A stretch of 64,000 nt of DNA from contig NZ_BJOV01000005.1 in the NCBI RefSeq assembly GCF_009932475.1, forward strand, positions 930,001-994,000, given 5' to 3'. Shown one piece after another: positions 1-64,000 of this stretch (positions are counted from its first letter, which is position 1; every line of letters starts with the position of its first letter). The notes beneath the pieces are model-generated. The model had not been told where the DNA came from. It was given only the letters and a program-made list of their open reading frames with translations, and searched no databases. Both the position numbers and the translations under genes were made by a program. This stretch comes from Gordonia spumicola (lineage in GTDB: Bacteria; Actinomycetota; Actinomycetes; Mycobacteriales; Mycobacteriaceae).

Positions 1-1
1 T

Positions 2-634
2 CATGTGACGACGGGCCGCGAATCCGGCGGATCACGCCGGCCCACGCGAGTGATTCATGGCAGTGCGTTCGGTCCGGGCGACGTCGTCGAGGTGGACGGA
101 CTCCTCGTGACCAGCCTGGCCCGGACGGCCGCCGACATCGCGCTCGCCGGGAGGTTCCCGCAGGCACTCACCGTATTCGACGCGGCGCTTCGGGCCGCGT
201 GCGAACTCGACGCACTGAGCGCACTGCTGGTCAAGAACCGAAAGGGCGTCGGGGTGGCCCGTCGTGCGTTGGGTTTCGCCGACGGACGCGCGGAATCGCC
301 GGGGGAGTCGTGGAGTAGAGCGCAGATGATCGACGCCGACCTGCCGATTCCCGATCTGCAGGTCGAATACACGCTGCGCGACGGTTCGCTCGCCCGGTGC
401 GACTTTGGCATCGACGGACGGTTCGTCGGGGAGTTCGACGGTCTCGTCAAGTATCGCCGCGGAATGCGGCGCGGCGAGGAGCCGGAGAACGTCGTCATCC
501 GGGAGAAGATCCGCGAGGATCGCCTGCGTGACCTGGGTCTGGACGTCCGACGTTGGGTGTGGGCCGACTTGCGTGGCAATCACATGGTGCCGATGCTGCG
601 AGAGCGCTACGAGGTGCTGGGTATCCGCGTCTGA
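2..634 (+). CDS. Hypothetical protein, 5'-truncated by the window edge, restriction-endonuclease-like C-terminus
   Basis: The reading frame is open to the left edge, so the gene probably starts outside the window; the first in-window start codon is GTG at 5. The visible 210 residues carry a segment typical of an abundant actinobacterial family (VEVDGLLVTSLARTAADIAL) that often co-occurs with an AbiEi-like winged-helix N-terminus. They end in a DUF559/Vsr-like region with GEFDGLVKY and IREDRLRDLGLDVRRWVW. The acidic residues around 130-145 could be a PD-(D/E)XK-type core, but I cannot confirm catalysis. It converges on the metallopeptidase gene. Function unknown; assignment is by motif memory only. 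Confidence 0.55.
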   Translation, partial: HVTTGRESGGSRRPTRVIHGSAFGPGDVVEVDGLLVTSLARTAADIALAGRFPQALTVFDAALRAACELDALSALLVKNRKGVGVARRALGFADGRAESPGESWSRAQMIDADLPIPDLQVEYTLRDGSLARCDFGIDGRFVGEFDGLVKYRRGMRRGEEPENVVIREKIREDRLRDLGLDVRRWVWADLRGNHMVPMLRERYEVLGIRV

Positions 635-636
635 CG

Positions 637-706
637 ACAAACGCTCACGTCAACGACGTTCGCTCCCCTCCCGAGGTGAGCGGATGTCGATGACGTGAGC
701 GTTTGT
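637..706. terminator. Long inverted repeat, probable bidirectional terminator
   Basis: Perfect 16-bp arms ACAAACGCTCACGTCA (637-652) and its complement (691-706) flank a 38-nt interior. The interior itself can pair imperfectly (655-666 with 678-689). It lies 3 nt past one stop codon and 16 nt before the end of the convergent gene, the right place for a shared terminator. There is no T-run. Confidence 0.6.
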
Positions 707-721
707 TGACGAAGTGAGCGT

Positions 722-1615
722 CTACAGGTCGTTGGTGGCGAAGGTGTCGCAGCGGGAGGGTTTGCCGCCGTCGTAGCCGATCTTGAACCAGCGCTGACGC
801 TGGGCGGCGGAGCCGTGAGTCCAGCCCTCGGGGTTGCTGCGCGAGCCCTGGATGGTGTCGTCGCCGATGGCTTTCGCCGATTGGATGACCGTCGCGATCT
901 GCTCGTCCGTCAGCGGCTTCAACATGGCGTCCGGACCCTTGTCGGCGTGGTAGGCCCAGACGCCCGCGAGGCAGTCGGCCTGCAGTTCGATGCGGCGCGA
1001 TCCGTCGTTGCCCATCCGCTGGCCCTTGGCGAGGACACCTGTCAGGTTCTCGACGTGATGCCCGTACTCGTGGGCGACGACGTACTCCTGAGCGAGGGGA
1101 CCGTCCGACCCGCCCATGCGCTTGAGATCGGCGAAGAACGACGGATCGAAGTACGCGGTCCGGTCGGCGGGGCAGTAGAACGGACCCATCGCCGACGACG
1201 CGGCCCCGCAACCCGTCGTGATGTCGCCGCTGAAGATCTTCGTCTTCGGCTTCGTGTAGCCCTGCATCTGCGACGCCCACACCTTGTTGAGGCTGACGGT
1301 GGTCGCGACGATCCGGCAGGTGTCGTCGGTGTTGGCCTTCTCGACGGTGCACGAACGGATGTGGGCGTCCAGCTCCGCGGTGTCGCCTCCGACCGAGCCG
1401 TTCTGCCCGGGAGCGGCCTGCTGGTTCTGGTTCTGATCCGAGCCGCCGCCCATGATGTCGCCCGGGTTGATTCCGAAGAGCAGGGCGAGGATCGCGACGA
1501 TCACACCGGCTCCGCCGCCCAGCGCCAACTTGCCGCCGCCGAAACCGCCGCCCCCGCCGGACCCGCCTGCCGACACGTCACTGGTGTCGAGCGGTCCGCT
1601 GCCCTGAAAAGTCAT
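722..1615 (-). CDS. Neutral zinc metallopeptidase family protein (YpfJ/KPN_02809 type)
   Basis: 297 residues. The N-terminus is Gly-rich and cytoplasmic-like, followed by one membrane segment at about 36-50 ([13 protein letters not shown]), a Q/N/G-rich linker, and the peptidase domain. The zinc site is HEYGHH at 182-187, with a downstream ELQADC glutamate near residue 210 as the likely third ligand. Paired cysteines (90/100, 136/148) suggest disulfides outside the membrane. The family is Pfam 'putative neutral zinc metallopeptidase'; physiological substrates are not known. Transcribed divergently from aspS with a roughly 120-nt gap. Confidence 0.88.
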
Positions 1616-1670
1616 GCGACAACAGTAGCCGCGCCCGCATGCCGGGTGTCGCCATGTCGATGGCGAAACG

Positions 1671-1676
1671 TAGAAT
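1671..1676 (+). promoter_or_regulatory. Candidate -10 box for aspS
   Basis: TAGAAT fits the actinobacterial TANNNT pattern and lies 58 nt before the aspS start. No convincing -35 is visible. The aspS ribosome site GGAAGGA is at 1722-1728. Confidence 0.35.
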
Positions 1677-1734
1677 TGGCCGAACAGTAGTCAATCCTGG
1701 CAGCACGTGGTGCTGCGCATATGGAAGGAACCCA

Positions 1735-3537
1735 GTGCTCCGCACGCATTTCGCCGGATCGTTGCGCCGCGAGGACGCCTCGCAGACCGTCACCGTCACC
1801 GGTTGGGTCGCGCGTCGTCGCGATCACGGCGGCGTCGTCTTCATCGACCTCCGCGACTCGTCCGGCCTCGTGCAGGTCGTGTTCCGCGACGACGAGGTCG
1901 CCGAAGCCGCGCACCGACTCCGCGCCGAATACTGCGTCAAGGTCACCGGCATCGTCGAAGAGCGTCCCGAGGGCAGTGAGAACCCGGCCCTGCAGTCCGG
2001 AGCGATCGAACTTAACGCGACCGAACTCGTCGTCCTCAACGAGTCGGCCCCGCTGCCGTTCCAGCTCGACGAGCAGCCGGGAGAAGAAGCACGCCTGCGC
2101 CACCGCTATCTCGACCTGCGCCGCGAAGGCCCCGCGAAGGCGATCCGCCTGCGCTCCAAGGTCAGCGCCGCGGCCCGCGAGGTCCTCGGCTCGCACGACT
2201 TCGTCGAGATCGAGACCCCGACCCTCACCCGGTCGACGCCCGAAGGCGCCCGCGACTTCCTGGTCCCCGCACGCCTGCAGCCGGGCACGTTCTACGCCCT
2301 CCCGCAGAGCCCCCAGCTGTTCAAGCAGCTCCTGATGGTCGCGGGCATGGAGCGCTACTACCAGATCGCGCGCTGCTACCGCGACGAAGACTTCCGCGCC
2401 GACCGTCAGCCGGAGTTCACCCAGCTCGACATCGAGATGAGCTTCGTCGACGAAGACGACGTGATCGCGCTCGCCGAGGAGATCCTGACCTCGCTGTGGA
2501 AGCTGATCGGCTACGAGATCACCGCCCCGATCCCGCGCATCACCTACGCCGACGCCATGCGGCGCTACGGCAGCGACAAGCCCGACCTGCGGTTCGACAT
2601 CGAACTCGTCGAATGCACCGAGTTCTTCGCCCAGTCGCCGTTCCGCGTGTTCCAGGCCCCGTACGTCGGCGCGGTCGTCATGGCGGGCGGGGCGTCGCAG
2701 CCGCGCCGCCAGCTCGACGCCTGGCAGGAATGGGCCAAGCAGCGCGGAGCCAAGGGCCTCGCCTACGTCCTCGTCCAGGAGGACGGCACCCTGACCGGCC
2801 CGGTCGCCAAGAACATCTCCGACGCCGAGCGCGAGGGCATCGCCGCCCACGTCGGCGCGAAGCCCGGCGACTGCATCTTCTTCGCGGCCGGCCCGACCAA
2901 GCAGATGCGTGCACTCCTCGGAGCGGCGCGCGGCGAGATCGCCCGCAAGCTCGACCTCATCAAGGACGGCGACTGGGCCTTCACCTGGGTCGTCGACGCC
3001 CCGATGTTCGAGCCGACCGGCGACGCCGTCGAGGCGGGCGACGTCGCGGTCGGCTCCGGAGCCTGGACCGCCGTGCACCACGCGTTCACCTCGCCCAAGC
3101 CGGAATGCCTCGACAACCTCGAGGCCGACCCCGGCGCGGCCGTCGCCTACGCGTACGACATCGTCTGCAACGGCAACGAGATCGGCGGCGGCTCGATCCG
3201 CATCCATCGCCGCGACGTGCAGGAACGCGTCTTCAAGATCATGGGCATCGGCGAAGAGGAGGCGCAGGAGAAGTTCGGCTTCCTGCTCGACGCCTTCGCC
3301 TACGGCGCACCGCCGCACGGCGGCATCGCGTTCGGCTGGGACCGCATCACCTCGCTGCTCGCGGGTGAGTCGTCCATCCGCGAGGTCATCGCGTTCCCGA
3401 AGTCGGGCGGCGGCATCGACCCGCTCACCGATGCGCCCGCCGCCATCACGCCGGAGCAGCGCAAGGAGTCGGGCATCGACGCCAAACCCGCAGCCAAGGC
3501 CGCCGATGCGGCCGGAGAGGGACAGGCGTCCGCCTGA
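1735..3537 (+). CDS. aspS: Aspartyl-tRNA synthetase
   Basis: Class II synthetase that charges tRNA-Asp with aspartate; in this lineage it is often non-discriminating, also mischarging tRNA-Asn for GatCAB repair. The GTG start at 1735 gives [13 protein letters not shown] and has GGAAGGA 7 nt upstream; the same frame stays open to 1639 but without family similarity. Domain order is an N-terminal OB-fold anticodon domain ([18 protein letters not shown]), motif 2 region [21 protein letters not shown], a bacterial GAD insert, and motif 3 [10 protein letters not shown] near the C-terminus. 600 residues is normal. The C-terminal tail is Ala-rich. Confidence 0.97.
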
Positions 3538-4677
3538 GTGTCCATGACCGTAGTGGCACATGACCGAATCGATTCGGTGCTCGACACCGCTCAGGACGTC
3601 CTGACGCGGCGGGCAGGCAGCCGAGTCCGCGTCGACGACCCCGAGGACCTCGGCGGCTCGGGCCGCAGCACCGTGCTGCGCGTCCGGGTCGCCGACAACC
3701 CGCTGTCGATCGACCGCACCGTCGTCGTCAAGGCGTTCGACGACCATTCGTCGGCCGACCAGGTGCTCCGCGAGATCGCGTCGTACCGGTACGCGACAGC
3801 GCTGCCGTCGTCGTCCCGGCCCGGACCGCAACTCCTCGCGTCCGACTTGGACAGTCGGATCCTCGTCCTCACCGACCTCGGCGACGGACGGCGGATGCCC
3901 GACCTGCTGGCCTCGACCGACGTCGACGAGGTCCGCCGCGGCGTGAGCGCCTGGGGGCAGGCGCTCGGTCGGATGCACGCGGCCACCTTCGGCGGCGAAG
4001 ACGACTTCGACACCCTGCTCCGAGTCAGCGGACGCCGCGGCGACCGCAAGCGGACGGCCCCGATCTGCTCGTCCGGCATCGACGCGCAGGCGGGCGAAGC
4101 CGTCCGGCGCACCGACGACGTCGCCGACGAGATCGGGGTCACGGTCCCCGACGAGTTCCGCGCCGTCCTCGACGCTGGACTGGCACTGTTCGACGACGGC
4201 CGGTTCCGGGCGTTCAGCACGTCGGACGTCGGACCCGAGAACATCCTCATCAACTACGACGGAGTCCAGTTCATGGACTACGAGTGGGGCGCGTTCCGGG
4301 ACGCGACGCTCGACGTCGCGTACGCGTTGACGACGTTCCCGTCAGCGTTGTCCGGTCCGGCGTCGGACCGAGTCGCCGAACTGGAGACCGCACTCGCCGA
4401 CGCGTGGCGATCGGAGGTCGCCGCGCTGTGGCCCGCGCTCGCCGACGACCGGACGCTCCGTTCGCTGCTGTCGACGGCGCGCACCCTGTGGGTGTGGCTC
4501 GGCACGTACTGGATCCTCGAATCGGACACGTCCGGTCACGACTGGGCGCTGCACACCGCCGATCCGCGCGTGGTGACCGCCCGATGGGCCGATCTCGCGC
4601 GCATGTCGCACGACGCCGTCGTGCGCGACGTGGCGGGCGACGTCGGACGGGCGCTGCAGCGACTCTGGTTCGAGTGA
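3538..4677 (+). CDS. Phosphotransferase (APH/choline kinase-like) family protein
   Basis: 379 residues with an aminoglycoside-phosphotransferase/protein-kinase-like layout: VVVKAFDD as the nucleotide-lobe lysine near 60, a catalytic-loop remnant [11 protein letters not shown] (Brenner HxDxxxxN with Ser/Thr in place of His but Asp and Asn kept), and MDYEWG in place of DFG. No substrate can be assigned and activity is uncertain because the catalytic-loop His is missing. The start is ambiguous: GTG at 3538 abuts the aspS stop and ATG at 3544 lies two codons on; neither has a close ribosome site. Probably co-transcribed with aspS and rarA (8-nt gap). Confidence 0.75.
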
Positions 4678-4685
4678 CCCCGCCC

Positions 4686-6044
4686 ATGTCGGATTCGGGA
4701 GATCTCTTCGACGACATCGGGACGGCTCAGCGGTCGAGCCCGGTGATGCCGTCCCCGTCGGCCCCGCTCGCCGTCCGCATGCGGCCCGCATCGCTCGACG
4801 AGGTCGTCGGGCAGGACCACCTGCTCGGTGAACGGTCGCCGCTGCGGAGACTGATCGCGGGTTCCGGCGGATCGTCGGTGCTGCTGTACGGGCCGCCAGG
4901 CACGGGCAAGACGACGATGGCGTCGCTGATCAGTCAGGCGACCGGCGGGAGTTTCGAGGCGTTGTCGGCGCTGTCCGCAGGCGTCAAAGAGGTCCGCGCG
5001 GTGATCGACGTCGCACGTCGACGCCTCATCCAGGGACAGCAGACCGTCCTGTTCATCGACGAGGTCCATCGATTCTCCAAGACCCAGCAGGACGCGTTGC
5101 TCGACGCCGTCGAGAACCGGATCGTCCTGCTGGTGGCGGCGACGACGGAGAACCCGTCGTTCTCGGTGGTGGCGCCGCTGCTGTCGCGGTCGCTGGTGCT
5201 GCAGTTGCGCTCACTGACCGACGACGACGTCAAGACGGTCCTGACCAGGGCCGTCGCCGATCCTCGTGGGCTCGACGGGGCGGTCGAACTGTCCGACGAG
5301 GCCCTCGACCACCTCGTCGCCGTCGCCGGAGGGGACGCCCGTCGCGCGCTGACCGCGCTGGAGGCGAGCGCCGACGGCTCGGACGGTGCGACGATCGCGG
5401 TCGCCGACGTCGAGGCGGCCATCGACCGGGCCGCGGTCCGCTACGACCGCGCGGGCGACCAGCACTACGACGTGACCAGCGCGTTCATCAAGTCGATGCG
5501 CGGCTCGGACGTCGACGCCGCACTGCACTACCTCGCCCGGATGATCAGCGCGGGGGAGGACCCGCGGTTCATCGCCCGCAGGCTGATGATCCACGCAAGT
5601 GAAGACGTCGGCATGGCCGACCCGACGGCGCTGGCGACCGCGGTCGCGGCGGCGCAGGTGGTGCAGCTCGTCGGGATGCCCGAAGCCAAGCTCGCGCTGG
5701 CGCAGGCGACGATCCACATCGCGACCGCCCCGAAGTCGGGATCGGTGACGTCCGCGCTCGGCGCGGCGATGAGCGACATCTCAGCGGGCCGCGCCGGGGC
5801 GGTTCCGTCACACCTGCGCGACGGCCACTACGCGGGAGCGAAGAAGCTCGGCAACGCGGTCGGCTACAAGTTCCCACACGAGCACCCCGACGGCGTCCTC
5901 GCGCAGCAGTACGCCCCGGACACGCTGGTAGGCGTCGACTACTACGTTCCGACGGACCACGGTTTCGAGCGTGAACTCGGCCCGCGTGTCGGCAGGCTCC
6001 GCTCGATCGTGCGCGGACTCGCCGGGCGTTCGCGTCGTCGATGA
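4686..6044 (+). CDS. rarA: Replication-associated recombination protein A (MgsA/WRNIP1 family AAA+ ATPase)
   Basis: 452 residues. This clamp-loader-like AAA+ ATPase acts at stalled replication forks. The N-terminal 25 residues are a variable leader, then [16 protein letters not shown], Walker [10 protein letters not shown] at 69-77, Walker [13 protein letters not shown], sensor [16 protein letters not shown], and the family C-terminal tetramerisation region ending HFPH-like [18 protein letters not shown]. The ATG at 4686 is chosen because the family N-terminus begins just after it. It is the M. tuberculosis Rv2559c counterpart by neighbourhood. Confidence 0.95.
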
Positions 6045-6126
6045 CGTGTGCGGTGGTCGGCCCGCTTGTCACAGACCGGTAAACTCTCCACCGGATCACC
6101 AGACTTCAACGAAGGACATCACCGCA

Positions 6127-8789
<2,663 letters not shown>

Positions 8790-8793
<4 letters not shown>

Positions 8794-9236
8794 TCACGCC
8801 GCGAGGGCGGCGAGTGGCGATCGACGTGGGAAGCGTCCGCGTCGGGGTCGCCGTGTGCGATCCCGACGGGATCCTCGCCACCCCGGTCGAGACGGTGCAG
8901 CGCACGAAGCACGACGGGGACGTCGAACGTGTGGTCGCGATCATCGACGAGTACGAGGCGATCGGGGTGATCGTCGGGCTGCCGCGGACGTTGCGGAACA
9001 CCGACGGTCCGGCCGTCGACGCCGCGCGGGCGTTCGGGGACCGGCTCGCCGCGGCCCTGACCGGCCGTTCCGGAATGCCCGACGTTCCGATCGAGTACCA
9101 CGACGAACGATTGACGACCGTCACCGCGACGACCGCGCTGCGCGCCAGTGGAGTGAAGGCGAAGAATGCGCGCGCCGTCGTCGACCAAGCCGCCGCGGTG
9201 GCTATTCTGCAGGGATGGCTGGACGCGCGTCGCTGA
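8790..9236 (+). CDS. ruvX: Holliday junction resolvase-like protein RuvX (YqgF)
   Basis: 148 residues, the usual YqgF length. RNase H-fold: first catalytic Asp in [38 protein letters not shown], and C-terminal Asp in [16 protein letters not shown]. The family is linked to 16S rRNA 5'-end processing and to resolvase-like folds; which role dominates here cannot be read from sequence. It sits between alaS and mltG as in M. tuberculosis (Rv2554c). Confidence 0.93.
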
Positions 9237-9267
9237 CGCGTGCCGCCGATGAGGAGGATCGACCGAC

Positions 9268-11151
9268 GTGACTGACCAGGACCGTACGCCCCGCGAGGGG
9301 GACGACGCACGGCCCCGCCACTCGAGCGCGGCGCCACCGGGCGACGCCGATCCGCGTCGTTTCTTCCCCGACTCGTCCGGCGTTCAAGAGGGCAACCGGC
9401 GTCGTCGTCGGCGCGGTCCGGGCGATCCGACGACCACCGGCAACATCCCGATCATCCGAGTGCAGAGCGAACTGCCCGATCCCACGATCGAGTACCGGAC
9501 GCCGGAACCGCAGCACGGCGCGCCGCCCTCGTACTTCGAGGTCCGCTACCGCGATGAGCCCGCATCGGCCGAGCCGATGATGCGGTTCACGGAACCGGTG
9601 ACGAGGCACGTCGAAACGCCCGGCAGGCACGCCGAGCCCGCCAGGGTTGACGACGCGTTGTACTCGTCGCCCGCCGGAGCTGACACCGAGCCGTTCTACC
9701 GCGACGAGCCCGCCCGGCAGGCGGTCCCGCAGCCTCCGGTACCGCAGGCCCCGGTTCCGCAGCCCGAGCCGCAGGCCCCCGTCGCCGAGCCCGCCGCGCC
9801 CCAGCACCAGTCCACAGCGCCGGTGTACCCGCGGCAGCCGCAAGCCGAGCCCGTCGTCGACGAGACGACTGTCGCCGCGGCCCCGGTCGAGCCGTTCACC
9901 GAACCGACGGTCCAGGCCACGCCCGTCTCCGCTCCCGACATCCTCGACGCCGTCGACGATGACGACTCCGACACCGGCGAGATCCCGGTGCACGGCGGGG
10001 CGATGCCCGCGCGGAAGAAGAGCCGCAGACTGCTCTTCGCCATCGCGGGCGTGATCCTGGTCGCCGTGCTGGTGCTCGGCGGACTCGGACTCAAGTGGTT
10101 GGGCGTGTTCGAATCGCAGACCGACTACAGCAGTACGACCGGCTCCGGTTCGGTGCTGGTCGAGGTGCCGGCCGACGCGGCGATCCGCGACGTCGGCCAG
10201 ACGCTGACCGACGCGGGCGTGGTCGGGAGCCAGCGGGCCTTCGTCGACGCAGCCGAGGGCGGAGCCGGAGTGTCTGCGGGCTTCTACGAACTGCCGAAGG
10301 GCATCTCCGCCAAGGCCGCGCTGGAGATGATGTCCGGCGACGACCGCCGCGTCGGACGGTTCGTCGTCCCCGAGGGCCTCACACTCGACTCGAAGAAGAG
10401 CTCCGACGGGACCACCCGCCCCGGCATCTTCCAGATGATCTCGAAGGCCACCACGTTCAGCACCGACGACAAGCAGTACGGCGTGACCGTCGACCAGCTC
10501 AAGGATGCCGCCGCGAACTCGACGCCCGAACAGTTGGGCGTGCCCGACTGGGCGACGGCCAAGGTCAAAGAGCTGACCGGCGATCATCGGCGCATCGAGG
10601 GGCTCATCGCCTCCGGAGCGTGGGAGGACATCGACCCGAGACTCGACGCGCGCGCCATCCTCAAAGACCTGATCACCCGCAGCGTCAGCCGATTCACCGC
10701 GTGGGGACTGCTCAGCGGCAACGATGCGGGTAAGTCGCCGTACGACGAGTTGACCATCGCGTCGATCGTCGAGGCCGAAGCACAGCACGAGGACGACTTC
10801 CCGAAGGTCGCCCGCGTGATCGTCAACCGGCTGGCCCAGAACATCCGCCTGCAGATGGATTCGACAGTCAACTACACCGCGGACGTCGCCGACATCGATG
10901 TGCACGGCGAGTCGTACCTCGCCGACAACAAGTGGAACACCTATCAGCACGACGGCCTGCCGCTCACGCCGATCGGCGCCGTCGGCGAGCGTGCGCTCGC
11001 CGCCACCGAGAATCCCACTCCCGGCGACTGGGTGTACTTCGTGACCGTCGACAAGGAGGGCACGACGCTGTTCGCCAAGACGTTCGCGCAGCACAAGAAG
11101 AACCGTCAGGTGGCGTGCCGCAACAAGTTCCTCACGGTCGGTTGTGAGTAG
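9268..11151 (+). CDS. mltG: Endolytic murein transglycosylase MltG (YceG-like)
   Basis: 627 residues. GTG start with GAGGAGG 9-10 nt upstream. About 250 cytoplasmic residues are unusually long and Pro/Glu/Arg-rich (PQPPVPQAPVPQPEPQ), followed by RRLLFAIAGVILVAVLVLGG as a single membrane anchor (about 252-275), then the extracytoplasmic LysM-like and YceG domains. The catalytic Glu is in SIVEAEAQ, followed by VARVIVNRLAQNIRLQMDST and PTPGDWVYFV. It cleaves nascent glycan strands and sets their length. The 3' end overlaps the aroE start by 8 nt. Confidence 0.94.
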   Translation: MTDQDRTPREGDDARPRHSSAAPPGDADPRRFFPDSSGVQEGNRRRRRRGPGDPTTTGNIPIIRVQSELPDPTIEYRTPEPQHGAPPSYFEVRYRDEPASAEPMMRFTEPVTRHVETPGRHAEPARVDDALYSSPAGADTEPFYRDEPARQAVPQPPVPQAPVPQPEPQAPVAEPAAPQHQSTAPVYPRQPQAEPVVDETTVAAAPVEPFTEPTVQATPVSAPDILDAVDDDDSDTGEIPVHGGAMPARKKSRRLLFAIAGVILVAVLVLGGLGLKWLGVFESQTDYSSTTGSGSVLVEVPADAAIRDVGQTLTDAGVVGSQRAFVDAAEGGAGVSAGFYELPKGISAKAALEMMSGDDRRVGRFVVPEGLTLDSKKSSDGTTRPGIFQMISKATTFSTDDKQYGVTVDQLKDAAANSTPEQLGVPDWATAKVKELTGDHRRIEGLIASGAWEDIDPRLDARAILKDLITRSVSRFTAWGLLSGNDAGKSPYDELTIASIVEAEAQHEDDFPKVARVIVNRLAQNIRLQMDSTVNYTADVADIDVHGESYLADNKWNTYQHDGLPLTPIGAVGERALAATENPTPGDWVYFVTVDKEGTTLFAKTFAQHKKNRQVACRNKFLTVGCE

Positions 11152-11959
11152 GGCCGCGGTCCTCGGTTCGCCGGTCGGGCACTCCCGCTCACCCGACCTG
11201 CACCGGGCGGCCTACGCCGCCCTCGGGCTCGACGGATGGACGTACGAGGCCGTCGAGACGACGGCCGACCAGCTCCCGGCTCGGGTGGGGGACGCCGGAC
11301 CCGACTGGATCGGCTTCTCGGTGACGATGCCGTGCAAGTTGGCCGCGCTCGCCTTCGCGGACGTCCGGACGACGCGCGCCGACCTGATCGGCTCGGCGAA
11401 CACACTGGTCCGGACCGCGGACGGGTGGCGGGCAGACTGCACCGACGTCGACGGCGTCGCCGGAGCCTTGACCGAGGTCGGCCTGCCGGACTCGGCGACG
11501 CGTGCGGTGATCGTCGGCGCGGGCGGGACGGCGCTGCCCGCCCTCGCGGCACTCGCCGACGCGGGCGTCACCGACGTCGCCGTCGTCGCCCGTGACGCGG
11601 GCCGTGCGGAGGGCGTCCTCGACCTCGCCGACCGACTCTCGGTGAGCGCGCGGGTCGTCGACTTCGGCTCCGTCGCCGCGGTTCGCACCGTGTGCGGTGA
11701 GGCCGATGTGACGATCTCGACCGTCCCGGCGGCGGGTGCCGCCGGGATCGCCGACGCCGTCGCCGTGTCCCGTCGTGTCGTCGACGTCATCTACGACCCG
11801 TGGCCGACGCCGCTCGCCGCCGCAGTCGACGCCGCGGGTGGTGTCGTCGTCGGCGGCATCGTGATGCTCCTGAACCAGGCGTACAGCCAGGTGGAGCAGT
11901 TCACCGGGCTCCCGGCGCCGAAGGCGGCGATGGCGGCGGCGGTCGGCGTCACCCTCTGA
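11144..11959 (+). CDS. aroE: Shikimate dehydrogenase
   Basis: 271 residues. NADPH-dependent reduction of 3-dehydroshikimate to shikimate. The GTG start lies inside the last codons of mltG. N-terminal substrate motif VLGSPVGHSRSPDLHRAAY, catalytic-Lys motif SVTMPCKLAAL, nucleotide loop VIVGAGGTALPAL, and C-terminal GGIVMLLNQAYSQVEQFTG. The catalytic Lys sits in PCK rather than the common PHK, a variation seen in this lineage. First gene of the shikimate cluster aroE-aroC-aroK-aroB. Confidence 0.93.
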   Translation: MSRAAVLGSPVGHSRSPDLHRAAYAALGLDGWTYEAVETTADQLPARVGDAGPDWIGFSVTMPCKLAALAFADVRTTRADLIGSANTLVRTADGWRADCTDVDGVAGALTEVGLPDSATRAVIVGAGGTALPALAALADAGVTDVAVVARDAGRAEGVLDLADRLSVSARVVDFGSVAAVRTVCGEADVTISTVPAAGAAGIADAVAVSRRVVDVIYDPWPTPLAAAVDAAGGVVVGGIVMLLNQAYSQVEQFTGLPAPKAAMAAAVGVTL

Positions 11960-11980
11960 CTCGCCGCGCTCGTCGCGCGG

Positions 11981-12097
11981 TTTCGACTCGACTCCTCGGC
12001 CGGCGCCTCGGTGTCGGCTCAACCACCGTGGGAGCGGTCCCTCGCATCGATGGTTGAGCCCTTCGACAAGCTCAGGAACCACCGGGCCGAGTCGAAA
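11981..12097. repeat. Nested fold-back (inverted) repeat downstream of aroE
   Basis: Outer arms TTTCGACTCG (11981-11990) and CGAGTCGAAA (12088-12097) enclose inner arms GGCTCAACCA (12016-12025) and TGGTTGAGCC (12051-12060). The segment also holds CTTCGACAAGCTCAGGAACC (12061-12080), a short sequence I recall as scattered through many actinobacterial genomes. It fills most of the aroE-peptidase gap and may act as a terminator or be a small mobile repeat. Confidence 0.6.
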
Positions 12098-12146
12098 TGG
12101 AACCTGCCTGTGGAATTCGTGCTGGTCGGATTCGACGTTTCGGGCG

Positions 12147-12581
12147 ATGCTTGGGCGCATGGTCGTCGGGGGATTGATCGTGGTGCTCGTGTGGTGCGCG
12201 GTCAGCGACGCCCGGACCGGGCGGATCCCGAACACTGTGACGCTCCCCGCGATCGGCGTCGTCGCGGTGCTCGCGACGCTGGAGCCCGCGGTGGCGTGGG
12301 GCGCGGCGGTGTGCGCCGCACCGTATCTGATCGCGTTCGCTCGACGCCTGTGCGGCGGCGCGGACGTGAAGCTGGCCGTCGTGTGCGGGGGAGTGCTGGC
12401 CGATCCGGCGTCGGCCGCGGCCGTCGTCGTCGGCTCCGCGGTCATCACCGGATGCGTGCTGGCGGTCCGTCGGAGGACGGTGGTCGTGCACGGTCCGGCG
12501 CTCGTGTCGACGACGTTGGCATGGCTGGTCATCGACTCCGTGGCGGCTTCTGGAACAATTGACGCGTGTTGCGTTGGATAA
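12147..12581 (+). CDS. Single-domain A24 (type IV prepilin) peptidase
   Basis: 144 residues, hydrophobic throughout with about four membrane segments. The two family aspartates are in [11 protein letters not shown] and in [10 protein letters not shown], a GGAD variant of the GxGD motif. The N-terminal methylase domain of full-length prepilin peptidases is absent, as in Rv2551c, which holds the same position between aroE and aroC. ATG 12147 or 12159 are both possible starts; the open frame upstream lies within a repeat and is not family-like. The end overlaps the aroC start by 16 nt. No pilin gene is in the window, so its substrate is unknown. Confidence 0.85.
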
Positions 12582-13752
12582 CTGCCGGAGAATCGCACGG
12601 ACCTGCCCTGGTGGCAATGGTCGAAGGCATGGTGGCGGGGGTGGAGATCACCACCGCCGACATCGCCGAACAACTCGCTCGTCGTCGCCTCGGCTACGGC
12701 CGCGGCGCGCGTATGAAGTTCGAGGCCGACGAGGTCACCGTGATCGGCGGCGTCCGTCACGGCAAGACGCTCGGCGGCCCGATCGCCGTCGAGATCGGCA
12801 ACACCGAGTGGCCCAAGTGGGAGAAGGTCATGTCGGCCGACCCCGTCGATGAGGACGAGTTGGCGGGAAGCGCGCGCAATGCGGCACTGACGCGTCCCCG
12901 CCCCGGTCACGCCGACTACTCGGGCATGCTCAAGTACGGCTTCGACGACGCGCGTCCGATCCTCGAGCGCGCGAGTGCCCGCGAGACAGCGGCGCGCGTG
13001 ACCGCGGGCACCGTCGCCCGTAACTTCCTCAAGCAGGTCCTCGGCGTCGAGATCGTGTCGCACATCGTCTCGATCGGCGACAGCGAGCCCTACTCGGGCC
13101 CGTCGCCTGCACCGTCCGATCTCGAAGCGATCGACGCCAGTCCCGTCCGCGCGTTCGGCAAGGACGCGGAGGAGTCGATGATCGCCGAGATCGAAGCGGC
13201 CAAGCGAGACGGCGACACGCTCGGCGGCGTCGTCGAGGTGATCGCGACCGGTGTGCCCGTCGGGCTCGGCTCGCATGTGAGCGGTGAGGTGCGCCTCGAC
13301 TCGCGTCTCGCGGCCGCCCTGATGGGCATTCAGGCGATCAAGGGCGTCGAGGTCGGCGACGGCTTCGAGACCGCTCGTCGTCGCGGCAGCCAGGCGCACG
13401 ACGAGATGGTGCCGGGAGCCGACGGCGTGCTCCGGTCGACCAACCGCGCCGGCGGACTCGAAGGCGGCATGACCAACGGCGAGGACGTCCGCGTCCGCAT
13501 CGCGATGAAGCCGATCTCGACCGTGCCCCGCGCACTCGCCACGATCGACATGTCGACGGGCGAGCCCGCGAGCGCCATCCATCAGCGCAGCGACGTGTGC
13601 GCCGTTCCGGCCGCGGGTGTCGTCGCCGAGGCGATGGTCGCGCTCGTCCTCGCACAGGTCGCCCTCGAGAAGTTCGGCGGCGACTCGGTGGCGGAGACCG
13701 GAGCCAACCTGCGCGGGTACCTGGACGTGATCGACGCGCGTCCGCCGCGCCC

Positions 13753-13756
<4 letters not shown>
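12566..13756 (+). CDS. aroC: Chorismate synthase
   Basis: 396 residues. Converts EPSP to chorismate using reduced FMN. GTG start giving [15 protein letters not shown], the family signature. Other signatures: [62 protein letters not shown], and [25 protein letters not shown]. Starts inside the preceding peptidase gene and its stop overlaps aroK by 4 nt (GTGA). Confidence 0.97.
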
Positions 13757-15379
<1,623 letters not shown>

Positions 15380-15396
15380 CGCCAGCCGCATACGAA

Positions 15397-15430
15397 GAAC
15401 GGCGCCCGACCGGGAGGTCGGGCGCCGTTC
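15397..15430. terminator. Strong hairpin terminator between aroB and the B-4DMT gene
   Basis: Perfect 15-bp stem GAACGGCGCCCGACC (15397-15411) with its complement (15416-15430) and a GGGA loop. It sits 18 nt after the aroB stop and 18 nt before the end of the convergent gene, so it can serve both directions. No U-tract, as is usual in this group. Confidence 0.88.
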
Positions 15431-15448
15431 GGCGTTCGTGGAAGGGGA

Positions 15449-15940
15449 TCAGGCGACGGGGACCGCGGGCTGAGTCTGAGCTTCGGCCGCGGCTTCCGCG
15501 GCGAGCTCGGCCTTGCGCTGTTCGCGACGGATCAGGAAACGGCCGACGGACGCTCCGAAGAACGCGGGGACGAACACCAGCAGTGCGATGAACGACGTGC
15601 CCGCGATCAGCTCGATCGGCAGGCTGGCCTGACCGATGCCGTTGAGCCACACGGTGCCGAGGATCCAACTGACCAGGCACGACAGGAAGCCGGCCATCAG
15701 GCCCGCCTTCAGCCAGCGGACGGTGAGGTCCTCATAGTCGTCGGGATCGGCGTGCGCGCGCGCGTCCTTGAGGCCGTCGACACCGCCCCAGATGATGGCG
15801 ATGACGATGCACGCGGCGATCGTCAGCCACCGGGCGAGCGGGGACGACAGCGGATGCGAGATGACGAAGGCGCCGAGGATGACGCGGGCGGCGATGTGCA
15901 CGATGGTCATCACGACGCCACGAAGTAGCCACGAACTCAT
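15449..15940 (-). CDS. B-4DMT family membrane protein
   Basis: 163 residues with four predicted membrane segments (about 5-22, 30-48, 68-90 and 100-122) and an Ala/Glu-rich cytoplasmic C-terminus. Matches the mycobacterial 'B-4DMT' family (Rv2536 position, between aroB/aroD and pepQ), named for its four-helix drug/metabolite-transporter-like build. Transport substrate unknown. ATG at 15940 gives MSSWLLRGVVMTIVHIAARV; the frame extends upstream but without family similarity. Divergent from pepQ with a 24-nt gap. Confidence 0.82.
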   Translation of the reverse strand: MSSWLLRGVVMTIVHIAARVILGAFVISHPLSSPLARWLTIAACIVIAIIWGGVDGLKDARAHADPDDYEDLTVRWLKAGLMAGFLSCLVSWILGTVWLNGIGQASLPIELIAGTSFIALLVFVPAFFGASVGRFLIRREQRKAELAAEAAAEAQTQPAVPVA

Positions 15941-15964
15941 GGGAACACAGTAGCGGGGTGGAAC

Positions 15965-17080
15965 ATGTTCAACAATGTAGACATGCATTCTTCGGCAATT
16001 CATGACACGCGACGAGCGAGCTTGGCACGGCGCATCGGCGATGCGGGACTGGACGCGATCATCGTCAGCGACCTGGTGAACGTCCGCTATCTGACGGGTT
16101 TCACCGGAAGCAACGGTGCGGTCCTCGTCCACGCCGGACCCGATCGTGACGGCGACCGCATCGCGACGGACGGCCGCTACACGACACAGGTGGCCGAGCA
16201 GGCTCCAGGGCTGACGGCGCTCATCGAACGTGACTGTCCGCCCGCGTTGATCCGGGCGACGGGCTCCGGAACGGTGGCGGTCGAGGGCCACGTCATCACC
16301 GTCGACGCCTATCGGCGGCTCGCCGACCTCGCGGAGACGACGGGTGTCACGCTGACGACCGCGACCGACGAGGTGGAGGCGCTGCGCATCGCCAAGGACG
16401 ACGGGGAAGTGGAGTTCATCACGTCCGCGTGCCGCATCGGCGACGCGGCGCTCGCCGCGCTGGTGGGCCGAGGGGCCATCGCTGCGGGCCGCACCGAACG
16501 TCAGGTGGCACGCGATCTGGAATGGGAGATGTTCGCCCTCGGGGCCGAATCGATCGCGTTCGAGACGATCGTGGCCGCGGGCGCCAGCTCGGCCGTACCG
16601 CACCACCGTCCGACGGACGCCGTCCTCGCCGTCGGAGACCTGGTCAAGATCGATTTCGGCGCCGTGTCAGGCGGGTATCACTCGGACATGACGCGAACCT
16701 TCGTGCTGGGGGAACCGGCGGCCTGGCAGAGCGAGATCCATGCGATCGTCCTGACCGCCCAGCGAGCCGGTCGTGAGGCGCTCGAGGTCGGAGCCGACCT
16801 CGCCGGAATCGACTCCGCGGCCCGCGATGTGATCGCCGAGGCGGGGTACGGTGACTACTACGTCCACGGTCTCGGGCACGGCGTGGGCCTGCGGATACAC
16901 GAAGCGCCGGGAATCGGGGCCGCCGCGAGCGGTACACTGCCTGACGGCGCAACGGTCACCGTGGAACCTGGGATCTACCTCCCCGGACGCGGCGGCGTGC
17001 GGATCGAGGACACCCTGGTCGTCACCGACGCCGGACCGACGTCACTGACGACCACATCACGGGCGCTCCGCGTCCTGTAG
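15965..17080 (+). CDS. pepQ: M24 family aminopeptidase P / Xaa-Pro peptidase
   Basis: 371 residues. Removes N-terminal residues next to proline or cleaves Xaa-Pro dipeptides, in the cytoplasm. N-terminal creatinase-like domain (DAIIVSDLVNVRYLTGFTGSNGA) then pita-bread metallopeptidase domain with ligands in VKIDFGAVSGGYHSDMTRTF, HGLGHGVGLRIHE, VTVEPGIY and GVRIEDTLVV. ATG 15965 has a weak GGTGG upstream; ATG 15983 (MHSSAIHD) is an alternative. Directly upstream of efp (24 nt), the same order as Rv2535c-Rv2534c. Confidence 0.92.
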   Translation: MFNNVDMHSSAIHDTRRASLARRIGDAGLDAIIVSDLVNVRYLTGFTGSNGAVLVHAGPDRDGDRIATDGRYTTQVAEQAPGLTALIERDCPPALIRATGSGTVAVEGHVITVDAYRRLADLAETTGVTLTTATDEVEALRIAKDDGEVEFITSACRIGDAALAALVGRGAIAAGRTERQVARDLEWEMFALGAESIAFETIVAAGASSAVPHHRPTDAVLAVGDLVKIDFGAVSGGYHSDMTRTFVLGEPAAWQSEIHAIVLTAQRAGREALEVGADLAGIDSAARDVIAEAGYGDYYVHGLGHGVGLRIHEAPGIGAAASGTLPDGATVTVEPGIYLPGRGGVRIEDTLVVTDAGPTSLTTTSRALRVL

Positions 17081-17104
17081 AGAACACCCGCGAGGAGAAC
17101 ATTC

Positions 17105-17668
17105 ATGGCGACGACCGCCGATTTCAAGAACGGACTCGTCCTCAAGATGGACGACCAGCTCTGGCAGATCCTGGAGTTCCAGCACGTGAAGCCCGGTAAG
17201 GGACCGGCCTTCGTCCGCACCAAGATCAAGAACATCCTGTCGGGCAAGAACGTCGACAAGACGTTCAACGCGGGCGTCAAGGTCGAGACCGCGACCGTCG
17301 ACCGTCGCGACATGACCTTCCTGTACAACGACGGCGCCGACTTCGTCTTCATGGACGGCGAGACGTTCGAGCAGATCAACATCACCCCGGAGACCGTCGG
17401 CGACGGCGCGCGCTTCCTGCTCGAGAACATGACCGTTCAGGTCGCCACCCACGAGGGCGAGCCGCTGTACGTCGAACTCCCGGTCACCGTGGAGCTCGTC
17501 GTCGCACAGACCGATCCGGGCCTGCAGGGTGACCGTTCGACCGGTGGAACCAAGCCCGCGACCCTCGAGACCGGCGCCGAGATCGCCGTCCCGCTGTTCA
17601 TCAACACCGGCGACAAGCTGAAGATCGATTCGCGCGACGGCAACTACCTCGGCCGCGTCAACAGCTGA
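17105..17668 (+). CDS. efp: Elongation factor P
   Basis: 187 residues, three-domain EF-P that relieves ribosome stalling at polyproline. Strong ribosome site GAGGAGA 6-12 nt upstream. The E-site tip loop is [14 protein letters not shown]; the tip Lys belongs to the short PGKGPA loop typical of actinobacterial EF-P. No EpmA or 5-aminopentanol modification genes are nearby. C-terminal signature [14 protein letters not shown]. Followed 18 nt later by nusB. Confidence 0.97.
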
Positions 17669-17686
17669 ACGATCGAGTACTGATCC

Positions 17687-18136
17687 GTGAGTGAGATGAA
17701 AGGTCGCCATCGCATGCGCGCGCGTGCGGTGGACATCCTCTTCGAGGCCGAGGCCAAGGAGATCCCGGCGACCCAGATCGTGTCCGAGCGACGCGAATGG
17801 TTCGCCGAGCACGACGCCGTCGGCGAGATGAGCGGGTACACCGTGACTCTCGTCGAGGGAGTCGCGTCCGACGCAGCCCAGATCGATGCGGTGATCTCGT
17901 CGCATCTGGAGAACTGGAAGCTGCACCGGCTCCCGGCCGTCGACCGCGCGATCCTGCGCCTGGCCGTGTGGGAGCTGCTGTACTCGAACGACGTCGACAT
18001 CCACGTGGTGCTCGACGAGGCGGTGAAGCTCGCCAAAGAACTGTCGACCGACGAGTCGCCGTCGTTCGTCAACGGAGTGCTCGGCCGTGTCGCCGAGCTC
18101 GCCCCTCAGGTCCGCGCCGCCGCCTCGGCGGAGTAG
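17687..18136 (+). CDS. nusB: Transcription antitermination factor NusB
   Basis: 149 residues, all-helical. Binds boxA RNA with NusE/S10 in rRNA antitermination. GTG start; family features [62 protein letters not shown]. In M. tuberculosis nusB and pyrR are at separate loci; here nusB is immediately followed by the pyr operon leader. Confidence 0.95.
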
Positions 18137-18167
18137 ACTGCCCACGCAAGCGAAATTCCTTTAACGA

Positions 18168-18185
18168 TCCGTCCAGTGAGGCGGA
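18168..18185 (+). promoter_or_regulatory. PyrR-binding RNA hairpin in the pyrR leader
   Basis: Stem TCCG/CGGA (18168-18171 with 18182-18185), inner pairs TC/GG, and hexaloop CAGTGA (18174-18179). The loop fits the known PyrR-binding consensus CNGNGA and the stretch GTCCAGTGAGGC closely matches the Bacillus binding loop. The pyrR ribosome site AAGGAGG (18187-18193) starts 2 nt beyond the stem, so bound PyrR would block translation, the mode described for mycobacterial pyr operons. Confidence 0.82.
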
Positions 18186-18198
18186 GAAGGAGGTCGGC

Positions 18199-18777
18199 TT
18201 GGATTCGCCGGTCGATGATGCCCACAGCCCGGAATCAGGGCCCGCGCGCGTGCTGCTCGACGCTTCAGACGTCGGTCGCACCGTGGCGCGGATGGCTCAT
18301 CAAGTCATCGAGAAGACCGCTCTCGACGCACCAGGTTCGCGCCGGGTGCTCCTGATCGGCATCCCCACCAGAGGCACCAGTCTGGCGCAGCGACTCGCGG
18401 CGAAGATCGTCGAGTTCTCCGGCGTCACCGTCGAGACCGGTTACCTGGACATCACCCTGTATCGGGACGATCTCCGCGACAAGCCTCATCGTCCGCTCGA
18501 ACGGACCCTCGTGCCCGAGGGCGGCGTGGACGGCGCGCTCGTGATCCTCGTGGACGACGTCCTGTTCTCCGGCCGCACAGTGCGGGCGGCCCTCGACGCG
18601 CTGCGCGACCTCGGTCGCCCGGCGGCAGTTCAACTCGCCGTGCTCGTCGACCGAGGGCATCGTGAACTCCCGTTGCGTGCGGACTACGTCGGGAAGAACA
18701 TCCCGACCGCCCGCGACGAGGACGTCCAGGTGCATCTCGCCGAACACGACGGGCTCGACGAGGTGGTGCTTCGATGA
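18199..18777 (+). CDS. pyrR: Bifunctional pyr operon regulator / uracil phosphoribosyltransferase PyrR
   Basis: 192 residues. UMP-responsive RNA-binding regulator with phosphoribosyltransferase fold. Start chosen as TTG at 18199: AAGGAGG lies 5 nt upstream, and no ATG or GTG nearby has one. Signatures: [26 protein letters not shown], and PRPP loop [18 protein letters not shown]. Its own leader carries the PyrR hairpin, so the operon is likely autoregulated by pyrimidine nucleotides. Stop overlaps pyrB (ATGA). Confidence 0.95.
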
Positions 18778-19772
18778 AGCACCTGCTGTCCACGGCGGAC
18801 CTGACCCGCGACGAGGCGATCGACATCCTCGACGAGGCCCAGCGCTTCGAGCAGGCGCTCGCCGGACGCGAAGTCCGCAAGCTCCCCACCCTGCGCGGCC
18901 GCACCGTGATGACGGTGTTCTACGAGAACTCCACCCGCACCCGCGTGTCCTTCGAGGTCGCGGGCAAGTGGATGAGCGCCGACGTCATCAACGTGAGCGC
19001 ATCGAGTTCGTCGGTCAACAAGGGGGAGTCGCTCCGCGACACGGCGAAGACGCTGCGCGCGCTCGGCGCCGACGCGCTCATCGTCCGACATCCGGCATCG
19101 GGTTCGGCAGCGCAGATCGCCCGCTGGACCAACGACGGCAGCGACATCCTCGGCGTGCCCAGCACGGGACCGAGCGTGATCAACGCTGGCGACGGCATGC
19201 ACGAGCATCCGACGCAGGCGTTGCTCGACGCCTACACGATCCGTCAGCGGCTCGGCGGACTCGACGGGCGACGCGTCCTGATCGTCGGGGACATCCTGCA
19301 CTCCCGGGTGGCCCGGTCCAACGCGCTGCTGCTCTCGACCCTGGGCGCGGAAGTGGTCCTCGTCGCCCCGCCGACACTGCTGCCGACCGGTGTGAACACA
19401 TGGCCGGTACGCGTCGCAACCGACCTCGACGCCGAACTGCCCGCCGCCGACGCGGTGATGATGCTGCGCGTCCAGGCCGAGCGCATGAACGGCGGCTTCT
19501 TCCCGAGCTCCCGCGAATACTCGGTCCGCTACGGACTGTCGGACGCCCGCCGCTCCATGCTCCGCGACGACGCGGTGCTGTTGCACCCGGGCCCGATGCT
19601 GCGCGGCATGGAGATCGGCTTCGACGTCGCCGACACCCCGCAGGCCACCGTCCTCGAACAGGTCCGCAACGGTGTGCACGTGCGCATGGCCGTCCTGTTC
19701 CGCCTGCTCGCGGGCGCGGACGAACAGGCGTCGCACCACACTTCGATCACCACGTCAGGAGAGCAGTCGTGA
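18774..19772 (+). CDS. pyrB: Aspartate carbamoyltransferase, catalytic subunit
   Basis: 332 residues. Joins carbamoyl phosphate and aspartate in the committed pyrimidine step. Carbamoyl-phosphate loop [13 protein letters not shown], the mobile-loop [24 protein letters not shown], and aspartate loop [11 protein letters not shown]. No pyrI regulatory subunit gene follows, consistent with Mycobacteriales. Overlaps pyrR and pyrC by 4 nt each. Confidence 0.96.
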
Positions 19773-21133
19773 CCGCGAACGGTTCGGTCTTGATCACCAA
19801 CGTCCGGCCCTACGGTGACGGTGACCCCGTCGACGTCGCGGTCACCGACGGCGAGATCACCGAGATCGGGGCGGGACTGACCGCTCCCGACGGTGCGGAT
19901 ACGGTCGACGGCCGCGGAGGCGTCCTGCTGCCCGGTTTCGTCGATCTGCACACGCATCTGCGCGAGCCCGGCCGGGAAGACACCGAGACGGTCGAGTCGG
20001 GTTCGCGGGCCGCGGCTCGCGGCGGCTACACCGCCGTGTTCGCGATGGCGAACACGGCCCCGGTCGCCGACAACGCCGCCATCACCGATCTGGTGTGGCG
20101 ACTCGGTCAGGACGTCGGTCTCGTCGACGTCCATCCCGTCGGAGCCGTCACCGTCGGCCTGGAAGGCCGTCAGCTCGCCGAGATGGGCATGATGGCGGCG
20201 GGCGCGGCGAAGGTCCGCCTGTTCAGCGACGACGGCAAATGCGTCCACGACCCCGTGATCATGAAGCGCGCACTCGAATACTCGACGGGTCTGGGAGTGC
20301 TCATCTCGCAGCATTCGGAGGACCCGCGCCTCACCGAGGGAGCCGTCGCGCACGACGGCCCGACGGCGGCACGACTCGGCCTCGCCGGGTGGCCGCGGGC
20401 CGCCGAGGAGTCGATCGTCGTCCGCGACGCCCTCCTGGCGCGCGACGCGGGAGCCCGCGTGCACATCGCGCACGCGTCCACCGAGGGCACCGTCGAACTG
20501 CTCCGCTGGGCCCGAGGCCAGGGCATCGACATCACCGCCGAGGTGACGCCGCATCACCTGCTGCTCGACGATTCCCGGCTGGAGACGTACGACGGCGTCA
20601 ACCGGGTGAACCCGCCGTTGCGCGAGGAGCGCGACAAGCTGGCGTTGCGCCGGGCGCTCGCCGACGGCGTCGTCGACTGCGTCGCCACCGACCACGCGCC
20701 GCACGCCTCGCAGGAGAAGTGCTGCGAGTTCTCGCAGGCCCGCCCGGGCATGCTCGGACTGGAGACCGCGCTGTCGGTGATCGTCGAGACGATGGTCGAC
20801 ACCGGGCTCCTCGACTGGCGCGGCGTCGCCAGGGTGATGAGCGAACGTCCCGCACAGATCGTCGGCCTCGACGATCAGGGCCGTCCGATCGCGGTCGGCG
20901 AACCCGCCAACCTGACGATCGTCGACCCAGACACGCGGTGGACCGTCGCGGGCGAGGGCCTCGCCAGCAAGTCGCGGAACACACCGTACGAGGAGATGAC
21001 CCTGCCCGGCGTGGTCCGGGCGACATTCCTCCGCGGTCGGGTCACCGCCCGGCGCGCAACGAGCGATGCCGCCGGTTCCCCGAGCGCAGTCACCGCCGGT
21101 TCCCCGAGCGGAGTCGAGGGGGCGTGGCTGTGA
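19769..21133 (+). CDS. pyrC: Dihydroorotase
   Basis: 454 residues. Zinc amidohydrolase closing carbamoyl-aspartate to dihydroorotate. GTG start overlapping the pyrB stop. Metal motifs [25 protein letters not shown], and [11 protein letters not shown]. The last 19 or so residues ([17 protein letters not shown]...) are encoded by two copies of a 21-nt intergenic-type repeat and are unlike the family C-terminus, which should end near RGRVTARR. Stop overlaps the next start (GTGA). Confidence 0.95.
21071..21115. repeat. Tandem copies of a dispersed GGTTCCCCGAGCG repeat inside the pyrC 3' end
   Basis: GCCGGTTCCCCGAGCGCAGTC at 21071-21091 and the same with one change (G for C at the 17th base) at 21095-21115. 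The 24-nt period keeps the reading frame. The core recurs in the fold-back at 46079-46141, and GAGCGGAGTCGAGG recurs at 40911. Confidence 0.75.
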
Positions 21134-21684
21134 GCAACTGGCTGTACTACCTGCTGATCGCGGTCGGAGCCCTCGCGGTCTGGCTGACGATGGTGACCCT
21201 CGCCCTGCGAGGATGGCGTAAGCGCGGGGACCGGCAGGCCGATGAACTCGGAGCCTTCCCGGAGACGCCGGACGAGTTGGGCGAACCGGTCCGCGGACCG
21301 CACACCGGCCTGTACGTCGGCAGCACCGTCGCCCCCAGCTGGCAGAACCGGATCGCCGTCGGCGACAAGGGCGACCGCGCGTCGGCCGAACTCACCGAAT
21401 ACGACGCGGGTCTGCTCCTGACCCGACAGGGCGCATCGGAGATCTGGATCCCGCGCGAGAGCCTCGTCGCCGTCCGCACCGAGAACGGGCTCGCCGGAAA
21501 GGTCATGAGCCGCGACGGCGTGCTCGTCGTCCGGTGGACACTGCCCTCGGGGATCGAGATCGACTCCGGTCTGCGCGGCGACGACAAGACCGTCTACCCG
21601 GACTGGACGGCGGCCTACACAGAACTCAACGAGAAGGCGTTCGCCGCCTTCGACGCCTCGGCACCCGAGAAGAAGGAATCGTAG
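21130..21684 (+). CDS. Membrane-anchored PH-like domain protein (Rv1382-type)
   Basis: 184 residues. One N-terminal membrane helix ([22 protein letters not shown]) then a soluble domain annotated in relatives as a PH-like or 'transporter' protein. Its place between pyrC and carA is conserved in Mycobacteriales. Function unknown; conserved co-transcription with de novo pyrimidine genes is the only clue. GTG at 21130 overlaps the pyrC stop; GTG 21124 is an alternative. Confidence 0.82.
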
Positions 21685-21689
21685 AAGAG

Positions 21690-22802
21690 ATGAGCAAAGC
21701 AGTACTGGTGCTGGAGAACGGCCAGGTCTTCGCCGGCCTGTCGTACGGAGCGGTCGGCTCCACCCTCGGCGAGGCGGTGTTCTGCACCGCGATGACCGGG
21801 TACCAGGAGACCCTGACCGACCCGAGCTACCACCGTCAGATCGTGGTGGCGACGGCCCCGCAGATCGGCAACACCGGGTGGAACACCGCCGACAACGAGA
21901 GCGGCCGGATCTGGGTGGCGGGCTACGCGGTGCGCAACCCGACGCGACGAGTCTCCAACTGGCGGTCGGAGACGACGCTCGACAGCGAACTCGCCGAGCA
22001 GGGCGTCGTCGGAATCGCCGGAATCGACACCCGTGCCCTGGTCCGCGTCCTGCGGGAGGTCGGTTCGATGCGCGCGGGCGTCTTCTCGGGCGACGCTCTC
22101 AGCTCCACCGACGAGATGCTCGACCTGGTGCGGGCGCAGCCGTCGATGGCGGGCGCCGACCTCGCAGGAGAGGTCAGCACCACCGAGTCGTACGTCGTGC
22201 CCGCTGTCGGGGGAGAGGCCAAGCTCCGGGTCGCGGCACTGGACATGGGCATCAAGGCCAACACCCCGCGGATGCTCGCCTCGCGGGGCGTCGAGGTGCA
22301 CGTCCTGCCGTCGTCCGCGACGCTCGACGACATCCGCGCGGTGAACGCCGACGGATTCTTCCTCTCCAACGGACCCGGCGACCCGGCGACCGCCGACGCC
22401 GCCGTCGCGCTGACCAGCGAGGTCATCGACGCCGGACTCCCGACGTTCGGCATCTGCTTCGGCAACCAGATCATCGGCCGCGCCTTCGGCCGCGGCACCT
22501 ACAAGCTCAAGTTCGGTCACCGCGGAATCAACATCCCGGTCCTGGACACCGCTTCCGGGCGCATCGCGATCACCTCGCAGAACCACGGGTTCGCCATTGA
22601 AGGCGAAGCGGGCGAAGAGTTCGACACCGACTTCGGTCGGGCGCGCGTGTCGCACGTGTGCGCCAACGACGGCGTCGTCGAAGGCGTCTCGCTGCTGTCC
22701 GGCCAGGTGTTCTCCGTCCAGTACCACCCCGAGGCCGCGGCCGGTCCCCACGACGCCGCCAACCTCTTCGACCAGTTCGTCCAGACCATGGAAGGGAGGT
22801 AG
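21690..22802 (+). CDS. carA: Carbamoyl-phosphate synthase small (glutaminase) subunit
   Basis: 370 residues. Class I amidotransferase supplying ammonia to CarB. N-terminal CPSase small domain (VFCTAMTGYQETLTDPSY), then GATase with nucleophile Cys in FGICFGNQIIGRAFG and catalytic His/Glu in VFSVQYHPEAAAGPHD. Normally carB follows immediately; here a foreign two-gene cassette starts 2 nt after the stop codon. The GGGAGG at its 3' end (22794-22799) serves as ribosome site for the inserted ATPase gene. Confidence 0.96.
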   Translation: MSKAVLVLENGQVFAGLSYGAVGSTLGEAVFCTAMTGYQETLTDPSYHRQIVVATAPQIGNTGWNTADNESGRIWVAGYAVRNPTRRVSNWRSETTLDSELAEQGVVGIAGIDTRALVRVLREVGSMRAGVFSGDALSSTDEMLDLVRAQPSMAGADLAGEVSTTESYVVPAVGGEAKLRVAALDMGIKANTPRMLASRGVEVHVLPSSATLDDIRAVNADGFFLSNGPGDPATADAAVALTSEVIDAGLPTFGICFGNQIIGRAFGRGTYKLKFGHRGINIPVLDTASGRIAITSQNHGFAIEGEAGEEFDTDFGRARVSHVCANDGVVEGVSLLSGQVFSVQYHPEAAAGPHDAANLFDQFVQTMEGR

Positions 22803-22804
22803 CG

Positions 22805-24001
22805 ATGACATCTCCGACGAGCATTGTCGAGTCCTTACACGTCAAGAACTACCGACTTCTTCGTGATGTCCGTTTTACTAAACTGAGCCCTTTCACGGTG
22901 TTGCTCGGAGCGAATGGTAGTGGCAAGTCCACTGTATTCGATGTATTCGCTTTCCTACATGAAGCGTTTACTGACGGCATTGGTCCCGCGTGGGATCGGC
23001 GAAATAGAATGGCCGGGATTCGTTCGGTCGATTCAGATGGACCCGTGTCGATTGAGCTGAAGTACCGAGCTGAGCTTGACGGGAAAAGTAGGCTCGCGAC
23101 ATATCTTCTGGTGGTAGGCGAAGATGAGGTCGGTGCGCCAGTTATTGAACAGGAGAAACTGAGCTGGACTGTTGCGCCGGGTTCGGGCCGACCTAAGGAG
23201 ATATTGTCTTTCAGTCGGGGGATTGGCAGGACCTGGGATGAGGCGACCCAGCGGGAGGATCACGAGGAGCTAGCGTCGCCTACGCTCTTGGCGGTAACAG
23301 CTCTCGGGCAATTTAGAAGCCATCCCAGAATTCAGTATCTTCGCGAATTTATCTCGGGTTGGTATCTCTCATACGTGTCGGCCGATAGTACACGAACTAC
23401 GCCAGTCTCGGGCCCCCAGCGTCGACTGAGTAGGAACGGTGACAATCTGCCGAATGTAATCCAGTATCTTCAAGAGAGGCATCCGCAACGTCTCGATGAG
23501 ATTTTTGAGGTACTGAGTAAGCAGGTTCCCCAACTAGAGAAGGTCACTTCCACTGTTCTCGCAGACGGGCGGTTGCTTCTTCAGTTGAAGGACCGTGCAT
23601 TCGCGAGTTCTGTGATTTCGAGGTTTGTCAGCGACGGAACGCTGAAACTGTTGGCATACCTGACTGTTTTGTATGATCCAGAGCCGCCTCGGGTCATCGG
23701 GATCGAAGAGCCTGAGAATCAACTTCATCCTGCGTTGCTAAGACCGTTGGCTGAATCGATGCGTGCGGTCACCGTCAACTCCCAAGTCATGGTGACGACT
23801 CACTCGCGCGATTTCGTTGATGCGCTCCACCCCGAGGAGCTGTGGATAGTCAGTCGTGGTGAAGACGGATTTACTAGGGTTGAACGTGCAAAGGATGATC
23901 CTAGAGTTACGGCCATGGTTGACTCGGGCGGACTTTTAGGTGACCTATGGTCTGAGCGTTTCTTGCAGCGCGCCGACCCTCGAGGCTTGATCGAACGATG
24001 A
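22805..24001 (+). CDS. AAA family (ABC/OLD-like, AAA_21) ATPase of a putative conflict system
   Basis: 398 residues. Walker A GANGSGKST at 35-43 directly after the HVKNYRLLRDVRF strand; a linker ending RRLSRNGDNLPNVIQYL typical of AAA_21/RecF-like ATPases; VSDGTLKLLAYLTVL as the ABC-signature-like element; Walker B VIGIEEPENQLHP with tandem Glu at 301-302; H-loop MVTTHSRDFVD with His 333. No nuclease domain is fused. ATG 22805 has GGGAGG 5 nt upstream. One sampled 60-nt line (22861-22920) is 50% GC by hand count versus 67% at the start of carB (24661-24720), and codon use differs sharply. Stop overlaps the next gene (ATGA). Role inferred: ATPase half of an ATPase-plus-TOPRIM-like defence pair. 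Confidence 0.85.
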   Translation: MTSPTSIVESLHVKNYRLLRDVRFTKLSPFTVLLGANGSGKSTVFDVFAFLHEAFTDGIGPAWDRRNRMAGIRSVDSDGPVSIELKYRAELDGKSRLATYLLVVGEDEVGAPVIEQEKLSWTVAPGSGRPKEILSFSRGIGRTWDEATQREDHEELASPTLLAVTALGQFRSHPRIQYLREFISGWYLSYVSADSTRTTPVSGPQRRLSRNGDNLPNVIQYLQERHPQRLDEIFEVLSKQVPQLEKVTSTVLADGRLLLQLKDRAFASSVISRFVSDGTLKLLAYLTVLYDPEPPRVIGIEEPENQLHPALLRPLAESMRAVTVNSQVMVTTHSRDFVDALHPEELWIVSRGEDGFTRVERAKDDPRVTAMVDSGGLLGDLWSERFLQRADPRGLIER

Positions 24002-24642
24002 CCGTGATTACCCACGTGGAGTTCTTGGTTGAAGAATATTCGATGGAGTTGACCCTGCAAAAGATCGCTCCTGGTTTGATTGGTGACCGAACTTTCGGTA
24101 TCCATCCGTTCGGTGGAAAGCCTGATCTACTTAGGAAGCTCCCCGCCCGACTCAAAGGGTATTCGTCTTTCGCGGTGCAACAAGGTTATGGAGTTGTGAT
24201 CCTGGTTGACGAAGATAGGGAGGATTGTTGCGAGCTAAAGGATCGGATCGAATCGATTGTCAAGAATTCTGGCCTGGCGTCCGTGTCTAGTGGTGCGTCG
24301 AATCCGGTTGTGTTGAGCCGTATCGTGGTCGAAGAGCTCGAGGCGTGGTTGTTGGGCGATCCCCAGGCTGTGGTTGCCGCGTATCCCAAGATCCCGGTGT
24401 CTTATATTAAGACGAAGAAATACCGTGACCCTGATGCTATCCGTGGTGGCACCGCAGAGGCTTTGGAGCCTCTTCTGAAGCGCTACGGATACATCGCGGA
24501 CTCGATGCGAAAGACGGACGTTGCGGTTTCAATCGCAACCCATATGGATGTTTCGTCCAATATCTCCCGTAGTTTCAATACGTTCAAGGCCGGATTGGCC
24601 GTTCTTCTTTCAGATGATCTAGAACCATTGAGGAGTTCCTGA
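23998..24642 (+). CDS. DUF4276 family protein, TOPRIM-like, partner of the upstream ATPase
   Basis: 214 residues. I recognise the DUF4276 pattern: [59 protein letters not shown] and [16 protein letters not shown]. Glu 8 with the Asp71-x-Asp73 pair gives the E...DxD spacing of a TOPRIM nuclease centre; the conserved EELEAW acids (112-116) may add to it. This is motif reading, not proof of nuclease activity. Low GC (27 of 60 bases in 24541-24600). Its last bases contain AGGAG (24631-24635), the ribosome site for carB, and TGATG couples the two genes. Confidence 0.82.
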
Positions 24643-27600
24643 TGCCCCGTCGTACCGACATCTCCCACGTCCTGGTGATCGGCTCCGGCCCGATCGTCAT
24701 CGGCCAGGCATGCGAGTTCGACTACTCGGGCACTCAGGCGTGCCGCGTGCTCAAGGCCGAGGGCCTGCGCGTGTCCCTCGTGAACTCGAACCCGGCCACG
24801 ATCATGACCGACCCCGAGTTCGCCGACGCGACCTACGTCGAGCCGATCAGCCCCGAGTACATCGAGAAGGTCATCCAGACCGAGGCGGCGGCGGGGCACC
24901 CGATCGACGCGGTGCTGGCGACCCTCGGCGGCCAGACGGCCCTCAACGCGGCGGTCGGGCTCCACGAACACGGCATCCTCAGCAAGTACGACATCGAACT
25001 GATCGGCGCCGACTTCGACGCCATCCAGCGCGGCGAGGACCGTCAGATGTTCAAGGACATCGTCACCAAGGTCGGCGGCGAGAGCGCTCGCTCGGCCGTC
25101 TGCTTCACGATGGACGAGGTCCGCGCGACCGTCGACGACCTCGGGTTCCCCGTCGTCGTGCGTCCGTCGTTCACGATGGGCGGCCTCGGCTCGGGCATGG
25201 CCTACAACGACGCCGACCTCGAACGCATCGCGGGTGGCGGCCTCGCGGCCTCGCCGACCGCGAACGTGCTCATCGAGGAGTCGATCCTCGGGTGGAAGGA
25301 GTACGAGTTGGAGTTGATGCGCGACAACAAGGACAACGTCGTCGTCATCTGCTCCATCGAGAACGTCGATCCGGTCGGCGTGCACACCGGCGACTCGGTG
25401 ACCGTGGCTCCGGCCATGACGCTCACCGACGTCGAGTACCAGATCATGCGCGACCTCTCGATCGCCATCCTCCGCGAAGTCGGTGTCGACACCGGCGGCT
25501 GCAATATCCAGTTCGCGCAGAACCCGGTGGACGGCCGCCTCGTGGTCATCGAGATGAACCCGCGCGTGTCGCGGTCGTCCGCGCTCGCGTCGAAGGCCAC
25601 CGGCTACCCGATCGCGAAGATGGCGGCCAAGCTGGCGATCGGCTACTCGCTCGACGAGATCACCAACGACATCACCAAGGTGACGCCCGCCGCGTTCGAG
25701 CCCAGCCTCGACTACGTGGTCGTCAAGGCTCCCCGCTTCGCGTTCGAGAAGTTCCCCGGGGCCGACGACACCCTCACCACCACTATGAAGTCGGTCGGCG
25801 AGGCGATGAGCCTCGGCCGTAGCTTCGCCGAGGCGTTCGGCAAGGTGATGCGGTCGTTGGAGACGAAGGCCGCGGGCTTCTGGACCGAGGCCGACCGTCC
25901 CGATCCGGCGACGCTCGACGTGGACGCGCTGCTCGCGGACATCGCCGTCGCCCGGGACGGCCGCATGTACAAGCTGATGCTGGCACTCGAGGCCGGCGTC
26001 AGCGTCGACAGACTGTACGAGGTCACCGCCATCGACCCGTGGTTCCTCGCCGAGATCGACGGCGTCCGCGCCATCGGCCACGAGGTCCGCGACGCCGCCG
26101 AGCTCGACGAGCACCTGCTTCGGGTGGCGAAGTCGAACGGCATCTCCGACCGTCAGATCGCCGCGCTGCGCGTCGCGGGCGGCGACACCGCGCTCGTCGA
26201 CGAGGACGCGGTGCGCGCGCACCGCGTCGGCCTCGGCGTCCGCCCCGTGTACAAGACCGTCGACACCTGCGCAGCCGAGTTCGAGGCGAAGACGCCGTAC
26301 CACTACAGCTCGTACGAGCTCGATCCGGCCGCCACCAGCGAGGTGGCTCCGCAGACCGAGCGTCCGAAGGTCCTGATCCTCGGATCGGGCCCCAACCGCA
26401 TCGGTCAGGGCATCGAGTTCGACTACTCGTGCGTGCACGCGGCGCTCACACTGAGTGAGGCCGGCTACGAGACGGTCATGGTCAACTGCAACCCGGAGAC
26501 GGTCTCCACCGACTACGACACCGCCGACCGTCTCTACTTCGAGCCGCTGACCTTCGAAGACGTTCTCGAGGTGTTCCACGCGGAGTCGGAGTCGGGCACC
26601 GTCGCGGGAGTCATCGTCCAGCTCGGCGGGCAGACGCCACTCGGTCTCGCCGCACGACTGCAGGCCGCTGGGGTCCCGATCGTCGGCACGAGCCCCGAAG
26701 CAATCGACCTCGCCGAAGATCGAGGAGAGTTCGGCCGAGTCCTCGTCGAGGCCGGCCTGCCCGCGCCCAAGTTCGGCACGGCCACCACGTTCGACGGCGC
26801 CCGCGACATCGCGGCGGGCATCGGCTACCCGGTCCTGGTCCGTCCCTCGTACGTGCTGGGCGGTCGCGGGATGGAGATCGTCTACGACGAGCAGGCGCTC
26901 GCGGACTACATCTCGCGCGCCACCGAGATCTCCGACGACCGTCCGGTCCTCGTCGACCGCTTCCTCGAGGGCGCCGTCGAGATCGACGTCGACGCGCTGT
27001 TCGACGGAACCGAGATGTACATCGGCGGCATCATGGAGCACATCGAGGAGGCAGGCATCCACTCCGGTGACTCGGCGTGCGCCCTGCCGCCGATCACGCT
27101 CGGCGCCGCACAGATCGAGGACGTCCGACGTTCGACGCTCGCGTTGGCGAAGGGCATCGGCGTCCGCGGCCTCCTGAACGTGCAGTACGCGCTGGCCGAC
27201 GGCACGCTGTACGTGCTCGAGGCCAACCCGCGCGCCAGCCGGACGGTGCCGTTCGTGTCGAAGGCGACCGCGGTGCCGCTCGCCAAGGCCTGCGCCCGCG
27301 TGATGCTCGGTCGCTCGATCGCCGAGCTGCGCGCCGAAGGGATCCTGCCTGCGGAGGGCGACGGTTCGACGCTTCCGTCGAACGCACCGGTGGCCGTCAA
27401 GGAGGCCGTGCTGCCGTTCAACCGGTTCCGCCGTGCCGACGGCACGGGCGTCGACTCGCTGCTCAGCCCGGAGATGAAGTCGACGGGCGAGGTGATGGGC
27501 TTCGACAGCGACTTCGGTCGGGCGTTCGCGAAGTCACAGGAGGCCGCGGGCGGCGCGCTGCCGACGTCCGGCACCGTGTTCGTGTCCGTCGCCGACCGGG

Positions 27601-27992
27601 ACAAGGCGTCGATCCTGTTCCCGATCAAGCGCCTCGCCGATCTCGGGTTCACGATCATGGCGACGAGCGGCACCGCAGACGTCTTGAGTCGCAACGGCAT
27701 CCAGGTCGTCACCGTCGCCAAGGGCGCGGAGGCCGCCGAGGGCAAGCGCACCGTGATCGACGAGATCAAGGATCACAACGTCGCGATGATCATCAACACC
27801 CCGTACGGCACGTCGGGTCCCCGGGTGGACGGCTACGAGATCCGCGCGGCGGCCATCGGCGCGACGGTCCCGTGCATCACGACCGTGTCGGGTGCGAGCG
27901 CCGCGGTGCAGGGCATCGAGGCCGCGCTCGGTGAGACGATGGGCGTGCAGTCGCTGCAGCGGCGTCACGCGGAGATGCGGGCGGGCGCGTGA
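24642..27992 (+). CDS. carB: Carbamoyl-phosphate synthase large subunit
   Basis: 1116 residues, full length. Two homologous ATP-grasp halves ([21 protein letters not shown] near residue 10 and [21 protein letters not shown] near residue 580), an oligomerisation domain between them, and a C-terminal MGS-like allosteric domain ([31 protein letters not shown]). ATG overlaps the DUF4276 stop by 1 nt. Being intact and in phase suggests the cassette insertion leaves carB translation working. Stop overlaps pyrF (GTGA). Confidence 0.97.
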
Positions 27993-28816
27993 CCTTCGGC
28001 GCCAGATACTCCGCCGCGGTCGCCGATCGCGGCAGGCTCTGCGTCGGCATCGACCCGCACGCGGAACTCCTCGAACAGTGGGGTCTGCCGGTGACGGTCG
28101 ACGGGTTGAGGACGTTCGCGCAGACCTGCGTCGACGCCCTCGGTCCGGTCGCCGCGGTGATCAAGCCCCAGGTGGCGTTCTTCGAGGTGTTCGGGTCGGC
28201 GGGCTTCGCGGTCCTCGAGGAGACGATCGCGGGCTGCCGCGAGGCCGGCGCACTGGTGCTCGCCGACGCCAAGCGGGGCGACATCGGGTCCACGATGGCG
28301 GCGTACTCGTCGGCGTGGCTCGACGACGCGTCGCCGCTGTGCAGTGACGCCGTCACCGCGTCGCCGTATCTCGGCGTCGGAGCGCTCGACCCGACGATCC
28401 GTCTCGCCGCGGCGACGGGCCGGGGCGTGTTCGTACTCGCCCGCACATCGAACCCCGACGGGCAGGGAGTGCAGACGGCGGTGACCTCCTTCGGCACGAG
28501 TGTCGCGCAGTCGGTCGTCGACGCGGCGGCCGCGGTGAACGCGGACGGATCGGGGACGGTCGGACTCGTCGTCGGAGCGACCCGCGAGCACGGTTTGGAC
28601 CTGTCCCGACTCGCGGGCCCGATCCTGGCGCCGGGCGTCGGTGCACAGGGCGCCACCCCTGCCGACCTGCCGGGGATCTTCGGCGACAGTGCCGACCCGG
28701 CATGGGTGCTGCCCGCCGCGTCGCGGAGCATCCTGCGGGCCGGTCCGGACGGGTCGGCGTTGGCCGTCGCGGCCCGCTCCACTCGTGACGAGGTGGAGTC
28801 GGCTCTGACCGTCTGA
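27989..28816 (+). CDS. pyrF: Orotidine-5'-phosphate decarboxylase (long type)
   Basis: 275 residues. Final step to UMP. This is the longer actinobacterial/myxobacterial form; catalytic motif [12 protein letters not shown] with the Lys-Asp pair, N-terminal [12 protein letters not shown]-terminal [14 protein letters not shown]. Last gene of the pyr operon; pyrE is not present here. Followed by a GC-rich terminator. Confidence 0.95.
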
Positions 28817-28837
28817 CGTCGTCCCCACACACGCGCC

Positions 28838-28871
28838 GAGCCCGGCGTCCGCGGTCGCGGGCGCCGGGCTC
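28838..28871. terminator. Hairpin terminator after pyrF
   Basis: Ten-bp stem GAGCCCGGCG (28838-28847) with CGCCGGGCTC (28862-28871); the loop is itself GC-rich and partly self-complementary. Lies between convergent pyrF and the secreted-protein gene. Confidence 0.8.
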
Positions 28872-28892
28872 TGGCGTGGTCTGAGGCGGCGG

Positions 28893-29387
28893 TCACCACA
28901 GGTCGAATCCGGCGTTGACGGTGGGATATCCGGTGTCGACGGTGGAGGTGATCCGGTACTGGTCTCCGGTGGTTCCGGTGGCGTTGGTGTTCGCTCCGGA
29001 CGGGGCGTCGACGATCTGGTAGACGGCCTTGGGTCCGGTCGCTCCGATCCGGTAGTTCACGGTGACGGTCTCGGCGTGGCCGGTGGGAGCGGCTGCGGTG
29101 ACGGTCTCGGTGGCGTACGGGGCCAGGGTGTGCCGGGGTGCGTTGATCCACTGGCCGCCGCCTGCCGAGGAGCCGAGGAGGTGTTCGGTCTTGTCGGTGT
29201 GGTTGGTGATCGTCATGGCGACGGTCGGTTCGCCGGGGTGGGTGATGGGCATGGTGCCGGCGTGGGCCGCGCCGGCTCCGACGGCCGCGGCTGCGGTGAT
29301 GCCCGCGGCGATGGCGACGGCTGCGCCCGCGGCGGCGAGGCGGTTGCGGGAGAGGCGGCGCCCGGTGGTTGCGGTGGTGGTGTTCAT
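28893..29387 (-). CDS. Secreted protein of unknown function
   Basis: 164 residues. The signal peptide has basic GRRLSRNR, a long Ala-rich core (LAAAGAAVAIAAGITAAAAVGAGA) and a probable cut after AHA at 43. The mature part (about 121 residues) is rich in Thr, Gly and Ala and looks like a small beta-sandwich, with no Cys. I recognise no domain. ATG 29387 has GAGGAA upstream. It is divergent from a two-component pair, which may or may not control it; the 162-nt shared gap holds a near-palindromic site. Confidence 0.72.
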   Translation of the reverse strand: MNTTTATTGRRLSRNRLAAAGAAVAIAAGITAAAAVGAGAAHAGTMPITHPGEPTVAMTITNHTDKTEHLLGSSAGGGQWINAPRHTLAPYATETVTAAAPTGHAETVTVNYRIGATGPKAVYQIVDAPSGANTNATGTTGDQYRITSTVDTGYPTVNAGFDLW

Positions 29388-29493
29388 GGTGGTTCCTCGT
29401 CTCTGGCGTGTGGCCGGTGGTGTGTCGTTGTCTGACACCCATGACTCTGCCCGCCGGAGAGGCCGGTGAACGTCCCCGCGACGGGGGATGCAC

Positions 29494-29515
29494 CGGTGGA
29501 AACGCGTATCCACCG
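29494..29515. promoter_or_regulatory. Candidate operator: 22-bp near-perfect palindrome
   Basis: CGGTGGA (29494-29500), then A, central ACGCGT, A, then TCCACCG (29509-29515). Only one symmetric base pair breaks the dyad. It lies about 23 nt upstream of the TATCAT box, so a bound regulator would sit on the -35 region of the response-regulator promoter. Confidence 0.5.
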
Positions 29516-29537
29516 ATCGGGGGAGGACCGCGGCGAA

Positions 29538-29543
29538 TATCAT
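29538..29543 (+). promoter_or_regulatory. Candidate -10 box (leaderless) for the response regulator
   Basis: TATCAT, five of six matches to the consensus, ends 6 nt before the ATG at 29550. No Shine-Dalgarno sequence precedes that ATG, so transcription probably starts at or near the start codon. Confidence 0.45.
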
Positions 29544-29549
29544 CGCGAG

Positions 29550-30188
29550 ATGACTGAGCAGGTGACGGTCGTCGTGGTCGACGATCACCCTTTCTTCCGC
29601 GACGGCGTACGCCGCGCGCTCCAGGACAGCGGCCGGATCCGCGTCGTCGGCGAGGCCGCAGACGGCCGCGCGGGCCTCGACATGATCCGTCAGATGCGGC
29701 CCGACGTGGCCGTCGTCGACCACCAGATGCCCGAGCTGACCGGGACGGACCTCGCGCACGCGCTGGCCCGCGACGGCGGCGAGACGAGGGTGCTCATGCT
29801 CTCCGCGGTCGTCGACGCACCCGTCGTCTATCGGGCCCTGCAGGAGGGCGCCCGAGGCTACCTGTCGAAGGAGAGCGGACGCGACGACATCGTCGCCGCA
29901 GTCCTCGCCGTCGCGAAGGGATCGACTGTGATGCCGCCGGACCTCGCGGCCGCGCTGGTGGGAGAGATCCACGCCAACGCCGCCAAGGACTCGATCACGC
30001 TGAGCGAACGCGAGTCGCAAGTCCTGCACGGCTTCGCTCGCGGACAGTCGATTCCGCAGATCGCCGCCGAGCACTTCATCGCCGCGTCCACCGTCAAGAC
30101 GCATACGCAGCGCCTCTACGAGAAGCTGGGCGTCTCCGACCGGGCCGCGGCGGTCGCCGAGGGGATGCGGCGAAAGCTCATCGACTGA
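29550..30188 (+). CDS. NarL/FixJ-type response regulator
   Basis: 212 residues. Receiver domain with acidic pair DDHPFF at 11-12, phospho-acceptor Asp57 in VAVVDHQMPE, Ser/Thr in MLSAVV and Lys in YLSKESG; C-terminal LuxR helix-turn-helix (LSERESQVLHGFARGQSIPQIAAEHFIAASTVKTHTQRLYEKLGV). ATG 29550 is preferred over upstream in-frame starts because receiver homology begins just after it and a -10 box fits. It overlaps its kinase gene by one base. Target genes unknown. Confidence 0.92.
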   Translation: MTEQVTVVVVDDHPFFRDGVRRALQDSGRIRVVGEAADGRAGLDMIRQMRPDVAVVDHQMPELTGTDLAHALARDGGETRVLMLSAVVDAPVVYRALQEGARGYLSKESGRDDIVAAVLAVAKGSTVMPPDLAAALVGEIHANAAKDSITLSERESQVLHGFARGQSIPQIAAEHFIAASTVKTHTQRLYEKLGVSDRAAAVAEGMRRKLID

Positions 30189-31444
30189 TGACGGCGCAGA
30201 CCGAGCCCGCGATCGACGAGATCGCCGTCGATCACATCCGGAAGGGCACCCGGATCCGGACGGTGCTCCGGGGCCTGTTCGTGGTGTTCCTGATCCTGAC
30301 GGTGCTGTTCGCCCCGCCCGACGCCGATCTGACGGCCACCGTCGCGATCGTCGCCTGCTACACGGTGTGGGCGGCCGTGACCGGTCGACTCGGGTGGATC
30401 GACCGCACGGCCCGAGCTGTTCGATGGATCTGGCCGACGCTGCTCGTCGACGCCGCCGTGCTGACCGCGCTGACGGTGATCGCGGGCCGGTCCGACGCGA
30501 CGGCGTGGACCACGTTCATCCTGCTCAACGGTTTCGCACTGCTTCCGTTGATGGCGGCGACCCAACTCGATCCGACGGTCTGCGCACGGGTCGGTGTCGT
30601 GTCCGTCGTCGTGTACTTCGCGGCCGCGATGGTCGCGCAGAGCACGTCGACCGAGCCGACGTCCACGATCGCGCTGCACACCTTCGTCATCGCCGTATTG
30701 GCGCTGGGCAGCGTGCTGCTGTCGGCCGTGCAGCGGTCGCGGGTGGAGACCATCGAGGAACTCGCCCGCGACCGTGCGCGTCTGCTCGACGAACTGGTCG
30801 GCGTCGAGGACCGGGAACGGGCACAGCTGGCCGAAGCGCTGCACGACGGGGCCCTCCAGTACGTGCTGGCCGCACGTCAGGAGCTCGACTCCATCGAGTG
30901 CCGTCGCGATGAGGAGTCCCTGGCGCGAGTGCACACCGCGCTGAGCGAGGCGACCGGCCTGCTCCGGACGACCCTGGCGTCCCTGCACCCCGCCGTGCTC
31001 GACGAGCACGGGCTGGGCCCGGCATTGTCGGATCTGGGGACGGCCGCGCGGTCGGCCGCGGGCGGGACGGGACCGTCGATAGTCGTCGACGTGGTCGCAT
31101 GGCCCGACGGGGTGACACCGGTCGACCGAGTCCTGTATGCGGCGGCCCGCGAACTGCTGTCGAACGCCCTCCGTCACAGTAGCGCCACGACGATCGAGGT
31201 GACGGCCGAGGCGACGGACGGCGAGGCCCGCGTCGTGGTCGTCGACGACGGTGTCGGCATCGGCGACGCGGCGAGCGGCGCGGCCCGGTCCGCACGGTTG
31301 GCGCAGGGGCACCTCGGTCTCGCGTCCCGGGCGATCCGCCTCGAAGTGGCGGGCGGGTCGTTGCGTCTGCGGTCGCGTCCGGGCGGGGGGACGGCGGCGA
31401 TCGCGTCCGTCCCGCTCGGGGCGACGGAGGTCAGTGGGAGTTGA
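30188..31444 (+). CDS. Sensor histidine kinase (HisKA_3 / NarX-DesK type)
   Basis: 418 residues. Hydrophobic N-terminal half with about five or six membrane segments (about 25-185) and no obvious extracytoplasmic sensor loop, suggesting membrane or intramembrane sensing. DHp helix EDRERAQLAEALHDGALQYVL with phospho-His 219. HATPase_c with N-box ARELLSNALRHSSA and G1 VVVVDDGVGIGDA; final G-box RPGGGTAAIASVPL. Partner of the upstream NarL regulator (TGATG junction). The last 14 nt overlap the convergent hydrolase gene. Confidence 0.92.
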   Translation: MTAQTEPAIDEIAVDHIRKGTRIRTVLRGLFVVFLILTVLFAPPDADLTATVAIVACYTVWAAVTGRLGWIDRTARAVRWIWPTLLVDAAVLTALTVIAGRSDATAWTTFILLNGFALLPLMAATQLDPTVCARVGVVSVVVYFAAAMVAQSTSTEPTSTIALHTFVIAVLALGSVLLSAVQRSRVETIEELARDRARLLDELVGVEDRERAQLAEALHDGALQYVLAARQELDSIECRRDEESLARVHTALSEATGLLRTTLASLHPAVLDEHGLGPALSDLGTAARSAAGGTGPSIVVDVVAWPDGVTPVDRVLYAAARELLSNALRHSSATTIEVTAEATDGEARVVVVDDGVGIGDAASGAARSARLAQGHLGLASRAIRLEVAGGSLRLRSRPGGGTAAIASVPLGATEVSGS

Positions 31445-32495
31445 GGCCGTCGCGGAACGCCGCGATGGCGGGCCACGTGTGCGCGGCCGCGTCGGGACCC
31501 GTGAGGAGACCGAGATGGCTTGACTCGACCGTGTGGAACTCCACATGTGTCGACGACGCCAGGAGCTCGCGGCCGTGGGCCGCCGCTGCGTGGCTGACGA
31601 TCGCGTCCCGATGGGAACCGACGGTGAACACCGGAGCCGTCAGCGTCCGCACGTCCACCGTGTGATCGCCCAGGTGCAGCACGCCCTCAGCGATCTCGTT
31701 GCCGATCACCAGGTTCACCAGCATCTGCTCGGTGACCCGGCCGGGGTATCCCGGCATGGCGTCCTGGAAACGGTCGATGACCTGCATCCGGATCAGTGCG
31801 TCGTGGTCGTCGATGTTGTCGAGGATGTACTTCGGCTTGCGCAGTTCGCGCTGCCAACTCGTCGCCCGGTACGAGAGCTGCACGAGCGCCGCGGGCACGC
31901 CGACCGACCGTGCGATGGCGCGGAGCGGGCGACCGCCGGTGGGCTTCAACACCTTCCGCGCCGCCGCGTACATCGGCATCGCCGCGTAGTCCAGGGGAGT
32001 CCCGACGGTGATGACCGACCGGATCGGCAGGTCCCTGCGGTGGGCGGCGGTGAGGATGCTGATGGTTCCGCCCAGGCTCCAGCCCATCAGGTCGACGGCG
32101 TCGGCGCCCGCACGGAAGTCGTCGACGGCGTCGGCGACGGCGCGGGGCACGAAAGTGTCGAAGTAGTCCTCGAACCCGAGACGGCGATCTGCGTAACCGA
32201 CGTCGCCGAAGTCGACGACATACGGGATGGTCCCGGTCGACAGCAGGAATTCGACCACGGAGTTGGCTGGGGCGGCCCCGGGCGCCAGGTCGTAGCAGCT
32301 CGCGGGCACCGCGAGCGGCGGCACGAGCAGCACCGGAACGGCCCCGGCCTCACGGGCCGCGTCGAGCTGCCGCGGTGTGCCGTACCTGCGAAGACGCCCG
32401 TGCGCACGGTCGGCGACGACGACCGACTCGGACTCGGTGTGCGGCGCGAGATCGTTGCGGAGGACGCGGGCGATGGTGCGAAGGTCGCTGAACAT
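31431..32495 (-). CDS. Alpha/beta hydrolase, PHA synthase (PhaC)-like
   Basis: About 354 residues. Fold markers: VPVLLVPPLAVPASCYDL, nucleophile elbow LMGWSLGG with Ser140, acid in VGSHRDAIV, and His in VESSHLGLLTGPDA. The layout resembles class III PHA synthases, but the nucleophile is Ser rather than Cys, so polymer synthesis is unlikely; an esterase or acyl-transfer role is a guess. ATG 32495 is chosen (MFSDLRTIARVL); ATG 32552 is in frame upstream. Neither has a clear ribosome site. Confidence 0.75.
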   Translation of the reverse strand: MFSDLRTIARVLRNDLAPHTESESVVVADRAHGRLRRYGTPRQLDAAREAGAVPVLLVPPLAVPASCYDLAPGAAPANSVVEFLLSTGTIPYVVDFGDVGYADRRLGFEDYFDTFVPRAVADAVDDFRAGADAVDLMGWSLGGTISILTAAHRRDLPIRSVITVGTPLDYAAMPMYAAARKVLKPTGGRPLRAIARSVGVPAALVQLSYRATSWQRELRKPKYILDNIDDHDALIRMQVIDRFQDAMPGYPGRVTEQMLVNLVIGNEIAEGVLHLGDHTVDVRTLTAPVFTVGSHRDAIVSHAAAAHGRELLASSTHVEFHTVESSHLGLLTGPDAAAHTWPAIAAFRDGLNSH

Positions 32496-32650
32496 GGCAG
32501 GCACGGTACTGACCCGCCGTTTCCGCGGCGCGCCCGGGGTGGTTGATGGCATGTCCGGGGCCGCCGGGGTACCGTTTGGGCTGGTCTCAGCGACGAGCGT
32601 TACGATCGTCGTGATCGCCGGGGGTCGGCACAGGCCCTGCGACGAACCAT

Positions 32651-32675
32651 CACGAGACGCTGATAGCGTCTCGTG
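32651..32675. other. Perfect 11-bp hairpin upstream of mihF
   Basis: CACGAGACGCT (32651-32661), loop GAT, and its exact complement (32665-32675). It lies 38 nt before the mihF start, in the 218-nt gap to the divergent hydrolase. It could be a leader hairpin or a dyad operator. The rest of the gap shows only a possible -10 (TACGAT, 32601-32606). Confidence 0.6.
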
Positions 32676-32713
32676 GACAATCCGAACTGTCGAAAACGAA
32701 AGACGGAGGAACC

Positions 32714-33028
32714 GTGGCTCTTCCCCAGTTGACTGATGAGCAGCGCGCAGCCGCGCTTGAGAAGGCGGCCCAGGCCCGCCGTGTGCGTGCCGAGCTCAAG
32801 GAGCGCCTGAAGCGCGGCGGCACCGACCTCAAGCAGGTCCTCGCCGATGCCGAGAACGACGAGATCCTGGGCAAGATGAAGGTGTCCGCTCTCCTCGAGG
32901 CTCTGCCGAAGGTCGGCAAGGTCAAGGCACAGGAGATCATGACCGAGCTGGAGATCGCTCCGACGCGTCGTCTGCGCGGCCTGGGCGACCGTCAGCGCAA
33001 GGCTCTGCTCGAGAAGTTCAGCTCCTGA
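32714..33028 (+). CDS. mihF: Mycobacterial-type integration host factor mIHF
   Basis: 104 residues. Nucleoid-associated DNA-binding protein of Actinobacteria, unrelated to the alpha/beta IHF of Proteobacteria. GTG start with GGAGG 4 nt upstream. Basic N-terminal helix (LEKAAQARRVRAELKERLKRG) and helix-two-turn-helix core with LPKVGKVKAQEIMTELEIAPTRRLRGLG. Essential in mycobacteria. First gene of mihF-gmk-rpoZ-coaBC-metK-priA, a conserved order (Rv1388-Rv1392). Confidence 0.96.
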   Translation: MALPQLTDEQRAAALEKAAQARRVRAELKERLKRGGTDLKQVLADAENDEILGKMKVSALLEALPKVGKVKAQEIMTELEIAPTRRLRGLGDRQRKALLEKFSS

Positions 33029-33030
33029 GC

Positions 33031-33947
<917 letters not shown>

Positions 33948-33956
33948 GCCGCACAC

Positions 33957-35210
33957 GTGTCGCACATCCTGATCGGGGTGGGCGGGGGGATCGCCGCCTA
34001 CAAGGTGTGTTCGGTCATCCGGCACTTCACCGAGGCCGGCCACGACGTGCGGGTGATCCCGACGCGCGCGGCGCTCAACTTCGTCGGCAAGGCCACCTTC
34101 GAGGCGCTGTCCGGCAACCCGGTGAGCACCGAGGTGTTCGACGATGTCGACGAGGTGGCGCATGTCGCGCTCGGCAGGCGCGCCGATCTCGTGATCGTCG
34201 CCCCGGCGACCGCCGATCTGATGTCGCGGGCCGTCGCCGGTCGCGCGGACGATCTGCTGACCGCCTCGCTGCTGACCGCCACCTGCCCGGTGATGTTCGT
34301 CCCGGCGATGCACACCGAGATGTGGGAGCATCCGGCGACCGTCGCCAACGTGACCACGCTGCGCGAGCGCGGCGTCACCGTCATGACTCCGGCGAGCGGA
34401 CGTCTCACCGGAGCCGACACTGGAGCCGGTCGTCTGCCGGAACCCGCGGAGATCGGTCTGCTCGGCGACTTGCTGCTGGCGCGGCCGGACGCGTTGCCGT
34501 ACGACCTCGCCGGGCTCCGTGTCCTGGTGAGCGCGGGCGGCACCCGTGAACCGCTCGACCCGGTCCGCTACCTGGGCAATCACAGCTCGGGAAAGCAGGG
34601 ATACGCCCTGGCCCGGGCGGCCGCACAGCGAGGTGCGCGGGTGACGCTCGTGGCCGGTGCGACGACCGACCCGGGCGATCCGGCCGCGGTGGACGTCGTG
34701 CACATCGACTCCGCCGTCGAACTCGAACGCGAGATGCAGGCTCGCGCCGTCGCCGCCGACGTCGTCATCATGGCGGCCGCCGTCGCCGATTTCCGCCCGA
34801 TCAGCGTCGCCGGGTCGAAGATCAAGAAGGGCGCGGACGGTCCGGAGCCGATCGCGCTCGACACCAACCCCGACATCCTCGCCGGACTCGTCCGGTCGCG
34901 GAACGACGGTGTGATCCGTGCCGACACGGTGATCGTCGGATTCGCGGCCGAGACCGGCGACGAGAACGGCGGTGTGCTCGATCACGGCCGAGCCAAGCTC
35001 CGCCGAAAAGGCTGTGACCTGCTCATCGTCAACGCGGTCGGCGACGGCAAGGCGTTCGGCACCGAAGACAACACCGGCTGGGTGCTGACCGCGGACGGCC
35101 GTGAGACCGCCCTGCCGTTCGGGTCGAAGACATTGATGGCGAGCAGAATCCTTGACGAAGTGGCCGCCGTCGTGCCGAATGGTGGGCGAACGGCCGAATC
35201 AGACCTCTGA
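33957..35210 (+). CDS. coaBC: Bifunctional phosphopantothenoylcysteine decarboxylase / phosphopantothenate-cysteine ligase
   Basis: 417 residues. Two consecutive steps in coenzyme A synthesis. N-terminal flavoprotein decarboxylase ([48 protein letters not shown]) then CoaB ligase ([46 protein letters not shown]). GTG start. Upstream of metK with a 70-nt leader. Confidence 0.95.
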
Positions 35211-35280
35211 CCGAGCGTCTGGCACAGTCGATGAAGAGTGCGGGGCACAGCCCTGCGAAACCGCATCCCGAGAGGAACCG

Positions 35281-36495
35281 ATGACCGCCTCAGCGTCCCG
35301 CCTGTTCACCAGCGAGTCCGTGACGGAAGGGCACCCCGACAAGATCTGTGACGCGATCAGCGACTCGATCCTGGACGCGCTGCTCGCCGTGGACCCGAAG
35401 GCCAAGGTGGCGGTCGAGACGCTCGTCACGACCGGCCAGGTCCACGTCGCGGGCGAGGTCAACACGGTCGGCTACGTCGACATCCCGACGATCGTCCGCG
35501 AGAAGATCATCGAGATCGGCTACGACTCGTCGACGAAGGGCTTCGACGGAGCATCGTGCGGCGTCAACGTCGCGATCGGCGCCCAGTCGCCCGAGATCGC
35601 TCAGGGCCTGACCGATTCGCACGAGGCGCGCACCGGTGCCAGCGCCGACGAGATCGATCTGCAGGGCGCGGGCGACCAGGGTCTGATGTTCGGGTACGCC
35701 ACCGACGAGACCCCGGAACTGATGCCGCTGCCGATCGCGCTGGCCCACCGCCTGTCGCGCCGTCTCACCGAGGTGCGCAAGAACGGCACGCTGCCGTACC
35801 TGCGTCCCGACGGCAAGACCCAGGTCACCATCGAGTACGCGGGCGACGTCCCGGTCCGCCTGGACACCGTCGTCGTGTCGACGCAGCACGCCGCGGACAT
35901 CGACATCGACGGCATGCTGGCGCCCGACATCCGTGCCAACGTCCTGCAGCCGGTGTTCGACGAGCTCGACCTCCCCGTCGCATTGGACACGAGCAACCCG
36001 CGCCTGCTGGTGAACCCGACGGGCAGCTTCGTCCTCGGCGGACCGATGGGTGACGCGGGCCTGACCGGCCGCAAGATCATCGTCGACACCTACGGCGGCA
36101 TGGCCCGCCACGGTGGCGGTGCGTTCTCGGGCAAGGACCCGTCGAAGGTCGACCGCAGCGCCGCGTACGCGATGCGGTGGGTCGCCAAGAACGCCGTCGC
36201 GGCCGGACTGGCGAAGCGCATCGAGGTCCAGGTCGCGTACGCGATCGGCAAGGCCGCACCCGTCGGTCTGTTCGTCGAGACGTTCGGCACCGAGAAGGTC
36301 GACCCCGGCACCATCCAGAAGGCGATCGCCGAGGTCTTCGACCTGCGTCCGGGCGCGATCGTCCGCGACTTGGAGCTGCTGCAGCCGATCTACGGCCCGA
36401 CCGCCGCGTACGGCCACTTCGGCCGCACGGACATCGACCTGCCGTGGGAGCGCACGGACCGCGTCGACGAACTCCGCAAGGCCGCCGGCCTGTAG
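35281..36495 (+). CDS. metK: S-adenosylmethionine synthetase
   Basis: 404 residues. Methionine + ATP to SAM. ATG with GAGAGGAA 5-12 nt upstream. Signatures: [32 protein letters not shown], and [16 protein letters not shown]. Its product is the ligand of the SAM-IV riboswitch found at 61.9 kb. The 70-nt leader holds a small hairpin (35240-35256) but no SAM riboswitch class I can recognise. Confidence 0.97.
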
Positions 36496-38508
36496 GTGTC
36501 CTCACCGACTGACACTCGCAATCAACGGGTCGCTGCATCGCAGCGGCCCGTTGCTCGCGTTCTGCCGATGCTGTCGCTCGCGCATCTGGACCGGCCGTTC
36601 GACTATCTGGTCGACGAGAAGTCCGACGCCACGGCCCAGCCGGGCGTCCGGGTGCGCGTGCGATTCGCGGGGCGACTCGTCGACGGGTACCTGCTCGAGC
36701 GGCTCGACCGCAGCGAGCACACCGGGAAGCTCGCATGGCTCGAGCGGGTGGTCTCGCCCGAACGGGTGCTGACCGACGAACTCGCGCACCTCTGCCGGGC
36801 CGTCGCCGACCGGTACGCCGGGACGATGCCGGACGTCGTGCGGCTCGCGGTGCCGCCGCGGCACGCCAGGGTGGAGAAGGATGCGCCCGTGCAGGGCTGC
36901 GCCGCGCCGGTCGCGGCGCCGGACATGAGCGGCTGGGACGTGTACCCGACCGCGGGGTCGTTCGTGCGGGCCGCCGTCGACGGCAGACATCCGCGCGCGG
37001 TGTGGCAGGTGCTCCCCGGCGACGACTGGGCGACGCGTCTGGCCGAACTCGTCGCGTCCGTCGCCGCCGCCGGACGGGGAGCGATCGTCGTCGTCCCCGA
37101 TCAACGCGACCTCGACCGTCTCGAGGCCGCGTGCGCGCCGCTGTTGGGGGGCGGATGCGTGACGCTCGCGGCCGGGCTCGGCCCCTCGGCACGGTACCGC
37201 CGGTGGCTCGCCGTGCTGCGCGGGCAGGCGTCGGTGGTGATCGGCACCCGGAGCGCGGTGTTCGCGCCGGTCGTCGACCTGGCGCTGACGATCGTCTTCG
37301 ACGACGGCGACTCCAGTTTCGACGAGCCACGAGCGCCGTACCCGCATCCGCGCGAGGTCGCCGTCATGCGATCACACGCCACGAACACCGCCCTGCTCAT
37401 CGGCGGTCACTCGCGGACCACCGAGGCGCAGGCCCTCGTGTCGTCGGGCTGGGCGCACGACCTGACCGCCTCGCGCGCCGACATCAGGGCGGCCGCCCCG
37501 TTGATCGAGGGTGTCGCCGAGGACGACCGCAGGCTCGGCGGCGATCCGCTCGCCCGGTCCGCACGCATCCCGGCGACCGCGTTCATCGCGGCCCGTAAGG
37601 CGCTGCAGGCCGGACTGCCGGTGCTCTTCAGCGTCCCGCGCCGCGGCTACCTGCCGTCGGTCGCCTGCGCGAAATGCCGAGAACACGCACGGTGCCGCAC
37701 CTGCAACGGTCCGGTGTCGATGAACGAGCGCGGCGACCTCACGTGCCGATGGTGCGGTCGCCCCGAACTGCGGTTCGTCTGCCCGTCGTGCGGCGGCAAG
37801 GCGGTCCGCGCCCTCATGGTCGGCGACAAGCGGACCGCGGAGGAGCTCGGCAAGGCGTTCCCGGGAGTACCGATCGTGACCTCCGGCGGCACGAAGATCA
37901 TCGACGAGATCGACGACGGTCCGCGCGTGGTGGTGGCGACGCCCGGAGCCCAGCCGCGAGCGCGCGGCGGGTACGGCGCGGCCGTCATCCTCGACACGTG
38001 GGCGCAGCTCGATCGAGAGGATCTGCGTGCGGGTGAAGAGGCCGTCCGCCTGTGGATGGCGATCGCGACGCTCGTCAGGTCCCGGGACGACGGCGGCCGC
38101 GTGGTGATCGTCGCCGACTCCGCCGGAGCCCAGGTGCAGGCGCTGATCTCGTGGAACCCGATCGGCTACGCGGCGGTCGAGCTCGACCAGCGGGCCGATC
38201 TCAAGTTCCCGCCCGCGGTCACGATGGCGTCGGTCGACGGTCCCGCCGCCGCGGTGAACGCATTCTGCGATCTGATCGAACTGCCGCCGGGCGCCGAGAA
38301 GCTGGGGCCCGTGCCGTTGCCCGCCGGTGTGCGTCGCCCGGCCGGGCTCGACGGCGACGACGACGTGGAACGGATGCTCCTGCGGACGCCGCGAGCCGTC
38401 GGCCGGACCCTGGCGCAGGCTCTCCGCACCGCGCAGGTGGTCCGGAACGCTCGACACGACGACACTGCGGGCATTCGTGTGCAGATCGACCCGCCTACGA
38501 TTGGATGA
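36496..38508 (+). CDS. priA: Primosomal protein N' (PriA), actinobacterial helicase-dead form
   Basis: 670 residues. Keeps the N-terminal 3'-DNA-binding domain ([20 protein letters not shown]) and the zinc cluster ([29 protein letters not shown]). The helicase Walker A GKT is missing and the DEEH box reads FDDGDSSF, so ATP-driven unwinding is improbable, a degeneration known in Mycobacteriales. GTG start directly after the metK stop. Confidence 0.92.
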
Positions 38509-38510
38509 TC

Positions 38511-39452
38511 ATGAGACTCGTCTTCGCAGGCACGCCAGACGTCGCCGTTCCCACCCTGAACGACCTGATCGCATCCGACGACCACGAGGTGGTCGGGGTG
38601 ATCACCCGACCGGACGCCACCGCGGGACGCGGACGCAAGGTGGTGCGCTCGGATGTCGGGGCCGTGGCCGACGCCCACGGCATCGAGGTGATCACACCGC
38701 GTCGGATGTCCGACCCCGACGTCGCCGAGACCCTGCGGCGGTGGGCGCCCGACCTCGGCGTCGTCGTCGCCTACGGCGGCCTGATCCCGCAGGACGTCCT
38801 CGACATGCCCGTCCACGGGTGGGTGAACCTGCACTTCTCGCTGCTTCCGGCATGGCGTGGAGCCGCACCCGTGCAGGCGTCGATCGCCGCGGGCGACGAG
38901 ATCACCGGAGCCAGCGTCTTCCAGTTGGAGGCAGGTCTGGACACCGGACCGGTGTTCGGGACCCTCACCGAACGCATCCGCACCACCGACACATCGGGCG
39001 ACCTGCTGACGCGACTGGCCGCCGCGGGCTCGGGGCTGACGAAGGCCGTCGTCGACGGCATCGCCGCGGGCGAGCTGTCGCCGGTCGTGCAAGACCCCGA
39101 GGGCGTCTCCCACGCCGCGAAGATCACCGTCGACGACGCTCGGGTGCGATGGGACCTGCCGTCGCACGTCGTTGACCGCACGATCCGGGCGCACACGCCC
39201 GCACCCGGCGCGTGGACCGCGCTCGGCGACACACGGCTCAAACTGGGGCCCGTCACGCAGGCCGACGACGATCCGGCCGTCCCCGGTCCGCTCGACTCCG
39301 GGCAGCTCGGAGTGACGAAGAAGGCAGTCTACGTCGGCACCGCATCGGGCGCGGTGAAGCTCGGCACCGTGCAGGCTCCCGGCAAGAAGGCGATGAACGC
39401 AGCAGACTGGGCGCGTGGCACGCGCCCCGACGAGAACGGACGACTGGCATGA
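38511..39452 (+). CDS. fmt: Methionyl-tRNA formyltransferase
   Basis: 313 residues. Formylates initiator Met-tRNA from 10-formyl-THF. [14 protein letters not shown] start; active-site [17 protein letters not shown] with Asn/His, and [16 protein letters not shown] 38511 is preferred since a TACGAT box at 38496-38501 would give a leaderless transcript; ATG 38505 overlapping the priA stop is an alternative. Stop overlaps rsmB (ATGA). Confidence 0.95.
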
Positions 39453-40897
39453 CCCGTGGTGGACGGGGTTCGGCGCCCAGGCGTGGCGACCATGACCGAA
39501 ACGACAGGAACCGCGATGAACGGCCGCGCGACAAGAAGTTGCGCGACAAGCCGGTCGACGGCGCACGCGGCCTGGCACTGCGGGTGCTGCGGTCGGTGCG
39601 GAAGGACGACGCGTACGCCAACCTCCTTCTGCCCAGGCTGCTGCGCGAGAGTCGTCTCGACGAGCGCGACCGCGGGCTCGCCACCGAACTGACGTACGGC
39701 ACGTGTCGCAGCCTCGGCGTGCTCGACGCGGTGATCGCGTCGGCCGCGGGACGGCCCGTCGCCGAGATCGATGGCGACCTGCTCGACGTGCTCCGTCTGG
39801 GCACGTATCAACTGCTGCGGACTCGCATCGGTTCCCATGCGGCGGTGTCGACGTCGGTCGACCTCGTCCGCGCCGAGCACGGCATGGGGCAGGCCGGGTT
39901 CGTCAACGCGGTGCTGCGCAAGGTGAGCCAGCGCGACGAGCAACTGTGGATCGACGAGTTGGCTCCGTCGATGGCCGACGACATGGTCGGTCACCTCGCG
40001 TTCTCGTACGCGCACCCGAAGTGGATCGCGCAGGTGTTCGTCGACGCCCTCGGATCGGTAGGCGAACTCCAGGCCGCGCTCGCCGCCGACGACGAACGTC
40101 CGATCGTGCACCTCGTCGCACGCCCAGGTCAGATCACCGGCGAAGAACTCGCGCTCATCAGCGGGGGAGACGAGGGCCGATACTCCCCGTACTGCGTCTA
40201 CCTGCCCGAAGGCGACCCCGGCAAGCTCGACGCCGTCCGCGACGGGTTCGCGGGCGTGCAGGACGAGGGCAGCCAGTTGGTGGCCCTCGCCCTCGGGCGC
40301 GCCGACGTCGGCCAGGACGCGGGCCGCTGGCTCGACCTGTGCGCGGGCCCCGGCGGCAAGGCCGCTCTGCTCGGTTCGCTCGCCGACCTCGACGGGGCAC
40401 GCGTGGACGCCGTGGAAGTGTCCGAGCATCGTGCGAAGCTCATCGAGAAGGTCGTCGACGGGCTGCCCGTCACCGTCCACGTCGCCGACGGCCGGTCGTC
40501 GGGCCTTGAGCCCGGATACGACCGCGTGCTCGTCGACGCGCCGTGTTCGGGCCTCGGCTCACTGCGTCGCCGTCCGGAGGCCCGCTGGCGTCGGACGCCG
40601 GGCGAGGTCCCGGCGCTGGTCGCGCTGCAGACCGAACTGCTCACCGAGGCGCTGCGACTGGTCCGTCCCGGCGGCGTGGTCGTGTACTCGACGTGCTCGC
40701 CGCATCCGGCGGAGACGACCGGTGTCGTGGACGCAGTGCTCGCCGCGGACTCGTCGATCGAGCAGGTCGACGCCCGACCGCTCGTCGCCGGCGACCTCAA
40801 CGAGCCGTCGGCCTTCGGCGGGGGTCCCCACGTCCAACTCTGGCCCCACCGCCACGACACCGACGCCATGTTCCTGGCCGTCCTACGCCGCTCCTGA
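39449..40897 (+). CDS. rsmB: 16S rRNA (cytosine-967-C5)-methyltransferase RsmB (Fmu)
   Basis: 482 residues. About 30 basic disordered residues ([19 protein letters not shown]), then a NusB-like RNA-binding domain ([25 protein letters not shown]) and SAM methyltransferase domain: [14 protein letters not shown], the two catalytic Cys in [16 protein letters not shown] and [11 protein letters not shown]. fmt-rsmB pairing is widely conserved. Confidence 0.94.
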
Positions 40898-40902
40898 CCC
40901 GT

Positions 40903-40925
40903 CGCCCGTCGAGCGGAGTCGAGGC
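40903..40925. repeat. Dispersed palindrome-like repeat after rsmB
   Basis: CGCCCGTCGAGCGGAGTCGAGG; the reverse complement shares 21 nt with 51155-51175 behind whiA and the GAGCGGAGTCGAGG core with the pyrC 3' end. Typical short intergenic repeat of Actinobacteria. Confidence 0.6.
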
Positions 40926-40951
40926 GTCGCACGGCGTCATGAGGGGTCTCG

Positions 40952-40957
40952 TAGGAT
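40952..40957 (+). promoter_or_regulatory. Candidate leaderless -10 box for rpe
   Basis: TAGGAT ends 7 nt before the ATG at 40965, with no ribosome-binding sequence in between. Confidence 0.4.
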
Positions 40958-40964
40958 TGTCGCC

Positions 40965-41669
40965 ATGTGCAATCCTGGCCGTCCGGCACCGATGATCGCC
41001 CCGTCCATCCTGTCCGCCGACTTCGCGAACCTGCAGTCGGAGATCGCGGCCGTCGGGCCGTCCGACATCGATCCCGGTGTCGACTGGGTGCACGTCGACG
41101 TGATGGACAACCACTTCGTCCCCAACCTGACGCTGGGAATGCCGGTGGTGGAGAGCCTGCTCAAGGCGACCGACATCCCCCTCGACTGCCACCTGATGAT
41201 CGCCGACCCCGGCCGTTGGGCTCCGCCGTACGCGGAGGCGGGTGCGTACAACGTCACGTTCCACGCCGAAGCGACCGACGACCCGACCTCGGTGGCCCGC
41301 GACATCCGTGCGGCGGGCGGCAAGGCCGGTCTCGCGCTCAAGCCGGGCACCGCGCTCGAGCCGTACGTGGAGATCCTCCGCGACTTCGACACCCTGCTGA
41401 TCATGAGCGTCGAACCGGGCTTCGGCGGCCAGAAGTTCATGCCGGAAGTCCTCGACAAGGTGCGGGCGATCCGGAAGATCATCGACCGCGGCGATCTGCG
41501 ACTGCTCGTCGAGATCGACGGCGGCATCGCCGACTCCACGATCGAGCAGGCCGCCGAGGCGGGCGTCGACTGCTTCGTCGCCGGGTCGGCCGTCTACGGC
41601 GGCGACGACCCCGCCGCGCGGGTCGCCGAACTGCGACGCAAGGCCACCGCGGTCCGCGAGAACGCCTGA
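40965..41669 (+). CDS. rpe: Ribulose-phosphate 3-epimerase
   Basis: 234 residues. Interconverts ribulose- and xylulose-5-phosphate. TIM barrel with [53 protein letters not shown] and [10 protein letters not shown] 40965 fits a leaderless promoter; ATG 40992 (MIAPSIL) is an alternative. Leads into ribD with a 5-nt gap; its epimerase chemistry feeds ribulose-5-phosphate, the RibB substrate. Confidence 0.95.
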
Positions 41670-41674
41670 CGGCC

Positions 41675-42700
41675 ATGATCGACGCGGCGACGATTGAGAG
41701 CGGCATGCGTCGAGCGATCGTCGAGTCGCAGTCCGCGGTCGGCACGAGTTCGCCGAACCCGCCGGTCGGCGCGGTGATCCTCGACGGCGACGGCCTGGTC
41801 GTCGGCGTCGGTCACACACAGCCGCCGGGCGGGCCGCACGCCGAGGTAGGCGCGCTGCGCGCGGCGGGCGAGGCCGCCATCGGCGGAATCGCGGTCGTCA
41901 CGCTCGAACCGTGCAACCACACGGGCCGCACCGGGCCGTGCGCGCAGGCACTCATCGACGCCGGGATCTCGCAGGTTCACTACGCGGTCTCCGACCCCAA
42001 TCCGACGGCGGCGGGCGGAGCGGCGACCCTGCGCGCGGCAGGCGTCGACGTGACCGGCGGGGTACTCGCCGAGACGGCCGCGCGGGGGCCGCTCCGGCAG
42101 TGGCTGCATCGTCAGCGCACCGGCAGGCCGCTCGTGACGCTGAAACTGGCGTCCACGCTGGACGGCCGGATCGCCGCGCCCGACGGCACGAGTCAGTGGA
42201 TCACCGGGGCACAGGCCCGCGAGCACGCGCATCGACAGCGGTCGGTCGCCGACGCGATCGTCGTCGGGACGGGGACCGCCCTCACCGACGACCCGTCGCT
42301 CACCGCGCGCCGCACCGACGGAAGCCTGTATCCGCATCAACCGACACGCGTGGTCATGGGATCGCGGGAGGTCCCCGACTCCGCGAAGCTGCGCGACGGG
42401 ACCTCTCCGTTCGTCCAGGTGCGATCGCACGATCCGCGCGACGTGCTCGACGCCCTGCCCGACGCGCTGGGCGTCATCGTCGAAGGCGGGCCCGCGATCG
42501 CCGGCGCGTTCCTCGCCGCGGGCCTCGTCGACGAGGTCCACCTCTACCTGGCGCCGACGATCCTCGGGGCCGGAGCGTCGTCGGTGGACGATGCGACCGT
42601 CGGCAGCCTGACCGACGCACACCGCTTCACTAGAGCAGCCGTGGAAACCGTCGGCGACGACCTGCTCGTCGTGCTGACGCGGGAGTCCGACTCACGCTGA
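41675..42700 (+). CDS. ribD: Bifunctional diaminohydroxyphosphoribosylaminopyrimidine deaminase / 5-amino-6-(5-phosphoribosylamino)uracil reductase
   Basis: 341 residues. Second and third riboflavin steps. N-terminal cytidine-deaminase-like domain with zinc ligands in GGPHAEVGAL and TLEPCNHTGRTGPCAQAL; C-terminal RibD reductase domain (LKLASTLDGRIAAPDGTSQWIT, VEGGPAIAGAFLAAGLVDEVHLYLAP). It is upstream of, and not under, the FMN riboswitch; a small minus-strand gene separates it from ribE. Confidence 0.95.
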   Translation: MIDAATIESGMRRAIVESQSAVGTSSPNPPVGAVILDGDGLVVGVGHTQPPGGPHAEVGALRAAGEAAIGGIAVVTLEPCNHTGRTGPCAQALIDAGISQVHYAVSDPNPTAAGGAATLRAAGVDVTGGVLAETAARGPLRQWLHRQRTGRPLVTLKLASTLDGRIAAPDGTSQWITGAQAREHAHRQRSVADAIVVGTGTALTDDPSLTARRTDGSLYPHQPTRVVMGSREVPDSAKLRDGTSPFVQVRSHDPRDVLDALPDALGVIVEGGPAIAGAFLAAGLVDEVHLYLAPTILGAGASSVDDATVGSLTDAHRFTRAAVETVGDDLLVVLTRESDSR

Positions 42701-42707
42701 TTTCAAG

Positions 42708-42932
42708 TCAGCGACCGCCGCGGCGGCCGACGAACCATCCACCGACGAATCCGACGAGGGTCACCACCGTCAGCAACAGCCAGAGCGGGCCGTCGATGTT
42801 CCACCAGAACACCGTGAACTGCGCGTTCTCGGTGTTGCGGGCGATGAACACGACGGCGACAACGCCGATCAGGATCGGCAGCCAGTACTGCTTCAGAAAC
42901 GTCGACGCGTCGTGATTGGTGTTCGTGGACAT
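42708..42932 (-). CDS. Small two-helix membrane protein, LapA (DUF1049)-like
   Basis: 74 residues with two membrane helices (WLPILIGVVAVVFIARNTENAQ and LWLLLTVVTLVGFVGGWFVG), the inner NTENAQFTVFWW motif and a basic RRGGR end typical of LapA-domain proteins. Convergent with ribD (7-nt gap). Cellular role unknown. Confidence 0.72.
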   Translation of the reverse strand: MSTNTNHDASTFLKQYWLPILIGVVAVVFIARNTENAQFTVFWWNIDGPLWLLLTVVTLVGFVGGWFVGRRGGR

Positions 42933-43022
42933 GCCGTTGACCTCTCGCTCGGGGGACGGCTGACGCCGGTGAACCTACGTGTATCACGGCACCGTCGTGA
43001 CGCGTGCTACCTTCGGAAGGTA

Positions 43023-43169
43023 GTTCTCGGGGCGGGGTGAAAGTCCCCACCGGCGGTAGTGCCCTCCAGCAGGGACGAGCCCGCGAGCGCCCGCATCGGC
43101 GACGATGCGGGGTCAGCAGATTCTGGTGCGATTCCAGAGCCGACGGTCATAGTCCGGATACGAGAGAAC
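43023..43169 (+). promoter_or_regulatory. FMN riboswitch (RFN element)
   Basis: Classical conserved blocks in order: P1 arm GTTCTC (43023-43028), GGGGCGGGGTGAAAGTCCCC, ACCGGCGGTA, GCCCGCGAGCG, GGTCAGCAGATTCTGGTG, CCAGAGCCGACGGTCATAGTC, closing GAGAAC (43164-43169). It precedes ribE-ribBA-ribH and should shut them down when FMN is high. Confidence 0.95.
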
Positions 43170-43197
43170 GACAGTGCGGCACGGTGCCGTCACTGTC
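43170..43197 (+). terminator. Expression-platform hairpin after the FMN aptamer
   Basis: GACAGTG-C-GGCAC pairs with GTGCC-GT-CACTGTC, a stem of 12 bp with a small internal mismatch, placed between the aptamer and the ribE ribosome site AAAGGAGAG (43218-43226). It could be the conditional terminator; there is no U-run, so a translational or Rho-linked mechanism is also possible. Confidence 0.55.
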
Positions 43198-43229
43198 TGT
43201 CCCGAGCGCACCTGTGCAAAGGAGAGACG

Positions 43230-43852
43230 GTGTTCACCGGAATCGTTGAGGAGCGGGGCGAGATCGTCGCCCGCGACGACCTCGCAGAAGCCGCTCGTTT
43301 CCGCATTCGCGGCCCCCTCGTGACAAGCGACGCGTCGTTCGGCGACTCGATCGCCGTAAACGGCGTATGCCTCACGGTCGTCGAGTTGGAGGACGGCGCG
43401 TTCACCGTCGACGTCATGGCCGAGACGCTGCGCCGCAGCTCGCTCGACAAGCTCAGGCCGGGCGCGAACGTCAACCTGGAACGCGCGATGGCCGCAGGTG
43501 GACGCTTCGGCGGCCACATCGTGCAGGGCCACGTCGACGGCGTCGGGACGGTCGTCTCGATCTCGCCGTCCGAGAACTGGACCGTCGTCCGTGTGGCCGT
43601 GCCCGCAGACCTCGCCAAGTACGTCGTCGAGAAGGGGTCGATCACGATCGACGGGATCTCGTTGACGGTGTCCGCCATCGGACACGATCGGGAATACGGC
43701 GACTGGCTCGAAGTGTCTCTCATTCCGACGACTCTGTCGGAGACCACGTTGGGCGTCACCGCGACCGGTGCCCGCGTGAATCTTGAAGTCGATGTGATCG
43801 CGAAGTACGTCGAGCGTCTCACCGGCGCCGACCGGGCAGAAGGGCAGCAGTG

Positions 43853-43853
<1 letters not shown>
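43230..43853 (+). CDS. ribE: Riboflavin synthase alpha subunit
   Basis: 207 residues. Dismutates two lumazines to riboflavin. Two repeated barrels: [12 protein letters not shown] ... [15 protein letters not shown] ... [11 protein letters not shown] and ... [15 protein letters not shown] start with AAAGGAGAG just upstream. Called ribC in mycobacterial naming. First gene behind the FMN riboswitch; TGATG junction with ribBA. Confidence 0.95.
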
Positions 43854-46064
<2,211 letters not shown>

Positions 46065-46078
46065 GCACGACGTGTTTA

Positions 46079-46141
46079 AGGTTCCCCGATTTCCGTAGTA
46101 CTGGCGCGTAGGTCCAGCTTTCGTCGCGATTCGGGGAACCT
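46079..46141. repeat. Fold-back repeat between the PH-domain gene and uvrC
   Basis: Perfect 11-bp arms AGGTTCCCCGA (46079-46089) and TCGGGGAACCT (46131-46141) around 41 nt that contain a further CTGG/CCAG pairing. The arm shares GGTTCCCCGA with the repeats in the pyrC 3' end. May act as a terminator for the rib operon. Confidence 0.6.
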
Positions 46142-46184
46142 CAGCCATCGACCCGGCGGCGAACGAGTTGTCGGAGACGCCGAC

Positions 46185-46190
46185 TAGCCT
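46185..46190 (+). promoter_or_regulatory. Candidate leaderless -10 box for uvrC
   Basis: TAGCCT ends 7 nt before the GTG at 46198; no ribosome site lies between. Confidence 0.4.
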
Positions 46191-46197
46191 GGATGAC

Positions 46198-48147
46198 GTG
46201 GCAGACCCGTCGACCTACCGTCCGGCTCCGGGGGCGATCCCCACGGACCCCGGCGTCTACAAGTTCCGTGACACGCACCAGCGGGTGATCTACGTCGGCA
46301 AGGCGAAGAACCTGCGGTCGCGGTTGACGTCGTACTTCGCCGACATCACCGGACTCCATCCGCGCACACGGCAGATGGTGACGACGGCGGCGTCGGTGGA
46401 GTGGACCGTCGTCGGCACCGAGGTCGAGGCGCTGCAGCTCGAGTACAACTGGATCAAGGAGTTCGATCCGCGGTTCAACGTCCGGTACCGGGACGACAAG
46501 ACGTACCCGATGCTCGCCGTCACGTTGAACGAGAAGTACCCGCGGGTCTTCGTGTACCGCGGCGCTCGCAAGCCCGGCGTCCGCTACTTCGGCCCCTACT
46601 CGCACGCATGGGCGATCCGCGAGACCGTCGACCTGCTGACCAGAGTGTTTCCGATCCGGACATGCTCGACGGGCGTCTTCCGCCGCAATGAGCAGATGGG
46701 CAGACCGTGCCTGCTCGGCTACATCGACAAGTGCTCGGCGCCGTGCGTCGGACGCGTCGACGCCGACGAGCACCGCGCCATCGTCGACGACTTCTGCGAC
46801 TTCCTCGCGGGCAAGACGGACGTTCTCATCAAACGGCTCGAACGCGAGATGACCGCGGCCGCGGACGACCTCGACTTCGAACGGGCCGCACGTCTGCGCG
46901 ACGACACGTCGGCGCTGCGGCGGGCGATGGAGAAGCAGGCAGTCGTCCTCGGCAGCGGAACCGACGCCGATGTGATCGCGATGGTCGGCGACGAACTCGA
47001 ATCGTCGGTGACGATCTTCCACGTCCGCGACGGGCGCGTGCGAGGCGAACGCGGCTGGGTGGTCGAGGTGCAGGAGAACGCGACGCCGGGGGAGCAGGTC
47101 GAGTCGTTCCTCACCCAGTTCTACGGCGCCGAGTCGGACATGAGCTCGGGTATTCCAAGGGAAGTGCTGGTCCCGGCCCTGCCCGACGACGTCGATCAGA
47201 TGCAGGACTGGCTCACGCAGCGGCGCGGCGCCCGGGTCGACGTCCGCGTGCCCCAGCGCGGCGACAAGCGGAACCTGATGACGACCGTCGAACGCAACGC
47301 GTCCGACGCCCTGGCCCGTCACAAACTGCAGCGCGCGGGCGACCTGACAACGCGTTCGGCCGCTCTGACCGAACTGCAGGAGCACCTGGGACTCGATGTC
47401 GCCCCGCTGCGCATCGAGTGCATCGACATCTCCCACGTGCAGGGCACCGACGTGGTCGCGTCACTCGTCGTCTTCGAGGACGGCCTGCCCCGCAAATCCG
47501 ACTACCGCCACTACGGCATCAAGGAGGCCGCGGGCGACGGGCGGTCCGACGACGTCGCCTCCATCGCGGAGGTGACCCGCAGACGCTTCCTGCGCCACCG
47601 CGGCGGCGAGGCGACCCCGCCGCCGGAGGATCTGCCCGCGACGCAGGCGCCGGCCGACGAGACCAAGAAACGGAAGTTCGCGTATCCGCCGAACCTGTTC
47701 GTCGTCGACGGCGGCGCACCGCAGGTGCACGCGGCCGCTACGGTCCTCGAAGAACTGGGTGTCACGGACGTCGCGATCATCGGACTCGCGAAACGCCTCG
47801 AAGAAGTGTGGATTCCGGGTGATGATGAGCCGGTGATCCTGCCGCGCAACAGCGAAGCGCTCTTCCTGCTGCAACGTGTGCGCGACGAGGCGCACCGGTT
47901 CGCGATCACGTTCCACCGCAGCAAACGCAGCAAACGCATGACGGCGTCCGCGCTGGACGGAATCCCCGGGCTGGGGGCCACGAGGAGGACCGCACTGGTG
48001 ACGCACTTCGGGTCCGTAGCAAACTTGAAGAACGCGACGGTCGATGAGATCGCGCAAGTGCCGGGCATCGGGATCACGACGGCGCAGTCGGTGCGCGACG
48101 CGCTCACCGCGGACGATTCGACGAAGGAGGATGTGCCCAGTGGCTGA
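46198..48147 (+). CDS. uvrC: Excinuclease ABC subunit C
   Basis: 649 residues. Makes both incisions in nucleotide excision repair. GIY-YIG domain ([25 protein letters not shown]), UVR motif ([19 protein letters not shown]), RNase H-like C-terminal nuclease ([34 protein letters not shown]), and helix-hairpin-helix pair ([31 protein letters not shown]). GTG 46198 is chosen because of the TAGCCT box; TTG 46168 would add ten residues. Overlaps rapZ by 8 nt. Confidence 0.95.
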
Positions 48148-49051
48148 CAGTCCAGGATCCACGTACGAGGGGCCGACGACGGTGCTGTTCGTGACCGGCA
48201 TGTCCGGCGCCGGACGGACGTCGGTGGCGAACGTCCTCGAGGACGACGGCTGGTACGTCTCCGACAACGTTCCGGTGTCGTTGATCTCGCAGCTCATCGA
48301 CATGGTCCGGTCCGACGAGGACGGCCCGAACAAGATCGCACTCGTCGTGCGTGCTGGCGAGGCCGGGTTCGCCGACGAGATCGCCCGGCTGCGCGATCAG
48401 CTCGAAGCGGGTGGGGCACGCACGTCCATCGTCTTCGTCGACGCGTCCGACGACGTCCTCGTCCGACGTTTCGAACAGGTCAGGCGCCGACACCCGCTGC
48501 AGGGCAACGGCACCCTGAGTGAGGGCATAGCCGCCGAACGCCTCCGCCTTGCGGGTGTTCAGGCGGGCGCGGGCACGGTCATCGACACGTCCAACCTCAG
48601 TGCCACCCGGCTGCGGTCGATCGTCGCGAGCACGTTCGGCAGCGTCGGCAGCACCGCGCTGTCGGTGGCAGTGCAGTCGTTCGGGTTCAAATACGGTCTC
48701 CCCATCGACTGCAATCTCGTCGCCGACGTCCGATTCCTCCCGAACCCGTACTGGATTCCCGAACTCCGCGAGCACAACGGTCGGGACCCCGAAGTGCGCG
48801 ACTACGTGCTCGGCCAGACCGACGCGCCGGAGTTCCTCGACCGGTACACCGATCTCGTCGGGATCGTCGCCCGCGGGTACAAGCGGGAAGGCAAGGGCTA
48901 CATGACGATCGGCGTCGGCTGCACCGGCGGCAAGCACCGCAGCGTCGCGATGTCGACCGAGCTCGCCCGCAGGCTCAGCGAGATCGTCGACGAGGACGGC
49001 TCGCCGCTGTACAGCGTGCAGGTGACACACCGCGACCTGGGACGCGAATGA
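48140..49051 (+). CDS. rapZ: RNase adapter RapZ / YvcJ family nucleotide-binding protein
   Basis: 303 residues. P-loop [18 protein letters not shown] (Arg in place of the Walker Lys), then the C-terminal domain with [36 protein letters not shown] and [13 protein letters not shown]. In Enterobacteria RapZ controls GlmZ sRNA decay; in Gram-positives the relative YvcJ binds nucleotides and affects RNA metabolism, so the target here is open. GTG 48140 has AAGGAGG 9 nt upstream. ATGA overlap with yvcK. Confidence 0.93.
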
Positions 49052-50061
49052 CGGCCGACGACCAGCGGCCGATCAAGGCCGCGGCCCTCGGCGGCGGCCA
49101 CGGACTGTTCAACACGATCACGGCCCTGCGGTACCTGACACCCGATGTGACGGCCATCGTCACGGTCGGCGACGACGGCGGATCGTCGGGGCGTCTCCGC
49201 AACGAGCTCGGCGGCATCCCGCCGGGCGATCTGCGGATGGCGTTGGCCGCCCTCATGGGTGCGCCCGCGGCGATCGAGCACTGGTCCGCCGCCGATCCGG
49301 CCAAGGCCCGTCGGCACAAGCGGTGGGCGCGCATCCTGCAGCACCGACTCGGCGGCTACGGGGCCCTCGCGGGCCACCCGGTCGGCAACCTGATGCTGGC
49401 GGGGGTCGAGGAGTTGACGGGCGACCCGGTGGAGGCGCTCGACGCGATGGTCGACCTGTTCGACATCGACGGACGCGTCCTCCCGATGTCGACGACGCCG
49501 CTGATCATCGAAGCCGATGTGACCGGACTGGAGTCCGATCCGAGGGTCAGTCGGGTGATTCGCGGGCAGGTGGCCGTCGCGACGACTCCCGGCACCGTAC
49601 GGAGGGTCCGCGTGATCCCGAACGAGCCAGACGGCTGCGACGAGGCGACGGACGCCATCGCGGCCGCCGACGTCGTCACGCTCGGGCCCGGGTCGTGGTT
49701 CTCCAGCGTGATACCGCATGTGCTCGTCCCGTCACAGGTGGAGGCCCTGCGCACGACGACGGCGCGCAAGGTGCTGTTCGTGAACCTGGCGAACGAGCCG
49801 GGGGAGACCACGGGCTTCTCCGTCGAGAGACACCTGCACGTACTGCACGCCCACGCCGACACGGTCGGGGTGGACGACGTGATCGTCGACGCCGCGTCGG
49901 TGCCCGCGGGCGCCGAACGCGACCATCTCGAGCGTGCCGCCGCGTCGTTCGGCGCCCGACTGGTGGTGGCCGACCTGGCGGTCCCCGGAACACACGAACA
50001 CGATCCGCGCAAAGCGGCGAACACTCTCGGTCGGCTGCTGAGCGGGGAACCGGGCCGGTAA
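49048..50061 (+). CDS. yvcK: YvcK/CuvA family gluconeogenesis and cell-shape factor
   Basis: 337 residues. CofD-like Rossmann fold: ALGGGHGLFNTITALRYL, VTVGDDGGSSGRLRNELGGIPPGDLRMALAALM, ADVVTLGPGSWFSSVIPHVLV, FVNLANEPGETTGFS. Relatives bind UDP-sugars and affect growth on gluconeogenic carbon and peptidoglycan. The rapZ-yvcK-whiA trio is conserved across Gram-positives. Confidence 0.94.
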   Translation: MTADDQRPIKAAALGGGHGLFNTITALRYLTPDVTAIVTVGDDGGSSGRLRNELGGIPPGDLRMALAALMGAPAAIEHWSAADPAKARRHKRWARILQHRLGGYGALAGHPVGNLMLAGVEELTGDPVEALDAMVDLFDIDGRVLPMSTTPLIIEADVTGLESDPRVSRVIRGQVAVATTPGTVRRVRVIPNEPDGCDEATDAIAAADVVTLGPGSWFSSVIPHVLVPSQVEALRTTTARKVLFVNLANEPGETTGFSVERHLHVLHAHADTVGVDDVIVDAASVPAGAERDHLERAAASFGARLVVADLAVPGTHEHDPRKAANTLGRLLSGEPGR

Positions 50062-50157
50062 GGTGAACCTTGATCAGGCCGCCCACCCCGTGTTCATCCG
50101 GGGGATTCGAGGGAGGCCGGCGGGGAAGATCACGTCAGCTAGAGGAGGCTACGACAA

Positions 50158-51141
50158 GTGGCGATGACCGGTGCGGTCAAAGACGAACTGAGCAGGCTGG
50201 CGGTCACGCAGATCAGCTGCCGGAAGGCCGAGGTGTCGGCGCTTCTGCGGTTCGCGGGGGGACTCCACATCCAGCAGGGGCGCGTCGTCGTCGAGGCCGA
50301 GGTCGACCTCGGCAACGTGGCGCGTCGACTCCGTCAGGAGATCCACGATCTGTTCGGGTACGCGTCCGACGTGCACGTCCTGCGATCCGGCGGGGCACGC
50401 AAGAGTGCGCGGTACATCGTCCGCGTCACGAAGGACGGGGAGGGACTGGCGCGGCAGACGGGTCTCCTCGACCTGCGTGGACGGCCGGTCCGCGGGTTGC
50501 CCGCTCAGGTCGTCGGCGGCAGCGTCGGCGACGCCGAGGCCGCGTGGCGCGGGGCCTTCCTCGCACACGGTTCGCTCACGGAGCCGGGTCGGTCGTCGGC
50601 GCTGGAGGTGAGTTGCCCCGGCCCGGAGGCCGCTCTCGCCCTCGTCGGTGCGGCACGACGCCTCGGGGTGACCGCCAAGGCGCGCGAGGTGCGCGGCGCC
50701 GACCGCGTCGTCATCCGCGACGGTGAGGCCATCGGCGCACTCCTGACCCGCATGGGCGCCCACGACACCCGGCTGGTCTGGGAGGAACGTCGCATGCGCC
50801 GCGAGGTTCGGGCCACCGCGAACCGGCTCGCCAACTTCGACGACGCCAACCTCCGTCGCTCGGCACGTGCGGCGGTCGCCGCCGCGGCCCGCGTGGAGCG
50901 GGCGCTCGAGATCCTCGGCGACGACATCCCCGATCATCTGCTCGCCGCGGGGACACTCCGCGTCCAGCACCGTCAAGCGTCGCTCGAAGAACTCGGTCAG
51001 CTCGCCGACCCGCAGATGACGAAGGACGCCGTCGCGGGCCGCATCCGCCGTCTGCTGTCGATGGCCGACAAGAAGGCGCGCACCGAGGGGCTTCCCGACA
51101 CCGAGTCGGCGGTCACCGCCGAATTGATGGACGACGCGTAG
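50158..51141 (+). CDS. whiA: Sporulation/division regulator WhiA
   Basis: 327 residues. N-terminal domain derived from LAGLIDADG homing endonucleases ([48 protein letters not shown]) and C-terminal helix-turn-helix ([32 protein letters not shown]). In Streptomyces it acts with WhiB; in non-sporulating relatives it affects division. GTG with AGAGGAGG 9 nt upstream. Confidence 0.95.
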
Positions 51142-51152
51142 TCGGCTGCGCC

Positions 51153-51198
51153 GTCTCGACTCCGCTCGACGGGCGGGAAGGATCGCTCGACGGGCGGC
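51153..51198. repeat. Dispersed repeat, one full and one partial copy, after whiA
   Basis: CTCGACTCCGCTCGACGGGCG at 51155-51175 is the reverse complement of the element after rsmB. The part CGCTCGACGGGCGG recurs in direct orientation at 51185-51198. Confidence 0.6.
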
Positions 51199-51241
51199 GA
51201 GGATCTTGAGACCTTCCGGTGATCGTCGGGGACCAGACCAT

Positions 51242-52327
<1,086 letters not shown>

Positions 52328-52331
52328 GTCC

Positions 52332-53543
52332 ATGGCAGTCCGTACCCTGAAGGACCTCCTCGCCGACGGCGTCGAGGGTCGCGGCGTACTCGTCCGCTCG
52401 GATCTGAACGTGCCGCTCGACGGCGGTCAGATCACCGACGCCGGTCGTATCATCGCGTCGGCGCCGACCATCCGCCAGCTGGTGGAGGCCGGAGCCAAGG
52501 TCATCGTGACCGCGCATCTCGGACGCCCGAAGGGCGAACCGGACGCCGCGCTGTCGCTGGCTCCCGTCGCCGCACGACTCGCCGAGGAGCTGGGCCGCAA
52601 CGTCCAGCTCGCCGGTGACGTCGTCGGCAGCGACGCGCTCGCCCGCGCCGAGGGACTCACCGACGGTGACGTCCTGCTGCTGGAGAACATCCGCTTCGAT
52701 CCTCGCGAGACGAGCAAGGACGACGCCGAGCGGGCTCAGCTCGCCGCGGCGCTCGTCGAACTCGTCGGCGACGACGGCGCGTTCGTCTCCGACGGTTTCG
52801 GCGTCGTCCACCGCAAGCAGGCGTCGGTCTACGACGTGGCGAAGGTGCTCCCCGCATATGCGGGCGATCTCGTCGCCACCGAGGTCGACGTCCTCGCCAA
52901 GATCACCGGCGACGTGGAGCATCCCTACGCGGTGGTCCTCGGCGGCTCGAAGGTGTCCGACAAGCTGGCCGTCATCGAAGCACTGGCGCCCAAGGTCGAC
53001 ACCCTCGTCATCGGCGGCGGCATGGCATTCACGTTCATCAAGGCACAGGGCAGCCCGGTGGGCGACTCGCTCCTGCAGGCCGACATGATCGACACCTGCA
53101 AGGGGCTGCTCGAACGCTTCGGCGACGTGATCCACCTGCCGCACGACATCGTCGTCGCGGACAAGTTCGCGCCGGACGCGTCGACGTCCATCGCGTCGAC
53201 GGCCGACGGCTTCGACGAGGGCATGGGTCTGGACATCGGTCCGGGCACGGTCGAGCGTTTCGCCGCGGTCCTCACCGGCGCGAAGACGATCTTCTGGAAC
53301 GGCCCGTCGGGCGTGTTCGAGTTCGAGAAGTTCGCCGCGGGCACCCGTGGTGTGGCCGAGGCCATCGCCCAGGCGACGGCGAACGGCGCGTTCAGCGTCG
53401 TCGGCGGCGGCGACTCGGCGGCGGCCGTGCGCGCACTCGGTCTCCCGGACGAGGCGTTCTCGCACATCTCGACCGGCGGCGGCGCGTCGCTGGAGTACCT
53501 GGAGGGCAAGGAACTTCCCGGCCTCTCCGTTCTGGAGGTCTGA
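52332..53543 (+). CDS. pgk: Phosphoglycerate kinase
   Basis: 403 residues, monomeric two-lobe kinase. [67 protein letters not shown] and [21 protein letters not shown]. Four nt after gap. Confidence 0.97.
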
Positions 53544-53546
53544 GTC

Positions 53547-54332
53547 ATGGCTCGCAAACCCCTGATCGCAGGCAACTGGAAGTGCAATCTGAACCACCTC
53601 GAGGGCATCGCCCTGGTGCAGAAGATCGCCTTCGCCCTGCCGGAGAAGTACTTCGAGAAGGTCGACGTGACGGTGATCCCGCCGTTCACCGACATCCGCA
53701 GCGTCCAGACCGTGGTCGACGGCGACAAGCTCCTGCTCACCTACGGCGCGCAGGACGTCTCCGAGCACGATTCGGGCGCGTACACCGGTGAGATCAGCGG
53801 AGCCTTCCTGGCGAAGCTGGGCTGCACCTACGCGGTCGTCGGGCATTCCGAGCGTCGGACGCTGCACGGCGAGTCGAACGAGACGGTGCTGGCGAAGACC
53901 AAGGCGGCTCTCCGTCACGGTCTGACCCCGATCGTCTGCATCGGCGAAGGTCTGGACGTCCGTGAGGCGGGCGACCACGTCGCGTACAACGTCGAGCAGA
54001 TCAAGGCGTCGCTGGCCGGACTGTCGGCCGCGGACATCGCCAAGGTCGTCGTCGCGTACGAGCCCGTGTGGGCCATCGGGACCGGCAAGGTCGCCAGCGC
54101 CGACGACGCTCAGGAGGTGTGCGCCGCAGTCCGCGGTGCGCTCGTCGAGCTCGCCGACAAGGCCACCGCGGACGGTGTCCGCGTCCTGTACGGCGGCAGC
54201 GTCAACGCCAAGAACGTCGGCGAGATCGTCGGCAAGCCCGACGTCGACGGTGCTCTCGTCGGCGGAGCCTCGCTCAAGGCCGACGAGTTCGCTCAGCTGT
54301 CGGCGATCGCCGCCGGTGGGCCGCTTCTCTGA
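53547..54332 (+). CDS. tpiA: Triosephosphate isomerase
   Basis: 261 residues, TIM barrel. [10 protein letters not shown], electrophilic His in VVGHSERR, catalytic Glu in [12 protein letters not shown], phosphate loop YGGSVNAKN and LVGGASL. Three nt after pgk, followed by a hairpin terminator before secG. Confidence 0.97.
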
Positions 54333-54355
54333 TCGCAGTACCCATCACGTAGACT

Positions 54356-54406
54356 GTGGCAGGTCGTCCCCGCGCAGGCGGGGATGGTCTGCCACACTAC
54401 TTTTTC
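54356..54406 (+). terminator. Intrinsic-terminator-like hairpin with T-run before secG
   Basis: Stem TGTGGCAG (54356-54363) with CTGCCACA (54390-54397), a 5x5 internal loop, inner stem CCCCGC/GCGGGG (54369-54374, 54379-54384) and loop GCAG; CTTTTT lies at 54401-54406. TAGACT (54351-54356) directly before it could instead be the secG -10 box, making the hairpin the start of the secG leader. Confidence 0.65.
54364..54391. repeat. Solitary 28-nt hairpin resembling a type I-E CRISPR repeat
   Basis: Begins GTCGTCCCCGCGCAGG and ends CGGGGATGGTCT. Length and the CCCCGC-NNNN-GCGGGGAT core match type I-E repeats. There is one unit only, no second copy or spacers, and no cas gene in the window. It forms the upper part of the terminator-like hairpin. 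Confidence 0.35.
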
Positions 54407-54430
54407 CTCCACTGACAGGACAGACGACTC

Positions 54431-54667
54431 GTGACTCTCGCGCTCAACATCGGCCTGGTCATCACCAGCCTCCTGCTGATCGTGCTCGTTCTCCTGCACC
54501 GCGCCAAGGGCGGCGGCCTCTCGTCGCTGTTCGGCGGCGGAGTGCAGTCGAGCCTGTCGGGTTCGTCGGTCGTCGAGAAGAACCTCGACCGCCTGACCGT
54601 GTTCATCGGCCTCGTGTGGGTGATCATGATCGTCGGCGTCGGTCTGAACATCAAGTTCGGCGGCTGA
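54431..54667 (+). CDS. secG: Preprotein translocase subunit SecG
   Basis: 78 residues. Two membrane helices (LNIGLVITSLLLIVLVLLH and LTVFIGLVWVIMIVGVGL) flanking the conserved GGGLSSLFGGG loop. Accessory part of SecYEG. GTG start. Conserved behind tpiA in Mycobacteriales. Confidence 0.95.
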   Translation: MTLALNIGLVITSLLLIVLVLLHRAKGGGLSSLFGGGVQSSLSGSSVVEKNLDRLTVFIGLVWVIMIVGVGLNIKFGG

Positions 54668-54682
54668 CCGCCTCAGCAACGC

Positions 54683-54722
54683 ACAGAGCCCGGCACATCC
54701 GATCGGATGTGCCGGGCTCTGT
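54683..54722. terminator. Perfect 20-bp palindromic bidirectional terminator
   Basis: ACAGAGCCCGGCACATCCGA and its exact complement meet at 54702/54703, between secG (+) and the end of the minus-strand accessory operon. The turn would be around CCGATCGG. Confidence 0.9.
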
Positions 54723-54730
54723 CGTATCCG

Positions 54731-55408
54731 TCAGGGGGCGACGAGGGCGGTGAAACGCACGCGGGAGCGGACGGTGAAGCCGAGATGCTCGTACAGTGCG
54801 ATCGCGCCCACATTGTCCGCGGCGGCGTGCAGGAACGGGACGGAGCCGGCGTCGACGATGTTCGCCGCCACATGCCGCACGAGGGCCGACGCCAAGCCCT
54901 GACCGCGCACCGACGGGTCGGTGCAGACCGCGCTGATCTCCGTCCATCCGGGCAGACGCAGGCGTTCGCCCGCCACCGCGACGAGCTCTCCGTGGCGCCG
55001 CACGCCCAGATATGTGCCGAGTTCGATAGTCCTCGGAAGGAACGGTCCGGGCTCGGTGCGCGCCACCAGATCGAGGATCTCGGGGACGTCATCGGGGCCT
55101 AGTCGGACCGCCCGATCGTCGCGCGCCGGGACGACGCCGTCGCCGACCATCTGGACGCCCGCACCCTCGAACGCGACAGACCAGCCGTCGGGCACGTCGA
55201 TGCCGTCGGGCGACCCGAACGCCACCAGCCCGCCGGAGCCGACGAGGGCCGCCAGATCGGCCCAGTCCGAGGCCGTCGGATCCGACGGGATCGCCGTGAA
55301 CGGAGACACGTCCGACGGGTAGCGCAGCGCCCGACCGACCCGCTCCGCGAAACCCGCGTGCGGTCCGGTGAGCGCGGCGTAGGCGGGATTGTCGAGGACC
55401 GCCGTCAC
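54731..55408 (-). CDS. GNAT family N-acetyltransferase
   Basis: 225 residues. N-terminal half variable (LDNPAYAALTGPHAGFAERVGRALRYPSDVSPF); C-terminal GNAT core with CoA-binding VCTDPSVRGQGLASALVRHVAANIV and DNVGAIALYEHLGFTVRSRV (FR47-like). Start taken as GTG 55408, overlapping the upstream monooxygenase stop (GTGA); ATG 55420 is an alternative. Last gene of the SAM-IV operon. Acetylation of an amino-acid-like sulfur substrate is inferred from context only. Confidence 0.82.
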   Translation of the reverse strand: MTAVLDNPAYAALTGPHAGFAERVGRALRYPSDVSPFTAIPSDPTASDWADLAALVGSGGLVAFGSPDGIDVPDGWSVAFEGAGVQMVGDGVVPARDDRAVRLGPDDVPEILDLVARTEPGPFLPRTIELGTYLGVRRHGELVAVAGERLRLPGWTEISAVCTDPSVRGQGLASALVRHVAANIVDAGSVPFLHAAADNVGAIALYEHLGFTVRSRVRFTALVAP

Positions 55409-56532
55409 CGCCGAGCCCATTCCCGCGCCAGGAGCTCGTACGACCGGACCCGCTCCGCGTGACCGTGTGTGATGGTCGTGACGACGAGTTCGTCTGCTCC
55501 GGTCGCATCGCGCAACCGCTCCAGGTGATCGGCGACCTCGGACGGCGTGCCGACGAACCGCGTGTCGACTCGATCCGCGACCAGGGCGGCGTCGTCGGCC
55601 GTCCACGGAAGGTCGCGCGCCTGGGCCGGGGTGGGATACTCGATCGCTCCCTGAAGGGTGCGGATGCTCCGGACCCACGGGCCGTAGCCCTCGGCCAACT
55701 CGACGGCCTCGTCGTGCGTCGGCGCGACGACGACGTCGGCCGACACGCTCACGTACGGTGCGTCCAGTTCGGCCGACGCGGTGAACGCCGTGCGATACGC
55801 GTCGACGGCCTCCAGAACGGTGCCGGGGCTCACGTGATAGTTCGCGCCGAACCGCAGTCCGTTCTCGCCGGCGACGACGGCGCTCTCGCCCGCACTCGAC
55901 CCGAGGATCCAGATCTGCAGGTCGGCGCCCTCCCCGGGAACGACGTGGGCCTCCTGCCCGAGCTCGTCCCGGTACGTCCCGGCGATCAATGCCAGGATGT
56001 CGCCGACCTGCTCGGTGTAGTCCTGTGCGGAGGCGCCCGGCAGCTGGAGAAGGCGCTGAATGAGGCCTATCCGCGGGCTGCCGAGAAGACTCGCGAACGA
56101 GAACGGCTCGGGGACGCGCAGGCCGTTCTCGGTGTGCCCGTCGACGACGGTTCGGGTGGTGGGCGCCGTCGACGCCAACACCTTCGGCGGCTTGCCGCCG
56201 GACCGCCCGAGCCCGAGGTCGATGCGCCCGGGGTGCAGTGCGTCGAGCAGACCGAACTCCTCCACGGTCGACAGCGCGGTCCGGTGACCGAGCTGGACGG
56301 CGGCGGTCCCGATCCGGATCGTCGACGTCGCGGCCGCCGTCAACGCCAGCACGACGGCGGGTGACGTGCCCGCGACACCCGGGTTGAGGTGATGCTCGGC
56401 GAACCAGTAACGCCGGTATCCGGCCTGCTCGGCGCGCTGCGCGAGGTCGACGGAGTTGCGCAGGGCCTGCGCTGCCGTCGAGCCGGTGGAGATCGGGACG
56501 AGGTCGAGCACGGAGAGATTCGTGGTGGTCAT
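55405..56532 (-). CDS. LLM class flavin-dependent oxidoreductase (MsnO8-like group)
   Basis: 375 residues, luciferase-like TIM barrel using reduced flavin. LDLVPISTGSTAAQALRNSVDLAQRAEQAGYRRYWFAEHH is the family N-terminus; ALHPGRIDLGLGRSGG and RFVGTPSEVADHL are conserved. Substrate cannot be read. Overlaps both neighbours by 4 nt, so it is firmly within the operon. No flavin reductase gene is present locally. Confidence 0.88.
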   Translation of the reverse strand: MTTTNLSVLDLVPISTGSTAAQALRNSVDLAQRAEQAGYRRYWFAEHHLNPGVAGTSPAVVLALTAAATSTIRIGTAAVQLGHRTALSTVEEFGLLDALHPGRIDLGLGRSGGKPPKVLASTAPTTRTVVDGHTENGLRVPEPFSFASLLGSPRIGLIQRLLQLPGASAQDYTEQVGDILALIAGTYRDELGQEAHVVPGEGADLQIWILGSSAGESAVVAGENGLRFGANYHVSPGTVLEAVDAYRTAFTASAELDAPYVSVSADVVVAPTHDEAVELAEGYGPWVRSIRTLQGAIEYPTPAQARDLPWTADDAALVADRVDTRFVGTPSEVADHLERLRDATGADELVVTTITHGHAERVRSYELLAREWARR

Positions 56533-57896
56533 GATGCGGCCTCCTGCGTCGCGACGCGGTCGGGGTGAGCGAGACCGAGGTGCTCGCGGAGCGTGGAGCC
56601 CTCGTAGTCGGTGCGGTAGACGCCGCGCTCCTGGAGGATCGGGACGACGCGATCGACGAACGGAGTGAGACCTCCCGGCGTGATGTGCGGAGCCAGGATC
56701 ACGCCGTCGGCCGCATCGTTCTGGACGAGTTCGTCGAGCTGGTCGGCGACGGTCTCGGGCGATCCGACGAGGCCGCCACGCGCGATCGCGGTGGCGACGG
56801 TCTCGCGTGCGGACAGTCCCTGCGCCGCGGCGATGCCACGCCACTGGTCGGCGATGCCCTTCGCGTCACGACCGAGCATCCGGACGCTCGCGCGGCCCTT
56901 GGAGACCGTCGACTCGCCCTCGACCGGATCGAACGTCGGGAACGGTCCGTCGGCGTCGAAGTCGGGGAGCGGCACGTTCCACAACTGTTCGATGAGCCTG
57001 GTCGCCGTCGCGGCGGAGAACTGTGCGAGTCGGACCTCGTGCGCGACGTCGGCGGCCTCCGCGTCGGTGTCGCCGATGATGAAGGTGACCGCGGGAAGGA
57101 TCAGCAGTTCGTCGTGGCGTCGACCGTATTTGGCGAGACGACGTTTGACGTCGGCGTAGAACTTCGTGCCGTTCTCGAGGTCGCCGTGCCTGGAGAAGAT
57201 GGCGTCGGCCTCGGCGGCCGCGAACTCGCGCCCCGCGTCGGAGTCGCCCGCCTGGAAGATCACCGGACGGCCCTGCGGAGACCGGGGGACGTTGAAGCGG
57301 CCCTCGATGTCGAAGAAGCGGTCCCGGTACGAGTACGCTCCGGCGTCGCCCCTGGTGAGGAACTCGTCGGACGCGTCGTCGGTCAGGTCGTCGTCGTTCC
57401 ACGAGTCCCACAGGGTGGTGGCGGCGGAGAGGAACGATTCGGCACGCGCGTACCTGTCCGATTCGGCGAGGAACCCGCCGCGGCGGAAGTTCTCGCCGGT
57501 GAACTCGTCCCAGCTGGTGACGACGTTCCAGGCGGCTCGTCCCGCCGACAGATGGTCGAGGGATGCGAACTGACGGGCGACCTCGTACGGTTCGTTGAAC
57601 GTCGAGTTGATGGTGCCGGCCAGTCCGAGACGGTCGGTGACCGCGGCGAGGGCGGCGAGGATGGTGAAGGTGTCGGGCCGTCCGACCACGTCGAGGTCGT
57701 AGATCTCGCCGTTCTGCTCGCGCAGTCGTAGGCCTTCGGCGAGGAACAGGAAGTCGAACTTGCCCCGCTCGGCCTCCTGCGCGAAGGTTCGGAAGCTGTC
57801 GAACTCGATGTGGCTGCCCGCCGCCGGATCGCTCCAGACGGTGGTGTTGTTGACGCCGGGGAAATGGGCGGCGATGTGGATCTGTTTGCGTGACAT
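56529..57896 (-). CDS. NtaA/SnaA/DszA-family FMN-dependent monooxygenase
   Basis: 455 residues, the usual length. IHIAAHFPGVNNTTVWSDP start; GRPDTFTILAALAAVTDRLGLAGTINSTFNEPYEVARQFASLDHLSAGRAAWNVVTS, ESDRYARAESF, RSPQGRPVIFQAGDSDAGREFAA and GGLVGSPETVADQLDE are family hallmarks. Relatives oxidise chelators, sulfones and S-alkylcysteines (for example CmoJ/YtnJ). Ordered 14 nt after a second LLM gene. Confidence 0.9.
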   Translation of the reverse strand: MSRKQIHIAAHFPGVNNTTVWSDPAAGSHIEFDSFRTFAQEAERGKFDFLFLAEGLRLREQNGEIYDLDVVGRPDTFTILAALAAVTDRLGLAGTINSTFNEPYEVARQFASLDHLSAGRAAWNVVTSWDEFTGENFRRGGFLAESDRYARAESFLSAATTLWDSWNDDDLTDDASDEFLTRGDAGAYSYRDRFFDIEGRFNVPRSPQGRPVIFQAGDSDAGREFAAAEADAIFSRHGDLENGTKFYADVKRRLAKYGRRHDELLILPAVTFIIGDTDAEAADVAHEVRLAQFSAATATRLIEQLWNVPLPDFDADGPFPTFDPVEGESTVSKGRASVRMLGRDAKGIADQWRGIAAAQGLSARETVATAIARGGLVGSPETVADQLDELVQNDAADGVILAPHITPGGLTPFVDRVVPILQERGVYRTDYEGSTLREHLGLAHPDRVATQEAAS

Positions 57897-57910
57897 GGGG
57901 ATTCCTCCTG

Positions 57911-59122
57911 TCAGGATGATGCGAGCGCGTAGCGGTTCGCCGGCCGGGCCAGGCCGAGCAGTGCGCGCAGCGTTGTGCGTTCGGGGTACTCGGTGCGGAA
58001 CACGCCGCGACGCTGGAGTTCGGGGACGAGGTCGTTGGCGATGCGCTCGAGGTCGACGGGTGCGACCGCGGGTCGGAGCCGGAACCCGGTGAGCCCGGCC
58101 TCGCGTCGCTCGACGAGGAGATCCGCGAGCCCCGCCGCGGTGCCGACGTAGATCTGTGCGTCGCTGCGCAGCGGACTCCCGGCCAGTTCGTCGAGTCGCG
58201 CGAGACGATCACGGGCGTCCTGGTCGGTGTCGCCGAGGACGATGACGAGATCGGCGAACACGTGGACCGTCTCGCCGGATCGACCGGCGGCGGACGCCGC
58301 GTCGACGATCGCTGTGACGATGCGGGCGGCCTCCTCCGTCGAGTGCGGCGTCACGAGGCCGACGTCGGCGGACGTCCCGATCAGCTCGTAGCCGCGCCGT
58401 CGGTGGGCGAGTGCGAGCACCGGCGGCTGGCCCTGCGGGGGACGCGGCGTGATCGACGGGCCCTTCACCGAGAACCGGGAGCCCTCGAAGTCGACGTAGT
58501 GCACCTTGTGCCGGTCGATGAATCGCCCGGTCGGGACGTCGCGGATCTCGGCGTCGTCCTCCCAGCTGTCCCACAGGCGACGGACCGCCTCGACGTAGTC
58601 GGCCGCCTCGTCGAACAGGTCGGCCTCCAGCGGCGACGTCTCGTCGGAGTCGACCGCGTTGGGGTCGATCCCCAGGGGAGCGAGTTCGCGGCGTCCCACG
58701 TTGGTGTTGACGTGCGGCTGCGCCGCGACCTGCACCCGCAGACCCGCCCGGCCCGTGCTCACGTAGTCGACGGTGGCGACGGCCTTCGACAGGTGGAACG
58801 GTTCGGTATGCGTGGTGACGGCGGTCGGGATGACGCCCAGACCCACGGTGGCCGGGGCGACACGTGCGGCGATCTCGACGGCGTCGAGTCGTCCGCGCAC
58901 CCGGTCGGTCCGCGAGTCAGGGACGAACGGATCGTCCGACTGGACGGTCAACGAGTCCTCGATGGTGACGAAGTCGAGAAGTCCGCGTTCGGCCGTGCGG
59001 ACCAGGTCGAGCCAGTAGTCGGCGCCGAACAGGTCGGCTGGTCGGAGGTTCGCCGCACGCCACGCGGCCGGGTGCCAGCCGGCTCCGTCGAGGGCGACCG
59101 CGAGGTGAAGTGTCGATGACAT
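57911..59122 (-). CDS. LLM class flavin-dependent monooxygenase (third copy)
   Basis: 403 residues. A distinct LLM subgroup with LHLAVALDGAGWHPAAWR, AERGLLDFVTIEDSLTVQSDDP, TAVTTHTEPFHLSKAVATVDYVSTGRAGLRVQVA and ITPRPPQGQPPVLALAHRRRGYELI. Not a duplicate of the neighbouring LLM proteins. ATG 59122 has AGGAGA upstream. It lies directly behind the binding-protein gene. Confidence 0.88.
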   Translation of the reverse strand: MSSTLHLAVALDGAGWHPAAWRAANLRPADLFGADYWLDLVRTAERGLLDFVTIEDSLTVQSDDPFVPDSRTDRVRGRLDAVEIAARVAPATVGLGVIPTAVTTHTEPFHLSKAVATVDYVSTGRAGLRVQVAAQPHVNTNVGRRELAPLGIDPNAVDSDETSPLEADLFDEAADYVEAVRRLWDSWEDDAEIRDVPTGRFIDRHKVHYVDFEGSRFSVKGPSITPRPPQGQPPVLALAHRRRGYELIGTSADVGLVTPHSTEEAARIVTAIVDAASAAGRSGETVHVFADLVIVLGDTDQDARDRLARLDELAGSPLRSDAQIYVGTAAGLADLLVERREAGLTGFRLRPAVAPVDLERIANDLVPELQRRGVFRTEYPERTTLRALLGLARPANRYALASS

Positions 59123-59136
59123 GGTGTCGTCTCCTG

Positions 59137-60096
59137 TCAGAAGGTGCTGGCCGGGTTGAGCTCGGACTTCGCCACGGCGTTGCCGGGGACGTTCCACTTG
59201 GCGAAGATCTTGGCGTAGTCGCCGGTGGAGATGAGCTTGTTGACGGCGTCGACGAGCGCGGGAGCTATCGGCGATCCCTTCGCGGTGACGAATCCGACGG
59301 GCGACTTGTAGATCTCGCCCAGGTAGCGGGTGCCGGGGATCCGCGACTCCGCGTACTGCAGCGAGAGCGACGGGCCGAAGTACAGGTCGAGCTTGCCGTT
59401 CTGCAGGCCGAGCGTGATGGGTCCCGAATCGGTGAAGTACTGGACTTGCCAGTCGGGCTTGCCGAGCGCGGCGCACACGCCCGCGTTCTGCTCGAGCAGG
59501 GTCTGGAACGACGAGCCGGGCGCGGTGCCGATCCGGTAGCCGCACGCGTCGCCGATCTGCGTGAACTTGTCCTGCGTGACCTTCTTCGTGCCGAGGAAGC
59601 CCTGTCCGTCCGTGACGAAGGTGGCGAAGTCGACGACCTTCTCGCGGTCGCGCGTCACGCTGAAGTTGGCCTGTCCCACCTGGTAGCGGCCGTTCTGCAC
59701 GCCGGGGAGGATGCTCGGGAAGGTGCCGTACTGGTAGTCGGCCTTCACGCCGAGGACGCGGGCGACGGCGTCGGTCAGGTCGCGGTGCAGGCCGACCGGT
59801 TCACCGTCGACCTCACCACCGAGCGGCAGATTCGCGAGGCCGGGGGTCTTGATGGTGCCGATAGTGAGCGTGCCGGACGAGGTCACGTCCGCGGGGAGCT
59901 TGGCTGCGATCGCATCGTCCTTCGCGATGTGCGAGACGACGTCCTGCGTCGGCACGGCGGGCGCGGTGCCGCCGTTGTCGGTGCTCGGGTCGGCCGATGA
60001 TCCGCAGGCTGTGAGGGTGAGCGCGGCGGCGGTGAGCAGTGCCGCTGTGACGGCAGTGAAACGGACCGTGCGACCGCGAGTACGCGATGTGGGCAT
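59137..60096 (-). CDS. ABC transporter substrate-binding lipoprotein, polar-amino-acid type
   Basis: 319 residues. Signal peptide with lipobox LTAC, lipid-anchored Cys 31. SBP_bac_3 fold: LTIGTIKTPGLANLPLGGEVDGEPVGLHRDLTDAVARVLGVKADY, VGQANFSVTRDREKVVDFATFVTDGQGFL, and LDLYFGPSLSLQYAESR. Ligand unknown; the SAM riboswitch and oxygenase neighbours point to an amino-acid-like organosulfur compound. Confidence 0.9.
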   Translation of the reverse strand: MPTSRTRGRTVRFTAVTAALLTAAALTLTACGSSADPSTDNGGTAPAVPTQDVVSHIAKDDAIAAKLPADVTSSGTLTIGTIKTPGLANLPLGGEVDGEPVGLHRDLTDAVARVLGVKADYQYGTFPSILPGVQNGRYQVGQANFSVTRDREKVVDFATFVTDGQGFLGTKKVTQDKFTQIGDACGYRIGTAPGSSFQTLLEQNAGVCAALGKPDWQVQYFTDSGPITLGLQNGKLDLYFGPSLSLQYAESRIPGTRYLGEIYKSPVGFVTAKGSPIAPALVDAVNKLISTGDYAKIFAKWNVPGNAVAKSELNPASTF

Positions 60097-60134
60097 GGTG
60101 GAGCCTTTCGGGAGAGTCGAGACGGGGAGTGGAT

Positions 60135-60896
60135 CTACAGGACGGCGGACACGAACGATCGCGTCCGCTCGTTGGCGGGGGAGTCCAAGACCTGGTCGGG
60201 CGGCCCGGATTCGACGACTCGACCGTCTTCGAGGAAGACGACGGTGTCGGCGACCTCACGGGCGAATCCGAGCTCGTGGGTGACGATCAGCATCGTCATG
60301 CCGTCGGCCGCGAGGTCGCGGATGACGGCCAGCACATCGCCGACGAGTTCGGGGTCGAGTGCGCTCGTCGGTTCGTCGAAGAGGATCAGGGTCGGGCGTT
60401 GGGCCAGCGCCCTGGCGATCGCGACCCGCTGCTGCTGGCCGCCGGACAACTGGCGGGGATACGAGTTCTCACGCCTGGCGAGGCCGACGCGTTCGAGGAG
60501 TTCGGACGCGTGTCGCAGCGCTTGCTTGCGGGGCACGCCCGCCGCGACCGGGCCCTCGATGATGTTCTGTGCGACGGTGCGGTGACCGAACAGGTTGAAC
60601 TGCTGGAACACCATGCCGATGTGCTCGCGCTGGGCGGCGATCTCGCGGGACGACCGTTCGCGGAGTCGGCCGCCGACGAGGCGGTAGCCGATGATCTCGC
60701 CGTTCACCTCGACGAACCCGGCGTCGGGCTTCTCGATGTGGTTGACGGTCCGCAGCAGTGTCGACTTGCCTGATCCGGACGGACCGAGGAGGACGGTGAC
60801 CTCGCCCTCGTTCACGTCGAGGTCGACCCCGCGGAGCGCCGGATGGGCGCCGAAGCTCTTGGTGAGTCCACGGACTCGGACCAGCGGGGCGCTCAT
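60135..60896 (-). CDS. ABC transporter ATP-binding protein, polar-amino-acid (HisP/GlnQ) type
   Basis: 253 residues. Walker A LLGPSGSGKSTLLRTVN, Q-loop VFQQFNLFGHRTVAQNI, signature LSGGQQQRVAIARALA, Walker B LILFDEPTSALDPELV, H-loop IVTHELGFA. Overlaps the permease stop by 4 nt. Confidence 0.95.
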   Translation of the reverse strand: MSAPLVRVRGLTKSFGAHPALRGVDLDVNEGEVTVLLGPSGSGKSTLLRTVNHIEKPDAGFVEVNGEIIGYRLVGGRLRERSSREIAAQREHIGMVFQQFNLFGHRTVAQNIIEGPVAAGVPRKQALRHASELLERVGLARRENSYPRQLSGGQQQRVAIARALAQRPTLILFDEPTSALDPELVGDVLAVIRDLAADGMTMLIVTHELGFAREVADTVVFLEDGRVVESGPPDQVLDSPANERTRSFVSAVL

Positions 60897-61876
60897 GCCC
60901 GACTCGAATCGGCGTGACGGCCGATGCGGCCGAACAGCGGGAGATTGTCGCGGAAGACCTGTGCGAACGACGACGGTGGTCGCCTGCGGCGGCCCTTCGT
61001 GTAGTGCCGTTCGACGAAGTACTGGCCGATCGACAGGATCGTGGTCAGGATGATGTACCAGACCGTCGCGACGAGCAGAAGCGGGATCACGAGGTAGTTC
61101 TGCTGGTAGATGAGCTGCGTCGAGTAGAGGAGGTCCTCGACGGCGATCACGCTGACGATCGACGTCGCCTTCAGCAGTCCGATCAGCAGGTTGCCCGTCG
61201 ACGGGATGATCGCGGGCATCGCCTGCGGCAGCACGATGCGCCAGAAGATCCGCGCCCGGGTCAGGCCCACCGACGCCGCGGCCTCGGTCTGCCCCTCGTC
61301 GACGGACAGGAGTCCGCCGCGGACGATCTCCGCGGAGAATGCGGCGACGTCCAAGGTGAGTGCGATGAACGCCGCGACCACACCGGTGATCAGAGTCGCG
61401 GTGTCGAACGTGACGAAGCTCGGACCGAACGGGACGCCGAGCGACAGCTGCGGGAACAACGACGCGAGCTGGAACCAGAACAACAGCTGCACCAGCGGCG
61501 GAACGGAACGGATGAGCCACACGTAGCCGAAGCTGATCGATGACAGGATCGGACTCGACGAGAGCCGCATCGCGGCGAGCACAACGCCGAAGGCGAATCC
61601 GACGACCATCGTCGCACCGGTGAGCCACAGCGTGAGCCAGAGGCCCCGGAGCACCGACGAACTGGTGAAGTAGTCGCCGACGACGTCCCATTGGAATCGT
61701 TCGTTGGTGACGAGCGTGTGGACGAGCATCGCCGTGAGCACGAGGACGACGCCGGTGCCGACCCATTGCCACGGGTGGCGCGCCGGGAGGACCTTCGCGG
61801 CGAGGAGTTCGTCGTCGCCGGGCCGGTGCACGGTCCCGGCGGGGACGGGTGGAGACGGGGATAAGACAGCAGTCAC
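60893..61876 (-). CDS. ABC transporter permease, polar-amino-acid type
   Basis: 327 residues. An N-terminal helix (WQWVGTGVVLVLTAMLVHTLV) then the HisM/GlnP permease core with five more; EAA coupling loop EGQTEAAASVGLTRARIFWRIVLPQAMPAIIP. The single permease probably acts as a homodimer. First gene of the operon: GTG start, GAAGGA (61885-61890) lies immediately behind the SAM-IV aptamer. Confidence 0.93.
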   Translation of the reverse strand: MTAVLSPSPPVPAGTVHRPGDDELLAAKVLPARHPWQWVGTGVVLVLTAMLVHTLVTNERFQWDVVGDYFTSSSVLRGLWLTLWLTGATMVVGFAFGVVLAAMRLSSSPILSSISFGYVWLIRSVPPLVQLLFWFQLASLFPQLSLGVPFGPSFVTFDTATLITGVVAAFIALTLDVAAFSAEIVRGGLLSVDEGQTEAAASVGLTRARIFWRIVLPQAMPAIIPSTGNLLIGLLKATSIVSVIAVEDLLYSTQLIYQQNYLVIPLLLVATVWYIILTTILSIGQYFVERHYTKGRRRRPPSSFAQVFRDNLPLFGRIGRHADSSRA

Positions 61877-61894
61877 TGCAGGAGTCCTTCATCA

Positions 61895-62012
61895 GAGTTC
61901 GCGCTTACCGTGGCGCGGGAGACGCACGGTCGGGTTCTCACCTGGAGCACCCCGCCGACGAGTGGAGGGTTGCCGGCCAGCAAGCCAGGGCTTGTCGCTG
62001 ACGCTCGTAACC
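61895..62012 (-). promoter_or_regulatory. SAM-IV riboswitch
   Basis: Read on the minus strand: GGTTACGAGCGTCAGCG, CAAGCCCTGGCTTGCTGG, CCGGCAACCCTCC, GGCGGGGTGCTCCAGG, TGAGAACC, and ACGGTAAGCGCG near the 3' end. These blocks follow the actinobacterial SAM-IV consensus closely. The permease ribosome site begins 4 nt past the aptamer, suggesting translational control. A TAACGT box (62020-62025, minus strand) would place the transcript start at the aptamer. Confidence 0.85.
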
Positions 62013-62138
62013 GGCACTGACGTTATTCGTCGACGGGTGCGATCGCCGAGAGTCTGGCTCACGCTGAGCCGAAAGCGCCTGAGCGGTCTAGTGATTCGAC
62101 GGCCTGTGCGGATGGCACGACGCGCGTAGCGTGGGGAC

Positions 62139-64000
62139 ATGACGCCCAGCCGAACCCCGGAGTCCGACACCGTCAGGCGAGCGATCGCCACGCCGATGGT
62201 CGAGCGGATAACGCTCGACGACACCGGCCGGGCGGCCACCGAACCGTTGCGCGACGACATCCGGTTCCTCGGCGGTCTGCTCGGCGACGTCATTTCGGCT
62301 CAAGCGGGCGACGAGGTGTTCGAGCTGGTCGAGGGCTCACGGACGGACGCATTCGGCATCCGCTATCGAGATGTGACCCGCGACGATCTGGCGGCGCGCT
62401 ACACCGGGCGCGACGTCGCGCAGTTGATGCCGGTGATCCGCGCGTTCACCAATTTCGCGCTGCTCGCCAACCTCGCGGAGGACCTCCACCGCGAGCGGCG
62501 CCGCCGGGTGCACATGCTCGCGGGCGACGAGCCGCAGGCGTCGTCGTTCGCGGCGACCGTGGCGCGTCTCGTCGCCGCGGGTCTCGACGACTCGCAGGTC
62601 CACGACGCGCTCGCGGACGCCTCGGTGATCCCGGTCATCACCGCGCATCCGACGGAGACGCGTCGCCGGAGCGTCTTCGACGCGCAGAACCGGATCAACG
62701 AACTGATGCGGGTCAGGGGCCGTACGGAACTGACCGCGACCGAGGACGCGGCGATCACGCGGGAGATCGCCAGGCACGTGCTCATGCTGTGGCAGACGGC
62801 GTTGATCCGGATGAGGAAGCTGACCATCAGCGACGAGATCACGACCGGACTCCGGTACTACGGTGCGTCCTTCTTCGATGTGATCCCTTCGCTGAACAAC
62901 GATGTGCGGACCGCGTTGCGGGACGCGTTCCCCGGCGCCGATCTCGACCCGTCGATCATCACGATGGGGTCATGGATCGGCGGCGACCGCGACGGCAACC
63001 CGTTCGTGACCGGCGACGTCGTCACCGAGGCCACGTCGGCGGCCGCGGCCACGGTGATGCGGCGGTACCTCGACGAGCTGACCGCCCTGCATCAGGAGTT
63101 GAGCATGTCGGTGCGCCTGATCAGCGGCGTGACCGACGAGCTGGCGGCTCTCGGGACCGGATTCGCCCCGGAGACTCCGGACGAGGTGGACGACGAGCCG
63201 TTCCGGTCGGCGGTCGGCGCGGTCCGCGCGAGGGTCGTGGCTCGCGCGACGGTCACCCTGGGCGATGACGCGATCGCCCCTGCGGATCGGGAGGTCGCCG
63301 CCGCGGTGGAACCGTATGCGGACGCCGACGAGTTCCTCGCGGACCTCGACGTGATCGACGCCGCGCTGCGCGGAGTGTCGGACGCCGCTGTCGCCGACGA
63401 CCGGCTGGCCGCGTTGCGGGAGTCGGTCCGTGCGTTCGGGTTCCACCTGTCCGGACTGGACATGCGTCAGAACTCCGACACCCACGAGGAGGTCGTCGGC
63501 GAACTCTTGCGGTGGGCGGGCGTCTGCGACGACTACTCGGCTCTCGACGAGGCCGGGCGCGTGGAGGTGCTGTCCGCCGAGCTGACCTCGAGGCGACCGC
63601 TGACCAGCCCCGACGCGCAGTTGAGCGAGTTGGCGTCGAAGGAGCTCGGGGTGGTGCACGCCGCGGCGGCCGCCGTGGAGCGCTTCGGTCCCAAGGCGGT
63701 GCCCGTCTACATCATCAGCATGTGTCAGTCGGTGTCGGACATGTTCGAGGCGCTGATCCTCTTGAAGGAGGCCGGACTCTACGATGCCGGCGACGCCGCG
63801 CCGTCGTGCAGCGTGCGGGTGGTTCCGCTCTTCGAGACCATCGAGGACCTGCAGGCGGGCGCGGGGATCCTGACCGAGGCCCTCGGTGTCCGGTTCTATC
63901 GGGACCTCGTCACCGCCCAGGGCGGCCTGCACGAGGTGATGCTCGGATACTCGGACTCCAACAAGGACGGCGGATACTTCGCCGCCAACTGGGCGCTCTA
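62139..64000 (+). CDS. ppc: Phosphoenolpyruvate carboxylase, 3'-truncated by the window edge
   Basis: 620 codons visible of an expected 900 or so. PEP + bicarbonate to oxaloacetate. LRDDIRFLGGLLGDVI, catalytic His motif VITAHPTETRRRSVFDAQN, GSWIGGDRDGNPFVT, FHLSGLDMRQNSDTHEEVV, VYIISMCQSVSDMFEALILLKEAGL, VVPLFETIEDLQAG, and active-site loop GGLHEVMLGYSDSNKDGGYFAANWAL at the edge. ATG 62139 follows TAGCGT (62127-62132), so a leaderless start is possible. In Corynebacterium ppc lies by tpi and secG; here the accessory operon separates it from secG. Confidence 0.95.
   Translation, partial: MTPSRTPESDTVRRAIATPMVERITLDDTGRAATEPLRDDIRFLGGLLGDVISAQAGDEVFELVEGSRTDAFGIRYRDVTRDDLAARYTGRDVAQLMPVIRAFTNFALLANLAEDLHRERRRRVHMLAGDEPQASSFAATVARLVAAGLDDSQVHDALADASVIPVITAHPTETRRRSVFDAQNRINELMRVRGRTELTATEDAAITREIARHVLMLWQTALIRMRKLTISDEITTGLRYYGASFFDVIPSLNNDVRTALRDAFPGADLDPSIITMGSWIGGDRDGNPFVTGDVVTEATSAAAATVMRRYLDELTALHQELSMSVRLISGVTDELAALGTGFAPETPDEVDDEPFRSAVGAVRARVVARATVTLGDDAIAPADREVAAAVEPYADADEFLADLDVIDAALRGVSDAAVADDRLAALRESVRAFGFHLSGLDMRQNSDTHEEVVGELLRWAGVCDDYSALDEAGRVEVLSAELTSRRPLTSPDAQLSELASKELGVVHAAAAAVERFGPKAVPVYIISMCQSVSDMFEALILLKEAGLYDAGDAAPSCSVRVVPLFETIEDLQAGAGILTEALGVRFYRDLVTAQGGLHEVMLGYSDSNKDGGYFAANWAL

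Follow-up and report, generated by a model that had tools for sequence, protein, structure and literature searches.

What does a SAM-IV riboswitch control when it stands before an amino-acid-type importer, three luciferase-like proteins (LLM1, LLM2, and LLM3, all PF00296) and a GNAT acetyltransferase, and are the three luciferase-like proteins in fact three separate enzymes? Both questions are raised by a locus in the window, the whole stretch of 64,000 nucleotides of Gordonia spumicola DNA analyzed here. We judge the locus to be a sulfur-scavenging operon that is akin to, but differs from, the ytm/scm pathways of Bacillus, with a substrate that is only a candidate. Judged from its gene products, the operon probably imports sulfur compounds and cuts C–S bonds. 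We lean toward reading it as a sulfur-starvation operon in which an amino-acid-like organosulfur compound would be taken up and its C–S bond cleaved by a CmoO/CmoJ-like route, with LLM1 serving as a flavin-less partner of LLM2. The locus links the SAM-IV riboswitch with a sulfur-scavenging system that is widespread and so far uncharacterized.

The operon leads from the aptamer, across 19 nt, to seven densely packed minus-strand genes (permease, ATPase, and binding protein of the importer, followed by LLM1, LLM2, LLM3, and GNAT) and on to a perfect 40-nt palindrome (Table 1). The successive gaps measure -4, 38, 14, 14, and -4 nt, and the last is -4 or -16 nt depending on whether GNAT begins at its GTG or its ATG codon, so that the 4-nt overlaps and gaps of at most 38 nt described in an earlier note on this DNA stand, with -16 for the ATG start. 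Family matches likewise bear out the three-gene polar-amino-acid ABC importer and the acetyltransferase named there. The “perfect terminator” of the same note survives only in part; the palindrome is indeed perfect, but no T-run follows it on either strand; it is a putative terminator at most. An intrinsic terminator with a T-run was rejected at this site, where a scan for T-tract terminators was silent. Past the operon on the minus strand that scan reported only a weak 5-pair site (54599-54586), and across the region it gave three sites against 1.9 expected by shuffling. A scan for sigma-70 promoters found none, which carries little information as just 0.3 were expected. Because operons of the same gene order occupy the same site, between tpi-secG and ppc, in two further genomes (G037 and G042, loci L126 and L127; protein identity 72-91%), the gene set is not a product of chance. 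Genes of the scanned loci were predicted by a codon-usage caller, with approximate starts and some genes missed.

Table 1. Features of the operon in window coordinates
Feature	Position	Strand	Evidence and remarks
SAM-IV riboswitch aptamer (RF00634)	61896..62012	-	Rfam, 92.0 bits against gathering score 38, E 2.4e-15
Short leader, aptamer to GTG start	61877..61895	-	sequence; AAGGA Shine-Dalgarno-like site
PAAT-type ABC importer permease, 327 aa	60893..61876	-	TIGR01726 over its cut-off, PF00528; GTG start
ABC importer ATPase, 253 aa	60135..60896	-	cystine TcyN is top NCBIfam model, 308.3 against 406 (below cut-off)
Substrate-binding lipoprotein, 319 aa	59137..60096	-	PF00497 (SBP_bac_3)
LLM1, 403 aa	57911..59122	-	PF00296; NtaA/BdsA-type barrel, altered flavin site
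LLM2, 455 aa	56529..57896	-	PF00296, TIGR03860
LLM3, 375 aa	55405..56532	-	PF00296, TIGR03558; MsnO8-family LLM
GNAT acetyltransferase, 225 aa	54731..55408	-	PF08445, PF00583; GTG start at 55408 with 4-nt overlap, alternative ATG at 55420
Perfect 40-nt palindrome	54683..54722	.	sequence; between operon and convergent secG (named by eye)

The SAM-IV riboswitch that the earlier note placed at the head of the operon is confirmed by a full-length match (model positions 1-116 of 116) far above the gathering cut-off. The PK-2 pseudoknot, a SAM-IV feature according to the available text of PMC6890682, can form in the window between UCGU of the P3 loop and GCGA of the 3' tail. Across 60 distinct rows the loop and tail form a mean of 5.22 pairs, a value reached in none of 500 tail shuffles, although mismatched loops and tails still average 4.57 pairs, with at least 4 pairs in 77% of them against 56 of 60 for a loop with its own tail. 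Folding of the leader RNA without pseudoknots did not recover the aptamer fold. Two further SAM-IV riboswitches in the genome precede metY-metX and the gene of a SufS-like PLP enzyme. The latter recalls S. clavuligerus, where a SAM-IV element with premature transcripts precedes a class-V aminotransferase, also a PLP enzyme; unlike in the operon studied here, LLM genes go unmentioned in the available text of that report (PMC8269248).

Beyond this genome, 15 SAM-IV matches fall at 13 of 79 LLM1 loci (79 named genomes) against 0.28 expected, a comparison that omits one locus with two matches (L017); the expected value is 0.18 from 50 of the 80 loci, including all 14 with matches, and 0.28 once the other 30 are counted. 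Control by SAM-IV is nevertheless patchy, being found at 14 of 80 named loci and in 5 of the 32 LLM1-bearing genomes of the genus. Among the titles and abstracts of the limited collection searched, no link between SAM-IV and LLM genes was found.

The composition of the LLM proteins also speaks of sulfur. Leaving the initiator residue aside, there is no Cys or Met in either LLM1 or LLM3, and LLM2 has one Met and no Cys, which is a single such residue in ~1,230 (Poisson P 2e-10 at the window rate of 2.09%). They are the three lowest in Cys+Met among 26 distinct LLM proteins examined in the genome, the other 23 averaging 2.6%. These 26 remain, after removal of identical copies, from 30 of the 33 PF00296 matches that were retrieved as loci; the remaining three matches, one of them the rest of LLM3 and two of them weak, were left out. 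The trait extends to LLM1 orthologs, 78 of 105 of which lack both residues. The importer proteins and GNAT (four proteins) have 0.9-1.2% Cys+Met, inside the range of other window genes. Another eleven LLM proteins from the scanned loci show a similar paucity (0.62%), and therefore sulfur poverty is not unique to these three. They are a clear example of proteins almost purged of sulfur, presumably because they work when sulfur is scarce. This near-lack of Cys and Met, the riboswitch, and the SAM-IV elements at metY-metX and the SufS-like gene support the sulfur role proposed for the operon.

Two of the three LLM proteins fall squarely within known families, LLM2 with NtaA/DmoA (TIGR03860, 394.6 bits over a cut-off of 279.7) and LLM3 with MsnO8 (TIGR03558, 298.3 bits over 166.95). 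In a tree built from 19 chosen loci and the window, together with 8 further homologs and 7 incomplete reference chains, LLM2 branches with CmoJ and 3SDO (support 95/92) and BdsA lies outside the group, so that for LLM2 the suspected kinship to the Bacillus enzymes is upheld; phmmer scores to LLM2 are 271.5 bits for CmoJ, 248.6 for BdsA, and 168 for EmoA. In the available description of CmoO/CmoJ chemistry, CmoJ cleaves S-alkylcysteine sulfoxides (PMC10863075).

LLM1 is a different matter. It scores under the same TIGR03860 cut-off (244.7 bits), its best phmmer match is BdsA (161.3 bits), and its structure model is a full barrel (pLDDT 86.7) with a fold close to that of BdsA (Z 42), yet in alignment it is without most of the segment matching LLM2 292-373, which may correspond to a lid. 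Ala mutants of BdsA V137, S139, R159, and Y160 are inactive, as given in the available text of PMC5819316. In LLM1 these positions are Q131, A133, L169, and F170, and among its 105 orthologs the Arg is kept in 1, the Tyr in 1, and the Ser in 63, whereas the operon's LLM2 keeps V, S, R, and Y, and V, S or T, R, and Y stand in 109 of 109 LLM2 sequences; BdsA H156 and L230 are mostly not retained in LLM2 either. LLM1 therefore looks like a partner subunit whose flavin site has been lost. Its gene adjoins that of LLM2 in 76 of 79 and in 26 of 26 genes, the three exceptions being L072 and two loci close to the end of a contig, L046 and L053. As the flavin residues are missing in LLM1 and kept in LLM2, and adjacency is near constant, the two probably form one heteromer. 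The earlier claim of three different flavin monooxygenases is not supported as worded, with LLM1 lacking the canonical FMN residues and nearly always paired with LLM2. A precedent exists in the heterodimeric NtfO1-NtfO2 and StmO1-StmO2 (7E36), adjoining LLM pairs in which, as the available text has it, one member binds FMN and the other is without the lid (PMC8027225). Adjacency and the pattern of FMN residues are shared with these pairs; the presumed lid loss of LLM1 comes from alignment, and only single chains were modeled. The known pairs serve antibiotic tailoring, whereas the present proteins are sulfur-poor and under SAM-IV. What the operon suggests is an LLM pair with one member that no longer has its cofactor site.

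LLM1 might instead be an enzyme in its own right, its cofactor site remodeled (to bind flavin in another mode, F420, or nothing), that acts in sequence with LLM2 and forms no complex. The full barrel, the Ser at the S139 position in 63 of 105 orthologs, and a set of invariant residues of its own in 63 sequences (including H17, W21, D56, E107-H110, R144, and D291) are in keeping with this, but near-obligate adjacency to LLM2 and the NtfO1-NtfO2 precedent, in whose homologous pair NgnO1 and NgnO2 are each inactive alone (PMC8027225, available text), make it the less likely course.

The gene set of the operon resembles, at the family level, pathways of B. subtilis. The ytm locus there, which serves S-alkylcysteine salvage by CmoO/CmoJ, includes an amino-acid importer. 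It has in common with the operon an acetyltransferase and two kinds of LLM; the operon differs in the extra LLM1 with its altered flavin site, in SAM-IV control, and in the absence of a deacetylase. The scm/yxe locus for S-(2-succino)cysteine shares a GNAT, an NtaA-family monooxygenase, and a three-part ABC importer (PMC9706529), whereas the operon is without NAC deacetylase and YxeQ and has two additional LLM proteins. The available text of that source counts a locus as scm/ytm when it holds three or more of monooxygenase, GNAT, three-part importer, NAC deacetylase, and YxeQ; the operon has three of the five, at family level only. The ytmI-type likeness drawn in the earlier note holds for acetyltransferase, amino-acid importer, and LLM, and does not extend to the N-acetylcysteine deacetylase found in the Bacillus loci. 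No deacetylase and no flavin reductase gene occurs in the operon, and a blastp scan of limited reach, with the M20 proteins of the same genome as queries, found M20-like genes in 2 of 118 scanned loci (L029 and L085); six M20 matches lie elsewhere in the genome. A GNAT of the operon's kind was called at 14 of 80 named loci, and therefore acetylation is perhaps not a constant part of the route.

In the mechanism we propose, low SAM would leave the operon on, perhaps through the ribosome-binding site close behind the aptamer. The importer would take up an organosulfur compound that resembles an amino acid and bears a free carboxylate, and GNAT would acetylate this compound unless it is already N-acylated. 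LLM3 may then oxidize the thioether in the role of CmoO, and LLM2, joined by its predicted flavin-less partner LLM1 and supplied with FMNH2 by a reductase encoded elsewhere, may cut the C–S bond in the role of CmoJ. An M20 hydrolase, also encoded elsewhere, would remove the acetyl group from the N-acetylcysteine released.

The nature of the imported compound bears directly on the alternatives. In PAAT binding proteins, an Arg holds the carboxylate and an Asp usually holds the free amino group. The operon's binding protein, with an AF2 model (pLDDT 86.9) that matches PAAT-type folds, retains Asn144 and Arg151 in 43 of 43 aligned sequences, but position 242 is P in 39, T in 3, and A in 1, and Asp is found in 0 of 43 at both 242 and 241, unlike the AncQR and AncCDT rows, where it is present. 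Of the signature for free amino acids, then, the carboxylate Arg is there and the amine Asp is not. From mycothiol adducts, actinobacteria cut N-acetylcysteine S-conjugates (mercapturates), which they export. A more tentative proposal is that the operon completes the cycle of mycothiol detoxification: SAM-IV would, when sulfur runs short, induce import of N-acylated amino acids, a preference suggested by the retention of the Arg and loss of the Asp, and the nearly sulfur-free LLM3 with an LLM1-LLM2 heteromer would strip the S-substituent and recover N-acetylcysteine, LLM1 being a “pseudo-monooxygenase” subunit that carries no flavin and is conserved across Actinomycetota. We regard this extension as unlikely.

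The same starvation role could also be filled by LLM enzymes acting on sulfones, sulfonates, or xenobiotic thioethers in the manner of DszA or SfnG, with release of sulfite and not cysteine. BdsA, a dibenzothiophene sulfone monooxygenase, is the top match of LLM1 and a near one of LLM2, and the importer beside the LLM genes is in some loci of Opp type instead of amino-acid type. The importer here, however, is of amino-acid type with an invariant carboxylate Arg, sulfonate loci use Ssu/Tau-type importers, and LLM2 groups with CmoJ. In favor of such chemistry, several genes of NtaA and LLM type go up in Gordonia NB4-1Y when it is given sulfonates, according to the available text of PMC7661421; BdsA/DszA itself is a tetramer acting on an aromatic sulfone (PMC5819316). 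On balance we doubt the sulfone/sulfonate reading. Far less probable still is an operon that merely imports cystine or methionine-like nutrients, with LLM proteins in an unrelated oxidation such as chelator breakdown. Cystine TcyN is the model closest to the ATPase, and SAM-IV with the importer occurs without LLM genes at L148-L152, but the near-total lack of Cys and Met in the LLM proteins, the position of SAM-IV before LLM1 as first gene at L016, L133, L136, L138, and L144, and the distance of EmoA all tell against it. A chelator role was rejected on the low EmoA scores (80 bits to LLM1, with 168 to LLM2), EmoA being absent from the tree.

For many actinobacteria, among them relatives of desulfurization lines, the operon offers S-alkylcysteines and mercapturates as directly testable candidate substrates. 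Sulfur-regulated monooxygenase genes, unmatched to the operon, are listed in the available text for G. terrae C-6 (PMC3868597) and G. alkanivorans 135 (PMC11852219). In the Rhodococcus IGTS8 proteome, one table in the available text lists three consecutive entries (peg5783-5785), namely an ATPase, a binding protein, and a sarcosine oxidase, together with the NtaA protein ScmK (PMC8557817).

The seven-gene operon is almost certainly a sulfur-starvation operon, and its function is probably the oxidative C–S cleavage of cysteine-type thioethers. As the earlier note described, a SAM-IV riboswitch heads closely packed minus-strand genes (gaps of -4, 38, 14, 14, -4 and then -4 or -16 nt), which profile searches identify, in order, as permease, ATPase, SBP_bac_3 lipoprotein, the luciferase-like proteins LLM1, LLM2 and LLM3, and a GNAT protein. 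The GTG start, preceded by AAGGA, lies 19 nt downstream of the aptamer end. What had been taken for a perfect terminator at the operon end is indeed a perfect palindrome, but no T-run adjoins it on either side. Beyond it lies a convergent gene that follows tpi and on visual inspection resembles secG; NCBIfam gives it no match at E 1e-20. ppc is divergent from the operon at its other end. The same interval between tpi-secG and ppc holds an operon of identical order, with protein identities of 72–91%, in two relatives (G037 and G042). A third (G007) has the operon across ppc, beside a 6-phosphogluconolactonase gene; there it includes two importer sets and four LLM genes.

Features of the window and of other loci (L-numbers)
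Feature	Position	Strand	Observation
SAM-IV aptamer	61896-62012	-	92.0 bits; gathering score 38
Perfect 40-nt palindrome	54683-54722		Operon end; from sequence
Binding protein	59137-60096	-	131 bits to C-terminal part of M. smegmatis StpK7; cut-off 900
LLM1	57911-59122	-	
LLM2	56529-57896	-	
LLM3	55405-56532	-	
ppc start	62139		
FMN riboswitch	43019-43173	+	97.7 bits
SufS-like locus, own genome C2	L146:4949-8617		SAM-IV 15 nt upstream of SufS-like gene
Divergent SAM-IV	L154:3456-3634		68.6 bits (model R1)
Divergent SAM-IV	L155:1818-1997		58.7 bits (model R1)
Weaker SAM-IV match	L153:7516-7628		62.5 bits (model R1); upstream of unknown genes
Streptomyces SAM-IV	L025:5087-5231		Before gene of cluster with GST_C_2 domain
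Streptomyces SAM-IV	L031:9232-9377		As for L025
Streptomyces SAM-IV	L036:8777-8922		As for L025
LLM protein L178, own genome	C5:1327177-1328142		0.26% Cys+Met; not near any of three SAM-IVs

The view that the operon encodes three different flavin monooxygenases is not supported for LLM1. In the dibenzothiophene sulfone monooxygenase BdsA, replacement of V137, S139, R159, Y160 or L230 by alanine is reported to abolish all activity (PMC5819316); the chain numbering gave the expected letter at 9/9 of the paper's positions looked up. At the first four of these positions the residues are V, S or T, R, and Y in 109/109 LLM2 sequences, and Q, A, L, and F in LLM1 of the window. Among 105 LLM1 orthologs, R159 and Y160 are each retained in only one, although the serine at the S139 position persists in 63, and H156 and L230 are mostly not retained in LLM2 either; both points leave some doubt about the altered flavin site. 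The predicted structure of LLM1 (pLDDT 86.7) matches 3SDO, BdsA, and CmoJ at Z 41–42, and in the alignment most of LLM2 segment 292–373 is absent from LLM1. The two genes are adjacent on the same strand for 76/79 genes in the named loci (LLM1 loci from named genomes) and 26/26 in relatives. Two such proteins are described as forming the heterodimer NtfO1-NtfO2, in which NtfO1 has no lid, and the homologous NgnO1 and NgnO2 are each reported to be inactive alone (PMC8027225). By its residues, LLM1 is not a normal monooxygenase; because these are altered, LLM2 is its neighbor, and such pairs have precedent, it is likely a flavin-less partner subunit of LLM2.

A tree of 55 rows agrees with the proposed kinship to Bacillus S-alkylcysteine salvage for LLM2, which groups with CmoJ and 3SDO (support 95/92) apart from BdsA, DmoA, LadA, HcbA1, and RcaE. 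LLM1 is a deep separate group, at whose base two more homologs branch. The tree uses partial reference chains, several of which, among them CmoJ, are flagged for unusual letter composition. CmoO is reported to sulfoxidize N-acetylated S-alkylcysteine, the sulfoxide then being cut by CmoJ (PMC10863075), and the scm, yha, and ytn loci are credited with acetylation and a final NAC deacetylation (PMC12757645, PMC9706529). Compared with those loci, the operon has the GNAT but lacks an NAC deacetylase. Gene calling in the 80 named loci gave a GNAT of the operon kind in 14 and an operon-type permease in 22; in L016 an ORF after LLM2, unmatched by the gene caller, resembles a shortened relative of the GNAT.

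In amino-acid binding proteins, an Asp usually holds the ligand amino group. AncQR and AncCDT have it at the place of residue 242/241 of the operon's binding protein, and none of 43 aligned binding proteins has Asp at either position (242 is Pro in 39), while Asn144 and Arg151 are kept in all. The invariant Arg and missing Asp thus suggest that the ligand bears a carboxylate and no free amine, as an N-acyl amino acid would. The binding protein's relative StpK7 is a kinase reported to regulate a BREX-like island (PMC13355554), and this ligand-binding fold may also serve as a kinase sensor.

A second line of evidence, independent of the riboswitch and reaching loci without SAM-IV, is the sulfur poverty of the proteins themselves. 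Cys plus Met after the start residue number 0/402 in LLM1, 0/374 in LLM3, and 1/454 in LLM2, the lowest among 26 distinct LLM-family proteins of the genome (mean of the other 23, 2.64%). The seven operon proteins pooled have 0.55%, against a mean of 2.09% and minimum of 0.57% for 44 other window genes of at least 150 aa. Zero Cys+Met is found in 78/105 LLM1, 42/58 LLM3, and 27/108 LLM2 orthologs; the mean for eleven further LLM proteins of the scanned loci is 0.62%, so neighboring LLM proteins are sulfur-poor too. Oxygenases of Gordonia NB4-1Y raised on sulfonates are likewise low, reported at 0.9–1.3% versus 3.0% (PMC7661421). The next-lowest LLM protein of the genome, L178, is perhaps a further sulfur-scavenging enzyme.

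Association of SAM-IV with LLM loci is real but patchy. With a model built from 30 SAM-IVs, 14/80 named LLM1 loci (Klenkia, Blastococcus, Streptomyces, Actinacidiphila, and Hamadaea) carry 17 strong matches (E below 1e-13). For 79 of these loci, Rfam counts over the full genomes (122 SAM-IV in 666 Mb) give an expectation of 0.28 matches within the loci (1.51 Mb); 15 are observed, at 13/79. Loci of relatives have SAM-IV in 10/20, four of the 10 having been picked for it, so that the remaining 16 give 6; six further genus loci (L158–L163) have none. Among 32 genus genomes with LLM1, five (G000, G007, G037, G042, and G053) carry SAM-IV on that contig at a distance of up to 10 kb, heading in G053 (L129) an Opp-type importer and then LLM genes. 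Where LLM genes are absent, SAM-IV heads permease-ATPase-SBP in G009 and G054 and permease-ATPase-SBP-GNAT in G001, G028, and G034. At the named loci the gene directly downstream of the aptamer varies: it is the permease, LLM1, the SufS-like or a GST-like gene, or else a GNAT-like gene that precedes the permease or a small gene that precedes an Opp-type importer. For most Streptomyces loci the start is called 300–500 nt downstream of the aptamer.

A whole-genome scan found three SAM-IVs in the Gordonia spumicola assembly, the other two directly upstream of metY-metX and of a SufS-like PLP enzyme that scores only 280 of the 475 bits required by TIGR01979 and retains SGHK and the Cys of RDGKFCAHP. 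In M. avium, an O-acetylhomoserine sulfhydrylase is reported to be preceded by SAM-IV (PMC3774663). Two order relatives (G061 and G088; L133 and L136) unite the SufS-like gene, importer, and LLM1-LLM2-LLM3 in one cluster with four SAM-IV matches each in about 17 kb. Downstream of the SufS-like gene at L146 come a gene that on visual inspection is MarR-like and then a DHA2-type MFS transporter; at L154 and L155, SAM-IV precedes two small unknown genes standing where the SufS-like gene would be.
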